Source: Temnopleurus reevesii
Lineage: Eukaryota; Echinodermata; Echinoidea; Temnopleuroida; Temnopleuridae
DNA: 64,000 nt
Direction: 5' to 3'
Assembly (NCBI GenBank): GCA_036244855.1
Contig: BQKZ01000627.1
Span: forward strand, 21,682 to 85,681
In this document: positions 1-64,000 of the stretch, one piece after another
How positions within the stretch are numbered: position 1 is the first letter of the stretch
Layout: every line of letters begins with the position of its first letter
Translations under genes and position numbers: made by a program
Notes under the pieces: generated by a model
Told to the model about the DNA's origin: nothing
Database searches by the model: none
The model's input: the letters and a program-made list of their open reading frames with translations, nothing else

Positions 1-2200
1 TTCATTATCAACATTACTATTAGCTTTTTAGGTGTGAAAACTGCATATTTGCCAGAATCAATAAACCCGAAGTATAAGGCTGGCTGGGGAAAGCACAGCC
101 TAATTGGTTGTATGAAAACCTATTATTATTAGGCCTATCATTATCATTATTGTTTTTTTTTTAATTTTATTGTTATTACTGTTGGATGCCCGTTCGATAT
201 AATGTATAAAAAAAGTTACAATCTTTAGGATTGTAAACCAGCGTATTCCCCACAGAAATCAATTCTATGATCCCCCTTGACTCCTGTGTGACCGGGGCAT
301 TAATTAGACTCCATCAAGCCGCATCACGATCATTATTTAATTACCAAGAAGAGCCATGCACAAGAAAGGGACATTGCTGCATTTCCTAAATCTCATGCTA
401 TGCAATATGAAAGGATACAAAATGCCTTTTATCCTATACAGCCTTCTAACGGGTCACCTATTCCGGATAGGGTCAATGTACATTATGCACATGCAAAGTG
501 CAATATTTACAGAGCAAATCGATGTTATTTTAGTGCCATTGCGTATAGTGTTATTCAATTTTAGTGATTAAGACCAACAGAAAAAGATGAATAATCTACA
601 TAAAAATTAATCATGTTAATGTATTTTAAACCATGGCCCAAGAATGTCATTTTACCCCCTTCTTGCTTATTTCCACTTTCCCCTCTCACATCTCAACTTT
701 CTCTATTGCAAATGCTCATGTCTTGTAAACCTTTGATGGATGAATAAACATTAATAATTATAATGATGATTATACTAGTAAACAGATTATATGGTGTTCG
801 ATATGAAATTGAAAGCAATCAATTGACAGAATTATTTGCCCAAACAAATATTTATTTGATATGTCTATACCTTCATCTTCGATACAATAATATTGCACGC
901 AACTTAAGTAAACTCTGCAGACAAAAACAACAAAAGTGACTAATTTCAGGTATACATTCGGAACGAGGCATGCATGTCGTCAAAGCTTGCCCTCTGAAAG
1001 CACACTATATACATTGCGTGTCTCCGTGAATCTAAGTCCTCAAATTCAACGTCAATTATCGAAGAATCAGGCATCGATATGCACAAAATAAGACGAATCT
1101 TTTCTGGTCATAATACGGTAGATTGAATAGAATCAATTTTGGACCGGAAAGCTCTTGGGTTTTGCCCTCCTTCTGCATTTCAAATATTTTACTCGCCTTT
1201 ACCATGTTTACGTGCAAATGCTTCGAATCGTTTATTCTGTTGTATTTTCTCTGTATTTCTTTGTATTCGACAAAGCTTTCGTGCAAAGCATATATATAAA
1301 TAGGTCATGTGGCTTGAGCGAGACCTCTCTCTCTCTCTCTCTTTTAAAGAAAAAAAACAAAATGAATAAACAAAATATCCAATATGCAAAGTGGGCTACG
1401 TCCAACAGACACACACAAAAAAGTATGTTTCATCAGGAGCTTATAATGCTAATGATTGTATCTTGAGGGGTTATATCAGGGAATTATTCCCTGGTTATAT
1501 CAGCTTGTTGTCTCATGTTGATCTTTTTTAACAATATAAACTAAGTTTGAAGGATTTTAAGCATATGTCTAATTATTCATAAAACTAAAGTACGTTAACA
1601 TTAATGTATGTACACGTGAAAATCTTTTAACGAAAGAACCCGGAATCGTCAAAATAGATTAACACCCTTCTGGCTAAAAAATACGTTAAGATCGATGCAT
1701 GGTATTGAAAATGGCGGGACTTTGGTTGTTAGATTGTGCACAAGCATGCATGCAGTGCTTATACACTAGCTATTGAGAATCACCAGTTTGCTCGTATTGT
1801 GAAAAATGTTCCGGTTCTGTTTTTATTTTGTTGCTTTTTTTTGTCATCTCAGCCCGTTGCAATCCTATTTCGATTTAAAGAATATTTCAATATTAGCATG
1901 ATTAGTGTGAAAGTAAATGTATATTTCCATGGGATAGGGTTATTTGTATGACAATCCATACTATTTTCAAACCAACAACATAAAGTCCTATAACATAAAC
2001 CCCCAAAATGGTGTTCCATCCAGCAGAATTATTCAAAGAATACAGAAGTTCAGTCATGTGATGGAAAAACAATGCAATGTCCATGTAACAAAGATAAATT
2101 TTTGTATGTTTCTTGCTTTAAATCCAGATAAGATTTCCAATTCAAAGTATACTGAGACAAGAGTGCAGTTCCACATTCATAGCTCAAGTTTAGATCTTCA
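1..2200. other. Intergenic/unassigned AT-rich DNA
   Basis: No exon, RNA gene or complete mobile element is recognisable here. There is a short (TC)n run near 1325-1343. The short open frames have no domain, no splice-site framing and no codon bias that would support a gene. Confidence 0.5.
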
Positions 2201-2229
2201 TAGTGCACAGAGAATCAATACAAAAAAAA

Positions 2230-2370
2230 AATGTAATCAGAACAAAATGTTGGCTGTACATGTCAATGACGTTCAAATGAATAAATTCCAAATTCCAAAT
2301 TCCAATCAGAACAAAATGTTGGCTGTACATGTCAATGACGTTCAAATGAATAAATTCCAAATTCCAATAC
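2230..2370. repeat. Direct duplication of a ~70-bp dispersed repeat unit
   Basis: The unit beginning AATCAGAACAAAATGTTGG and ending near AAATTCCAAATTCCA occurs twice head to tail (about 2234-2300 and 2304-2370) and is almost identical in both. The same unit occurs once in the opposite orientation at about 62598-62672, so it belongs to a dispersed family. An open frame runs through both copies only because the repeat has no stop in that frame. Confidence 0.9.
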
Positions 2371-2499
2371 TTTCGTTTCATGGACATCATATGAAAAAAA
2401 TTGACCCAATACTATCTACATACCCACTTTTGGAAAGTTGCTTCAAATTGCCGATGTGTGAATGCAACCTCAACGAATGCACCGTACGCTAACATCGAG

Positions 2500-3072
2500 G
2501 TCACTGTCGCGCCGTATACAGCACCAGGTGGAGTTCACACCACGTCATATTTTATTGCATGAATAGTGATAATTACATCAAATTGGAAAATTGATTGTAG
2601 TACTGTCACGACATAATTATATTCGTCTATTGCATTTACACCTTACAAGGACTTTCAGATTGAGATATCGTCATATACGAGATACGGCGTTACATCCATA
2701 CATGTGCCCTAAAGAAGACTGATGCCAGTATTCTGACTTGGTTTGTTTTGTGTCTGGAGGCGCTGTAGAAAATAGAATATGGTTAAGAAAAGATGGAAGG
2801 AAAAAAAATCGAACTGATTGCTTCATGTAGATATTGCCATTATTTCTGACCTTTCCCTTCAAAGTCAGCATTTGTTTACATTGTTAATTTACGAATAATA
2901 AGACACATAAGACTGTAATTTCAATAGCACTTTTTTATGATTTTTGTTTTATTTATGCATATTGATCAATTAACATGATTCATAATTGTTTGGGAAAAAT
3001 TTAGCAATGCAATCTCGCAGTTAACATCACAGGTTATTTCGATGCCGAATTTTGGCGCGATCGCGCAATCAG

Positions 3073-3073
<1 letters not shown>
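2500..3073. other. Unassigned noncoding DNA
   Basis: I see nothing gene-like between the duplicated repeat and the long G run. Confidence 0.45.

Positions 3074-3118
<45 letters not shown>
3074..3118. repeat. 45-bp uninterrupted poly-G run
   Basis: Forty-five consecutive G residues on the plus strand. The poly-Gly and poly-Pro frames crossing it are artefacts of the homopolymer. It is the longest of many G or C runs in this window and could form G-quadruplex or triplex structures. Its exact length in an assembly is unreliable. Confidence 0.95.
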
Positions 3119-3119
<1 letters not shown>

Positions 3120-3733
3120 AATGTCAACTCAATGAAAAAGCCAGGTAAAAATATGGTATGCCGTTTTCCATTTTCTTTTTTAACATCATTAATATTCATA
3201 TCTCATGATTCTGCTCAATCTCCCGCTCCCGCTATCACGACCCAGATCCGTGCTTATTAGAGCATACCTTTCGGTATTCACGAAGGGCGTCTTTCAAAAG
3301 TCGAACCTGTTACATAACATTATTCTATTGTTTGAAATCGATCGTATGCCTAACCCGGGATGTTTTAAACCTTTACTATTCACAGGATGTGAAACATTTC
3401 AATAAAACATCCTGTTTTATTCAAACTTGAACGATAAAGATAAACTTTTTAATTGAATGATTTATAAAATCGTGATAAATAAAATATGGCGCTTTGGTAA
3501 GTTGGGGGTTAAACGCAATTACCAAAGTGACATTACCCTGTTATAGATCATGATATCGCGTTACAAAAAGAATTCAGATATAGGTAAGCTTGGACTTGTA
3601 TAAAATGCCAAACCGAATAAAATTGTTATAATGAGTGTAAATTGCAAGCAACCTCGCAACCTAGTGTAAATGAATACATTTACAGAGAAAACAGAGAACA
3701 AACTTAACAATACTAGGGTTAGAAAAAATTCAA

Positions 3734-4079
3734 GGGGGGGGGGGGGGTTCAGTCATTGATTTCCATGTGCATAATATGCAGGTAGAGGGCTCAATAAGGT
3801 TTGTTGGGGGTGCACCCCAAGCTCCCCGGTTCATAGAGCCTATAACGAACACAAATGTAAGTAAGAAAAAATTAGTTTGAGATATGCTTGGAGCGAGAGG
3901 ACAAATAAAGGGAGAAGATGAGTCCTCCCGTTCACCGCCCCCCCCCCCCAAAAAAAGAAGAAAACAAATAAAGAAGAGGAAGGAGACAAGCGAGAACAAG
4001 AGGAAACAAGATTAAAGAAGCTGCAGTTATTACGTAAAGAGTGTAAAATGGTAATACACAGCCCCCCCCCCCCCCCCCC
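3734..4079. repeat. Cluster of poly-G/poly-C runs
   Basis: Three homopolymer runs lie within 350 bp: 14 G at 3734-3747, 12 C at 3938-3949 and 18 C at 4062-4079. The orientation changes from G to C on the same strand, so the runs are potentially self-complementary. The intervening DNA shows no gene. Confidence 0.9.
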
Positions 4080-4319
4080 ACCGTTGTCTTTAAAAGATTC
4101 CGCCGTGGTGAATGAGTGACTGCAGGTTGTCGGGCGTTCGGCCGGGGTGGGGCCTTTGTCATTATGACGCGAAACTTAACACCGAGCTTAGCACTTGTCA
4201 CCGGGGACGCACGCTGAAGCGTCAGGACGCTTTCCACACGTACGGTGTCGCCATAACAACATGCACTTTGGATTATAGTTCCGTGCTCTTTACACAGTCC
4301 AGTGCACAATCATAGTTTG

Positions 4320-6760
4320 CACCTCCCTCCGCATTTCTTGAGCTGAGTCAAGAATTTATAAGTGTAGAGTAAAATAGTTTTTATGATATTTACAAATTAT
4401 TCAATCATTGGCGTAAGTCCAAATTTTTAAAAGAGTTGCTCAAACTTTGTTTGCATACTTTGTTAAATATATTGAGAGCAATACACACTTTTCTGATGAT
4501 ATATCAAAGTTTTCATTATCATATATAATGTATAATCTTGATTAACAAATTATAGATTGGAAACTGAAGATTGTCTAATTTATAAACTACAATAAACTAC
4601 ACTGACGGGCAAGTCGAAAGTCATTGTTATTAACGAATGTATTGCCGTTTATAGCAATATTGTACATGAAGAATATAACGACTGCATAATTTCTCACAAT
4701 ACTTTTGTCGCAGAGCAAGAAAAAAATTGTCAAATGTCCGTTAAAAATGATAATTGAAATTCGTCTAATATTGCTATAATAACAAGGAAATGATTGTTCT
4801 TGATGTGTTGAAAATCGTTTCAGTATACAATGACGATCGTTAAGGGTATGAATGAATGAATGATTTTAAGAAAGTAGTTAGAAAATAATTAGAATGATTA
4901 GATAAAGACCCCAATGCATATAATGACACTGCAAAGAGATGTTTCTTCCAATGATTATGGACAATTTATACATCAGTTTATTGTTTTGTTGTGTCCAGAC
5001 CGCATGTTTTGAAGGAAGACCAATGCCTTTGCAATGTTGACATTGGTTGGGCAAGTTATTTACTGTCATGATTGTGTAACTTATATATCTAACAAGTCAC
5101 GTGTATGCTCAATATTTATTCATTATTTTGTTTATTGGAATGTAAATAAATCCAATACAGCAGTAAGCACGAGATTGTTGTTTGTCCATAATGATATCAT
5201 CTTTGAATGAAATATAAATAAATAGATAAATTAATATAGTTATACAGCACAATATGGTAAAATAAGTTATAAACCTGACATTCAAGCAAATCTAACATAA
5301 TAATTGACTTTCAACATTTTCTTGGAACCACTTTAAGTTCATTGTAAAACAAAAGTTCTTCCTTAGTCCTGAGCACACATAGCTATATATGAAACGTATT
5401 CATTAAAAAAAACCCATTAACATCAGTAGACACATGTGAGTAATTCCTTTTAACGACAGTGGAACAGCTATTTGCAAAAAATTATTCTATGTAAATATTT
5501 AGTAAATACATAAAATTACCACTCCTATATATTTTTGTCCTACTTTGAAATCATAACGAAATATAAATTATCAAGCAAGACGACACGAAACTTGAATGCT
5601 TTCCATGCACTCTTTTGTTTTTCTGAATAGTTATGTGTCAAGATCCTTTTCCTAAATGATGATTGCAAATAATTATTAGTGGGAGAAAATTTGTACCATT
5701 TTATGAAAAAATGAGGAATGGAATTACAAAGAATATTGATAAAATAAAAATGGAATTTATTGATTGACGATTGAGTGAATTATATGGCCTTACTTGACTA
5801 TGTGTCAAACTTCTATAGAGCAGAAAAAAATATAGCGCTAAAAATATCGAGCGACGAGTGCAGCTACGCTCGCCTTCCAAAGTAAGCAGCCAGTTTCTGG
5901 TACTTTTCCACGAATGGAAGGGCACAAAATTGCAAATAACTTTAGATGAATAAGTCAAAATGTAGTGTGAAAAGTACAATGGAACGAAAATAGGATGATG
6001 ATTTGTAGTAGCTGATGTAAAATTAAAAAAAGTAAATAAAAATATGGAATTTCATGCACTTTATCTGTTATTCAATCGTAGTATGTGAGTGAGCGAAGCT
6101 GACAGACTATACACCAAACCACTCATGTCAATCTCGCATTCGTAAATCTCTCATTTTTAGTATTTATCACTAATAACAAATGAAAATCGAGAAAATGATG
6201 AATACAACTATATAGATCTACTCTTCAGAATATTTCCTATGTAATGGATATAATAATTTTCCCAGAAAATTCCAAATTAAATAAAAAACAAGAAATTTGA
6301 TCCAAAATTTTGACAGATACCATGCCCAGAGAGGCGTATCCTCGAGACGAAAGTTTGCAAATCTTGAGTCGGCTCTGTGTTGTAAGCTATTTTTTCATCG
6401 ACTCGGAAAGTTATCAAAAAGCTTCAAAGCTCCTGAAAACTGTTTCATTATTAAAGAGTGTTATTTTTTCTTCATATCTATCAATTCAAAAAGTTTGAAA
6501 AATTGTATTTTATATGATATTTTATCGTGTATTTTCCGATTTTAAAGTCGATTTTTTAAAGTGCAAGTTTAATGCAAAAATTCTCATTGATTAATGCATC
6601 ATGTACAGATTTAAAGATACCAAATTGAAGATTGGATGCCATTCTATCAAGTAAGTGTATTTTCTTTACTTTTCCATTCACTAGGAAGAGAGAAAAACGA
6701 TATTATCCAATACCTTACTAACACATTTAAAATCTAAATTGCCAACATGTACTATACGTA
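4320..6760. other. Unassigned AT-rich DNA upstream of the histone gene
   Basis: No exon or repeat family recognised. The sequence is very AT-rich, with many stops in all frames. It would contain any distal regulatory DNA of the downstream H1 gene, but I cannot identify specific elements. Confidence 0.45.
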
Positions 6761-6832
6761 CACGAAACAAGCGGGCTGTACACGTCCTACGGGCGACTCG
6801 ATCGCGCGGCTTTCCCCCACGTCCGCATAAGG

Positions 6833-6872
6833 TTTATATATTCGGCGGAGGCCGCGGAAATTGAATCATTCG
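6833..6872 (+). promoter_or_regulatory. H1 core promoter: TATA box and histone cap box
   Basis: A TATA element (TTTATATA, 6833-6840) is followed about 35 bp downstream by TCATTCG (6866-6872), which matches the PyCATTCPu cap motif known at the start sites of sea urchin histone genes. The inferred transcription start near 6867-6868 gives a leader of about 50 nt before the ATG at 6917. The 60 bp upstream are locally GC-rich. I saw no exact AAACACA H1 box. Confidence 0.8.
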
Positions 6873-6916
6873 TTTCTTGTTGAACTCCGCAACACCAGAA
6901 GCCAACCTCAATCACC

Positions 6917-7543
6917 ATGTCTGCCGCCGCTAAGCCCAAAGCCAAGAAGCCCCGTGCTGCCCCATCTCACCCACCCTCCTCCGTGATGGTGGTTGCTGCC
7001 ATCACCGCCTTGAAGGAGCGTGGAGGTTCATCTCTCCAGGCCATCAAGAAGTACATCGCTGCTACCTACAAGGTTGACGTTGCCAAGCAGGCTACCTTCA
7101 TCAAGAAGGCTCTTGCTGCTGGAGTTGCCAACGGAACCCTCGTCCAGACCAAGGGCAAGGGAGCCAGCGGATCCTTCAAGCTTGGAAAGAAACCTGCCGG
7201 CAAGACCGAGGCCCAGAAGGCCCGTGCTGCCGCCAAGAAGGCCAAGCTTGCTGCCAAGAAGAAGGCCGCCAAGGAAAAGAAGGCTGCCAAGGCCAAGGCC
7301 AAGAAGGAGAAGCTCGCCGCCAAGAAGGCTGCCAAGAAGGCATCCAAGAAGGCCAAGAAGCCAGCTGCCAAGAAGGCCAAGAAGCCCGCCAAGAAGGCCG
7401 CCAAGAAGCCAGCTGCCAAGAAGCCCGCCAAGAAGGCCGCCAAGCCAGCCAAGAAAGCCGCCAAGCCAGCAAAGAAGGCCGCCAAGAAACCAGCGAAGAA
7501 GGCCGCCAAGAAGCCCGCTGCCAAGAAGGCAGCCAAGAAGTAA
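6917..7543 (+). CDS. Histone H1 (linker histone, sea urchin late-type)
   Basis: This intronless gene encodes a 208-residue linker histone, which binds nucleosomes at the DNA entry/exit point and compacts chromatin. Residues 1-18 form a short basic Ala/Pro/Lys tail. Residues about 19-90 are the winged-helix globular domain, with the family signatures [22 protein letters not shown] and GVANGTLVQ, ending in [11 protein letters not shown]. Residues about 91-208 form a Lys/Ala/Pro tail of repeated [12 protein letters not shown] units; no SPKK motif is present, unlike sperm H1. The start is supported by the context ATCACCATG, 50 nt after the cap box. A histone stem-loop lies 49 nt after the stop. 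No core histone genes flank it, as expected for dispersed late H1 genes rather than the tandem early cluster. The stage class is inferred from sequence resemblance, so I assign no symbol. The repeated GCCAAGAAG codons create long shadow frames in other frames. Confidence 0.96.
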
Positions 7544-7592
7544 ATTTCTTGCGCCACTTGGTATCTGAGCTTTTTAAAGCTCCAACCCCAAC

Positions 7593-7608
7593 GGCTCTTA
7601 TCAGAGCC
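7593..7608 (+). terminator. Histone mRNA 3' stem-loop
   Basis: GGCTCTTATCAGAGCC is a perfect 6-bp stem with a 4-nt loop, followed by ACCC. This is the canonical replication-dependent histone 3' end that SLBP binds to direct non-polyadenylated processing. It begins 49 nt after the H1 stop codon. Confidence 0.97.
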
Positions 7609-7618
7609 ACCCAAACTC

Positions 7619-7627
7619 CAAGAAAGA
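7619..7627 (+). promoter_or_regulatory. Histone downstream element (U7 snRNA binding site)
   Basis: CAAGAAAGA lies 10 nt after the stem-loop and matches the purine-rich element that pairs with U7 snRNA during histone pre-mRNA cleavage in sea urchins. Together with the stem-loop it argues that the H1 gene is functional and cell-cycle regulated. Confidence 0.93.
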
Positions 7628-7699
7628 TTTCAATTGTTTTGCTCACTTTGTTTTTTTCTGTACTTATTTTTTTTTTCATTTGAATATTATTAACTAAGT

Positions 7700-8340
7700 A
7701 TTTTAGGAATAAGTGTTACAATTTAAAGCTTGAATATTTGTTGCTCTTCCATTTGAATACTATTTCTTTAAACATAAACTGGTTGTAAATAAAGGATATT
7801 GAATTTAAAACTTGAATATCCTAAACAAGTAGATTCTTTAGTTTAAAAAAAAAACTTAGCTTCATTTGACATCACGGTTTTTTCATCATCATTCTCGTTT
7901 CAAAGATTTTGACATGGGATACACATAAATGTTTGATAATAATTTTCGGTGGCACTCTGAATTACCAATGTTGAAATTCAGGTAGCAAATTATTACCTAT
8001 TCTGGCGCTGAAAATTTAACCCGTATAGAGTAAGCATAGGGGGTAGCCAAATTGAATGCCCCGCCAAACGTACCCTCTCGATAAACAATAGGCCACAAAT
8101 ACTGGAGTAAACAAGACTATCGTTCTAAGGGTGGGCGCGGGGAAAACTATGAATTGGGGTGCACTCGAGCGGGACGGGGTAAGGTGGTGACGATAGGGGT
8201 GGGGTCGTGTCAACAATCGGAAGAAGATTACGCGGTAAAATGACTGTGGGTAATACAGGGGGTAGGGGCAGGGTGAAATACAATGTAAAGGTTGACAATA
8301 CTGAAAACAAAACAATGCACAATACACATATTGATCTACC
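7700..8340. other. Unassigned DNA downstream of H1
   Basis: No gene or defined repeat seen. A G-rich stretch occupies about 8030-8280 but has no recognisable coding content. Confidence 0.45.
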
Positions 8341-8362
8341 GAACGTTTGCCCGCTCTTTGGA

Positions 8363-8677
8363 GGGGGGGGGGGGTGTTAAGATATAGGCCATACCCCTAA
8401 TTGTGGGGTTGCAGTAGTCCGCTTCTTTTATTTTATTTTAATCTGTACGTCACTACGTGGTGTAAATTTTTTATACACGACCAGTCCGATTTCAAAACCT
8501 ATCATGTATGACCACGACCCTGGAATATTATGCAATGAAAATAAGACGAAAACAAATCGTATTTTTCAATCAATGAAGCAACGACGAGAATAGCAACGAC
8601 CAACTAATTTTGGCTCGGGCCCCAAGCTCCTCCCTCAGTCCGGGGGGGGGGGGGGGCTTATTTGGCCCCCCCCCCCC
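8363..8677. repeat. Poly-G and poly-C runs, one adjacent G/C pair
   Basis: A 12-G run lies at 8363-8374. A 15-G run at 8642-8656 is followed 9 bp later by a 12-C run at 8666-8677; the last two could snap back into a GC hairpin. Confidence 0.9.
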
Positions 8678-9459
8678 ACCACTTCCCACCTCGCCCGGTA
8701 AGAGCTAGGGGATGGCGCCAAATTTGAGGGAAAAGGCGTCAACATTGCTAAGAGGGGCGCAAAATTTGTAATTTCAGGACTACCTCAAAATCCTGAGGGC
8801 GCGCATGTTCATGTTTGCAACATACTAGTATCTTATTATGTCCCTGCACTTTTTGTTTCTAAATGGCTCTTTGTTTACATCATCTTCTTAATCAATAAGA
8901 ATATCCTTTTAGGTGAATTTGTCAGACAAGAACAATTGTATAATACCCCCAAACCGGAAGTATGTCCGAAATTTGCTAAAAAACCCCACACACTATGTAC
9001 GCTCAAATATTCTTTCCTACTGTGTATATTACCAAGAATACAATTAATAACATCACATTGGTTTGCTTCTCCCCCACCCTCCCCCACCCCCTCATCTTCA
9101 GAATATATCATTGAACATAGGGATGTCAAGTAACGGAGTTTGGCAGTAATGTTACTCAACTATGCGGCTAGCTTGTCTGTGGAAATTATATGCAGGAGTT
9201 AGAACGCATAAAATAATCATCATTGAAAAAAAAAAAACTCTCTTCAAAAACTCCGAACGGTTTTGTTTCAAAATGTTTCTACCAGAAATCTGTACATTAT
9301 ATTCCAAATTGTGTTTTTATGTTTTCAATAGCTGCTAGACTCTATTCCACCAATTCATAGAATTTTTGACAGTCTATTTCACGAAATCAATATTGAAGGA
9401 AAAATGTATCATCCCATAATTTCCCTGAAATATAGCCGCAACCATGGGGTCATACAAAG

Positions 9460-9850
9460 TAAAGCTAGGCTGACACTTGTACAACCTTTCGCCATGATTT
9501 TGTATTGCCAAGTCGTGCCATTTGGGGGGCATGAACTGGGACGGAGGCTTCCGTACTATTCACGACTAAGTCACACATTGTTCACGAAGAGTTCACGACG
9601 TGGGCACGTCGTGAACAAGCATCCTCCAGCATCGTTCCGATGAGTTCACGAACAGTCTGCGCATAGTTCACGACCCGGCCTCGAAATCTTGTCCTGACGA
9701 AAATGTTGAACATTTCAAAATTATCGTCCCATCATGGCACGCAGTGACGACGACTTTACACACACTTTACGCCAGTTTGCGACTAGTTTGGCACTGGCAC
9801 GACTCGAGTCGTGCAAATGCGTGCCACAAAGTCGTGCAGGTGTTGTTTGN
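9460..9850. repeat. Palindrome-rich repeat, probable foldback element
   Basis: The segment contains many copies of CACGACT/GTTCACGA-like words in both orientations and a perfect 10-bp inverted repeat (GTTCACGACG at 9591-9600 against 9607-9616). Its ends, CTGACACTTGTACAAC and a reversed GTCGTGCAGGTGT form, are roughly complementary. It resembles a diverged non-autonomous foldback element. A single N at 9850 coincides with its right edge. I did not resolve exact ends. Confidence 0.5.
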
Positions 9851-9869
9851 GACCCCCCACGAGGGGGTC

Positions 9870-10860
9870 GAGGGGTCGGAAAATTTGAACCCCATCATTT
9901 TTGGCTTACTTGGACCCTATTCAAGCCAAATCAATCAAAAAATCAATTTTGGCAACAAAGTCCTACGGGAGCTGTTTCATTTACCCATCGTACCGCACTA
10001 AAATTCGTGTAAGTGTTATCTGGCATAATATTTAGGGATTATGAAAGGATCACTGTGCGCAGGCCCTGCGCTATAGTAAGCAAAACCATCATCTCAAATG
10101 TGATTTATTTTGGGGCTCCTGTGTAATATCACTGCGTTGGTCGTAACATGCCTTCTTACCCCCACCCCCACACCCCAACCCATCCTTTCATTTTGTTTTC
10201 TTTTTAAAAATCCTTGCAGTTTTTTTCTCACAAGTCCACAACATTTCCTGAAAAGTGGCCCCAACATGTTTTTCTTAGTAGGGTGTCTCAAATATCTGAA
10301 TGAATGTCATACAATCAAAACGAACGTCTCAAGGATTATATCATAGACTGGAAGAAGAGAACTGATGAAAGCCAATCAGATTGTAAGGGATTACATAGAA
10401 AGATCAGAACATATAAACAGATATAACAAGCCAACCAGGTAAACCTTATCCTAATGATATACCATATGTACGTGGTAAAACATCTTGTGGGCAGATTACA
10501 CATACCACCCTTAATGTTCTTTACTGATGGATGTGCTATACGCTACGCATTAATCTTTTTAATGCATCAAACATTCGTAGCACGAAAGATGATATTATGT
10601 TGCCGAACTAACCTTTGGGAAACATGTCAATTATTTCCAGGAACGCGACAATCGAAATGAGTTGGCGTGATTGACGATGTCAACAGTGCCGGAGTTGGAA
10701 AGACACCGCCAATTAATGTTTCAACTTTTGTTTGTGTCCTTGAATGTAGGCGTAATTATATATACCACAATATGCACCAGTAGAATTTCATGATAAAAAG
10801 TGATCTGCTAGCTACAGAATTAACCTTTGGAAAAACATTTCTATCATTTCGAGGGTCACA
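9870..10860. other. Unassigned noncoding DNA
   Basis: No exon, RNA or repeat family recognised. Confidence 0.4.
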
Positions 10861-10870
10861 TCTGAGCATT

Positions 10871-10981
10871 CAAGCCCCAGTCACATACACGCCCCGACTG
10901 AACACGATTCAACACGACTCTCTGTTCAGGGGCAATCAATCATTATCGTGTTGAATCGGACTATGAGGCTGTTGCTTTAAG
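10871..10981. mobile_element. Foldback element, family 1 (GTCACATA ends)
   Basis: A palindromic element starting AAGCCCCAGTCACATA, with an internal CACGATTCAACACGACTC arm and a reversed CGTGTTGAATCG arm. It is one of four related copies in this window (also 25671-25804, 36465-36598 and about 48836-48967) and has no coding capacity. This copy has a diverged right terminus. By structure it is a MITE-like non-autonomous DNA element. Confidence 0.7.
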
Positions 10982-10999
10982 ATGGCCTGAACGACACCG

Positions 11000-13900
11000 A
11001 CCTGGTCATCATTCAAGAATGGATGCGTGTAGACCCCAAAACGTGAATGGCAAAGCACCTGAACCGAATATTTTCTCAAAAGGGATCAAAGCATAATAAC
11101 ATTATCCATATACTTTCTCTCCTGAGATGGTTAATTGTGTCTTGTTTACCCAGGGTAGCCGCCTCATTTCTTACAAACTGCTCTCCGATCGGGCCCTGCA
11201 ATGTCATAGCATCGGTATTACCCAGGTTTATTGGATATATTCATGTGCACGTGAAGTTTCATTCTCATTGAAAGTATTCCAGCAAGGTGCGTCAAAACGC
11301 TCAATGCTAAATTGACCACATTATGGTTACCTCAAACCGGTCCCCAAATCGCACCTGGGTAGAGTGCAGCACAATCTGGATATAGATGGCGATGAAACAG
11401 TGCGAGATGTCACCGATCGCTGTTAATCTCTCTGACTATATCCGTCATAAACTTACATGGATTAAACATTTGTACACAAAACAGAATGCTTATAATTTTG
11501 TCGCTGAACTAACAGACGAGTTGAACATTCATCAAAGACGAGAAACTTGCCTTGACCTTGATGTTTTTATCAAAATGCCATTTAGGAATATGTAATACAA
11601 TCATTTGAATGAATATTTTATACCTGAGTATTACGTTACTTGATGGTTCTATTCAAATAAGTATCACTATATAAGAATTTTTTCACTACTCATTTCTGTA
11701 GGACTTTCTAAAAACGCGAGTGAATATAGATTCAATAAAAAATAATAAGAAAAATGGAAAGTTTGTGGAGAAAAGAATGTTTGGTTTTTGCTTCAAAAGC
11801 ACAGATATAAACATAACTAAAAAGAAACAGTAGTGAGAGAATTAAATACGCGCTGACACGTTTCGCAAAGTGAGCAACGGATTTTTTTTTTCTTGGGGGG
11901 AGGGCCTAAAACAATTAGAGCACTGCCTATAAAGTTGTAATCATTATTTGTTTCGTATAATATTTCAATAAATAGAAACACTTACAGTTTCTATTTTAAA
12001 GCAACAACTAATTTAACATCAAATATCACAACCTTTCGAGTGACTGCACCCGGAGCACAAAATTTTCACAAGGTGATTAAATTAGAAGAAACCAACCACC
12101 CCTTGTTTATCATTTATTTCTTATTCGTTTTCTTTTCCTCGCGTCCATTCCTATTTTGACTAGGCAATCAAGCTAAGCAATGGGATTTGTGTAAATCCAA
12201 TTTACACGACCGAGGAAAGAAATTAATGTATACGTTAATCTTGCACGCTCCAACTCCGCCCTCACCACGAGTCGTTTAGACGTGTGGTGACTCTCATTCC
12301 AATCAGGGTCTATATGCAATCCTAAAAAACAACTCGAGCTTTATCAGTATCATGATCCTCACCAGACCAATCTCTGCATGGCTATTTTTAGTCATAGAGC
12401 ATTTGGATAGATGGACAGTACGCGTAAAAGGTGCAATATTGAACCAAACATGTGGAGCACCCTTTTGTACAATTTTACTTTTCCTGAAGGTGCAATATTG
12501 CCATGATTGCACTTTTTGCGTAAAAGCTTCAATCCAAACCAAACGCTCTACCGACTGAGCGCATCAATATCTTTGACCACTGGACGTATTCATTAGATAT
12601 TAAACGTAGAAGACTCTAATATAATAAAGTAAAATAATTCTAGTTATCCTATTGAGGCTAACAAAAGTACTTCTATCTCAGCTCAGTTTGTCGAGCTTCT
12701 AACTAGGATGAAGCAATCCTTAATGACGCAAGTTTTGAACCCAACAACTGCATCAATGTTAACCAGATTTTTGTATAAGATGCTTTATTGAAACATTTGC
12801 AATATTGCACACACAAAATGCTCCCAGTGTTGCATTTGTATGATATGAGGCAGGGGCACCTTATTTTCATCAATATTGAAAATGAAACAAACAGAACATG
12901 AAAATATTGAAAGTTTTGTACATTGCTTTCCTCCCTATCCGAAACGGGTTTTTTTTTTTTAGAAATTCAGAAGAGGAAAAATGTGATTCCCCGTCTTCAA
13001 ATTCTCCCTCTATTTATCATACATTTATTTTGGAAAGACCCCTCCGATTGCTTTCTAAACTGCTAAAACCGCGCCTAAAAAGTAGGATCTGTCACCATTA
13101 GTTTTTACCGCCAATAAAGGCAAATATATGATAATATCACTACTAAGACATTTAGTATACCGTACATATTGTGAAATAAAATGTAATTTCCTATCTTCAG
13201 GGTAATTTTATTTATTCCATTTGTATAGTTTAGACACTTCTCACAATGATAATAAAATGACCTCGCCTCCTGAATTAAAATGACACATGTAAAATGATTG
13301 CTGCATTATACCGTAACAAAAGCGAAGTTTGCACAGGCCTGAGTTTGATTTTTAGGATGTTCTTATATGATCTCATATGTAAATACCATTTGAATTCTCA
13401 TTCACATTGTTTTATCATATGCTACCATAGTATAAAATAATTTTATTTTGATAACGATAAGGCTACTCAAAATGTTTCAGTGTGATATGGGGCTGGGCAC
13501 AGGTAGACTGTAGTCAATACTTGGTGCTTAGACTTATCGATGAGGGTGCTGTGCTTATTGGTGCACCTGTCGATCAATATGGGGAACATGGAATTCGACA
13601 TGGATAATTAAAATCTGATATATTTTCCACGTTCATTAGTTCTTGAATGACACACATTCACGATTGATATTGTAACATAATAAAGAATAATATGNCAACT
13701 GGTCTTGCCCCGCACCTCTCGCGCCAAGCCCTGACATGCAAAAAGGGTCTTCATGAAATGTTTGTGGCCCCTATCTCCTACCGCCCCAAGATTCACACAT
13801 GACTTAGAAATATTGAAGTTTGAGATTTTACCCATTTTGCGTCAGAGTGAATCGGTGCTGACTAAAATGTCATTTTAAGTTAAGGAGAATGCAGATTTAA

Positions 13901-14400
13901 TATTATTTGAAAAGCTAGTGTTTTTTCATAAGTAAATTAAGGAGAATTTAAATTTAATATACTTGGAAAGGTAGTGTCTGTTTTCATCAGTGAGATGTCA
14001 TCTCCTTTTGTTCAATACACTTTCATTATTTTTATATTGGCACTTTCTTTGCTTTTATACCACTCACAGATGTAATTCTCTAAAGTGTGTGCCAATATGG
14101 TTGGCGGTGAACTCTAATACCATATGGCATAAGATCAAGTCACCCATTTGCGTTTCTTTAGCTGAGGTAACGCCAGCGTATGTGAAATTTATTAGCTCAG
14201 AAATACGCAAATAATACGCTTGGTTTATGCTGACATATGCGTATCTCGAAATTAAAGCTAAGCATCGGTCGAACGACTCCTGCTTATTTATGTGCACACT
14301 TTGTTTATTCTAATTTCCACATGTCGCCTATGTAGGTGCGGTGTATTCACTGGCTATATAAGCGTAAATGTGGGACTGTACTATTGTATATGTATTTTGA
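11000..14400. other. Unassigned DNA with short repeat fragments
   Basis: No confident gene. The sequence at about 11345-11370 contains CTGGGTAGAGTGCAGCAC, which resembles an internal segment of the tRNA-type SINE seen at 17345-17562, so it may be a SINE remnant. Around 12420-12540 there are inverted GTGCAATATTG words. A single N lies at 13695. Confidence 0.4.
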
Positions 14401-14403
14401 GCT

Positions 14404-14625
14404 GAAGGGACAAAGGATTGGGACAAAGTAAATAAATTCCATTCAAGCATTTACGATATCTAGACGCACATAGAATACATTCCCTCCCCTCTTATTCCCC
14501 GGATAAATGTCAAGTTGATGTCGCACCTGTTCAGTAAATGAACAGGGAATCTATTTGTTTTTGTTCATGACGCTATTGTTAAGACTTAAATGAAGTTGTT
14601 TGCTCTGTCCCAGTCCTTTGCCCCA
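14404..14625. mobile_element. Foldback element, family 4 (GGGACAAA ends)
   Basis: The left end (GAAGGGACAAAGGATTGGG, with a TTCATTCAAG-like arm) is answered by a reversed right end containing CTCTGTCCCAGTCCTTTG. The same structure occurs at 36232-36438. It is non-coding and palindromic. Confidence 0.7.
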
Positions 14626-15339
14626 AGTGTGTGACTGAACCGTAAGATATTTTGGGATGATGGCAGGCATCATCTTCCGATGACACCGACACGGTTTCCG
14701 TTAATGTTCAGAGGAAATCAGGTCCATTTACAGGGCGGATGGTTTCCGAAGAGCCTGTTGTTTCCCAGAAAGGTTTGAACTTACCCTTAATGCAATTAAG
14801 GATCGTGCATTGTTAAGGTCCATGGTCAAGAGTAGCATGAGGAGCTAGGGGGGTAATAACGGGTATTCCGATGGGGGTCGAATGTATTGAATGTGTGGTA
14901 GAGGTACACCCTACTCATCTATCGATTTGCATTGATTGTAAAAAAAAAAATACCGAGATCCTTGCATAGTATGTTGTGAATTATATCCTGTATTTTGCTG
15001 TCATGAGGTTCGACTGCTTCCCTCTTTTGTAAAAAGAACTGGAGGTACGTTGGTCATTCCTTGACGCACTGACATTCACCTTCAATTATGATTTTAGATG
15101 AGATGGAACAAGCATGGTCAGTGATAAAGTGAATGCTTTTACACGAGATCAACTTTGAAGTGCACAATGAAAATTGCATCTTTGCATTTGATGGTTGTCA
15201 CATTTATTTTCTTTCTTTTTTTAAGACAAGATATTTGACAGATGACTTTCGCTCACTGAGAATCATTCTAGTACAGTAAGCCAATGCACCCATACATTGA
15301 CCGGTCCATCTGAACATACGTATTTGACAATACGTACGG

Positions 15340-15620
15340 TTCTCACAAACAATGCGCCCTCTGTGGCCGTAGGTTCGAGTCCCACCCATGGCGTTAATTT
15401 CCTTCAGCAAGAAATTCATCCACATTGTGCTGCACTTAACCCAGGTGAGGTGAATGGGTACCTGGTAGGAATATTTATTCCTTGAAACGCCAAGTGCGCT
15501 AATAAAGTGGCTGCCGGGCTAAAACCAGGGTAATAATGCTGCAATTGTAGAGCGCTTAGGGAATTCTCATGAAGAGTTGATAAGCGCTATATAAATGCCG
15601 TTCATTATCATTATTATTAA
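15340..15620 (+). mobile_element. tRNA-derived SINE
   Basis: A pol III B-box-like GGTTCGAGTCCC (15372-15383) is followed by the SINE body: TGTGCTGCACTTAACCCAGG, AATGGGTACCTGG, a CTGCAATTGTAGAGCGCTTAGG region, then AGCGCTATATAAATGCCG and a short (ATT)n tail. The same body occurs on the minus strand at 17345-17562. The tRNA-like head is eroded in this copy. Confidence 0.8.
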
Positions 15621-15779
15621 CATCTGATTTAGTTTTTGGTTAAATTTTATAAGTAATCGTACATTTATTTTCTACAGATTTACTCCTGGAATATTCATAA
15701 TGATTATAACGTCTACATGTACCGGGCACGTAGCAAGATGGGAACGGATGGGGTGGGCGACCCGTAAAAAAATTGGAAA

Positions 15780-15789
15780 GGGGGGGGGG
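15780..15789. repeat. Poly-G run (10 bp)
   Basis: Ten consecutive G residues in noncoding DNA. Confidence 0.8.
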
Positions 15790-16486
15790 AAGAAAATGTG
15801 AAGACGTTTTCCTTATCATCTTGGCGTCAGGATCAATATGTAAATGTTCGTTTTTACTTGCCAGCGCGGTGGCTGAATGTAGTGTACAAACCCCACCCAC
15901 TTGTTCTTGTAAAAAAACATGTATATTAAATTTATGTGCACAACGCATGAAATCTACCCCATGCCCTCTGATTAGATATTTTTTAGTAAAATAGCATGAA
16001 CGCCTTAAGACTATTTATTATACAAGAGGGCAAAATGAGATAGTGCTGGTGAGAAATATGATACAGAATCCAGAAACATCTGTCTGCGATTCTCTCTTTT
16101 AAATCCCCGCAACTTATTGGGTAGGAGGCGTAGGATGTGTAACCACAACCGACCGACAAACGTCTCAGTTAGCTTCCATTGATCTACAGGGCGCAGTGGG
16201 TCGGTGGCATATCGACTTCAGGCTCGGATTGGCGCAACGTCGCCCTGGATGTGCGTCTCGGTGTATCACCCTCCATCTCATCATCCATGTCATCATTGTC
16301 CTTTGTTTGGATTCGTCCCCAGACAATCGAACGGCATGAATCAACCAATCTCATCAGCTGATATATAATTGTTCCTTTCAACGCCCACCTAGAAATCTTA
16401 TCTTCCTTTCAGGCTGTGCCTACCTCTGATAGCACACTTCATCATTTAGACAGGGAATCTTCGTCTGGTGCCCGGCAGAATATGCT

Positions 16487-16740
16487 AAGGGCCGACTCAC
16501 AACTTTGCGTTTTTAGCCTGCGTCGGCTCAACGTTTTTGAAAATTAGAAAAAAAACGCTCCCCGGACACACAAAGACGTAGGTTATATAGCGGGAAGACG
16601 CTCGGCGTACGCTCCTTAGTGGGGTAAGCCGACCATCAGATCATCGTCTGATCAGCGTATACCGTACGCTCGAGGAGCGTTTTTAATTGTCAAAAACACT
16701 TGGCCGAGGCTGGCTAAACACACAAAGGTGTGTATCGTCC
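16487..16740. mobile_element. Foldback element, family 2 (GGCCGACTCACA ends)
   Basis: A roughly 250-bp palindrome. The left arm runs GGCCGACTCACAACTTTGCG, TTTTAGCCTGCGTCGG, then AACGCTCCCCGGAC; the right arm repeats these words reversed. It is one of six copies here. It has no open frame of its own and fits a MITE-like DNA element able to form a long hairpin. Confidence 0.8.
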
Positions 16741-17055
16741 ACACGAGAATGTACACGAGTCCTGGTCTAAATTGAATCTGATCAGATTAAAGCAAATCAG
16801 GTCCCGAGATCGTTTTACGCCACACTCCTTCCGATTCTAATTTGGATGGGCAGCATCCTCCACTCAATGATGCAGTCCCGAGAAGTTGAGCAAGAATTAG
16901 ATGTTAATGATTCACCCATTTTCACAGAAACCCTCATTGTATATTCATATGTGTGTTGACTTTCATCCGACAAGTGGAGAGTCCATTTTCAAAATGGACA
17001 CCAAGTAATACAGAATTATTCCGGTGGTCAGTGAGATGGGTCGGCTGCTCATGAC

Positions 17056-17088
17056 AACAATTTCAATTTCAATTTCAATTTCAATTTA
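17056..17088. repeat. (TTTCAA)n microsatellite
   Basis: About five tandem TTTCAA units. Such short repeats often mark non-LTR retrotransposon 3' ends, but no element body is recognisable beside it. Confidence 0.7.
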
Positions 17089-17344
17089 TGCTCTGCGTCG
17101 TTTGCAAACAATAAAAGTTCTATTTGTCTCTGTATTTGTCGAACACCAATTTTCTGCTCCTTTAAAAAAATACTAGTGTAATCGAAACACTCTTGTTATT
17201 GTTGTATCGACGCACAATTCAATACACGGCGCACAGATCTATTGTCCAGAACCCACTTTATTTTACGGAAATAGTTTATACCGTGTTGAAAATGTATATA
17301 ACATAATGATAATGACGATAATGATATTTCTTATGTGACGCATG

Positions 17345-17562
17345 GCCCTAGGGCGCTTGATCCACAATGCCAGCCAAAAGTGGTAACGATAATTTTATTC
17401 TTCTAGCAGGTACACACCTGGGTTAAGTGCAACACGGCGTGGGTACATTTCTTGCTGCTGAATGAAATTAACGCCATGGGCATGATGGATGGGATTCGAA
17501 TCGACGACCCTTTGGTTGAGAGACGAGAGTCAGAACCACTACACCATAGCACGACGCTCCCA
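17345..17562 (-). mobile_element. tRNA-derived SINE (minus strand)
   Basis: Read on the minus strand, an A-box-like GGTGTAGTGGTTCTGACTC is followed about 35 bp later by a B-box ATTCGAATCCC. The body then shares GGCGTTAATTT and CACTTAACCCAGGTG with the SINE at 15340-15620. The head is the better preserved part; the tail has diverged. Confidence 0.8.
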
Positions 17563-17599
17563 CATCGGCTTTAAAATGAATGTGTGTATGATATTCGTG

Positions 17600-20500
17600 T
17601 AAGGATATATAGCATGGGCCAACAAAAAGTTATATGATTAGCTACATGGAATAATCCTAATGCACTTGTCCTAAACAGAAACCTATCTAAAACGTCATGA
17701 GTGTGCGTGGTTGGACCCTCCTATAGACATTTAATGTATTCATAATTCCATTGCTAATTAGATATTCAGAAGAGTAACCTCTTGAAACCAGGGAAAGGGA
17801 TGTTAACAAGCAACGCCCGAGGGGTTTGGAACGCTCTCCACATCCTGATGGGTATAGAAGCCTACAGACTTCCACCGGGGAGAGAGGATCGACTGGCTGT
17901 TTACAGTGCATGAAACAATTTTGGCTAAATCATGCATAATGAAATCTCTGTTCCGCCTTCCCGTCATCCCTTGCGTGCTTGAGAGAGTCATCAGCAAGAT
18001 GGAGTCGATTGCTTGGAAAAGTCTCTTTTCTTCTTAGAAGGGAGTCGGTTATTTGACTCTTTAGAAGTACCACTCTCATTTCTTAGATGACTGATGATGC
18101 CAACCACTTTACAAAGATGTCCGAGATTATTTCAACGAAAACACGACTCAGTCTTTGGAAACTGTAATCAACTTGCAGATTAGCCATCTGTGGTAAACGA
18201 TAGCAAACTGAAAAAGAAATAATTTCAGGTAATGACCGACAGAACCTATCTTTTCTTGAGAGCTGATATAACAGTTTCCCGCAATATTATTATTTACGCT
18301 TCTACGGTGAATAGCCGTATAAACACCAAACGTTTCTTCTTCTATCAGACAATACAGACGAACAATATAAATCGAAGGAAGATTGTCCAAGTGCCGTATC
18401 TAACTAGTATGCCCCGGATGTTCACTAACTAGACGCCGGACAAATATCGGATAAGTGTGAATTGGTTATCAGGAAAGAGGACATTTCAATGACAGCGAAA
18501 TCAAAGTGAAATCAAAGTGAAATTCCATTGAATTTGTGTATTTCGCTCTTTTCAGAACGACCTCCTTGACTCCTAATAATCAATAAAATACAAATCTTCA
18601 CTCCACATTCACTCCTCCCTTAGATTCAATCTTTGGAGAGTCATTATCTGCACTCATTTATTAATAAACAGCATAGACCTTGTGTCTTAATGTATCACTC
18701 AAATGCTGTATATATTCCCCATCACAAGAAATAAAAAGGTTTATTGCCCCACTCATACAGCTTATACCATGTATACCTGAATAAACAAGAATGACCCATG
18801 AATGCTACGAGCAGAGATTGTATTATTCTTCTGCGTTATGGTTTAACTACTTCCATATTTGAGCGAATTGTAACCGAGCAATATGTTTGATGTGACGTTT
18901 AGACCGACTTAATGGTAGATTTTGTGGTAAATTGGCGTGATGACAATTTTTGAGAAATATTACCTCGATAAAAAGTGTATTGGCGCCGCTTCTATTAAGC
19001 TCGTGACTGGCAGGATCATCGTATGGTCTCAACACAAACAAAAATATATTCCGAATTTCTACACTTGTTCTTTGAATAAGATTCAATGATCCTAATATAG
19101 GATATGATAAATGTAATGAATAAATGTATGATATTAATAAACTGGAAAACATTTTTAAAAAAATGAACAGCTCATACATTAGCCCTTTGTCTACTGGATA
19201 TTGTCATTCCCATAGAATTTGTACATGGCCTACTCGGTTACAGAAGTAAATGGGTTAATATATATGTCTTACATGTATTATGGACATGTAATTCTACATC
19301 ATTTGCTGGTATAAAATTTCACAAACACTGAACATGTCCGTCCTTTCACATTCTGGATACGATCTTTTCTTCAAACAAGAAGATACGATCGCAAAGGCAC
19401 AATTACATCTCGTTGGATCATGAAAGAAAGGAAATTCTTCATCGGGCTTTTTGTTTTCATTCCTAGAAATTGTAGCTGTAAATATGCATTATTGTTCTTG
19501 TCAGTTCATATATCTCTTTCTCAGATAATCAACTCTGACAACCTATTTTGCCTGACAAAGTACTACGAACCTGACATTTTGCGTGTGCACGCATTTCTCT
19601 GGATTCGATTCTGTTCAATGTAACAATGAAAAAAGAACATGCAACAAGCTTGCATTGCAGTATGGCTTTGCTTCATATGATGTACATGTATATTATTGTT
19701 TTATCTGAATGAATTTGCTTTATTGGATTTGATTTCAATTAAGAAACCCCCTACCTGCCTACCTGTGTATGTATAGAGATCTTGGGAGAATAGCTATTTT
19801 AAATCTACTATTACATAGAAGTGAATCATTTAAATTCACTCCGGTGATTTTTTTTTGTTCGAACTCGTTAAGAGCAAAATTATAATACGAAAGGGCTTTT
19901 TGTATTTTACAGGGGGAATGAAGGGTTATGGGCTAATCATAAGAATTGGATGATCGTCGCTCCAATCTTTCTAATTTAAAATTAACACAACTATTTTTTT
20001 TTCTCCCTGGAAGAAGCTATGCCAACATGGCACGCGTTTGCACATGAAGGGGATAGACTCGCTCTACAAGATAAAAAAAAAAAAGGTCGACCATAGATCT
20101 TGTAAGCAACTTTTTCCTAACAATTATTCCTTGAAAACATTTTTGTTAAATTTTCAAATGTTTACATTTTAAGAAGGGGAAATTGGGGCCAAAGACATCA
20201 AAGCCTAATGTTGATCTTTTTTTATTATTAGTAGAGGAGATAAAAATGATTATCATAATGATATTTAACCAGTCACAGTGATAGTAATAGTAATAATCAT
20301 TTCAATATTATTGTTAATAATTCGTTTTGAAAAATGAGGGGGAGTTATAATTCTTCTTTTATATTTTCAAACCAGTTTGACGAAGTTTCCTTCAGAAGTT
20401 TGCTCTCGGCGAATCAAACTCTCAATTTCCATGGCTTATAATAACGTCACCAATTTTATGAACCGGCCTACTAGCAAAGGGGTGGTTGACAAACCAGTCG

Positions 20501-21000
20501 TAGCAATTCGACTGAAATAATATGAATCTAAGTGGTATATATGCCATTGTATACTTGACGCTATGTCGGGGTCTCCACGTGTTCAAGCAGCGGCCTCCGT
20601 AGTTATAGACCGGTTTAAAAATGCTGATGATAAGATCACGTTGTATTCATGCTTTATGAAACTGACATCTGGACAGTTCTGACGTAACCATCATCTTGTT
20701 TGTCTGTCTGAGATCGCATCACCTATGATACGAGATGAAAGGTGTCCTCCACTTTGTCTCCCATATCGACATCACATTCCCTATCATCTTCTCCTGATTG
20801 TTTAATGGTCGACTTTGAAAATACATTAATCAGTAGACTTATACATAATCCTTTCACGGAACCAGCCATTAATCCATCGACTACGCAACCCCTATAGAGT
20901 TTGCAAAGAGAACAACGTGTTCCAGGAAGCGATGGGTTAACCTTGGCAAGCGTTGGATTCCAGCACGCGGTAACATTAGAGGGGTCGGTCTCGTCTTTAT
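17600..21000. other. Unassigned DNA
   Basis: No confident exon. A minus-strand stretch near 18965-19045 is open and ends at a GT-type donor after a pyrimidine-rich AG, but the roughly 22 encoded residues match no family I know, so it is not called. There are short simple repeats (about 18493-18523) and AT-rich DNA elsewhere. Confidence 0.4.
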
Positions 21001-21001
21001 A

Positions 21002-21249
21002 AAGGCCGACTCACACCTTTGCGTTTTTAGCCTGTGTCGGTCGAGCGTATTTGGAAATTAAAAACGTTCCCTGGACGCACAGCCTACACTGGATATACGG
21101 TGGACTGACGCTCGATGTACACTCCTTGAGCGCAAGCCGAACGCCAGTCCACCTTCTGATCCGCGCATACTGTGCACTCGGGGAACGCTTTAATTTCCAA
21201 AAACGCTGGGCCGACGCAGGCTAAAACGCAAAGGTGTGAATGGGCCTTA
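21002..21249. mobile_element. Foldback element, family 2, best preserved copy
   Basis: A complete 248-bp palindrome with both ends present: AAGGCCGACTCACACCTTTG at the left and a reversed form ending in GGTGTGAATGGGCCTT at the right. Internal arms include GGTGGACTGACGCTCG and its reversed counterpart. Use this copy as the reference for the family in this window. Confidence 0.85.
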
Positions 21250-21439
21250 ATATAGGTTAATCCAAAGAGAGGTATGAGCTATGTATTGATATCATCCAAT
21301 CATCTCTTTGATTCTTAGACATCATTACGAACATGATGAAGTGCCTGGTCATGGGACAGACCTGGGATGGACCATGTAGTTCTAGAACGGGGATGGGGCC
21401 GGGTATTTCATGGGGAAATGTAGTAGCAGCGGAGTACTC

Positions 21440-21629
21440 AGGGGCCGATTGCTCAAAATGGTCTTAGCTATCCTCTTTTTTTCTCAGACGTCTTGATTTC
21501 TTGTGCCACCCTCGTAACATAGACATTAGTGGCCATACGACTATGTTAAGAGGGTGGCACAAGAACTTAAGATGCCTTAGCATGAAGAGGATAGCTATAA
21601 CTGTTTCGTGTAATTGGCCCCTGAATTTC
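21440..21629. mobile_element. Foldback element, family 3 (ATGGTCTTAGCTATCC arms)
   Basis: A 190-bp palindrome: GGCCGATTGCTCAAAATGG, TCTTAGCTATCCTCTT and CTTGTGCCACCCTCGTAACA, answered in reverse by TGTTAAGAGGGTGGCACAAG, AAGAGGATAGCTA and AATTGGCCCC. A second copy lies at 52290-52464. The open frames over it are complementary shadows of the two arms. Confidence 0.8.
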
Positions 21630-21699
21630 AAATGTACAAAAACAAAAACAAAAATCAAGAAAACAACCAAACCTATAAATCCTGTAACGATTTAAAAAG

Positions 21700-24600
21700 T
21701 ATGTATAAGAAGTTGGTACAGCAACAATGCCCTTTAGGGTTGAAATATGCACACTTGGGTGGAGATGTGGTGGTATATCCAACTTCCGGTGCACATTTCC
21801 ACCATAAGAGTGTATATCTTCACCCTAGAGGTGTCGTTACTCCAAGGGTGCATAATACACCCTAAAGGGAACACAATCGCCACCCTAAAGGATGCTGAGC
21901 TTGTTCAAGCGGCTGCATCCATATACGGGTACAGAATTGCGCCCTAATATCTTATGGTACATTAATGTTAATCGCCATGTTTACTTGTATAGAGCATTTA
22001 GACTCACTATATTCATGATATCATCTGAATGACCTCATCGGGCCTTTTATTTTCACCCGATGTCTTTTCCGATTCCCCCCCTTTTTTTGAAGGGGGGGGG
22101 GCACCATATGATGGTGGCGGAGGGCATCTTTCCTCTAATATCTCAGCCTCTCTGCCCAGGTACGCTACACACCTGGTTTCAAAACAATATCTGATACTGC
22201 AGCCATGGCAGCAGTATGTTTCTTTGATTACATGGGGTCATTATACCGCTAAACGTGAAAACATGTCTGGTATGACGCTATCAAACTTTGAAAACATCGA
22301 CCATTTAACCCTGAGCTGTCATTCACTCGGATGTTTAACCCCATTTTTATCTAATCATGTTGTGTATTATGGTTTATTGAAATAGGTTTATGATACCTGG
22401 AATATGACAGGGTATCAGCTATTGCGTCACATGTACCTCTCTTCCGGATAGTGATATCATTGATATTTTTGTAAATTGCTCTCATTTCTAAGCGTAGGCC
22501 TAAACAAGGGGTGATATTTAAAAAAAAATCTCTATGGCTATAGCTCTCAAGCGAAAATAAGCATAATCAGAGCCACATGCATGGGAAAGCGCAAAGTTTG
22601 AAGAAGAAAAAAACATTTCAAAATCATAAGCATGATAAACATAGCCCCATCTTTCAGTGCAAATCTTGTAACATTTCGCGCAATAGTTTTCAGCTACGTG
22701 TCAGAATTTTCAAAGTTTTTCTCGTGCTATTTTGAATACAGGTTTGCAATTTTATGGTCATATTTCCTCTGTTGAGATGCATAAAGTTTTCTTTAGCTTT
22801 AAGAGAGTAAATTGAATATTGGCCAACTTTTACGTTGCCTGGCATGTTGCCGTCATGTCATAAGAGGCAAACGTTACGAAGACTGCGGATATTCTTATTC
22901 TGCCAGGGTTCGTAAATGGTTCCAAAAGGTTCATTGCCATATTATTCGTTAACCAGGTATAAAAGTAAGTTCGCAAACGACCGCAATGGGTTTTGTGGTC
23001 GCCAGCAATTTCTATTGCAGTAAAGAATTGTTGAACGTTCGTAAATATTTGCGTCTCATTGAGATGCTTTCTTTATGGAGTTATAAGCATCCTAACTTAT
23101 ATCTCCATGCACCTACCGATATCTTCACCGCACTTTTCATCCATGCCCGTCTTTCCGGCATGTCAGAGTGTACTTATCACGAGAAGATAGCAAACCAAAG
23201 CATGTCTTGTATGCTTGTCGCTTGGTGGTGATTAATTTGAAGGGCCATACGTAGACACGACGTGGTAGTAATCTGATCTCTGCTGAGCGCCCCGCAACAT
23301 TATTCATCTGTGGGACTACATGTCAGAGTGGATAAGGGGGTTGCACGGGGGGGCTTGTTAAAATTACTGGCGTGGTGATGATTATGGTGGAGTAAAAAAT
23401 GGAAGAAATCTAGGGCAACAGTCAGAAGGAAAGGAATCTGATATGAAATAATGAGTCTTGTGAGAACCCATTGAGAATTATGCGGACGTCATTGCCTGCT
23501 CTATAATTCAGATGTTCTGTTGTTATTCAGGTTCATATTTTGGCGCCTTGTCATTATTGTTAGTGTTCCAAATGATACGATGTATGATAAATACTTGATA
23601 CACATATTTATCTTTTATAGTCCCAAGACAATTGCTATTTATGAACCTAAAAAAGCAGGATAACCTGTGACCCCATTCTAATGATTTAATGTCGTTTTTA
23701 TGCAAAGAATCGAACGTTGTGTGAAAAATTATTCATTTTGCTTTATAAACAAAGACAGAGTTTTCTAGGTAATTTTTTTTTCAAAAGCATATACATGAAT
23801 GTTTTGGTGTGATTGATTTTCAATAATCTTTGATTTAAACGTTGCTATGTTAACACCATTGTTAAAAACTCTTGGCAATTTTCACTTTTATTAAGGGATA
23901 TGAATATGAATATCTTTTGTTGTAAAACAATTTATCAATCACGACCTTATCGCGTCAAACTTATAGGCAGATGTACATTACTACACAGTTTATTTAGGGG
24001 GACACCCCAGGACTGCAAAGAAAAAAATTCATAACTTATATCAGATTTTGTGGGAAATGACTACTTCTACATCTACTGTAGATCGCTACAATCAATGTGT
24101 GTTTTAAATACTATGCACTTTACACTATATATTAAATCTGTGTCTACTTAAAAAGGACATCAGAACAGTACTCGAATGCATTAACCTACGGGTGGCTCAT
24201 GGATACGAAAGTAGTGTTGAGCCACTGCGTTTGGTTAATACCAACTTCGCCCATCCTTCGGGGAGCTTGTCTGCGCAACTAAAACAATCGATCGGCCCAG
24301 ATATGATTTCTTTTTATTTCATCTGGTTCGTAGGAACTATGATCTTCATGACACGTGGAAGGCGATCCCTAAACAGACGAGTAACATATGATCTGTGGGT
24401 CCTTTAGCACGTTCAAATTTGCGATCGATAAAGATAGGCATAAAAGACGTTCATCTGATGGTTCTAAATGGCATTTTCATGTGTTGAGGTCTACTTGTGT
24501 GTTTAAGTGCATGTGTGCGATGTGGTTTTCAAAGAAATGTGCCATTTAGTGCAAGTGCATTTCTTTATTTTAGTTCTTAATACCCTTAAGGTGAATGACT

Positions 24601-25660
24601 AGATAATTTCGTCAAATGTTTGAATTATCTTTTTTTTTATACTAAACATGCTAAAAGTCGTTAGTTAGTTCTCTTTAACTGAATATAAAAAATTGTTATA
24701 ATATCATAACATTTCTATTATTGTTGTTAGTACCATTGCTGTTATTATTATCACTATTATCATTATTATTATTAGTAGTAGTATTATCATCATTATTATT
24801 ATTATCATATTCATAAATTATTAATATATTATCATTATCTTTTATTAGGGAATATAGGAAACGAAATTCACATCTCATGGTTGAATGTCCGATGAAAAAT
24901 AGTATAAATTGGAGCACAGCACACGAGATGAGTTTGCAATCAAGAAATAATTCTAGTATCTTTGATTTCATTCGGCTACAAAATAAGTCTAAATTCATGA
25001 GATTGTTCGGTAAACTGACGGAGTAAACTTGAATATTGGAGTTTATTTCTTAGTATAAACTCAAAATATTATCCTATGCTTGATCAACTAAGAAGTAACT
25101 CCACATGAACCTATATACCTGAATATATTTTCAAATTGCATTAACAATTTGGGTAAGGTTCCATTCTATCTTATTTTTTATTAAACTATTCTTCACTGTT
25201 ATTTTTTCATATTTGCCCAATTATTCTTGCGTTGTTATTTTAACTCATCCTCCTGCTCCTTCTTGGTCTTTTTAATCCTCTACTTCATCTCTTATATCTC
25301 CCCTTCTTCTTCTCCTTCTTTCCCTTTTTCAACATATACCTTTATTTAAAATCGGTAACAAATAGGGGGCCATCAGGAAGGAAAAAAATAGGGACCCTCA
25401 GCTTGATGACTATGGGTCCATGCCAAACATCTGGAATATCGAAAGACAATGGAGGATTGGAAGGGGGCATTGGGTGAGGTATACAGACCATGCAGCAAAC
25501 ACAGGTTCATGTACACGCTAGACCCTTGGAATGTGTGTCAAACCAAACGAGGGGCAATTATCCTGCTACATACTCTCCCGATGACGGATGACCCCGCCAA
25601 ATCGGACAGCAAAAAAGGTCACGTGACATGGTTTAAAACGAGACTTGCGTGATGTTGTTT
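21700..25660. other. Unassigned DNA with simple repeats
   Basis: No confident gene. About 21725-21900 contains repeated CACCCTA/AGGGTG words in both orientations, resembling the element at 56562-56745. A 10-G run lies at 22092-22101, and (ATT/ATC)n interrupted repeats lie at about 24715-24840. Confidence 0.4.
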
Positions 25661-25670
25661 ATAGTACTTA

Positions 25671-25804
25671 AAGCCCCGGTCACATAGGGACCCAAAAACA
25701 ACATGATTCAACACGACTCTTTGTTCTGAGGCAGTAAACTGTGAATTAACGAAGAGTCGTATTGAATCGTGATGCTTCTGGACCTGTATGTGACCGGGGA
25801 CTTA
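25671..25804. mobile_element. Foldback element, family 1, well preserved copy
   Basis: A 134-bp palindrome with matching ends (AAGCCCCGGTCACATA and a reversed TATGTGACCGGGGACTT) and inner arms ATTCAACACGACTC and GAGTCGTATTGAAT. Confidence 0.85.
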
Positions 25805-26449
25805 GCAGTCTCTAGCCTTTATGTAGCTAGACGTCGCAATCATGAATGAAAATATACGACTGACTAACTGGCAATACTGTACTTCCTGTTTTATATTTCA
25901 GGAGATGCTTCAATTATAGATACAGATATTTGTGGAGTTATAATGGTGATAACATTTGCTGATTAAAATATCGTTCTAATCTGATTGTTTGATCTTTGTT
26001 TGATCAGAAAATAATTACAAAATATATGTACAACCTATTTGATAGAAAAATGTATTCAAGATAAGCTAATGAATAGAGATTATCTGTTTTGAGCAAGGTA
26101 TAAATATGATGATAATTTATTGAAGCGGTACAATAAATACATACAAAAACACAACCTGACCAAATGTTATTGAAGATAAGGACTAATAGCCTGCATATCA
26201 ATATCATATAGATGACGTTGGAGCAACTGATAATCTGAAAAACAGCATGTGCTGAACTGGGTTTTTAACCGTGTTTAAATAAATGTATCAAATCAAATCA
26301 ACAAACTTTAAGATGGTCTCAGGAGAAATCAAACATAATGCAACAAGTAACGTTTTTGCTGGTCATAAGAGAAAAGCAAACCTATATTAGTGACAAGTTA
26401 TTGCATTCGTAAGATCGCTTACCAATCTTTTTTTCTGTGAAATAGCTAG

Positions 26450-26570
26450 AGGTACCCACGACTTTACGAACGATTTATGACCCTTTATGCACTCATTGAT
26501 GATACCAGGCACTGAATCGCACCTGAGAACGGGTCACAGGTCGTTCGTAGAGTCGTGCGTAGATCTACAA
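26450..26570. mobile_element. Short foldback element
   Basis: The left arm (CACGACTTTACGAACGA, then ATGACCC) is answered by GGGTCACAGG, TCGTTCGTAGAGTCGTG on the right, with a loop of about 60 bp. Related CGTGCGTAAAGTCGTTC words occur at about 43550-43580. It is non-coding. Confidence 0.65.
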
Positions 26571-26599
26571 ACAGGCCTATATGGAGCACAACCCATTGT

Positions 26600-28740
26600 C
26601 ATTGCTTGTTAGCTCCTACATAACGAATAGATATAATAAACTTGTCAGGAACTTGAATTTAGAGGTAAGGTCAATATATTTCCCTCTTTGATAATGACAG
26701 AAAAATTAGACAAGCAAAACAAAGAGTTTGGACAAAAAAGTGAGAACAAAGAACGAAGTAAAAAACAATTATTAATGTCCGATGAAATTACTAACTGATG
26801 AGAACAAAAAAAGTATATAGACAAATTCAAACTTTCATGATTTTGGTGACGTCATACACGTATAAAGTTGAACACACATATGAATTGCTCGCCCATCCGA
26901 ATTTTTCAATAATTAGAACGTTTATGTCAAACTAAGAAGTTTCACAGATCACATCATTTTCAAGCTCTTTCTGTCAAAATAGGGAAACAACATAAACGTA
27001 ACATGAAAACATGGACAAGAGAGAACTTTAATGAACGAAAGATAAATCACACCGTACAAGAAAGTTAATTCTGAAAAAGTTTCATCGTCTTGACACTAAG
27101 CGGGAGAGACTCCTTCATGTGATACGGTGCTTTCATTTCCGTTGGCCAACATCCAACTTCAATACATCTTCCACTTGCCTTCGAAGAAACTCTCATATGG
27201 AACTCTCGAGTTAAAGGATCGGTTCGAGACAATCGTGTGAGGCGTAATGTGGCTTTGATGTTGAAGCTTTTTGGGGTGGGGTACAAATATGAAATAGAGT
27301 ATGATATGAATAAAACATCGGTGCGGGACGGGTGCAGAATAATATGACGAATATGACGAATAGCCAAATATACTTTATATGAAACGGGAAATTTTATTAT
27401 TTATGTGATACATTTTTTGTAACTATAATGCTTTTTATTTTAATTTTTGTATTATCAATTGGGGGGGGGTGTTACCAATATAATGCCAGATAATGTATCT
27501 TTTTAACATTTAGGTAAGTCTTTTGCCTAAAATGTTAACGCTTGAATAAGAACCCCCATGTTTGATATTAAAAAAAAAAAACTCATTTTGGGGCGGAGCG
27601 AGGCCAGTCCCTCTAACATTTTAAAGGGGGTGACTATCCCATGCAAGACCCCGTAGCTACATCATAATCGGGTGATAAGACAAAACTGATCTCAAAAGAC
27701 CTTCGTCAAGTAAGTGGCAATGTCAATGAAATCGCGGTGCCGATTTAAAGAGTTGATATTTAGCCCAATTCAAACGAAAAGGTGGAGGCAATTTCTTATT
27801 TGATCACCGCTTCAGACCATCTCTCGGCATCATCAGAATTGGACCATCTTCCGTCGGTTGTTATACAGCAATATGTATTCATGATGGTGGTCAAGTGTTT
27901 TCTCTTACCTCCAAATGAAGATAGAAGGAGGAGTCGAATATGATTGCGAGTCGGTTATTATTCATTGTTTCATTACAAAAATGATCAGATGACATTGATG
28001 TTAAGTGATGTGCATCAAAAGGACCTTTGGCAATCACCTCAAAGATTTGAATAAAACTTGAACGAAATATTAACTACAATCGTTCAGCAAAGTGACGTCG
28101 GCGAAAATAAATTTGCCGTTATGGAGCATTGGACAGCAAGGACAGGCGATTTCAAGAGCAATTGTTTTTGGTAAATTGGTTGAAGTTTGAAGTTTGATTT
28201 ATGGGCCCGAATGTATTCATGCAGATGAGTGTGATGATAAATGGGACCTTTGCAATCACCCGGAAATGATTAAAAACAATATTGAATTGGCGTGTTAAGA
28301 AATACACTGTGGGTGTATAATTGGCATGAATAATTAACGTACTCTCGTACGGTATGATTGTCAGCATGTTCTTTGATGGATACCTAGGAACAGGAGGAAA
28401 TAAGTTCGAAGTTTGAAATTCGGACACATGACCATTCAAAGTGATTGACTTATACACATAATGTATTATGGATGGAAACCAATAAAAAATCCAATGGAAA
28501 TGGTTGAAGATGCTCCAAAAGCCAAATCATCAATAAAAAAACACGAAAAAACAGAGAATAATAGTTTGAAATTCCCTTTACACTGCTAGTATACTAGTAT
28601 TACTGTATTATGATTGAGATGATTTGAATATCTAAATTGATTGGATTGAAAGTCTTCCAGGGCAAAATTAGAATTTGGAGAGTTAGTTGAAGGTTCAGCA
28701 AAATTTCGTTCACTCTGCTGTCTAAATTCCTAGTATTTAA
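26600..28740. other. Unassigned DNA
   Basis: No confident gene. A 100-residue minus-strand open frame at 27065-27367 has no recognisable motif. Two similar short segments sit near 28015-28065 and 28230-28285 (GGACCTTTGGCAATCACC-like). A 9-G run lies at 27461-27469. Confidence 0.4.
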
Positions 28741-28757
28741 AAGTAAAATTAAAAGTT

Positions 28758-28776
28758 TTCAATCTAATAGATTGAA
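28758..28776. repeat. Perfect 19-bp palindrome
   Basis: TTCAATCTAATAGATTGAA reads the same on both strands apart from the central base, and a related TTAAATCTATTAGATTGAA follows at about 28801. Significance is unknown. Confidence 0.8.
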
Positions 28777-28830
28777 ATTTCAATCTCATATAATTGGACT
28801 TTAAATCTATTAGATTGAAAATGTCAAGCC

Positions 28831-29342
28831 AATTGTATTGATCCCTGACGACAATCTTTTCTTTTCACTTTTAAGTCCAAGAAATTTTGTGTGTCAATAT
28901 GAGAAATACGAGACATTGAATATTTTATAGCTCTTTAGAAATTATGAAAAATACAAATTATTTTAAATCATATTTAGATCTATATAACGTTGAGGGATCT
29001 TTGTACAACACCATGGCCGTCAAAAGCCACTGTGTGATGGGTGCCAAAGTGCCCCCTTTAGAGTATGAGCTGTATATCAAATAAANAATTGTATTGATCC
29101 CTGACGACAATCTTTTCTTTACACTTTTAAATCCAAGAAATGTGGAGTGTCAATATGAGAAATACGAGACATTGAAGATTTTGTAGCTCTTTAGAAATTA
29201 TGAAAAATACAAATTATTTTAAATCATATTTAGATCTATATAACGTTGAGGGATCTTTGTACAACACTAGGGTCGTCAAAAGTCACTGTGCGATGGGTGC
29301 CAAAGTGCCCCTTTAGAGTATGAGCTGTATGTCAAATAAATG
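28831..29342. repeat. 256-bp direct tandem duplication with an N at the junction
   Basis: The block starting AATTGTATTGATCCCTGACG at 28831 is repeated from 29087 with only a few differences, through ATCATATTTAGATCTATATA and the final GAGTATGAGCTGTAT. A single N at 29086 sits exactly at the junction. It could be a real tandem duplication, or two alleles joined by the assembler. Confidence 0.93.
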
Positions 29343-29518
29343 AAGAAAATGGTAAAAAAAAAAAAACACCCCTTCGTTCAAAGGTTATTGAAATGCACCC
29401 CTCTGAAACAATTGTGAAATATAGAACCATATTCGGGTTCTTTACTTACAATAAAACCTTTAAAATACATATTGCTTGACAGTGTGTCTCTGAGATGCCG
29501 AGAAAAATCACAGGCATA

Positions 29519-29586
29519 ATTGGTCGGGTAGGAATCGAACCTACAATCGCCTGATGACTAGACAGGTCTCTAACCACTAGACCTAA
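29519..29586 (-). repeat. tRNA-like sequence (SINE head or tRNA pseudogene)
   Basis: On the minus strand GGTCTAGTGGTTAGAG resembles an A box, and GTAGGTTCGATTCCTAC forms a perfect 5-bp T arm with the B box in its loop (29528-29544). The acceptor stem does not pair and the anticodon arm has only four pairs with a 9-nt loop, so this is not an intact tRNA. A tRNA-derived SINE head is the likeliest reading. Confidence 0.6.
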
Positions 29587-29599
29587 AAGTTTCTTGAAA

Positions 29600-31200
29600 C
29601 TGTGGGTCAAATATTGCCCTAGATTTCTCTAAACGTCTTTGACGAACCTATCCGAGACACTAACAAACTGACAAAGTCAGATCCTCGGTCGTTTTCTTTT
29701 TACATAACCTTACACTCTTACTAAAACTGACCTTTGGGAATCCTTTCTGATCTTATATTATCATGATTATCACACTTTAAAAACACCTTTTCCAAGGTCT
29801 ACCCATGTTTCTGTAATATATGGCACCACTTTATTTGATTAATGAACTGTATATTACGATAAAACCAGAAGCTAAGGACATTGCAGTAAGATTTGATTAT
29901 AGTTTAATGATCTTCTGAAAACGAATTTTATATATTTTCATTTTGAAAACAAATTTTTTTCCCTTAACTATCGTCGGGAAGAAAATTATGATGACCAATA
30001 ATGATGATGGTATGTTCGACCTCATTGCTCTTGCAAACTGGTGTTTCGATAAAGAATTCTCGATGGGATATGGGGGCGATGTGCCCATACAGATTGTTCG
30101 TCTTTCTTTTGTCCCGACATTAACCATCATAACAATTTTGTATTTTCCCTAAAAGTAAAAAATTAATAAATGAAGAAAATTGATTAGGAAAAGTATGACA
30201 TATTTAGTTGTGATATAAATTCTTATTTTCTTTCCTTTAATCGAAATATTTTACCATTCTATTTAAACATGTCTTACGGAAATGCTGTGGAGTTTACAAT
30301 CTTTAAACGTGAGAGGAATGAAACTATGAATTACCCAATACTTAAAATCCAATTCTTTAATTTGAGAAGCTTTTTTATTTTTTAAACTCGAAGAATGTCA
30401 AAATATGTACAATTAAAAGGACACTTTTCTATCACTGGAAAGTATATTAAATGAAGCAATAAAGTTACTCTTCTGCTAATGGAATTAGAAATGACTTTCG
30501 TTCATCAAATCATTTTGATGTTCACAGATTTTGATAGAAGACATACAACGCTTTAAAACCAGGGCAAATTCTTCCTTAGAGATCTATCTCTATAAAACTA
30601 TTCATAAAACTATTCATAATTTGATATCCATCAGAGAGGATAACTCGCCATTTTAGGTTTAAAAATAAATCAATGAAGCTAAAAACTATATAGAATGAGT
30701 CCTTAAGAAGCAAATAAATACATCAATACCAATGAATACTTGATGAATTAATTCTCTTTCTTGAGGCTACAGACAAAACGGGATTATAATTACCATCAGT
30801 GACGCACAAACAGCGATTACTGGTGGGCTTATGCCAAGGAATTCGAATGCTAAATGCTACACCCCATCTTACAATGTATGCATTGTGCATTCAGAGGCAT
30901 TACACGTAATAACTTGAAGAACCTTATGCAGACGGGGTAATAAAGTACAATTAATCTAGGGATGTCTCACAGCTTAAGACCCCTCCACTTCCCCAATAAG
31001 ACCCAGTCTCATCTTACAGGGAATCTCCTTAATTAAATTGACGTCATATAATGAAATTATGCGCGCTTTGTGGTATAGCCGCAATGCCCCCAAATCTATG
31101 CTGGCATTGTGTATGATGATGGTATTTATGTTTTGAAGTGCAGGGTGAAGATTGAAATTCAAGATTTTTGAACGCCACAAGTATTATGATGATTTGGTGA
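29600..31200. other. Unassigned AT-rich DNA
   Basis: No gene or repeat family recognised. Confidence 0.4.
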
Positions 31201-31224
31201 TGATACTGCTACTATACTGTTGCT

Positions 31225-31232
31225 CCTAATAT

Positions 31233-31291
<59 letters not shown>

Positions 31292-31322
31292 TTACTACTA
31301 TTACTACATGTACTACTAGTAA

Positions 31323-31381
<59 letters not shown>

Positions 31382-31734
31382 TTACTACTACTGCTACTAC
31401 AAGTACTACGAATACCTCTGCTGCTACTACTACTACTATTATTACCACTCCTACTACTACTACTACTACTAGTAGTAGTACTTCTACTACTACTACTACT
31501 ACATTAAACTACTACTACTTCTATTACTACTGCTGCTACTATAAGTACTACGAATACTACTGCTGCTGCTACTACTACTACTACTTCTACTAATGATAAT
31601 AATAATAATACTTCTACTAATACTGCTACTGCTGCTACAGCTACTTTAATATTATCATATTACTACCATATACTACTAATGCTACCACCACCACCATCTC
31701 TGTGAGTACTATTTGTACTACCACTACTACTACT

Positions 31735-31786
<52 letters not shown>

Positions 31787-31835
31787 ATGCTACAACGACG
31801 ACTACTACTTTTTCTACTTCTATCACTACTTCTAT
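31225..31835. repeat. (TAC)n triplet repeat block
   Basis: About 600 bp are dominated by TAC triplets, interrupted by TGC, CAC, TTC and short AAT units. The Leu, Val, Thr or Ser homopolymer frames over it are simple-sequence artefacts. Confidence 0.95.
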
Positions 31836-31999
31836 TAACATTTATATCTATTACGAGAATGCTGATACTTCTAATCATGCTGCTGCTGCTGCTTCTATGG
31901 GCGTAGCGTTGAACGAGGAATTCGATTCAGGTGGGTTATATAAGCTATTGTTCAAAGGTGTGAGCCGGCCTTTAAACAGGTGAAATGTTCTCTGCTCAT

Positions 32000-33180
32000 T
32001 TTTTGTCGAAAAATATACCCAAAATATAACCTATTTTATGCGCGAAGAAAATTACGTGTTACCAGTGCAGTGATTTTATTTCAAAGGAAATAAGAAAATA
32101 TAATACAATAAAATAAAATACAAAGGAAATGAATGAAGTGATCGTGTAATAGTCAGGGCAATCTTGCACCAAACAATCATGACACTGCAACGCAGATATT
32201 AGGACATTCTTACGTTGCTATATTACAAAACCTACCTGAAACAAAAGTAGAATTTATTTTACACATGATACTTTAAAATGACATGTACTGCCTTGTATTA
32301 TGAGAGGGCGCTTTTAAACGGACGAATAAAGGGAAATGACGAAGACGACTACTTAGATTAAAGATGTGTACATATGAATATAATAAAAGAAAGTCTATCC
32401 CGCGGCGAGGTTCGAATCTCAAACCTCTCGATTTCTAATTAACATTCGCGGTCATAGTCCCGCAGTTGTAACTCAACAGCAATCATCTCGGGGTTTTAAG
32501 ATCGGTACTGATCACAAATTTTCCTTTTCAACATAATTTCTCCTGAATAATGATCATTCTTAAATATTTTGTATTATTCATTTTATTGAATACATCACAC
32601 TCAGTAATAAGGTAATGTGTTAGTTCTATAAAGAGGGGTCCAGTTTATGGTATTTTTATGAGCCAACATTTTGTGAAGATGTAAATGATATAAATGACGG
32701 ATACAATGTTCATATACCAGGTTTAGAATCTGATCACAGTCTCAATTTTCAATGAATTCACATTTCCATTCAAACTTTACTTCATTGATGTAAGCTTAAA
32801 TGGCAACATATCCTTATGATTAAATTGCATTCTATTATCAATATTATTCTGATTTCTATATTCAATATCTTTTTGTGACACTGCTCTGCATTGCCGCATT
32901 TTTTTTAAACTTTGTGTTACTGGAGCAACTTTATACTTAATACTTACGAATTGTTAATATTGCAAATTTCAAATACATTCATTCAACATATTTTTCACCA
33001 ATTGAAATTTATACCTACATTTGTAATAATAAAGAGATTTACACAAATATTACGAAAGTACGATTATTGTTGTCATGTTAACTCTTACTTCTATTCAGCT
33101 GGTATTCTATTTACATTTCAACGTTGACCTCATGCATATTCCGAAACGGTTAGCAACTCTTTATCACGTGAAGGTTGATT
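32000..33180. other. Unassigned DNA
   Basis: Nothing gene-like beyond a possible B-box-like GGTTCGAATCT near 32410, which could be an old SINE fragment. Confidence 0.4.
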
Positions 33181-33233
33181 AAAATAAAAGAAAATAAGTG
33201 AATTATTATGGCTGAAATAAAACAATGTCTTAC

Positions 33234-33291
33234 CTTGACAGATGAAAGATGCTTGCAGGATCAACAGGGAGATCATCGCTTTGAGATCCAT
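33234..33291 (-). CDS. Candidate first coding exon (signal peptide) of an unidentified gene
   Basis: On the minus strand an ATG at 33291, in the context AAGGAGATGG, opens MDLKAMISLLILQASFICQ, a good secretory signal peptide. It is followed by CAAG and a consensus GTAAGAC donor; the last coding base is 33234. The exon is 58 bp and ends in phase 1, exactly like the receptor signal-peptide exon at 56770-56815 (CACAAG, then GTAAGCC). That suggests a second secreted or membrane protein, possibly but not demonstrably another receptor subunit. I found no convincing downstream exon between here and the left end, so the product is unknown. The 550 bp upstream look like a promoter or 5' untranslated region: less AT-rich, with TATA-like and CTCT-rich patches. 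Confidence 0.55.
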
Positions 33292-33885
33292 CTCCTTTAT
33301 CACGCCAATCACTTTCCTCTGGATCAACCGGCAATGCCTCGGGTTCTGAAGTCTCCAGAAAACGAATCAAGCAAACCAGCTTGCCCGAGGTCCTTTAGCT
33401 GAATAAACAGCAACACACTTTGATATTTAACTAAAGTTCTGCGTCCAAAGTACCAGTTATATTCCAAACGCTTGAGAAAAAAAAGTGACGTTGAAGTGAT
33501 TTTATTCAAGATTTTAGATGGAAATCACTTTGTATTGAGGATCGCCCTCCAGATAAGTCCGAAGTCAGAACGTTCGAAAGATGTCGTCTTTCTTCCAAGT
33601 AGTGTCTCTCAGCTGATAGTGAGGGGCTCGCTTGATATGAATATGAAGTTGTATAGTGTGCTGTTGGTGGAGCCGAGATGGGAATATCTTGTATCTCTGC
33701 TCCGAAGTTGGCGGCGCAGACGGACTAGTGTGCGCGCTCGCAGAGTGGGGGAGAGACAGAGAGACGGGAAAACAGACGATATAGAGGGCCAATATCATCA
33801 CGTCACAAAATTTGCAGAGAAAGATTGCGAAAGACACACGAAACAAGAGCCCTCTGTTGTTCACTTGTAGCACAACATCGGATTG
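33292..33885 (-). promoter_or_regulatory. Putative 5' UTR/promoter of the signal-peptide gene
   Basis: This interval is richer in G+C than its surroundings, is non-repetitive, and lies directly upstream of the exon at 33234-33291. Open frames on both strands (33472-33870 plus, 33565-33873 minus) show no domain, and I treat them as chance. The promoter role is inference from position only. Confidence 0.35.
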
Positions 33886-33889
33886 AGAT

Positions 33890-35580
33890 TGGAATATTGA
33901 ATTGAATTAATTCATTTCCTTTTTCATATACATAATCAATGCAAAATAAAATCACAAATAGAACAAAATAAAGGAGGCGAGTTCCCTGAAAGCACAGTTT
34001 GTGTTGGGATCGCCTTTACAACAAAACAAAGTAAAACAAAATCATCTCTTTGAAGAAAAAAAGTTAAAGAAAATAAATTATTACATATTATTTTATTATT
34101 TGGAGTAAGCAAACAATTTAAGAATAAAACGAGATGGGTAAAGGAAGGAAAATGTTTGAGAGATAGAAAACGTAAGAGAGAAGAAGAGCAATGAGAAGAA
34201 AAAGAAAAAAAAAAGAATTTTGGCATTATAATATTAAATATCGATGTCAAGAGAGAGCACCTGGTGTATTAAACACTTGACAGCAAGCATTTCAGTTACA
34301 GGTGTTGGTCCTGTTGGACATTGAAACACTCCAGTACATTAGTAACCATATGCATATGTCAATGTTAACATAAATGCAGAGGAAAATATAATAGTACAAA
34401 CAAGTATACAATTACGAGGAAATTAAATTATTTTTCATTTTACGCGAGAAAGTATGCAGAGAAAGTGAATTTTGAACCGCTTCTGGCAGGGAGTTCCAAA
34501 GCTTGGGGCCTGAATAGCGAATGTCAAACTGAAATCTTCGGGTTCTATGTTTTGATAGGTGTATTTGGCTTGCACTTCTCGTATTATAATCATGGAACTC
34601 CGAATTCCTGCGGAAACAAAATTGCTCGTTAAATTGACTAGGGAATATATTATTTGTACATTTATACATAAAGACACTCTGTTGGTGTAAGTTTATATCC
34701 GTTAATTTCAGTAGTTTTAAATCTTTAAAAATAGGATTGGTGTGATCACGAAAGTTAGCTCCAGATATAATGCGAACTATCTTTTTTTGTAGGACTACCA
34801 GCTTACGGATATTCGTTTTGTTTGTGTTTGCCCAGATAAGATTACAATAGGTTAAATAGGGTAGGACAAGAGCACAGTATAAAATTCTTAGGATGTGTCC
34901 GGGAAGAAGGTGTTTGATTTTGGATATAATGCCAATACTTTTTGATATTTTGATTTCTACTTCAGAAATATGATATTTCCAAGAGAGGGAACTGTCCAAA
35001 TAAACACCAAGAAACTTTGCCTTATCCACTCTTGGTAAGACTATGTTATCAATCTTAATGCTGATATCATCTTTACAAAATTTCTTTCCATTATGAAAAA
35101 TCATATAATTGCATTTTTTTACATTTATGGATAATTTATTTGCTCTGAACCATTCACATACCTGTGAAAGGCCTCGATTTGCTTCATCACAAAGGTATTT
35201 TAAATTTGAATTACTAATAAATATATTTGTGTCGTCTGCATAAAGTATGAAAGAGAGATTATATGCTGATTTATAGAGATCATTGATATAAATGATAAAC
35301 AAGAGGGGACCAAGTAGGCTTCCTTGTGGTATTCCACATGTAATTGTTTTAAGATCTGAAACAAAAGAGCTAAATTTTGTACATTGCAAACGATTGTTGA
35401 GGTAGCTCGAAAAGAACTCGAGGGCTGTCCCTCTTATACCGTACCACTTCAATTTCGATAAAAGGATTGTGTGATTAATCGTATCGAAAGCTTTCGATAG
35501 ATCAATAAAAACCCCTAGTGCAAATTCGTTATTTTCAAAGGCGTCCACTATCTTATTTGCACAGGGCTCACACAAAATGC
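33890..35580 (-). mobile_element. 5'-truncated non-LTR retrotransposon (CR1/Jockey-like)
   Basis: A minus-strand LINE copy. The 5' truncation falls near 35555-35580, inside the reverse-transcriptase domain. The coding part (34412 to about 35575) is followed by a roughly 500-bp 3' UTR. The element ends near 33890-33910 in an ATGAATTAATTCAATTCAAT-type short repeat, as many such elements do in place of poly(A). It lies next to a half copy of a family 2 foldback (35646-35811). Clade assignment is by motif resemblance only. Confidence 0.85.
34412..35575 (-). CDS. Reverse transcriptase fragment of a LINE (N-terminally truncated)
   Basis: A 387-residue uninterrupted frame encodes most of a non-LTR reverse transcriptase, which copies element RNA at the nicked target site. 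Motif A (FIDLSKAFDTINH, catalytic Asp at residue 25), motif B (GIPQGSLLGPLLF, from residue 81) and motif C (YADD, residues 112-115) are intact. The thumb region and a C-terminal segment follow, with DYNTRSASQ and SGPKLWNSLP, both typical of CR1/Jockey-like elements. The endonuclease and the N-terminal fingers are missing, so the copy is dead on its own. The first methionine is a chance start created by the junction; true element sequence begins around KIVDAFE at residue 8. The absence of stops or frameshifts in more than 1.1 kb suggests a fairly young insertion. Confidence 0.92.
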   Translation of the reverse strand: MCEPCANKIVDAFENNEFALGVFIDLSKAFDTINHTILLSKLKWYGIRGTALEFFSSYLNNRLQCTKFSSFVSDLKTITCGIPQGSLLGPLLFIIYINDLYKSAYNLSFILYADDTNIFISNSNLKYLCDEANRGLSQVCEWFRANKLSINVKKCNYMIFHNGKKFCKDDISIKIDNIVLPRVDKAKFLGVYLDSSLSWKYHISEVEIKISKSIGIISKIKHLLPGHILRILYCALVLPYLTYCNLIWANTNKTNIRKLVVLQKKIVRIISGANFRDHTNPIFKDLKLLKLTDINLHQQSVFMYKCTNNIFPSQFNEQFCFRRNSEFHDYNTRSASQIHLSKHRTRRFQFDIRYSGPKLWNSLPEAVQNSLSLHTFSRKMKNNLISS

Positions 35581-35645
35581 AAAAATCAAACTCTTATTCG
35601 ACCAGTCCAGAGCCTATCAATAAGTAACTTATAGATACACGAATC

Positions 35646-35811
35646 AGAAGGTGGACAGACGTTAGGAATGCGTCCCGTTGAATGGGTGAAGGCAAGCCGA
35701 ACGTCAGTCCACCGTCTGATCTGCCTATTTTGTTCTCTCGGGGAGCGTTTTTCAACAACAAAAAATGGGTCTACGCAGGATAAAAGAGCAATGGGTGTGA
35801 GTTTGCATTTA
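35646..35811. mobile_element. Foldback element, family 2, right half only
   Basis: Contains the central and right arm of family 2 (AAGCCGAACGTCAGTCCACC, TCTCGGGGAGCG, then GTGTGAGT). The left outer arm is missing, and the LINE 5' end is about 70 bp away. Confidence 0.65.
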
Positions 35812-35851
35812 TCTCAGGAATACTTTTATGCTGTATACGAGCCCTTGACTT

Positions 35852-35950
35852 CAGCAACAATAATAATAATAATAATATTTCGGATTTATATAGCGCCTTT
35901 TCGGTCAGTATTGACTGGTCAAAGCGCTTCCGATATTATTACAAAGGCAG
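35852..35950 (-). mobile_element. SINE/LINE-type 3' tail fragment
   Basis: On the minus strand, AAGCGCTTTGACCAGTC then GGCGCTATATAAATCC leads into an (ATT)n tail. That is the same 3' tail architecture as the SINE at 15340-15620, but no head is recognisable. Confidence 0.55.
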
Positions 35951-36231
35951 CATACTCATGTTTGACCTAATCTAACACTGTATTCACCTGTGTACATATT
36001 ATAACTACATCACAATAGTAAGAATGCCTATTGCATCATTTCATTAAGTGTTGCTAAATAGGGCGAATGCAATGGAGCTTGTCCTACCTAGCAACAAGCA
36101 CTATATGTGATGACGTTCAGCTCAACTTTTGAAATCTGCATATAATGTAAATAGATCATGCATTACGAAAATCCTATATAACAAATCATTCAAAGGTGGT
36201 GGGCATGGGGAGTATAGGGAGCACTGCAAGC

Positions 36232-36438
36232 AGAAGGGACAAAGTACCAGGGCAAAGTAAACATCTTCATTCAAGTATCTTCAATAGCTTCATGAACACA
36301 AAAACAGATTCCCATGTGCGACCATTGTTCAACATGTTTCCACAGAATATGGAGGATGGGAATTTAATTATGTGCCCATCTAGCTACTGTTGATGCTTGA
36401 ATGGACGATGTTTACTCTGTCCCGGGCATTTGTCACTC
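36232..36438. mobile_element. Foldback element, family 4, second copy
   Basis: The left arm (AGAAGGGACAAAGTACCAGG, then AACATCTTCATTCAAG) is answered in reverse by CTTGAATGGACGATGTT and CTGTCCCGGGCATTTGTC. It shares its structure with 14404-14625. Confidence 0.8.
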
Positions 36439-36464
36439 TGCTCACAGTGAAGGGCTGTGAAAGT

Positions 36465-36598
36465 TAAAGCCTCGGTCACATAGCACCCCGGAGGCAACAC
36501 GATTCTCCTCGACTCGTTGTTCTGAGGCAGTTAACTGTGAATTAACAAAGAGTCGGGTGAATTGTGTTGCTTCCGGGTCCTATGTGACCGGAGCTTTA
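36465..36598. mobile_element. Foldback element, family 1
   Basis: A complete copy with TAAAGCCTCGGTCACATAG at the left and a reversed TATGTGACCGGAGCTTTA at the right. It begins about 27 bp after a family 4 copy, so two element types are packed side by side. Confidence 0.85.
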
Positions 36599-36811
36599 GT
36601 TCAGAAATGTTTGTGGGAAAGGATATGCCGTGGAGTAAAATGAGAAAAAAATGACAGACCTAGACCTAAAATAGTAACATTACAGGTGATGAAACTGATG
36701 AAGTGGTTTGTTTGCATGTAAATATCAGGAATTGTTGATATAATTAACATGATATAAGAATGCATCAGGAAAGTTTTAGACAAAAAAACGAATAAGTGAG
36801 AGCTAAACAGG

Positions 36812-36846
36812 TATAGATAGATAGATAGATGAAGTGGGGGGAGAGG

Positions 36847-36896
<50 letters not shown>

Positions 36897-36907
36897 GGGG
36901 GGGGGGG
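36812..36907. repeat. (GATA)n, (GA)n and poly-G compound microsatellite
   Basis: A few GATA units are followed by about 60 bp of interrupted (GA)n and an 11-G run at 36897-36907. The Ser/Leu-rich frames on the minus strand are artefacts. Confidence 0.9.
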
Positions 36908-37264
36908 CTGAGGAGGGAGGAGGGAGGGATTGTCGGTAATTTGTGACCTTTGTGCACCTTTGTGTTGCATTTTGCGAAGTTAACTGTGACTGTTCTTCAT
37001 TGTGGAATAGCGCCATCTTAAAACATTCTTCACAAAAGGTGCACAGGCTTATCATATATTATCGTTTTATGGCCTACGTAATTATACCAAGCGTCTACAA
37101 GATGTACACAAGGATACGTTTGACTGATGCAAATTATCTTCCCTGTTTATATGGTTTTTTAATCTGTTATCAAATATGCTGGGGATAAATTGGCTACAGA
37201 CGCAATTGCGTGACTGACCATTTACATTAGAAATATAAAGGTTATGTTTAAGACACAATGGGAA

Positions 37265-37756
37265 TTTTATCTCCACCAGACCACAACCACCAACATCACC
37301 ACGTCACCATCACCATCATATTCATACCCATTATCACCATCTGCACTGAGCACCAGCAGCAGCAACAGCATCATCTCCACTATCGTCATTATCAAAACCA
37401 TGACAGCCACCACCACCACCGTCATAATTATCATCATCATGACCATTTATTTAATCATCATAATTATGATCATCGTCATCATCATCATCATCATCATCAT
37501 CACTATCATNNNNNNNNNNNNNNNNNNNNNNNCCCCCCCCCCCCCCTCTTCATCATCACCATCACCACCATCATACCCTAGGCTTTCGGTGTGTGCAGGC
37601 GCAGAGCGTGATACAGGGTATGCATTGTATGACTACATCACACCCAGCATTGATCTATGCTCAGCCTTGGCGAGAGCATGTTGACACACAATGCATACCC
37701 TGTATTACTCTCTGTACATGCACACAACGAAAGCCAAGGGTCTGTTCTGGCAGACT

Positions 37757-37788
<32 letters not shown>

Positions 37789-37904
37789 CCCTCATTAACA
37801 CCATCATCTCATTCCTCCCCCTCCCCTCCTCCTCCCCCTCCTCCTTATCATCCTCCCCATCATCCTCATCATCATCATCATCATCATCATCCTCCTCCTC
37901 CTCC

Positions 37905-37958
<54 letters not shown>

Positions 37959-37976
37959 CATCATCATCATCATCAG

Positions 37977-38015
<39 letters not shown>

Positions 38016-38115
38016 CATTAACACCATCCTCCCATTTCCCATTCCCCCTCATCCCCATCCTCCTCCTCCTCCTCCTTCTCATCCCCCTCCTTCTCCTTCT
38101 CATCATCATCATTAT
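37265..38115. repeat. (ATC)n/(CTC)n triplet block with assembly gap
   Basis: Long runs of CAT/ATC with CTC patches occupy most of this interval. Twenty-three N bases (37510-37532) and a 14-C run (37533-37546) interrupt it, so its true length is unknown. Homopolymer His, Ser or Asp frames are artefacts. Confidence 0.95.
37580..37740. mobile_element. Foldback unit embedded in the (ATC)n block
   Basis: GGCTTTCGGTGTGTGCA, then ACAGGGTATGCATTGT on the left are answered in reverse by ACAATGCATACCCTGTAT, TGCACACAACGAAAGCC on the right. The arms are about 50 bp with a 55-bp loop, and (ATC)n flanks both sides. It is either a small foldback element with a preference for triplet repeats or a structure that formed with them. 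Confidence 0.75.
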
Positions 38116-38199
38116 TATCACCATCATTTAATTCTAATATTAAATCAGTCATCAGATTGATTATGATTCTAATTATGAGATACATATGGCTACTTCCAT

Positions 38200-41100
38200 G
38201 GAACAATATAGCTGCAGTAGCAAAGACAAAAACAACACCGGAACGAACTCATCAAAAGCAACACCACCATTAACAAAGGAACAACTATACCCTACATCGT
38301 GTTGGTTCTTGTATTGTGTCAAAACGTATATTTAATTAAATCTCCAACAAAACGGATGGAAGTGGAAATACATTTAAATATACACTGATAACCAGATAAC
38401 CGATTACCAAGCTCTACACAACCGCTTGTAATCGCAAACGATTTGGTTATTTGAAGACCAGTTAGAGTTATGCTTATATAGACATGGAAAAATAAGAAAA
38501 GGAAAAAAAAGGAAAAACAATTAGATCTCCATTGCTGGAGTATAAAAAGAAATATGCAAATAGATTAATACAGATAAATTTGATATTTAAAATCACAGCA
38601 AGTCATATTAGCATCCAGCACTAGCTGCGGGATCACCAAAGTAAGGTTTGTGTTTTTCTTTACATAATAATAAACATATTTTCATATCTCTCTATATAGG
38701 CTCTATATATTTCAATGTACACGCAATTCAAAAATGAAGAGAGACAAAGCCCTCTACGGCAATTTTGCGAACAGCATGAACAGCAAAATGAACTACCTCT
38801 ACTCGTACATTGTAAACACCTTACTACGTTCCTCACCCCATGTACCAATAATGCCTTCACATGCATGGGATTACACATATATGCAGGACCAGCCGCAGAA
38901 ATGTTCTACCAACCTACAGGGCTGTTTACACTTTGGCCAAACTATCGTGATATTCTCCCCAACATGGCTATCTTGTGCGATGTGACAAGATAATTTGGCT
39001 ACAGTGTGAACAGGTCCGTATATCACATTAAGATGAATAAAGAAAGACATACGTAAATCATGCTGTGTTCACACGAAGAATTATACTCTGACAATATAGC
39101 TTGATCACGTCGATCACATTATATCGTATGTTGTGTTGTTGACAATAATGTGCAACTTCTTTCTGATTTCAGACCAATACCAAAACAAACTCTAATTACT
39201 AAAAATTCAACGTGTGAACACAGATGTAAATATTCACCATATAACCAACATAACGGAAAACATGGACAGTAGTTATTGTCTAAATCAAAAGCATTCAGCG
39301 ACCATCCATTAATTGTCATTTGATATTTGATATTATCTAGGTATATGCAAAATTGTTCTTTGATGGAAATACAAATACTCGGTTTTATTTCCCCCCCCCC
39401 ATTTTGCTGCATTATAGGATATGGGAGTATATTCTATCATATTGTATTGTATAATAGTTTGGCATGATCCCTCCAGAATTCAATCGACAAAACAGAATAG
39501 CACACATCCAAAATATACCTCTCCGTATATCTTAAACCTACTAGAACAATTATTGCATAATGATATATATATTTTACATTTAAAACTACAGAAATGATAA
39601 GATCCTTTACATTTTAATTTATTCAGAAACACTATTTAGTGAATAGTATGACTTTCTAAATAAGAGCGCTTAGGAAAAATACCTAGTTCGTCAGATAAAA
39701 AGATATGCGAATAAAAGAAAGTGTTCTTTGAATAGAATATCTAAGTACACTCTAATCATTTATGTCTATAATATGACACAAATACTTTGGTCGAATCTGT
39801 AGCGAGTGCAATTTATATCAGTAACAAAGGGAAGAAATAAAAAGCAAATAGATTAATCATGTTAATCGTCCTCGATTCGAATAATTGAAAATACTGATAG
39901 CATAACCTATTTCCAATACGGCGTCACAATGACAAATTATATTTTACCACGCGTATTAAGAGTGTCAATTTTGATCAATATCATTCCCTCAATCTAACCC
40001 AGAAAAAAATCTAAAACGAATGAATAAAACAAACAACCGAAATAAACCTTAGTCTAAATTTCATTTCATTTACCAAATAATGATTGTAGATATCTATACG
40101 ATTCGTTCTAATATTGCTTCCAATTATCGTAATAACTTTTTCTTGTCCGTTTTTGTCCGAATATAAGCAGAAAATGAGGTCCTTATAGTGACACAAAGAG
40201 TCATATCCATGGTAACATTTCTAATCTCAACACAAATGTCATATTGCTAACCATTGTAATGTCATAGTCATCATGTTCACACCTAAAGAGCTATTACAGT
40301 TTACATGACTTTAAATATTTGTATCATGATGTAAAGTGGTAATAAAAATAAGTGATGAATATGATACACTTGATAATTGAGATATCACTTTACCTTACTT
40401 TACGCTAAGAAATAACATTAAAAAAATGACTAGTATCATGATGAAAGTTCAACGCCAGCGTTAAGAGATAAAATTCGATAGTCAATTTACCCTTATCGCA
40501 TCTTTTAAGTAATGAAATTTGTATACAATTTATATTTTCAGCTAGATAGAGAATATAAAAAATGCCTTTTTACACTCAAAAACATGATCACATGTACAGG
40601 AATTATTAACAGTCAAAGTAATGTCAAACCAATGTAATTATATCATTAGTATGTCGATTATAAAATATACAAATTATCAATTTTGTTCAATCAGTTACAT
40701 ATTTCTTTCATGGTCTTAGTCTCAGTATTGGTAAAAACTAAGATACTGTTGCTATGGTTACCGACAGTGGCTGTTCAACCTCGGTCACAGGAGCTTCTAT
40801 TAACTCGAGCAATATTGGCATCCATTCAGACGACAACATTTCAAATGAATATGTGAAAATAGACTTCCGATAGTTATGCACAAATTTCTCCAAAATATCG
40901 TTCTGAAATAACAACCAATAGTTGTATCAATGAGTCGCCTGCATTCGTTGTGGGTAATTATTACCGACAAAAGCGCTCGGAGGTATCGGCACAAAATGAC
41001 GGCGATGCGTAACTTCAAACTAATGATGACGCGAGGACTAACTCGAGTAGTTTGTTTTCCGTGTACATAAAGATGAACTTTTTATGAAGAACTGTATGTC

Positions 41101-41750
41101 AGCAGTTATCCGGAACTATGAAAACCACTATAGCACTGAAATCCTTGTCAAATGAATAACGAGAACTCTGTCTGTAACGACTGATGTGTATCAGTCAACT
41201 CCTTCAACATGCTTGATTGGTTTAAGGGAAGAGAAAATATACAATTTTTGGACAAAGTACTTCTGATTCAAGAGGTAATAGTAGTGTTTTGATGTTTTCA
41301 GATGAAACTTTTAAAAAAGATATCAACATATTAGCATACTCAGTACAATAGCAGATGGTAATTTTCCAAACTTAATGAGCCGAATGCACAAACTTTCAAG
41401 ATTAGTTGATTAGTTTTGTTCTTGTATAGGATTACCTTGAGATGATATCGCCCGTGTTTTCACGAAGCGACAGCAACCAGAAGGTAAAATTACACGAAAT
41501 CATCACTATAGATACAATTTCATGTAAACGAGCTCTTATACAATAGGATAAACGTATTTCACTCGGGTGTCCTTTGATTTCTTCATGCAGCAATACCCTC
41601 CAGCTACCAACACCTCGTGAAAGCTCCGACGATATGTAATAATAGATTATACAATCTGAAAGGATACAATGACATACGTTGGATTTAGCCCTTCTTGTTG
41701 TAATACCAGTCTCGAGTATAACGGTCGCATCAAGTTCGCTGATACTATCA
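38200..41750. other. Unassigned AT-rich DNA downstream of the receptor gene
   Basis: No confident gene. A 10-C run lies at 39391-39400. Short open frames near 38715-38993 and 40800-41018 have no domain or splice support. Confidence 0.4.
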
Positions 41751-41771
41751 TTTCCGTTTAGTATGACACGC

Positions 41772-41777
41772 TTTATT
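41772..41777 (-). promoter_or_regulatory. Candidate polyadenylation signal of the receptor gene
   Basis: On the minus strand AATAAA lies about 275 nt after the receptor stop codon. It is the nearest canonical hexamer I noticed, and transcript data would be needed to confirm use. Confidence 0.4.
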
Positions 41778-42050
41778 CCACGAACATTTGCAGCTCCCAA
41801 TCTGGACTTCATTGAACAGACCACTATCACCATCTTCCTCTTGACCATCGACTAGCATCCATCGAACACCGCATCACCTACGGCATCGTCGTCGTCGTCC
41901 TCGTGCTCACTCACGGATTAAAACGCTTATAGTTGCCGATTCGATGACCATCAAGCTTACGCCGGACACTATCATGCATTCATAGCGGCGGCAAACTTGG
42001 TATGTTTTGTTAAAAGTCACAACCATAATAGTCCTGACTTAGTCAAGAAG

Positions 42051-42260
42051 TTATCCCGTGACTGGGAGTTCGGTTGTCGGTCCTTCCGTCGGAGCCTCTG
42101 TCATTGCGGCAAGATCTCTCTCGACCTGCGTCACCACGGGCTCGAATATCAGAGGGGCCGATAGGATGATGCCTGATGTCCCGCAAATAACGCAAATTAA
42201 AAAAATCCAGAGAAATATCCGGTCGATTACCATGGCGACGTATTTCCAATCTTCTGTTAC
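42051..42260 (-). CDS. nAChR alpha subunit, last coding exon (M4 and C-terminus)
   Basis: Residues 446-514 of the assembled protein. The exon starts after TTATCTACAG with [14 protein letters not shown], the conserved pre-M4 sequence of nicotinic receptors. M4 follows (about residues 455-478, including [16 protein letters not shown]), then an extracellular tail of about 33 residues rich in Glu, Thr and Pro, and a TAA stop at 42051-42053. It joins in phase 0 to the exon at 44707-45700, whose last residues are EDDFNS. The tail is longer than in many neuronal alpha subunits. Confidence 0.95.
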
Positions 42261-42869
42261 CTGTAGATAATATGAGAAGGAAAAATACAGATAAAGATTG
42301 GATAAAAAATGATGACATTATGAGATCATAATTAACAAAATGACCTGTGATAAACCGTAAGATGTACATGTATATTGTGTAATGGTAACGTCTTTGAATC
42401 GCAATGACTTGCCATCGATTTGAAGTCAATTTTCTTCACCATTTTCCACTTTTAGGGCGCTCAAACCATCGAGTTGGCAAGATGATGACGCAACATTTCA
42501 CTTACTTTGGGGCACACAAATTATCTGATACCCTTTTTGTTTATATACCTTTTTTGCTTGTCATTGACTGATGGTGGGGGTTAGGGGGAGGGAAGTCGAC
42601 CCCGGGTTGGAAAAATCCGGTTCACTAACCATTTTCCATCTTTAGCTTGAAATTGAAAAAAAAAACGTGATTTTCCTCATCTATATTCATTATTCATTCT
42701 ACATCTGGTCGCATTTATATCTTGTCGTGAGATCCATGGACCTGTTGACAAGCACATGGGTATAGTTGGAACTGCTTTTGCAAATTCCTTGTCAGACTGA
42801 ATAGAAAAAAATTATAAAGGACCATGTTACGCTTCAATGCAGGTATACTGATAAATGAAAGGCTGACCC

Positions 42870-44190
42870 TAACCAGTTATTTGATAGATCTGGCCATTTC
42901 TTTGTCAGATTTGGTAATTTGTGTCGTCAGATATTATATTCATGTGTCAGATATGGCCGTTCCTATTTCAGATCTGGTAATGTCTGTGTCAGGTCTGGTC
43001 ATTTCCTTGTTAGATCTGATCATTTCGTTGTCAGATATTGTAACTTACATGACTTTATGTGTCAGATCTGGTCACTGTGCCAAATATGGTATCTCTGTTT
43101 TAGATCTGACCATTTCAGGGCCATTATCTATGACATATGTGGCCCCCAAAACCCCTTTTCTATACGAACCTTTATTTTTAAAAAGGACACTTTCAATTTC
43201 ACCAATATGATTTGTTTTTACTATAATCAACTATTTCCCTTAAAGTGAACTAAAACTGACCCCGTTCATCATCATGCCACATATTGATGGGCATGGACTT
43301 TGAGTGTTTTACTTGAAATATCACATATCACGTTAAATCCATGTTCAATGACAATTGACGTAATGACCAGCTATCATGAGCCATACCTCATGTTGAAGGC
43401 AATGAGTTTCTTTTCATGAATGTTATGCAAAATGCAATGCTTCCTCCTTTAATATAAGATTTTGAAACATGTAACGAAGACAAACCTTTTGGTCGCATAC
43501 GTCACAAATAATGACCCTTCTGTTTCAAGATCTGTGACAGCCTGATCACAAGTCGTGCGTAAAGTCGTTCTTAAAGTCTTTCGTAACTTGGTAAAACGCC
43601 GTCCTGGTCATTTCTGTCGTCATATGTGACATTTTCTTTGTCAGTACTTGTAATTTCTGTTTCAGATCTGGTAAATTATGTTTTCAGATGGTTTCATCTC
43701 TGTCAGGCCTGGCTCTGTCTGATGTCAGATATAGTATTTCTGATACAGATATAGACATTCCTGTTTCAAATAATCTTGGTCACTTCTTTGCCAGAACTTG
43801 TAATTTCAATGTAAGATATGACCCTTTCGGATTTGAAAATATCTGTCAGTCTGTCGTCAGATATATGGTAATTTCTGTCATATTATTATAATTATTATTA
43901 TTATTATTAGTATTACTATTATCATTATATGGTCAAATGTACACCCAGGGGCCTGTAACATACAGTAAAAGAGATTATAGATTGATAATTAATCGTATAT
44001 TTATGGTACCTGTTTTGTCATAGACTCACGATTAATATCTATTGTAAGTTTAATTGCATCTTTTATGTTACAGATCGCATATATGGTAACTTCTGTGCCA
44101 GCTCGGGTCATTCTTTTGTCTCACATCTGGTCATCTCCGTGCCAGATTTAGTTATTTTAGTGTCAGGTCTTTTCACTTCTTTGGCAGGAG
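42870..44190. repeat. Degenerate ~22-25-bp tandem repeat in the receptor intron
   Basis: Words of the form TGTCAGATCTGGTCATTTC recur many times with substitutions, densely at 42890-43100, again at 43620-43880 and about 44070-44190. They fill much of the 2.4-kb intron between the last two coding exons. The moderate-length plus-strand frames here arise from the repeat. Confidence 0.8.
43888..43927. repeat. (ATT)n microsatellite
   Basis: A short interrupted ATT run inside the receptor intron. Confidence 0.75.
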
Positions 44191-44706
44191 GATGTTTAAT
44201 GACGCTTGTAGCCAGTGACAAGTGGTCATTTTCCGACAGTTTCAATATCAACAGTCAGTGCTGACTAATTGTTGCTGGCGACAAGCTTACTGATACCTCC
44301 TCCTGGTCATTTTTGATAGGATAATCTCTGTGTTCATGGCCAATTCTGTGTCGAATCGGACCAGGTACCACAAATGCTTTATGGCACTGGAACGGAGATG
44401 GAGCAAAATAAATCTTTACCGTCTTTAATTTAACGCCAGAATATTAAATCTTATACTAATCTATTTCCATCCATACTAACATCAATATTGAATGGATTAA
44501 AACCAATTCATCGTGAGCATATTTTGATGCCAAAATTGCAATGACACAACTAGTTTCATGTGTGCTGTTTTAATACATACGGATATGTATTCTTATTAAA
44601 GTCCACAGATCTTATGCCAGAGGGTTAAAACTGTCTTCACGTTGTACAATGTTGGCATGAACCTGACATTGTGTTAACGTAACACCGTTGATTGAATAAT
44701 GCTTAC

Positions 44707-45700
44707 TGAATTAAAGTCGTCCTCGCTCTTGAGATGCTGTGCAATAAACTTGACACCATCGACGGCCTGCTTGAACTCCTTCGAGTATCTGCCTCCTCCC
44801 TTCGACATTGAGGGCGTGTCCATGTTCGGACTCCCGACGTCATCGGAAAGAGTTCGGAGTTTGAAACTCGGGTGAAGGTTATCAAATATGTCGCGACCGT
44901 TGCTATGAGGGTTTTCCCCATCTTTGTGCACCACCTCCTTAAGTTCAAAATAATTAACGTCCTTTTCCTTGGTATTGTGTTCTGGGTGTATGTGCCTCTT
45001 GGGTCTTTTCATGTACAATATCGGCGGCAAAACTTCGAGGAAGACTTTACGCACCCACGGTCGCATCGTGTGTGTGCTGGGCGCTCTGTAGTGAATGTTC
45101 AGAACGATTACGGTGATGACGATGGAGAGGGTAACGAGGACCATGGTGAAGAGAAGATAGCGACCGATGAGGGGGATAAGAAGGGAGGTCGGGGGAATGA
45201 TCTCCGCGATCAGCAGGAGAAACACAGTCAAGGCCAGAAGCACGGATATACAGAGTGTGATCTTTTCTCCTGAGTCTGAGGGTAGATAAAACACGAGAAC
45301 TGTTAGAAAGGAGATGAGGACGCATGGAAGGATAAGATTGACCGTGTAAAAGAGCGGCTTCCTGCGGATGTGCAGCGTGAATGTAATGTCCGTGTAGATT
45401 TCATCGCAGCACGGGTACTGAACGACATTCTTCTCAGATGGCGTCGAAATGATGTCCCATTCGCCGCTCTGCCAGTAATCTTCCAAATCGACATCGTCGC
45501 TCCAAGGATGCAAGTCGATCAGGCTGCCATCATACGTCCACGATCCAAACTTCATCGGGCATGATTGCTCATCAAAGGGGAAGTATCTGACGTTGATCTT
45601 GCAAGAGCTTTTATAAATAGCAGGTGGGAGCCAATATACCGTGCCGTCGTTGTAAACCAAAGCCTTCGCCATTAGGGTCACCTCGTAGTTACCATCCGCA
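44707..45700 (-). CDS. nAChR alpha subunit, large exon (Cys-loop, M1-M3, cytoplasmic loop)
   Basis: This 994-bp exon encodes residues 114-445 of a nicotinic acetylcholine receptor alpha subunit, a pentameric ligand-gated cation channel of the cell membrane. It starts after TTTCCACACAG with ADGNYEV. The Cys-loop is C147-C161 with YFPFDEQ inside; loop B is FGSWTYD (W168); loop C is YPCCDEIY, whose vicinal cysteines C211-C212 define an alpha subunit. M1 is about 231-253. M2 begins GEKITLC, with Glu259 at -1', Leu269 at 9' and Glu280 at 20', as in cation-selective channels; PPTS follows, then M3 at about 289-314. The cytoplasmic loop is about 130 residues and ends in an amphipathic [15 protein letters not shown] helix. 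The donor is TCA followed by GTAAGC. The closest resemblance is to neuronal alpha2/3/4-type subunits rather than alpha7. Sequence upstream of 45700 in the same open frame is intron. Confidence 0.97.
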
Positions 45701-47100
45701 CTGTGTGGAAAGAAAAGAAAATAGGTCTTAGAAATGGAGAAAATGATATTAGAATATCGAAGCTTCTCAACGTAATTTTTCCATCTTGTAATGTCCCGGG
45801 CCCCACTGCCTAATTTTTTAAAAAAATCATTGATGCTATCGTTGTCAGTAATACTGCCTGCTGTATCCTCAACCCATTGACTACTGAATTCTGTAATACC
45901 CATACAATTTGTGTAGGGACTACCCGGTTCTAGTAGTCAAAGGGTTAATGATCATGATGATGACTAGCCAATGTGCCTCGTTGCGATGGCAATAGCTACT
46001 AGTAACAAAGTTACCATAAATGGTAAATTTCATCCAACAGGGGCCCCCTAGGTGGTTTCTTTAAAGGTCTAATTGTTAAGACCAACTGTATGTTTTCTTG
46101 TATAAGTAAGAGATCACCCAATTCCTCAGAGAAGCAAATGGGATAGACCATCATTGAAGTAAAATCAAAAGAAATGTTGGATTAACTCTTTTGGCTTTCA
46201 TTTGTTTCATTAAAAGTACGCGGTAATTCACAACGAAATGTTTGGTATTTGTCGATAATGACGGTTCATTATAATAGAAGTGTTAATTATGATTAGGACA
46301 TTTAATTTAGAAAAATCTCAGCAAATTGGGAAGGGTCACATCACTGACATGAACTAATTAGAAAAAAGTGTCTCTTCGTTAACATTAAAAGAGGTCGAAA
46401 CAAATTAACAAATCTAAAACACACACGAAAAAACCAAATCATTATCATGAATTAAAAAAGGTGCCCACCCCATGTGGATTAATCTATTTTAGTACAAATC
46501 ATCTTTCAAAGTAAACAAAAAAGACAAACCAGAAAAGGTATATTAGTTTTTGGGCGCTTTGGGCCACATTGGGAGAAGCGCAGTGTAAGAATTAGTATTA
46601 TCATTAATCATTATTAGTACTCGTTTATGGTTCGGTAGATACACCAGTACACGAAGACAACATTATTATTCGATTTTTTTTATTGACCGACACATAAAAG
46701 CATTTTATTCAAAAGAAAAGTTTTGATCATCACATTTTCGGGTATGGTTGAGCATAATAAGATGATTTATTTATCGATTCTTCAGGCATTTTTCTTTAGA
46801 TTATTTGAATTGAAATAGTGGGAAACAATACGACAGAAACACCCATTGTATTCCTGTCATTAATACGTAATAAACTTATCAGACAATGGTCAACATAAAA
46901 ATAAAATAAAAAGGAATAAAAACAAACCAAACGGGAGATAATTAATGTACTTCATTAAAACAGCGGGCAAGCATTCGTGTCGATAGTATTAATGTGTCAA
47001 TTGAAGAAGTACTTAAGTCAAATCAACCCTTAGTATCTTGCATGGTTGTGCTGGAAAAATCTTTATATCACTAAAATTTGTCATTGACATCCAAAGCATT
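45701..47100 (-). other. Intron 4 of the receptor gene, left part
   Basis: The intron lies between the last exon-4 copy (47825-47934) and the large exon. No further exon-4 copy is visible in it. A short fragment near 46550-46620 (GGGCGCTTTGGGCC, then ATTATTAG) resembles a SINE 3' tail. Confidence 0.6.
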
Positions 47101-47102
47101 AA

Positions 47103-47327
47103 TAGCCTGCGTCAACACAGCGTTTTTGAAAGTTAAAAACGCTCCCCGGACACTCAAAGACGCAAGTCATACAGTGGACTGGAGATCGGCATACGTTCCT
47201 TGAGCGCAAGCGGAACCTCAGTCCCACCTTCTGATCCGCGTACACTGTGCGCTCGGGAAGCGTTTTTAATTTAAAAAAATACGCTGGGCCAACGCAGGCT
47301 AAAACGCAAAGGTGTGAGTCAACCATA
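47103..47327. mobile_element. Foldback element, family 2, in a receptor intron
   Basis: Starts within the left arm (AGCCTGCGTCAACACAGCG), with the outermost bases missing. It ends with AGGCTAAAACGCAAAGG and GTGTGAGTC. It lies in the intron between exon-4 copy E and the large exon. Confidence 0.8.
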
Positions 47328-47547
47328 AGATATGTTGCAAAAGTGGCCTTTATACTTTGAGTTAATTTGATATAGGTACTTCTTCAATCAGGGTCACCAA
47401 CTGTTCTGTTTCCAAAATCAGAACTCAAACAACATTCCCAGAGTCACGTGACTTTTAAAAACGCAGGCTGTGACACAAATGGATCATCTTCATGCGATGG
47501 GGATAAGGTCAAATGAACTATGCATTCAGCCTTCTCTTACTCTGCAA

Positions 47548-47629
47548 ACAAAGACACTATCAAGGTAGTTTATTTAGTGCCGTATATTACAAAGACACTA
47601 TCAAGGTAGTTTATTTAGTGCCGTATAAT
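47548..47629. repeat. 41-bp direct tandem duplication
   Basis: ACAAAGACACTATCAAGG, then TAGTTTATTTAGTGCCGTAT occurs twice with a 41-bp period and no visible difference. It is about 200 bp from exon-4 copy E, and the identity implies a recent origin. Confidence 0.9.
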
Positions 47630-47824
47630 ACTCGTTGGAGTGTCTGTTTCTTGATGGGGGAATCTAGCACGGCTCTACAGAACAGTATGGTATGAACGGT
47701 GCTGTGCAGCTCCACCCCAATTCATTAATTCCTTCTTGTATTTGGCACTAAAACAACTTATGATTGGTCTTTGTTTGAAGAATAGCGTTCTCTGGTCACT
47801 CTCCTCAAACCATTCCTATCTTAC

Positions 47825-47934
47825 TTGTTGTACAGTATTAGACCAGGGGTCCATATTTCTTGGGACGGTACTCTAAGGACCTCTATATTCTCGTATTCTT
47901 CGAGATCCCACGTGAAACGATAGTCTTTCCATTG
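47825..47934 (-). CDS. nAChR exon 4, alternative copy E
   Basis: An intact 110-bp copy preceded by TTTCAAAGCAG and followed by a GTAAG donor. It encodes QWKDYRFTWDLEEYENI, then EVLRVPSQEIWTPGLILYN and two bases of the next codon. The tryptophan at exon residue 2 is the loop D aromatic, and IWTPGLILYN is loop A. Exon residue 31 is Gly where the family has Asp. Among the copies it shares YRF and PGLILYN with copy A, together with a near-identical donor flank (GTAAGATAGGAATG), although these two are the outermost copies. It should be used in alternation with the other copies, because two together break the frame. Confidence 0.9.
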
Positions 47935-48385
47935 CTGCTTTGAAAAGAAACGACATGGTAATAAGGACAAAACTCTAAAAGAATAACCAAAACCCGGATG
48001 TTGGTTTCATAGGTACTTCCTGTTTTTGATGGCTTCTGGGCATGTGGACACGCAGTTCCCAATTTATACGGTATAGAATAACAACACGTGCCTTTAGGTT
48101 GTTCAAATTATCAGGTAGCAAATCTAGTACACCTGGTGCGCACATTGCTTACACTGCGCGAGATCCCTTCCGTACTAGATGAATACCCGGATGTTCCTAC
48201 CTGGATATGAACAACCATGAAGGCAGGTATTGTCAAAGGAGACGTTAACGTGCTTTGCAGCAAGTTATCTCTTTTCGTTTTGGTTTAATATTTGGGGGTA
48301 CTGCGGGAAACGTCACGAGTGTAGACGAAAGTAGGAAGATGCCCTAAAACCTAGGTAGTACTCTATAAGCATGCAATCTGCTTAC

Positions 48386-48495
48386 TTGTTGTACAAGACC
48401 AGATCTGGGGTCCATATCATTTTAGATGGAACGCGAAGAATGGAGATGTTGTCGTAGTCCACGGGGTCCCAAGTAAGCTTGTAATCTATCCATAA
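48386..48495 (-). CDS. nAChR exon 4, alternative copy D
   Basis: An intact 110-bp copy after AATGAGCAG with donor GTAAGCAG. It encodes [17 protein letters not shown], then [19 protein letters not shown]. It has the normal loop A Asp (PDLVLYN). It differs from copy C at only about 5 of 36 residues, and the AATGAGCAG acceptor flank is also shared, so this pair is the most recent duplication. The spacer between copies D and C is only 80 bp. Confidence 0.92.
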
Positions 48496-48575
48496 CTGCT
48501 CATTATAGTAAAAATAAGATACGTTTGTTAATAGAGTGACTTGTAATTTTGTGTGTTAGGAAACATCATGCTTAC

Positions 48576-48685
48576 TTGTTGTACAAGACTAGGTCTGGGA
48601 TCCAAATCATTTGGGATGGAACACGGAGGATGGCGATGTTGTCGTAGTCCGCAGGATCCCACGTTAGCTTGTAATCGTTCCATAG
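48576..48685 (-). CDS. nAChR exon 4, alternative copy C
   Basis: An intact 110-bp copy with acceptor AATGAGCAG and donor GTAAGCATG. It encodes [17 protein letters not shown], then [19 protein letters not shown]. Of the four intact copies this looks most like the ordinary nicotinic exon 4 (WNDYKL, WxPDxxLYN) and is a reasonable default choice for a reference protein. Confidence 0.93.
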
Positions 48686-48835
48686 CTGCTCATTGTAGTA
48701 AAGACAATACATGTTGATTAATTCAGTAATATGGTACCCTATTCATGAGGAAATATGTTTAGTAGGAGAGCAGAGTGTGTTCGAACAATGTCTGCTCTAA
48801 CTCGTCTAGAGCGGCTGCGAGTACGAACAAATTAT

Positions 48836-48967
48836 ATGCCACATTCGCATAGAAACCCAGAGGCAACACGACTCAACAAGACTCTTTCTTCTGAAGCATT
48901 AAACAGTGAAATGAACAAACAGTCGTGTTGAATCGTGTTGCTTCCAGGGTCCTATGCAACCATTAAA
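48836..48967. mobile_element. Foldback element, family 1, beside the dead exon-4 copy
   Basis: Contains both arms (GGCAACACGACTCAACA and a reversed TCGTGTTGAATCGTGTTGC) with eroded ends. Its right end is about 37 bp from the donor of the exon-4 pseudo-copy B and it lies between copies C and B. Confidence 0.75.
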
Positions 48968-49004
48968 TACATGTGGTGAACGAACACACGCCACTCTCAC
49001 TTAC

Positions 49005-49113
49005 TAGCAGTACTAGATAAGATCTAAGCCCATATCATTTGGGATGGAATGAAGAACACGGAGACAAGGTCGAAGCTCAAAGGGCCCAAAGTGAGCTTGT
49101 AATCTGTCCAATT
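49005..49113 (-). pseudogene. nAChR exon 4, dead copy B
   Basis: The minus strand retains NWTDYKLTLGP, then FIPSQMIWA in frame, clearly an exon-4 copy. It has three lesions. The acceptor dinucleotide is AC instead of AG. The length is 109 instead of 110 bp, because a base is missing after the IW codons. There is also a TAG stop immediately after that point. The donor GTAAGTG is still good. Substitutions such as W to L at exon residue 9 and D to G at residue 10 show relaxed constraint. Confidence 0.85.
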
Positions 49114-49833
49114 GTGGTCTAACCTTTGGTTTATATATTGATTTGTGACTTTATAATAAAGCAATCGATTTAAAACATTACTGATATGAACCTTGGTTTT
49201 AATTGAGAATGTGGGCAATGAGCAGTTTACATACATTTTTATATAATTACCCAAGTTACCTCCGCACAACCCATGTAAAACTATATTTCAGTGTAAAGGT
49301 ATAATATACCAAAGATGATGATAAAAGTAAGATGATGCGCTAAGTTTTACATTGGTGTTTATCAAGCAAACTAGCTCATCTTTCCCGGAGAGAGCTTCTG
49401 GTTGATACAATTCACTGAATGGGCTAATGTCAATAAAAAATGCTATATTGATACATTTCAGAAAGTTACGGTATCCAAATGTCAATGGTTATTTTTTCCA
49501 GCCATTACAAAGGTCAATCAGAAAAAATAAAAGATCTCCTTCTAGAAATACTTCTACAACTAAAAACAGTTTTACATGGTTTTGGGAAGCTATGTTGGGG
49601 GAATTTGACAGGTAAAACTTCACTGCGAGTTACCCACAACTTCCTCTTAACTGATGATCACACAACGAGCAAGTTCAATTACACAGAATGGAATAGGATA
49701 GTTAAAAATGGGTCAGAAATCAAACAACACAGCATTTTGAACACTGGATGTGCTAGAGAAGACCATGCGATGGGTTGAGGCAAATCAACTCTCTCCATGT
49801 GGTAAAGCAATCTGCAAGTCATTCCTATCTTAC

Positions 49834-49943
49834 TTGTTGTATAGAATAAGACCTGGAACCCAAATTTTCTGGGACGGTACTCTAAGAATCGTTATATTAT
49901 CAAATTCGGCTGGGTCCCAAATGAACCGATAGTCATTCCAGTC
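49834..49943 (-). CDS. nAChR exon 4, alternative copy A (first in transcript order)
   Basis: An intact 110-bp copy with acceptor TTTCATTAACAG and donor GTAAGATAGG. It encodes DWNDYRFIWDPAEFDNI, then TILRVPSQKIWVPGLILYN. It is closest to the 45-bp exon in transcript order. Like copy E it has Gly at exon residue 31 in loop A and YRF instead of YKL at residues 5-7. Confidence 0.92.
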
Positions 49944-49969
49944 CTGTTAATGAAAAATTGAAAACAATA

Positions 49970-50045
49970 ATCTGATAATAATAACAAAAATAATAATAAT
50001 AATAATAATAATGATAATAATAGTGATAATAATAATAATAATCTA
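49970..50045. repeat. (AAT)n/(GATAAT)n microsatellite
   Basis: An imperfect AAT-rich simple repeat in the intron between exon 3 and exon-4 copy A. The poly-Tyr frame over it is an artefact. Confidence 0.85.
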
Positions 50046-50101
50046 AATTGCAATTATGGGTTACCTTCAAGAGATTATCGAAATAAAAAAAGAGACATCC
50101 A

Positions 50102-50652
50102 CCTTGGTAGGTTATCATCAGGGTAGTAATAGTACAATGAGTATGGTCCTTGGTAGGTTATGATCAGGATGGTAATAGTCCAATGAGTATAGTCCTTGGT
50201 AGGTTATCATCAGGGTGGTAATAGTCCAATGGGTATGGTCCTTGGTAGGTTATCATCAGTATGGTAATAATCCAATGAGTATGGTCCTTGGTAGGTTATC
50301 ATCAGGGTGGTAATAGTCCAATGAGTATGGTCCTTGGTAGGTTATCATCAGGGTAATAATAGTCCAATGGGTATGGTCCTTGATAGGTTATCATCAAGGT
50401 GGTAATAGTCCAATGGGTATGGTCCGTGGTAGGTATCATCAGGGTGGTAAGAGTCCAATGAGTATGGTCCTTGGTAGGTTATCATCAGGTTGGTAATAAT
50501 CCAGTGAGTATGGTCCTCGGTAGGTTATCATCAGGTTGGTAATAGTCCAAAGAGTATAGTCCTTGGTAGGTTATCATATCATCAGGGTGGTAATAGTCCA
50601 ATGGGTCTGGTCCTTTGTAGGTTATTATCAGGATAGTAGTAGTCAAGTGAGT
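50102..50652. repeat. 46-bp minisatellite, about 12 copies
   Basis: Unit CCTTGGTAGGTTATCATCAG, then GGTGGTAATAGTCCAATGAGTATGGT is repeated head to tail with small substitutions and rare short indels. It fills most of the 850-bp intron immediately upstream of the alternative exon-4 cluster. Confidence 0.95.
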
Positions 50653-50792
50653 TCGTTTCTACATGAAGTGATTGAGATTGATCGATGATAGATAATACGT
50701 CTGTCATCTTCAAGTAAAGATGGCATTTGACTCAATGTTACATGATTATTCTGCACGAAATCGTTGTTAATAATGAGAAACGCACGCATTAC

Positions 50793-50837
50793 CTGTTTTA
50801 GCCAAACGTTGGTCGTCATAATTTGGTTCTTTTCGTC
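50793..50837 (-). CDS. nAChR alpha subunit, exon 3 (45 bp)
   Basis: Between TCTTCACAG and GTAATGCG the minus strand encodes DEKNQIMTTNVWLKQ (residues 63-77), the highly conserved exon 3 of nicotinic subunits. The 45-bp length and phase 0 on both sides match vertebrate and insect receptor genes. It is too short to be found by open-frame length alone. Confidence 0.96.
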
Positions 50838-51590
50838 CTGTGAAGAAAAAAGTCAAAGGGAAATTAAACAATAATTTTACTCATCAATATTTTAGGAAAA
50901 ATATATCTCTACCGTATTATCTCTAGACCCATTAATCTTTGTCATGGATTAATAAATAAAGCAATAATGCAATTCACTTCCGGGTCATTGTCAATCATTC
51001 AGTCTTACAGTTCACCCAGGAATGTTGGGTTCTGACCTGTTTGAAAAGAGTTTCCTTTTCGTAGAACTACACACATCCAGAAACTATTTGGCTAACCCTC
51101 TCCTGGCACTTTTTTTTTTAATACTGGCTGATACTTTAAAACATGATGCTCATGATATTGTGCAGATTGTTACTGATCATTGGTGTACAACTAGCCATCA
51201 TTGAATTGATATTTTTGGTGCAAACTTCATAATTTCTTCAGAGAGATACAAAATCTGTATGACATGAAAATAGGGAATCTAAATACTTACAATGAAGACC
51301 CTATAGTTATCGTTTCAAAGAAATCATATCTTAAGACACCCTATTGATATATTTTAAAGAAATGATACTTTTGGGGGGAAAATAACATTTTATAACATTG
51401 ATATAATAGCAATGAAATAACATATATATTGGCCAGTTGTGCACCTATGACATCATTAGTTGCCAATTTTCTAAATATATAAGCATTTGTAATTTTCTCA
51501 TTAGTTGTCCATTGTTATATCTCTGTTCATCTGAGTTATCTTCTCCTACTGAATAAATATCATCATAATTATTATCTATATTTTTGCGGA

Positions 51591-51603
51591 GGGGGGGGGG
51601 GGG
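51591..51603. repeat. 13-bp poly-G run close to exon 2 donor
   Basis: Thirteen G residues (C on the transcribed strand) begin 25 bp inside the intron after exon 2. Confidence 0.85.
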
Positions 51604-51628
51604 TAGAATATTTATGTAAGATACTTAC

Positions 51629-51768
51629 AACGTCGATGAGTTGCGACATGGTCAGTCTAAAGTTGACCGTTAAAATATCCGAGTTGTTCTCGACTGGTCT
51701 GATAAGCCTGTTGTACTTGTAAAATAGTTTATTGAATAGTCTCTCCTCAGCCTCTGACGATGTACATC
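51629..51768 (-). CDS. nAChR alpha subunit, exon 2
   Basis: A 140-bp exon between TTTATGTTTCAG and GTAAGTAT. It encodes residues 16-62: the mature N-terminal helix (SSEAEERLFNKLFYKYN), then RLIRPVENNSDILTV and NFRLTMSQLIDV, all standard for nicotinic subunits. Its first codon is completed by the last base of exon 1 (phase 1), and it ends in phase 0 before exon 3. The open frame beyond the donor toward lower coordinates is intron. Confidence 0.96.
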
Positions 51769-52289
51769 CTGAAACATAAAAGAGCGATGATGAAATATAT
51801 ATGATTAAAGACGCGATGTAATATAACGATTGTATATAATTATATTCAGGTGAATGAAAAACCACCTCCCCCATTCCAGTGCAGAATGCCCATGGAGGTA
51901 ACATTTTAGCATCTTTGAAGCACAAAATATTTTTAACAATTCATGTACACTATCAACCATTCAGATGACAATTAAGATCTGGCAGTTGAGATTTTTTTTT
52001 TAGAATAACACCAATGTTAATTATTGCCTTTGAATTCTTTGCTCAATTCCTAGGATCAATGATGAGATTATTGGAAAAGCAGTCTGGGCTTTCTAAAGCT
52101 CTTTGGATGCAGGGTTTTTTAGGCCCCTGTTACACCGAAAAAAAATAGCGACCCTGGGTCGGTTTCGGGTCGCTTTGGGGTAGGTTTGGGGTCGTTAATT
52201 TGTTGGTGTAAACACGGAATTCTTTTCTTCGATGTCAACTATATTTTTGCAGGTAAACGTGTAAGAATATGAAAAAAATACCGTTAACA

Positions 52290-52464
52290 ATCTGGAGCCA
52301 ATTGCACGAAATGGTCTTAGCTATCCGCTTCTTGCTAAGACGATTTGACTTCTTGTGCCAACCTCTTAACATGGACGTATAGACACAAGTGTATATGTTA
52401 AGAGGGTGGTAAAAGAAGTTAGGATGTCTTAGATAAGACCATTTCGCGCAAAATGCCCCAGGTG
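52290..52464. mobile_element. Foldback element, family 3, in intron 1
   Basis: GAGCCAATTGCACGAAATGG, TCTTAGCTATCCGCTTC and CTTGTGCCAACCTCTTAACA are answered in reverse by TGTTAAGAGGGTGG, GTCTTAGATAAGACC and CATTTCGCG. It matches the copy at 21440-21629. Confidence 0.8.
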
Positions 52465-53521
52465 ATCATGGCGCATAAAGCAGATTTTCTGGAAAGCCTG
52501 CTTTCGCCTTCTTTGATTTTATAGTTTAGTGTGATAATAGAAAACTATTTTGAGATTTGGTACTTTAATCAAATGATCCCTCTGGCACTATTATTTATGT
52601 GCGAAGGATGGATGATAGAGGACAGAAAAAGGAAACCCAGATCGATCAGAAGAACAGCGACTCACTGTTTCTACTCGACGAAAATTGTTAGAATAATGAG
52701 ATATGGCAGAAGCAGGTCATTGTCATTTATTGTAAATTAGACTGCTTGTCTGACTTCATTCAAATAGATCGCCTCAGGTCTTCCATAAATTAGCTCCACG
52801 GTGTGGCTCGTTGCGGATAAATAGATTACTCCTTCAACACGTTCCATCAAATTAAAGCCTCTGTTTTAGCGAAAAACTTTATAAACAAACCTGTATCAAA
52901 TAGTCTTTTAATTATCATATTTCTATTTTCACCATTTTAGAATATTCAGGTTTATTGTTCATACTTCCACACGCCAGTTGTCAAGATAAAGTGTATGATC
53001 ACATTGATTATCATGTTTATCATCATAACGTAAACAGAAGCTCGCATTTCATTCAGGTAAATGTTAAAGATAAGAATGTTAGCCAGATTATATAGTTTGT
53101 ATATGAATACAGTATTGAACCTCAAACTTAGACTTTTTCTCAATTCTCGATTGGATTATCAAGGTAAGTTATCGCTAGTGTAAACCCCGTTGTAATGGAG
53201 ACACTGGTGAAGTATCCCTTCCTTGGTGTGTATATAAGGTAAAACACCACTCCGAAATTATTTTTTTAACTTTCGATTACAGTCACAAGCCCGCTCCGAT
53301 TTCTATAGCATTGAGATGGCGCGTTCGACTTAATATTGCAGAAATAAATCTTATCGTGTAAACTCTACATATACGCAGATTATGCCAATGCCAACAATCC
53401 AAGATATGTACAATGCTCAAAATAATTACACAGGTCTTCCTTTCTAGACCAAAAATTCGTAAACAAAATTAGATATTCAATCATTTTTGCTTACCCATGC
53501 ATCCCCGGATGACTTAGTGTT

Positions 53522-53774
53522 AAGGCCGAATCACAATTTTGCTATTTTAGCCGGTGTCGGCCCAGCGTATTAGGAAATTAAAAGCGCTCCCTGGAAGCAC
53601 AATGTACGCGGATCGGACAGTGGACGGACGTTCGCCTTGTGCTCAAGGAGCGTACGCCGAGCGTCGGTACAACGGATGACTTGTGTCCATGTGCGTCCAT
53701 GGAGCGTTATTTTTTCAATGTCCAAACACGCTGGACCGACGCAGGCTTAAAAGGCAAAGGTGTGAGTCGGCCTA
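53522..53774. mobile_element. Foldback element, family 2, in intron 1
   Basis: A full-length copy: AAGGCCGAATCACAATTTTG at the left, reversed AAAGGTGTGAGTCGGCCT at the right, with internal AGCGCTCCCTGGAAGC and GTGGACGGACGTTCG arms. Confidence 0.85.
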
Positions 53775-54522
53775 TAGCGAGACATGACCAAATGCGATAA
53801 TACATCAATATTGAACATGACCAACTAAAACGAGCTCTACCACAGTCAAGGATCTTGTTCCTAATCCATTTAATCTATTACATACGTGTAGATATTTCTA
53901 TTAGTAAAGACATGGCTGTCACGTCTGAAAAACAGTCATCTTCGTTATAAATGTGACATTTGATGAGGTCCAGGCAAGGGGATTCATTGTATTGAGAGAT
54001 GGAAAGGTGACATGGGGAGCTGGTGAAATAGTTGGCTTATACCAAACTTCAGTGATATAATATCTATCAAATACTTCTCCAAAACGTCCCACATGATAGT
54101 TAGTACCCCTACACAATCACTAACCATTACGGAAAGTCATAAAGGAGGGATTTACGATAATGGAATTAAAATTAGAAATATTTCATTTGCATTTTTCTAT
54201 TTGTCATTTGTAGCATGATAATTCCATAAATGTCCATACATCATGTTCATACCATTATCAAAATGTCATATCCGAAATGTTTACAAAAAAAATCTCATTA
54301 CTTCTTTATTCTATTACTGTTAAGTATAGTGTGGAATTCATGCAATTTGAAAAGCGATTTTTTTTTTCTCCTCAATTCTCGGAAAACATCCTTAAGAGGA
54401 TAGTATCAGACGTATATTCCTTTTTTCTTTTGTAAGGGAGTGGTCATCACCACCACCGTCATCATCATGTGGTGGAGAGCATAATTTGTATTGCCTTCTT
54501 TTTTTNAATGAATAAACAAGGG

Positions 54523-54601
54523 GGGGGGCTCGAATTTGTACCAATTTGGGGCGAAAGCGGCATGCACAATTTATCTCTCTCCCTCCATGTCTCCCCCCTC
54601 T

Positions 54602-54645
<44 letters not shown>

Positions 54646-54650
54646 TTCAA
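54523..54650. repeat. Poly-G then (TC)n microsatellite in intron 1
   Basis: A 9-G run at about 54520-54528 is followed by an interrupted and then pure (TC)n run at about 54603-54642. A single N lies at 54506. The Ser/Leu and Arg/Glu frames here are artefacts. Confidence 0.9.
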
Positions 54651-54659
54651 GCGACCATC

Positions 54660-56560
54660 AACCCTTTTTTAACTTGGACCCGCCTTTAGTTTCCCCTATT
54701 CATCCTCCATGGCTACGCCATGATTCCTGGTGAGCTCGAAACGATTGCTTCAGAGATACTGAATCTCTGAAGGATAAGATTATAAGAACTCAACGGGGGT
54801 TTATTTACCACGAAGAAATGCACGCATGAGTCAAATGTTAAAGTATCATGTTAATTAAACATGGCGATATAGCCACGAATATTAAGGTCTAACAAAGTGA
54901 CGTCGTGATTCTGATACATTTAAATTTTCCTGCAAATTGCCTTTCGATTTTAGAGATTAAGTTGGCATTCTAGATTTCAATGTAATGATGATGAATTTAG
55001 ATTTGAAGGTGTTCCTAATTCAATTCTGAATATTTACGCCGTGGTAAATGTAATACACAGCACGCCACATTACATTCCAATACGCAAACATTGATTTGGC
55101 AGCCAGGAAAATAGTGTTCAACCAGTAATGAACGCCACACTTTCAAATGTCACGTGGTATTTTCAGGTTATATTTGGTATATTGGTTGTGTCTTTTGAAA
55201 TCAAGATTCGTGCCCTGGCCGCGAGTTGGGAAGGAAATGAGAGCTACGGCGTGCAATCTAACATTTAAGCTCTCCTCCGCCATGTCTGGGAGAGGAGAAA
55301 GGAAAGAAAGGAAAGCATCTATTTAGCTAATCCTATGACGTCACTGTAAATGTTTCGCCATATATACGATGCGCTATCGGTCGTTTAGTGTGTTAGGTGT
55401 AGACGAGGGGAATGGGGTTTGTTTCGAGTTCGGTGGATGAAACAATCAAAGATAGATAGGAAAGAAGTGGGGTATGGAAGGATATATGCTACAAATGGCC
55501 ATGCTTTAATACGAGTCAAGGATGGAGAAATCTTTGAAAAAGAAAGTTATCTGAAACGATTGTGGGGTTATCTTTAGGAGAATGATGGATGATATTTGTA
55601 TTTTTTAAGTTGCCGAATAGATAGTGATAATGATAATAATGATAATAATAATCATAGATATAAAAATGATAATAATTCAATGTGTTGGTTCACTTAGTTT
55701 TCATAATTATAGTACATTTTAGCCCTTTGAACCCTGACTTATTTTCAAATTTCGTGAGCTATACCCCGAGTTATTTTACGTTTTGTGCATTCTTGACTTA
55801 TGTCAAAAATTTGAACAATTCAATTCAATGTTTTTTTTTTTATCTTTAATCACATAAATTCTGTATTTGTCTACTATAAAAAGTTTATTCAGCACAGAAT
55901 AAAATAATGAATAAAAGCGAATGTGCTGACAAATAAAATGAATAGTGAATTTTACTTTCTCGGCATGGCCTGAAAACCGGCCATTAGGGTTCAAAGTGTT
56001 AGCAACAGAGTTGACGACAATATTTCAGAATTTAAAAGAGCGGTCTTCATTACGTTTAATGGCAAAGGATGCATTGATAAATTGGCGCAACCATAATTCA
56101 AGGTAATCATTCAAGGTCAAGTGATATGCAAATACATGGACAAACTGTCTTGATGTAGGAATCGGACAACTCTGAACTTTACAAAGTCTGAACTTTACAA
56201 AAGTGTACCTATTAGATATTCAAAATGTAGAAATAAAAAAAAAATGATAATGCAACAGGCTGATAAACTGTTTATGGAGTAAGGAGCCCCAAATTTTGCA
56301 CCCCCACCCCGACCCTTTTCACAAACTTGTGATCCTCTATTCGAGCATCCCCCCTTGAAAGAGATATTACGCCCAAATGCGAATATTCTCATATCATTAC
56401 ATAACATTTTAACAGTGAAAAAGATACCAAAACCCCTTAAAGGGTTGCAGTATTTCATAATTTGATCAATATATAAATTCGAATCCGATTTTGCATTTTC
56501 AAACACACAAATATAATGGGCACTAACCGGACAGGTTATTGTCTGAATACTGCACATACT
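54660..56560 (-). other. Receptor intron 1, right part
   Basis: No exon recognised; a GATAAT-type simple repeat at about 55620-55675. About 55300-55420 is a little less AT-rich, but nothing specific can be named. Confidence 0.45.
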
Positions 56561-56561
56561 G

Positions 56562-56745
56562 CACACTAAAGAAATGAAGGTGCAATCTTGCACCCTTAGC
56601 GGAACAGCCAACGGTGCAATAAAAACACCCTTTCGGCGGAGCTCTTCAAATTAAGCATAGTGAATACCACCACCCAAATGGGTGCTGTCATTGTACCCTG
56701 AGGGGTGCGAAAGGGTCCAAAATGACGCCCTAACTTTTTAGTGTG
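56562..56745. mobile_element. Short element with CACACTAAA terminal repeats
   Basis: CACACTAAA at 56562-56570 is repeated inverted at the right end (TTTAGTGTG, 56737-56745). Inside are several GGTGCA/TGCACCC and GGGTGC words in both orientations. It ends only 25 bp from the exon 1 donor of the receptor. It fits a MITE-like element. Confidence 0.65.
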
Positions 56746-56769
56746 TGAAGGATGATAAATGGGGCTTAC

Positions 56770-56815
56770 CTTGTGCAAAGGCGAGGAGCATGATGGCTAC
56801 TATCAAGGATTTCAT
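56770..56815 (-). CDS. nAChR alpha subunit, exon 1 (signal peptide)
   Basis: An ATG at 56815 opens MKSLIVAIMLLAFAQ, a hydrophobic signal peptide, and the exon ends CACAAG before GTAAGCCCC. It contributes one base of codon 16, which exon 2 completes. An acceptor-like TTCTCTTCTTTCAG ends at 56911, so this exon probably extends to 56910 with 95 nt of 5' UTR and a non-coding first exon lies further right. Total coding length with exons 2, 3, one copy of 4, 5 and 6 is 1545 bp, that is 514 residues plus stop. Confidence 0.92.
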
Positions 56816-56910
56816 GATCAAGCTGCATGTGGTACCCGTCCTACCCCTATCTACGCTGGTCGATGTGTTTCGGCATACCCTCAACGGTTGGCTGCAAAGT
56901 GAGTCCAGCC
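56816..56910 (-). other. Receptor 5' UTR portion of exon 1
   Basis: The interval lies between the initiator ATG and a strong pyrimidine-rich acceptor at 56911-56924. It is inferred to be untranslated leader. I could not place the upstream non-coding exon or the promoter. Confidence 0.5.
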
Positions 56911-57400
56911 CTGAAAGAAGAGAACAAGATCAGTTGATTAACCATTTACGGCAAGGTGTTATCCAAGTAGTAATATTCCATAAAATTCCAGATTGTAATT
57001 ATAAAAGATAATACATGTTAGACAATTTAACAAATTTGATCCGCTTATACAATCTCTACTCGTCCACGGGTCTTTTTTCTCTCCTGTGTTTGATAGAAGA
57101 TTGGAAATCTGAAATGAAATGCAAATAATGGATCAAGCAAATTCGTCATGGTTTATACATGAAGTTCTCATCTGTAATATTTTAACTGTCTTTTCTAGAA
57201 ACACACCGCTTTTTCCACGCAGAATGCATTACAAAGCACTGAGACCGTAACCATTCTCCCGCGGCGACACGATGTTGGTCCATCGCTCTGAACATTGTGG
57301 CATCCATCTCGTCAGTGGCGTGAGATGCGTTCCCGTGTCGCATCATCCTAGCTGATTCACCAGCGCTCCAACATTTCTCAGTCTTAACCACCCACCCTTG

Positions 57401-57633
57401 AAGGCCGACTCATACCTTTGCGTTCTTATCCTGCGTCGTCCAAGCGTATTTGGAAATTAAAAACGCTCCATGGACGCACAAAGACGCAGGTCATACGGTG
57501 GACTGACGTTCAGCGAACGATGACTGACAGTCCACCGTCTAATCCGCATGTGCTGTGCGTCCGGGGAGAGTTATTAGTTTCGAAAAACGCTGGGCCGACA
57601 CAGGATAAGAACGCAAAGGTTTGAGTCGACCTT
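57401..57633. mobile_element. Foldback element, family 2, upstream of the receptor gene
   Basis: A full-length copy with GAAGGCCGACTCATACCTTTG-like left and reversed AAAGGTTTGAGTCGACCTT right ends. It lies 490 bp upstream of the receptor exon 1. Confidence 0.85.
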
Positions 57634-57639
57634 GACACA

Positions 57640-60600
57640 TTCATTCGACGAAGTAGCTCTAGTCAGCATGCATTCTTTCTTTTCCGAGAATCTGGCAAGC
57701 AATAATGGGCTTTAGCCTTGACCCCAGTATAATAATTTCTGGATAATTCTGAAATTGGATTGCCATTATTTCGCAATAAAGGCAAGAAGGTAGAACTTGG
57801 ATATTCAAAGAAAAGAACTACCCTATAATTTTGTTTGTGAAGAGGCATTGCTGACAAATATGATTTATTTTGTAGTAATAATCTGTAAATACATTTACTA
57901 ATGTATCTACCTGCTGACCTGGCGAAAGACAGGTTGCATAAAAATCTGTGTCTTTAAAATAAAAATCTTTCTATTTCCCAGACTTTTTTTCTTCTTCTTT
58001 ATCTTTATAATGTTTTCTTTTGTCAAATTTTTACTTCCTGCTGATTCCTGGTTTTCTTTTTTTCTCTTTTCCCCAACATTTTGTGTTGATAATTGTATTT
58101 TTATTACATTGTCAATTTGTTAATATACTTTATTTATATATGAAAAAATCATCCAATTTATTCTTTTGGAAGTATTTCTGCTATTTTTATTGAAAATATG
58201 TTATTCATACTAGAAATTTGTTCTTTTGAAAGATAAAAATCCGTAAGATAATCTTGAATTTGTAATATTGAATATTGAAAACGAAGATTGAAAACGAAGA
58301 ATTTCTTTTGAAACAAAATTTACTTTCTTGACGAATTGAGAAATTACATTGAGGTGATTTCGTGTTTGTAGCACATGCTGTCCATATATCTGCTGGCCAA
58401 AAAAAAGTAATGATTTGAAGTTGTTTACATTCCGATGTGCGCAGTAAATGGCAACTGCAGAACTGTCTTTGGGGTACTCCTTTTGATAAATGGATTTAAA
58501 TGTTGGCCCTTTTCCATGTTAAAATGTTAAAATTTAGTAAAGTAATAACCAAATTATGTCAATACTGTATAAATTATGGACACATGTACTCTCATTCTAT
58601 CCAATAATATAGGCCACGGTAACATTTTTGTCAAAGTATTACTGGACCTACGCGTAGTAAGGTCATCACGACAGCCAATACTTTCATTCATAATCGATAC
58701 CAGGTCCATTAATAGGGCCTGTCATTGATACATCAAGAGGACTTGCCTTTAGTTTTCCAACGAAGCGAGCAACTGCTGTCAGTTAAACAATTGTAAAATA
58801 CCTACCCAAACTATGGCAGATCAAGGAGCGTAAAGAATTAGAGTATCTAGATTACAAACGTCTACAGGAAAAGGCGATAATCAATAGATTAGATGCGCTT
58901 GGAACAAAATCAAAAGGAGGTTTAAATTCTTTTGAGCGAACGGGTGATGTATTTGTGACCCAACGGAGAGTATCATTTAAAAATGGTGGGCATTTGTTGT
59001 CCGAATAAGAACAAATTAATCGATCAATGAATGTGCTAGGGTGGTTTATAAGGATTTAATGCATAAGAAGCTAAAAAGTACACTGACTCACACGTACAGA
59101 AAACAATAACTAACGTTTGTCTGCTCTAATTTCGTATTAGGCAATAAAACTACTTTGATATTGTATAACTACCACGTTAGCGAATGCATAGGGAATGTAT
59201 AATGATGTGGTTAAACTTATAAACAACCAAAAATAAAATGTTCACAGAATTTAACAACATTTGCGACTAATAATACTATTCCCCAGATAGATAAACAATA
59301 TGTGCCAAACCATTCTCCAGAAAAGTCCAAAATAACAGGAAAAAGTGAAGATCAGAAAAAAAATCTATATATAGTGTTGTCCCTTGTGTACGGTATGTCC
59401 TCAACGCAGATATTTCATTTTCCATTTCGTTATCGCTTTATTTGTTTTCCTGGTAAAGTATACTTGTATAAAAACAAAACAATATATAAGAAAAAAAAGC
59501 ACAATGTAAAACAGTTATTTCATATGCAGAGTCTCTTGAATATTATAATACCTAAAAAGGTAAGCACACACGTACGAATTAAAATTTCCCCAGACTTTCT
59601 ATGTCCCTGTAGGCGCTATTCATACATCAGAGACACGCCGCTAGCTTCGCATGCCTTCTTGCCTCCATATGCCCCCCTTTTCATGCCTTGCGCACCCTCT
59701 TATCTCGTATTATAAAAAGTCAAGGTTACGAGACGTGTTACGAACCATCCCTGCCCTTTCCACCAGGCTTGCAGGTCACGTGATGACCGACATATCACGA
59801 GGTGTGAAGGAAATTTACCTGAAGGAGTTGACAGTTTGCATATTGTCAATGGACGGGATTAGACTTGGGCCACAAAATGAACAGCACATTTTTAGTTGAA
59901 ATCATCATTTATTGCAAACGGATAGAAACATTTCTGTAAAAGTTTAGACGTGGTGAGTACGGTGGCGGATTATGAAAAAAATAAAAACAAAAGATACATC
60001 GAAGTAAAAAAAAAGGAGCCTGAGTGTTTTGTTTTTTTTGCATCCTAGCAGAATTATTATAATCATTTTGTAGATGGTATTTTGTATTGTATTCTACTTT
60101 GTTAAGCGCATAGAGACCCTTGTATTATGCGCGATATAAGCATAAGTTATTATTATTATTTATAAGCAAAATACAAACAAAATTGAAGTAAACAACACAA
60201 GTGTATATAGGGAGAGAAGGAAAAGGCAACTGGGGCGTGAAGAAAATATTGTGAGAAATCTATTTTTATAATTATACCTGTTTAACTGTACCATTATGGC
60301 CATTGAATGAAGTTCCCTGATCATTTCTTTAAATCGTTTTATCTTCTCCCAATTTCATAAATATCATACAACCATATTCTTTGATGACCCACTTTTTCTC
60401 CCTAATTTTCTGGTTCATTGTAAAATTAACTTACAAGATATATACCTTTAACATACATGTATACGTTCAAATCACATGCATACTTTTGAAGTTCACTTTC
60501 AAAACTTGCCTGAGGCTTGTGAGGGATAGCAGGCAAAAATGTACAAGATATATTCCGTATACAAGGGATTCAAAGACACTGCGCCAGTATATCCCTGGAA

Positions 60601-62270
60601 CATTCATAAATTGAGATTTCTTAAGCAGTAAATCTGCGTGTTTGATCCATGTTGCAAATTTGCTCACCAATCTACACCAACTTGATGAAATCAGATTGGA
60701 CATGTGATATAAGGCAACATTCACAATAATCCTATTAGTTACAAGACTTTTCTGAAAGACTCAGAGAACCAATCAGAAAGGCACGATAAGTTTATGAATT
60801 AACACCGATCTGAGACGCCAAAGTATAATAAGCCAAAGCTTGTTCATTAACCTCCGACACAAATGAAGAATATGCACCTCTTTGTGGGCCGTTAGCGACA
60901 ATATTGAATAAATTAAATATCATTACGTCACCCAGCGAAATTAATCACAAACCCTTCAAGAATATCAATATAACCCTTTTTGGTCAAAATGTCTTCGACG
61001 TAAATGTTTAATATCTTATTACTAAACCATCAGTCCGCAAAACGTCTGCTTGTGATAAATCGATGGATTTGTTCTAGATCAGATTAATTAGTGTGATATG
61101 TATTTTTAGTTGAGCAATTCGGAACAGACGCCACGTATCTTCTAATCTACAAACATGTATTGATATTATCAACATTGAATTGCGTTGTTTTTTTATGTTA
61201 TTTTATACAGTATTTACTTCCATGAAATTAATACAGATTAGTTTGAATACCTAAATATTTTATTAGACCGTAGGTGCAAATTTGTGAAAACTTTTGACAT
61301 TTGACATACTTTCACTTTCATTCATGTCACTGCATTCCAATAGACCAAGAACAACCAAACCATAACTAACAAACTCCGATGTTGGAGCATTCTAATTTGG
61401 TAAAGGAACTTTATAGATCCTTCTGCTCCAACTCTGCAAAATCACTTGGTGTTCTGCACCATCGCAGCTGCTTGCACCTCGGCCTGCAAATGATCTTCAA
61501 ATTGGCAGTTGCTTCTCGCTCTTCATTTTGCACATGACTGCTGATTCGTTCATTAATGTTCCAGAATTCCGGTCTTCACACTCGGATGCCCACCGAGAAT
61601 TACTCTCCTTGAGAATCTTCTCCGAAGACGAGGAATGGTTGAGGATTCCTTTAAACCTCGGCGACACCAGGACCGCCGACTCCAGTTGAATTGGGTGTTT
61701 AATTACCGTGTAAATATTAAACGATTTTACCGCCTCTTCGATGGTAATGAAACGATGTATTCTTCATTATGACATATGGGGAAGCAAATTGATACATCCT
61801 GATTGATTTCTTGACGTGATTTATTCATCTTGTCAAAATTATTCGAACTGACATTAATGACGTGAATATTTAATTTGAAAACGAGTGGTGATGATGGTCA
61901 TAGTAGAATAATGCTCTCACATAATTATTAGGCTACACGTTTTGGGATATAGTTTTTTTTTTTTAAATTTCATGTTGAGTAAATGTGAGCGCACATTTAC
62001 CAATCATTGGACAACATCCAATAATAACTTCTCATATAATCCTGAAACAAAATATTCAATTGCAATCACACTATTCTTAAAATCATCAAAATTTACAACA
62101 ATAGGATTCTGTCACGATTCAGTCAAAGGTACAATTCCAAAACCTTTTCCCTTTTTCCCATTTTTTCATTTTCCCTTTTTCTTTCTTTTACACGCGTAGA
62201 TATAGAAGGCAGCACATTTTCTGCTCCACCAAGACAAAAATATTTCATTTGAATCATTTTCTTTGCTATT
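57640..62270. other. Unassigned AT-rich DNA
   Basis: No confident exon or RNA gene. A SINE-like tail fragment (TAAGCGCATAGAGACCC, then (ATT)n) occurs at about 60100-60165. The interval probably includes the receptor promoter and any non-coding first exon, but nothing specific can be shown. Confidence 0.4.
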
Positions 62271-62289
62271 CAGTAATTTGGGGGCTCTT

Positions 62290-62915
62290 TAATTTCTACA
62301 GACAGAGAATGATATACATGTAGAATGTGGAATTTCTCAACCAAAACAGTTTCCTTTTCCTCTCCATCGGCATGTTGGTGGTGATGCAGATGTTTTTTTC
62401 TCTCAAAATTGTCGTTTGTATATTAATTTGGCGTTATCTCAATTCTATAGATTGAGATATACATGTAGAATGTGGAATTTCTCAAACTTCGATCATTGCT
62501 GGCTACAACTCACGTACTCCAAAAACAGTTTTCTTTTCTACTCTCCATCGGCATGGCGGTGATGATGAAGATGTGGTCTTCTCACAATTGTTGTTAGGAA
62601 TTTGGAATTTATTCATTTGAACGTCATTGACATGTATAGCCAACATTTTGTTCTGATTACATTTTTTTCATACACATTGTGTTATATCAAATAAATTATA
62701 CAAAGTAAAGAAAATATAAATGATTTAGTAACAATAATGAAACAATGTTTGTAAACATTAATTTGGGGTTCTTTCAATTCTATAGACTGAGATGCACATG
62801 TAAAATATGGAATTTCTCAAAATTCGATCATTGCTTGCTACGAGTCACATAATCCAAAATCCAAAAACAGTTTTCTTTTCTTCCATCGGCATGGTGGTGA
62901 TGATGAAGATGGTTT
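62290..62915. repeat. Three-copy local repeat containing a dispersed unit
   Basis: Three related blocks (about 62294-62393, 62441-62577, 62775-62912) share GATATACATGTAGAATGTGG, AATTTCTCAA, ACAGTTTTCTTTTC and CCATCGGCATGG, then GTGATGATGAAGATG. Between blocks two and three, 62598-62672 is the reverse complement of the unit duplicated at 2234-2370. Confidence 0.85.
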
Positions 62916-62997
62916 TTGAGTCGATCAACCATCCGGGGCTTGATCACTCTTGCAGACCTCTTTCACTGCTTATGATGGTGAAGAAAAGCAGTTGATA

Positions 62998-64000
62998 ACC
63001 TAATTAAAGTTTCGATCCATTAGTGCTCCTTCTAGGGGTGATTGGTGATGACAGACAGCTGAGAATAGCTCCTGCTCTGTATCGGATCATCATGCATGGG
63101 ACTTCTACAAACTTGGTTTAAAGACATAGCTGAGCTCAGGTATATACACACTGGCATGATTAAGAAATGAAGGCTAACTTGCACGCCCTAAACTTAAAAC
63201 AGAGGTCTGTTTGGATGCAAATGTAGTTTGTTTGCACTGATGAGTACACATTGTGGTATGAATCCAAATTTACATCCAAAACTTTTAAATCGCATTTATT
63301 CATCACGAAATTCGCATCGCATAAATCTTCTAATAATACTTTTTATAAACAAAACCAAAATCATACCTATAATCCTAAACGTATCTAATCTGCACCTATG
63401 AAGGGGCCAAATACATTTTATGGTCAATAGAACACTTTCTTATCACTTATGTTATTATATAACATGGAGAAGGAGAAAATCATAGCGATAGTCCATAGCC
63501 CATTTCATTACCATACACAAAGGTACCATACACTGTTCACGAGGAATATGCTATATATTGTCGTCACAATATGTGGTGTATTGTACTATGAGGGTTGAAC
63601 CCATCGACTCCTAAAACCTGCAACCCCAATAGGATTTGTACGGTGACCAACATTCACAGTATGAAACGGGTTAAACCCACACCGATCAGAGGTAGATGTT
63701 GACTTGGTGGATATAGATCCCCGGGGCCAGGTGGATGAAACAGTAGGGCGCCACCATCTGGTAGCCTTGTCAACAGCCACGGGACACTTTTAAGTTAATT
63801 TGATACAGATACAAGGTCGGTTTATGAGATGATTTCACTTTGCTCATTAGATAGACAACAATGCTTCCATGATCATAAATTGTTATATGAAGAATGATAA
63901 ACAAAACTCGACAATTCATGGATTTTCACCAAAGGTATTCATAATCAACTGCAACTTTGCAAATTGTAACGTGCATGAATGGGTTTGATTGGCCCATTCC
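62998..64000. other. Unassigned DNA
   Basis: No gene, RNA or clear repeat recognised up to the window end. Confidence 0.4.

Follow-up and report, generated by a model that had tools for sequence, protein, structure and literature searches.

Diversity among nicotinic acetylcholine receptors arises largely by mixing subunits of different genes. Vertebrate CHRNA genes share an arrangement in which a 45-bp exon 3 is followed by a single 110-bp exon 4 and then by a large exon. Mutually exclusive clusters of the Dscam type consist of tandem exons, one of which is chosen by means of docking and selector RNA. Duplicated receptor exons are described in insects where, in the accessible portions of the respective reports, the alternative exons 4 and 4' of nAChR α4 swap residues of loop E and the Cys-loop (PMC2064938), the Drosophila α4 forms differ "near the Cys-loop" (PMC2045683), and exons 3a and 3b of nAChR α6 are mostly mutually exclusive by RT-PCR, with at most two versions in five insects, and Bombyx can include the two together without loss of frame (PMC1919356). 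The accessible part of PMC2064938 also covers exon 3 variants of insect RDL and GluCl, which change residues near loop D and number three each in Tribolium. For sea-urchin embryos, several nAChR α subunits are reported in PMC12467107, in whose main text, as far as accessible, the word 'splice' does not occur, and the accessible part of PMC8634148 holds nothing on echinoderm exon structure.

Here, we analyzed a 64-kb stretch of DNA over its whole length (the window), which carries on its minus strand an α-type nicotinic receptor subunit gene with several copies of exon 4 placed between exon 3 and exon 5. The gene shares with the vertebrate CHRNA genes the succession of a 45-bp exon 3, a 110-bp exon 4 and a large exon, whereas exon 4 is single there and multiplied here. 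Judged from splice sites, reading frame, early stops and coding constraint, the best reading is that these copies very probably constitute a mutually exclusive exon cluster.

Like the insect α4 pair, which is alternatively spliced, the locus shows tandem duplication of an exon encoding part of the extracellular domain of an α subunit. The insect pair, however, comprises two copies covering loop E and the Cys-loop, whereas the four intact copies found here extend from the end of loop D to loop A. The preliminary description of this DNA had drawn this parallel, and it is correct that an exon-4 pair is known in insects, but a different segment is replaced, leaving a likeness in name only. We rejected identity with the insect α4 exon 4, as the exon here ends just past loop A and the Cys-loop lies in the constant exon 5. 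The insect α6 exons 3a and 3b are likewise duplicated exons of the same receptor family, with two versions at most. Closer in place and copy number than the α4 pair is exon 3 of insect RDL and GluCl, although these are anion channels with three copies, and no loop A switch is described in the accessible part of PMC2064938. With the Dscam-type clusters the locus shares tandem exons of which one would be chosen and a possible docking site following the last copy, but RNA structure is a weak candidate here. At the level of titles and abstract beginnings, the open-licence literature yielded no earlier description of a cluster of this kind for any nicotinic receptor of a deuterostome, in agreement with the preliminary view that one of this size is not known to be described. 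If true, the reading suggests separate origins of receptor-exon duplication in this lineage and in insects.

Gene architecture and the copies of exon 4

Splicing of exons 2-5 with copy c1 (Table 1) resulted in a sequence of 429 residues, which matched the ligand-binding (PF02931, E 1.6e-77) and transmembrane (PF02932, E 3.2e-62) domains of the pentameric channel family. Among PDB chains, neuronal α4 was the best match with an E-value of 1.7e-147, gap-free over query residues 2-332, and the vicinal cysteines of exon 5 align to YECCAEIY of α4. By its domains and the vicinal cysteines of loop C, the gene product is a nicotinic acetylcholine receptor α subunit. The candidate exon 1 is one of four hydrophobic ATG starts, for two of which the donors were inspected. 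No relative was found in viral contigs. The intron between exon 3 and c1 contains a 46-bp minisatellite of about 12 copies (50102-50652).

Table 1 Positions of the receptor gene exons, the copies of exon 4 and associated candidate features in the window
Feature	Position	Strand	Length	Description
Candidate exon 1	56770..56815	-		Putative signal peptide MKSLIVAIMLLAFAQ; donor AAG/GTAAGC; phase 1, compatible with exon 2
Exon 2	51629..51768	-	140 bp	Start of ligand-binding domain; aligned to neuronal α4
Exon 3	50793..50837	-	45 bp	Constant; encodes DEKNQIMTTNVWLKQ including the loop D Trp (NVWLKQ)
Exon 4, copy c1 (class A)	49834..49943	-	110 bp	DWNDYRFIWDPAEFDNITILRVPSQKIWVPGLILYN; loop A W-V-P-G
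Exon 4, decayed copy (class B relic)	~49005..49113	-		Approximate ends; GTAAGT donor kept
Exon 4, copy c3 (class B)	48576..48685	-	110 bp	36 residues; loop A W-I-P-D
c3-c4 intron	48496..48575	-	80 nt	Branch-point candidate TTAAC, consensus match only
Exon 4, copy c4 (class B)	48386..48495	-	110 bp	36 residues; loop A W-T-P-D
Exon 4, copy c5 (class A)	47825..47934	-	110 bp	QWKDYRFTWDLEEYENIEVLRVPSQEIWTPGLILYN; loop A W-T-P-G
Candidate docking site	47793..47822	-		Directly downstream of c5, overlapping the c5 donor; can pair upstream of each intact copy
Exon 5	44707..45700	-	994 bp	Remaining ligand-binding domain with the vicinal cysteines of loop C (YPCCDEIY), TM1-TM3, cytoplasmic loop
Exon 6	42051..42260	-		TM4 and C-terminus; phase 0; stop at 42051-42053

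The copies c1, c3, c4 and c5 each possess their own AG acceptor and GTAAG donor, with entry in phase 0 and exit in phase 2 (two bases over). The decayed copy starts without an AG (TTAGACCAC) and has lost one base, immediately followed by an in-frame TAG, its donor still being in place. Four intact copies and a dead one, flanked by exon 3 and the large exon, had been proposed before, and the coordinates, acceptors, donors and phases were all confirmed. Searching the window with the four copies by tblastn retrieved five places on the minus strand, namely the intact copies, with E-values of 1e-17 to 2e-13 among different ones, and the decayed copy (6e-8 to 3e-4). No sixth copy was detected by tblastn within the window, the remaining matches (E of at least 0.003) being the copies read on the opposite strand and short, scattered hits. 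The pattern AG, 110 bp, GTAAG occurs nine times on both strands of the 64 kb; four occurrences are open in phase 0, and these are the four intact copies, as each copy fits the pattern.

At c3, c4 and c5 the acceptors are NAGNAG tandems (48686, 48496 and 47935), which could add one Gln beside loop D, whereas c1 is without such a tandem. The donors of c1 (49820-49833) and c5 (47811-47824) share 14 identical bases (GTAAGATAGGAATG) despite a synonymous divergence (dS) of 1.16 between the two exons; this common stretch may be a control element or a remnant.

Exon 4 and the switch in loop A

We take exon 4 to correspond to residues 59-94 in muscle α1 numbering, anchored on Trp55 (NVW), Trp86 and Tyr93. 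The exon thereby contains loop A with Trp86, Pro88, position 89 and Tyr93, and it starts at position 59, four residues past the loop D Trp55 of the constant exon 3. The preliminary description had assigned both loop A and the loop D Trp to the alternative exon. Its assignment of loop A stands, whereas the loop D Trp is encoded by exon 3 (NVWLKQ, 50837-50793), as established by the splicing and the alignment to α4, which rule out a location inside the alternative exon.

Among the intact copies, 17 of the 36 positions differ. Position 89 is Asp in c3 and c4, as in the corresponding segments of α4 and α3, and Gly in c1 and c5, so that the loop A motif reads W-x-P-D-L in the former and W-x-P-G-L in the latter two copies. 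The motif published for cation-selective Cys-loop receptors is W-x-P-D-I/V, thus with I or V following the Asp, according to the accessible part of PMC4006026. As recounted there, the loop A Asp was first given a role in agonist recognition through hydrogen bonds to loop B, and a later study (Cashin 2007) described a redundant hydrogen-bond network in which hydrogen-bond accepting by the Asp is not strictly needed (PMC4006026). With two copies of the W-x-P-D and two of the W-x-P-G type, exon choice would switch a conserved agonist-site aspartate, and such a switch of loop A between the two motifs would be what is new here. The Gly forms are expected to bind with changed kinetics or affinity; the size of this effect is uncertain and, since hydrogen-bond accepting by the Asp is not strictly needed, the functional consequence is possibly modest.

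At position 59, which is Trp+4 of loop D, Asp is found in c1, Leu in c3 and c4, and Gln in c5. In other receptors, the residue at Trp+4 of loop D influences ligand selectivity. Together, we infer that the choice of a copy would retune acetylcholine binding and assembly mainly via loop A, with W-x-P-D (c3, c4) versus W-x-P-G (c1, c5), and additionally via position 59 beside loop D and the segment 66-76. If true, one gene would encode a single stretch of the binding pocket in four forms, including natural isoforms with or without the loop A aspartate conserved in the cation-selective family, and such natural loop A variants would be useful for testing the part of this Asp in agonist binding.

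Inclusion of single copies and coding constraint

Translation of the combinations of intact copies, taken in genomic order, showed that all 12 products other than the single inclusions (no copy, six pairs, four triples and all four) stop at residue 64-114. As 3 x 110 is divisible by 3, triples are not excluded by length; they are excluded by stops within the second copy. The early stops in 12 of 12 cases indicate that single inclusion alone works, bearing out the earlier claim that skipping or doubling breaks the frame and that one copy has to be chosen. The locus shows two sequence hallmarks of a mutually exclusive cluster: homologous exons arranged in tandem that agree in length and phase and have their own splice sites, and unproductive outcomes when intact copies are skipped or included in number (12/12). 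The proposal of such a cluster holds up at the level of the sequence, apart from the placement of the loop D Trp and the insect α4 parallel discussed above. The copies would accordingly be spliced one at a time, and a single α-type subunit gene would give rise to up to four isoforms, each including exactly one of the four copies of exon 4, while wrong products with skipped or multiple copies would be lost as non-productive mRNA.

The copies c1 and c5 form class A, and c3, c4 and the relic form class B, giving the genomic order A-B-B-B-A, with a support of 0.996 for class A on an unrooted tree of the five copies and the relic being placed in class B by identity. Class B matches neuronal α4 in 22-23 of 36 residues and class A in 17-18. 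The copies c3 and c4 differ in 18 of 108 bases, 12 of them third positions, corresponding to a dN of 0.07, a dS of about 1.0 and five substituted residues among 36; c1 and c5 show 28 base differences, 17 at third positions (dN 0.20). Third codon positions hold more than half of the differences in all six intact pairs; for four of these pairs dS was not computable. We simulated neutral divergence for four of the six pairs with 10,000 runs each, using a single-hit scheme that is rough for saturated pairs, and residue changes as few as observed were obtained in 0 percent of the runs for c3-c4, c1-c3 and c4-c5 and in 0.04 percent for c1-c5. A stop was acquired in 55-78 percent of the neutral runs. 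By these measures, the intact copies as a set are under coding constraint.

Polarizing the c3-c4 differences by c1 and c5 assigned seven changes to the c4 branch, four of them non-synonymous, and four to the c3 branch (one non-synonymous), with seven ambiguous (one non-synonymous). Constraint therefore holds for the set and is not demonstrable for c4 by itself, and given that one copy has already decayed, others are possibly decaying too. Both points speak for a reading in which one or two copies are used, for example one of class A and one of class B, the remaining intact copies being relics or acting as poison exons to reduce expression, a role that extra copies could serve because multiple inclusion stops early. 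This is difficult to reconcile with acceptor, donor and frame being intact in all four copies, and with a c3-c4 pair that has accumulated about one synonymous change per site at so few residue changes, a result reached in none of the 10,000 neutral runs. We consider such a restriction to one or two copies rather unlikely compared with the use of the four copies as a mutually exclusive cluster.

Choice among the copies and further features of the window

For the mutually exclusive cluster we next consider the signals that may direct the choice. The acceptors of the four alternative copies contain 9-12 pyrimidines in 17 positions versus 13-15 at the four constitutive acceptors. Weak acceptors suit regulated exons, and these pyrimidine-poor sites would let cell-type factors choose the copy. 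In the short intron between c3 and c4, the branch-point candidate TTAAC is favored over three others; its A is separated from the donor by 48 nt and from the acceptor by 32 nt. A donor-to-branch distance of 48 nt is near the minimum known in vertebrates. With an intron of 80 nt and a likely branch point at this distance, joining of c3 to c4 is probably disfavored. The remaining gaps between adjacent intact copies amount to 1148 nt (c1-c3) and 451 nt (c4-c5), and exclusivity there is not explained by spacing. The hexamer TGCATG, which we take to be the Rbfox motif, occurs once, after c4, against an expectation of 0.99 for the interval separating exon 3 from exon 5, and is thus not enriched. A hairpin at about 48847-48957 (-58.6 kcal/mol) was dropped as a splice regulator, being a repeat to which the sequence at 36479-36584 is related. 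This repeat, located between the decayed copy and c3, is probably a mobile element.

A further possibility, which may complement the mutually exclusive cluster, is that competing RNA structures set the choice, the docking site after c5 pairing with the upstream selector of one copy at a time. We scanned 30-nt segments in 15-nt steps between exon 3 and the vicinity of exon 5, excluding segments touching intact copies. When the pairing energies with the four upstream regions were summed, the candidate docking site ranked as the strongest segment (-84.5 kcal/mol). The best segment reached this sum in none of 120 dinucleotide-shuffled sets (0/40 in an earlier run), and for the candidate site alone, which had been chosen beforehand by the scan, none of 300 sets of random stretches reached it. 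Pairing of the same segment with the four constitutive acceptors sums to only -65.2, and docking sites located downstream are described for the insect 14-3-3zeta, Mhc and MRP1 clusters in the accessible part of PMC6071210. Nevertheless, the worst of the four pairing energies was equalled by 6 of 120 shuffles (1/40 in the earlier run), and the single energies overlap, with -16.3 for c1 versus -18.3 for the exon 5 acceptor and -19.9 for the exon 6 acceptor. The site is, moreover, purine-rich opposite pyrimidine tracts, an ordinary cause of pairing, it overlaps the c5 donor, and the decayed copy pairs with it as well (-19.2). The same scan with the regions downstream of the copies gave nothing beyond the shuffles (26/40 and 22/40 as good). 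The docking site is a suggestive lead, and we regard control by RNA competition as a tentative proposal that is more doubtful than probable. Equally speculative is the combined scenario in which such docking-site competition would turn the loop A aspartate on (c3, c4) or off (c1, c5), resulting in differing agonist kinetics or in a weakly binding accessory subunit.

That the copies are an assembly artefact, with haplotypes or reads laid in tandem, is barely credible: an N near 37.5 kb and many repeats do point to the window probably being a draft assembly, but the intact copies agree in just 62-84 percent of 110 aligned positions and have differing flanks, and are thus too divergent for alleles.

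Elsewhere in the window, an open reading frame for linker histone H1 (PF00538) on the plus strand (6917-7543) is followed by a histone 3' stem-loop (7588-7632), the one match of an Rfam scan of the window. This histone gene presumably resembles sea-urchin H1, which would agree with an assignment of the DNA to the echinoderms. A minus-strand open reading frame of 387 residues with a reverse-transcriptase domain (PF00078; 34412-35575) belongs to a retroelement, and a repeat at 47103-47336 has family relatives near 16.5, 21.0, 53.6 and 57.5 kb of the window.
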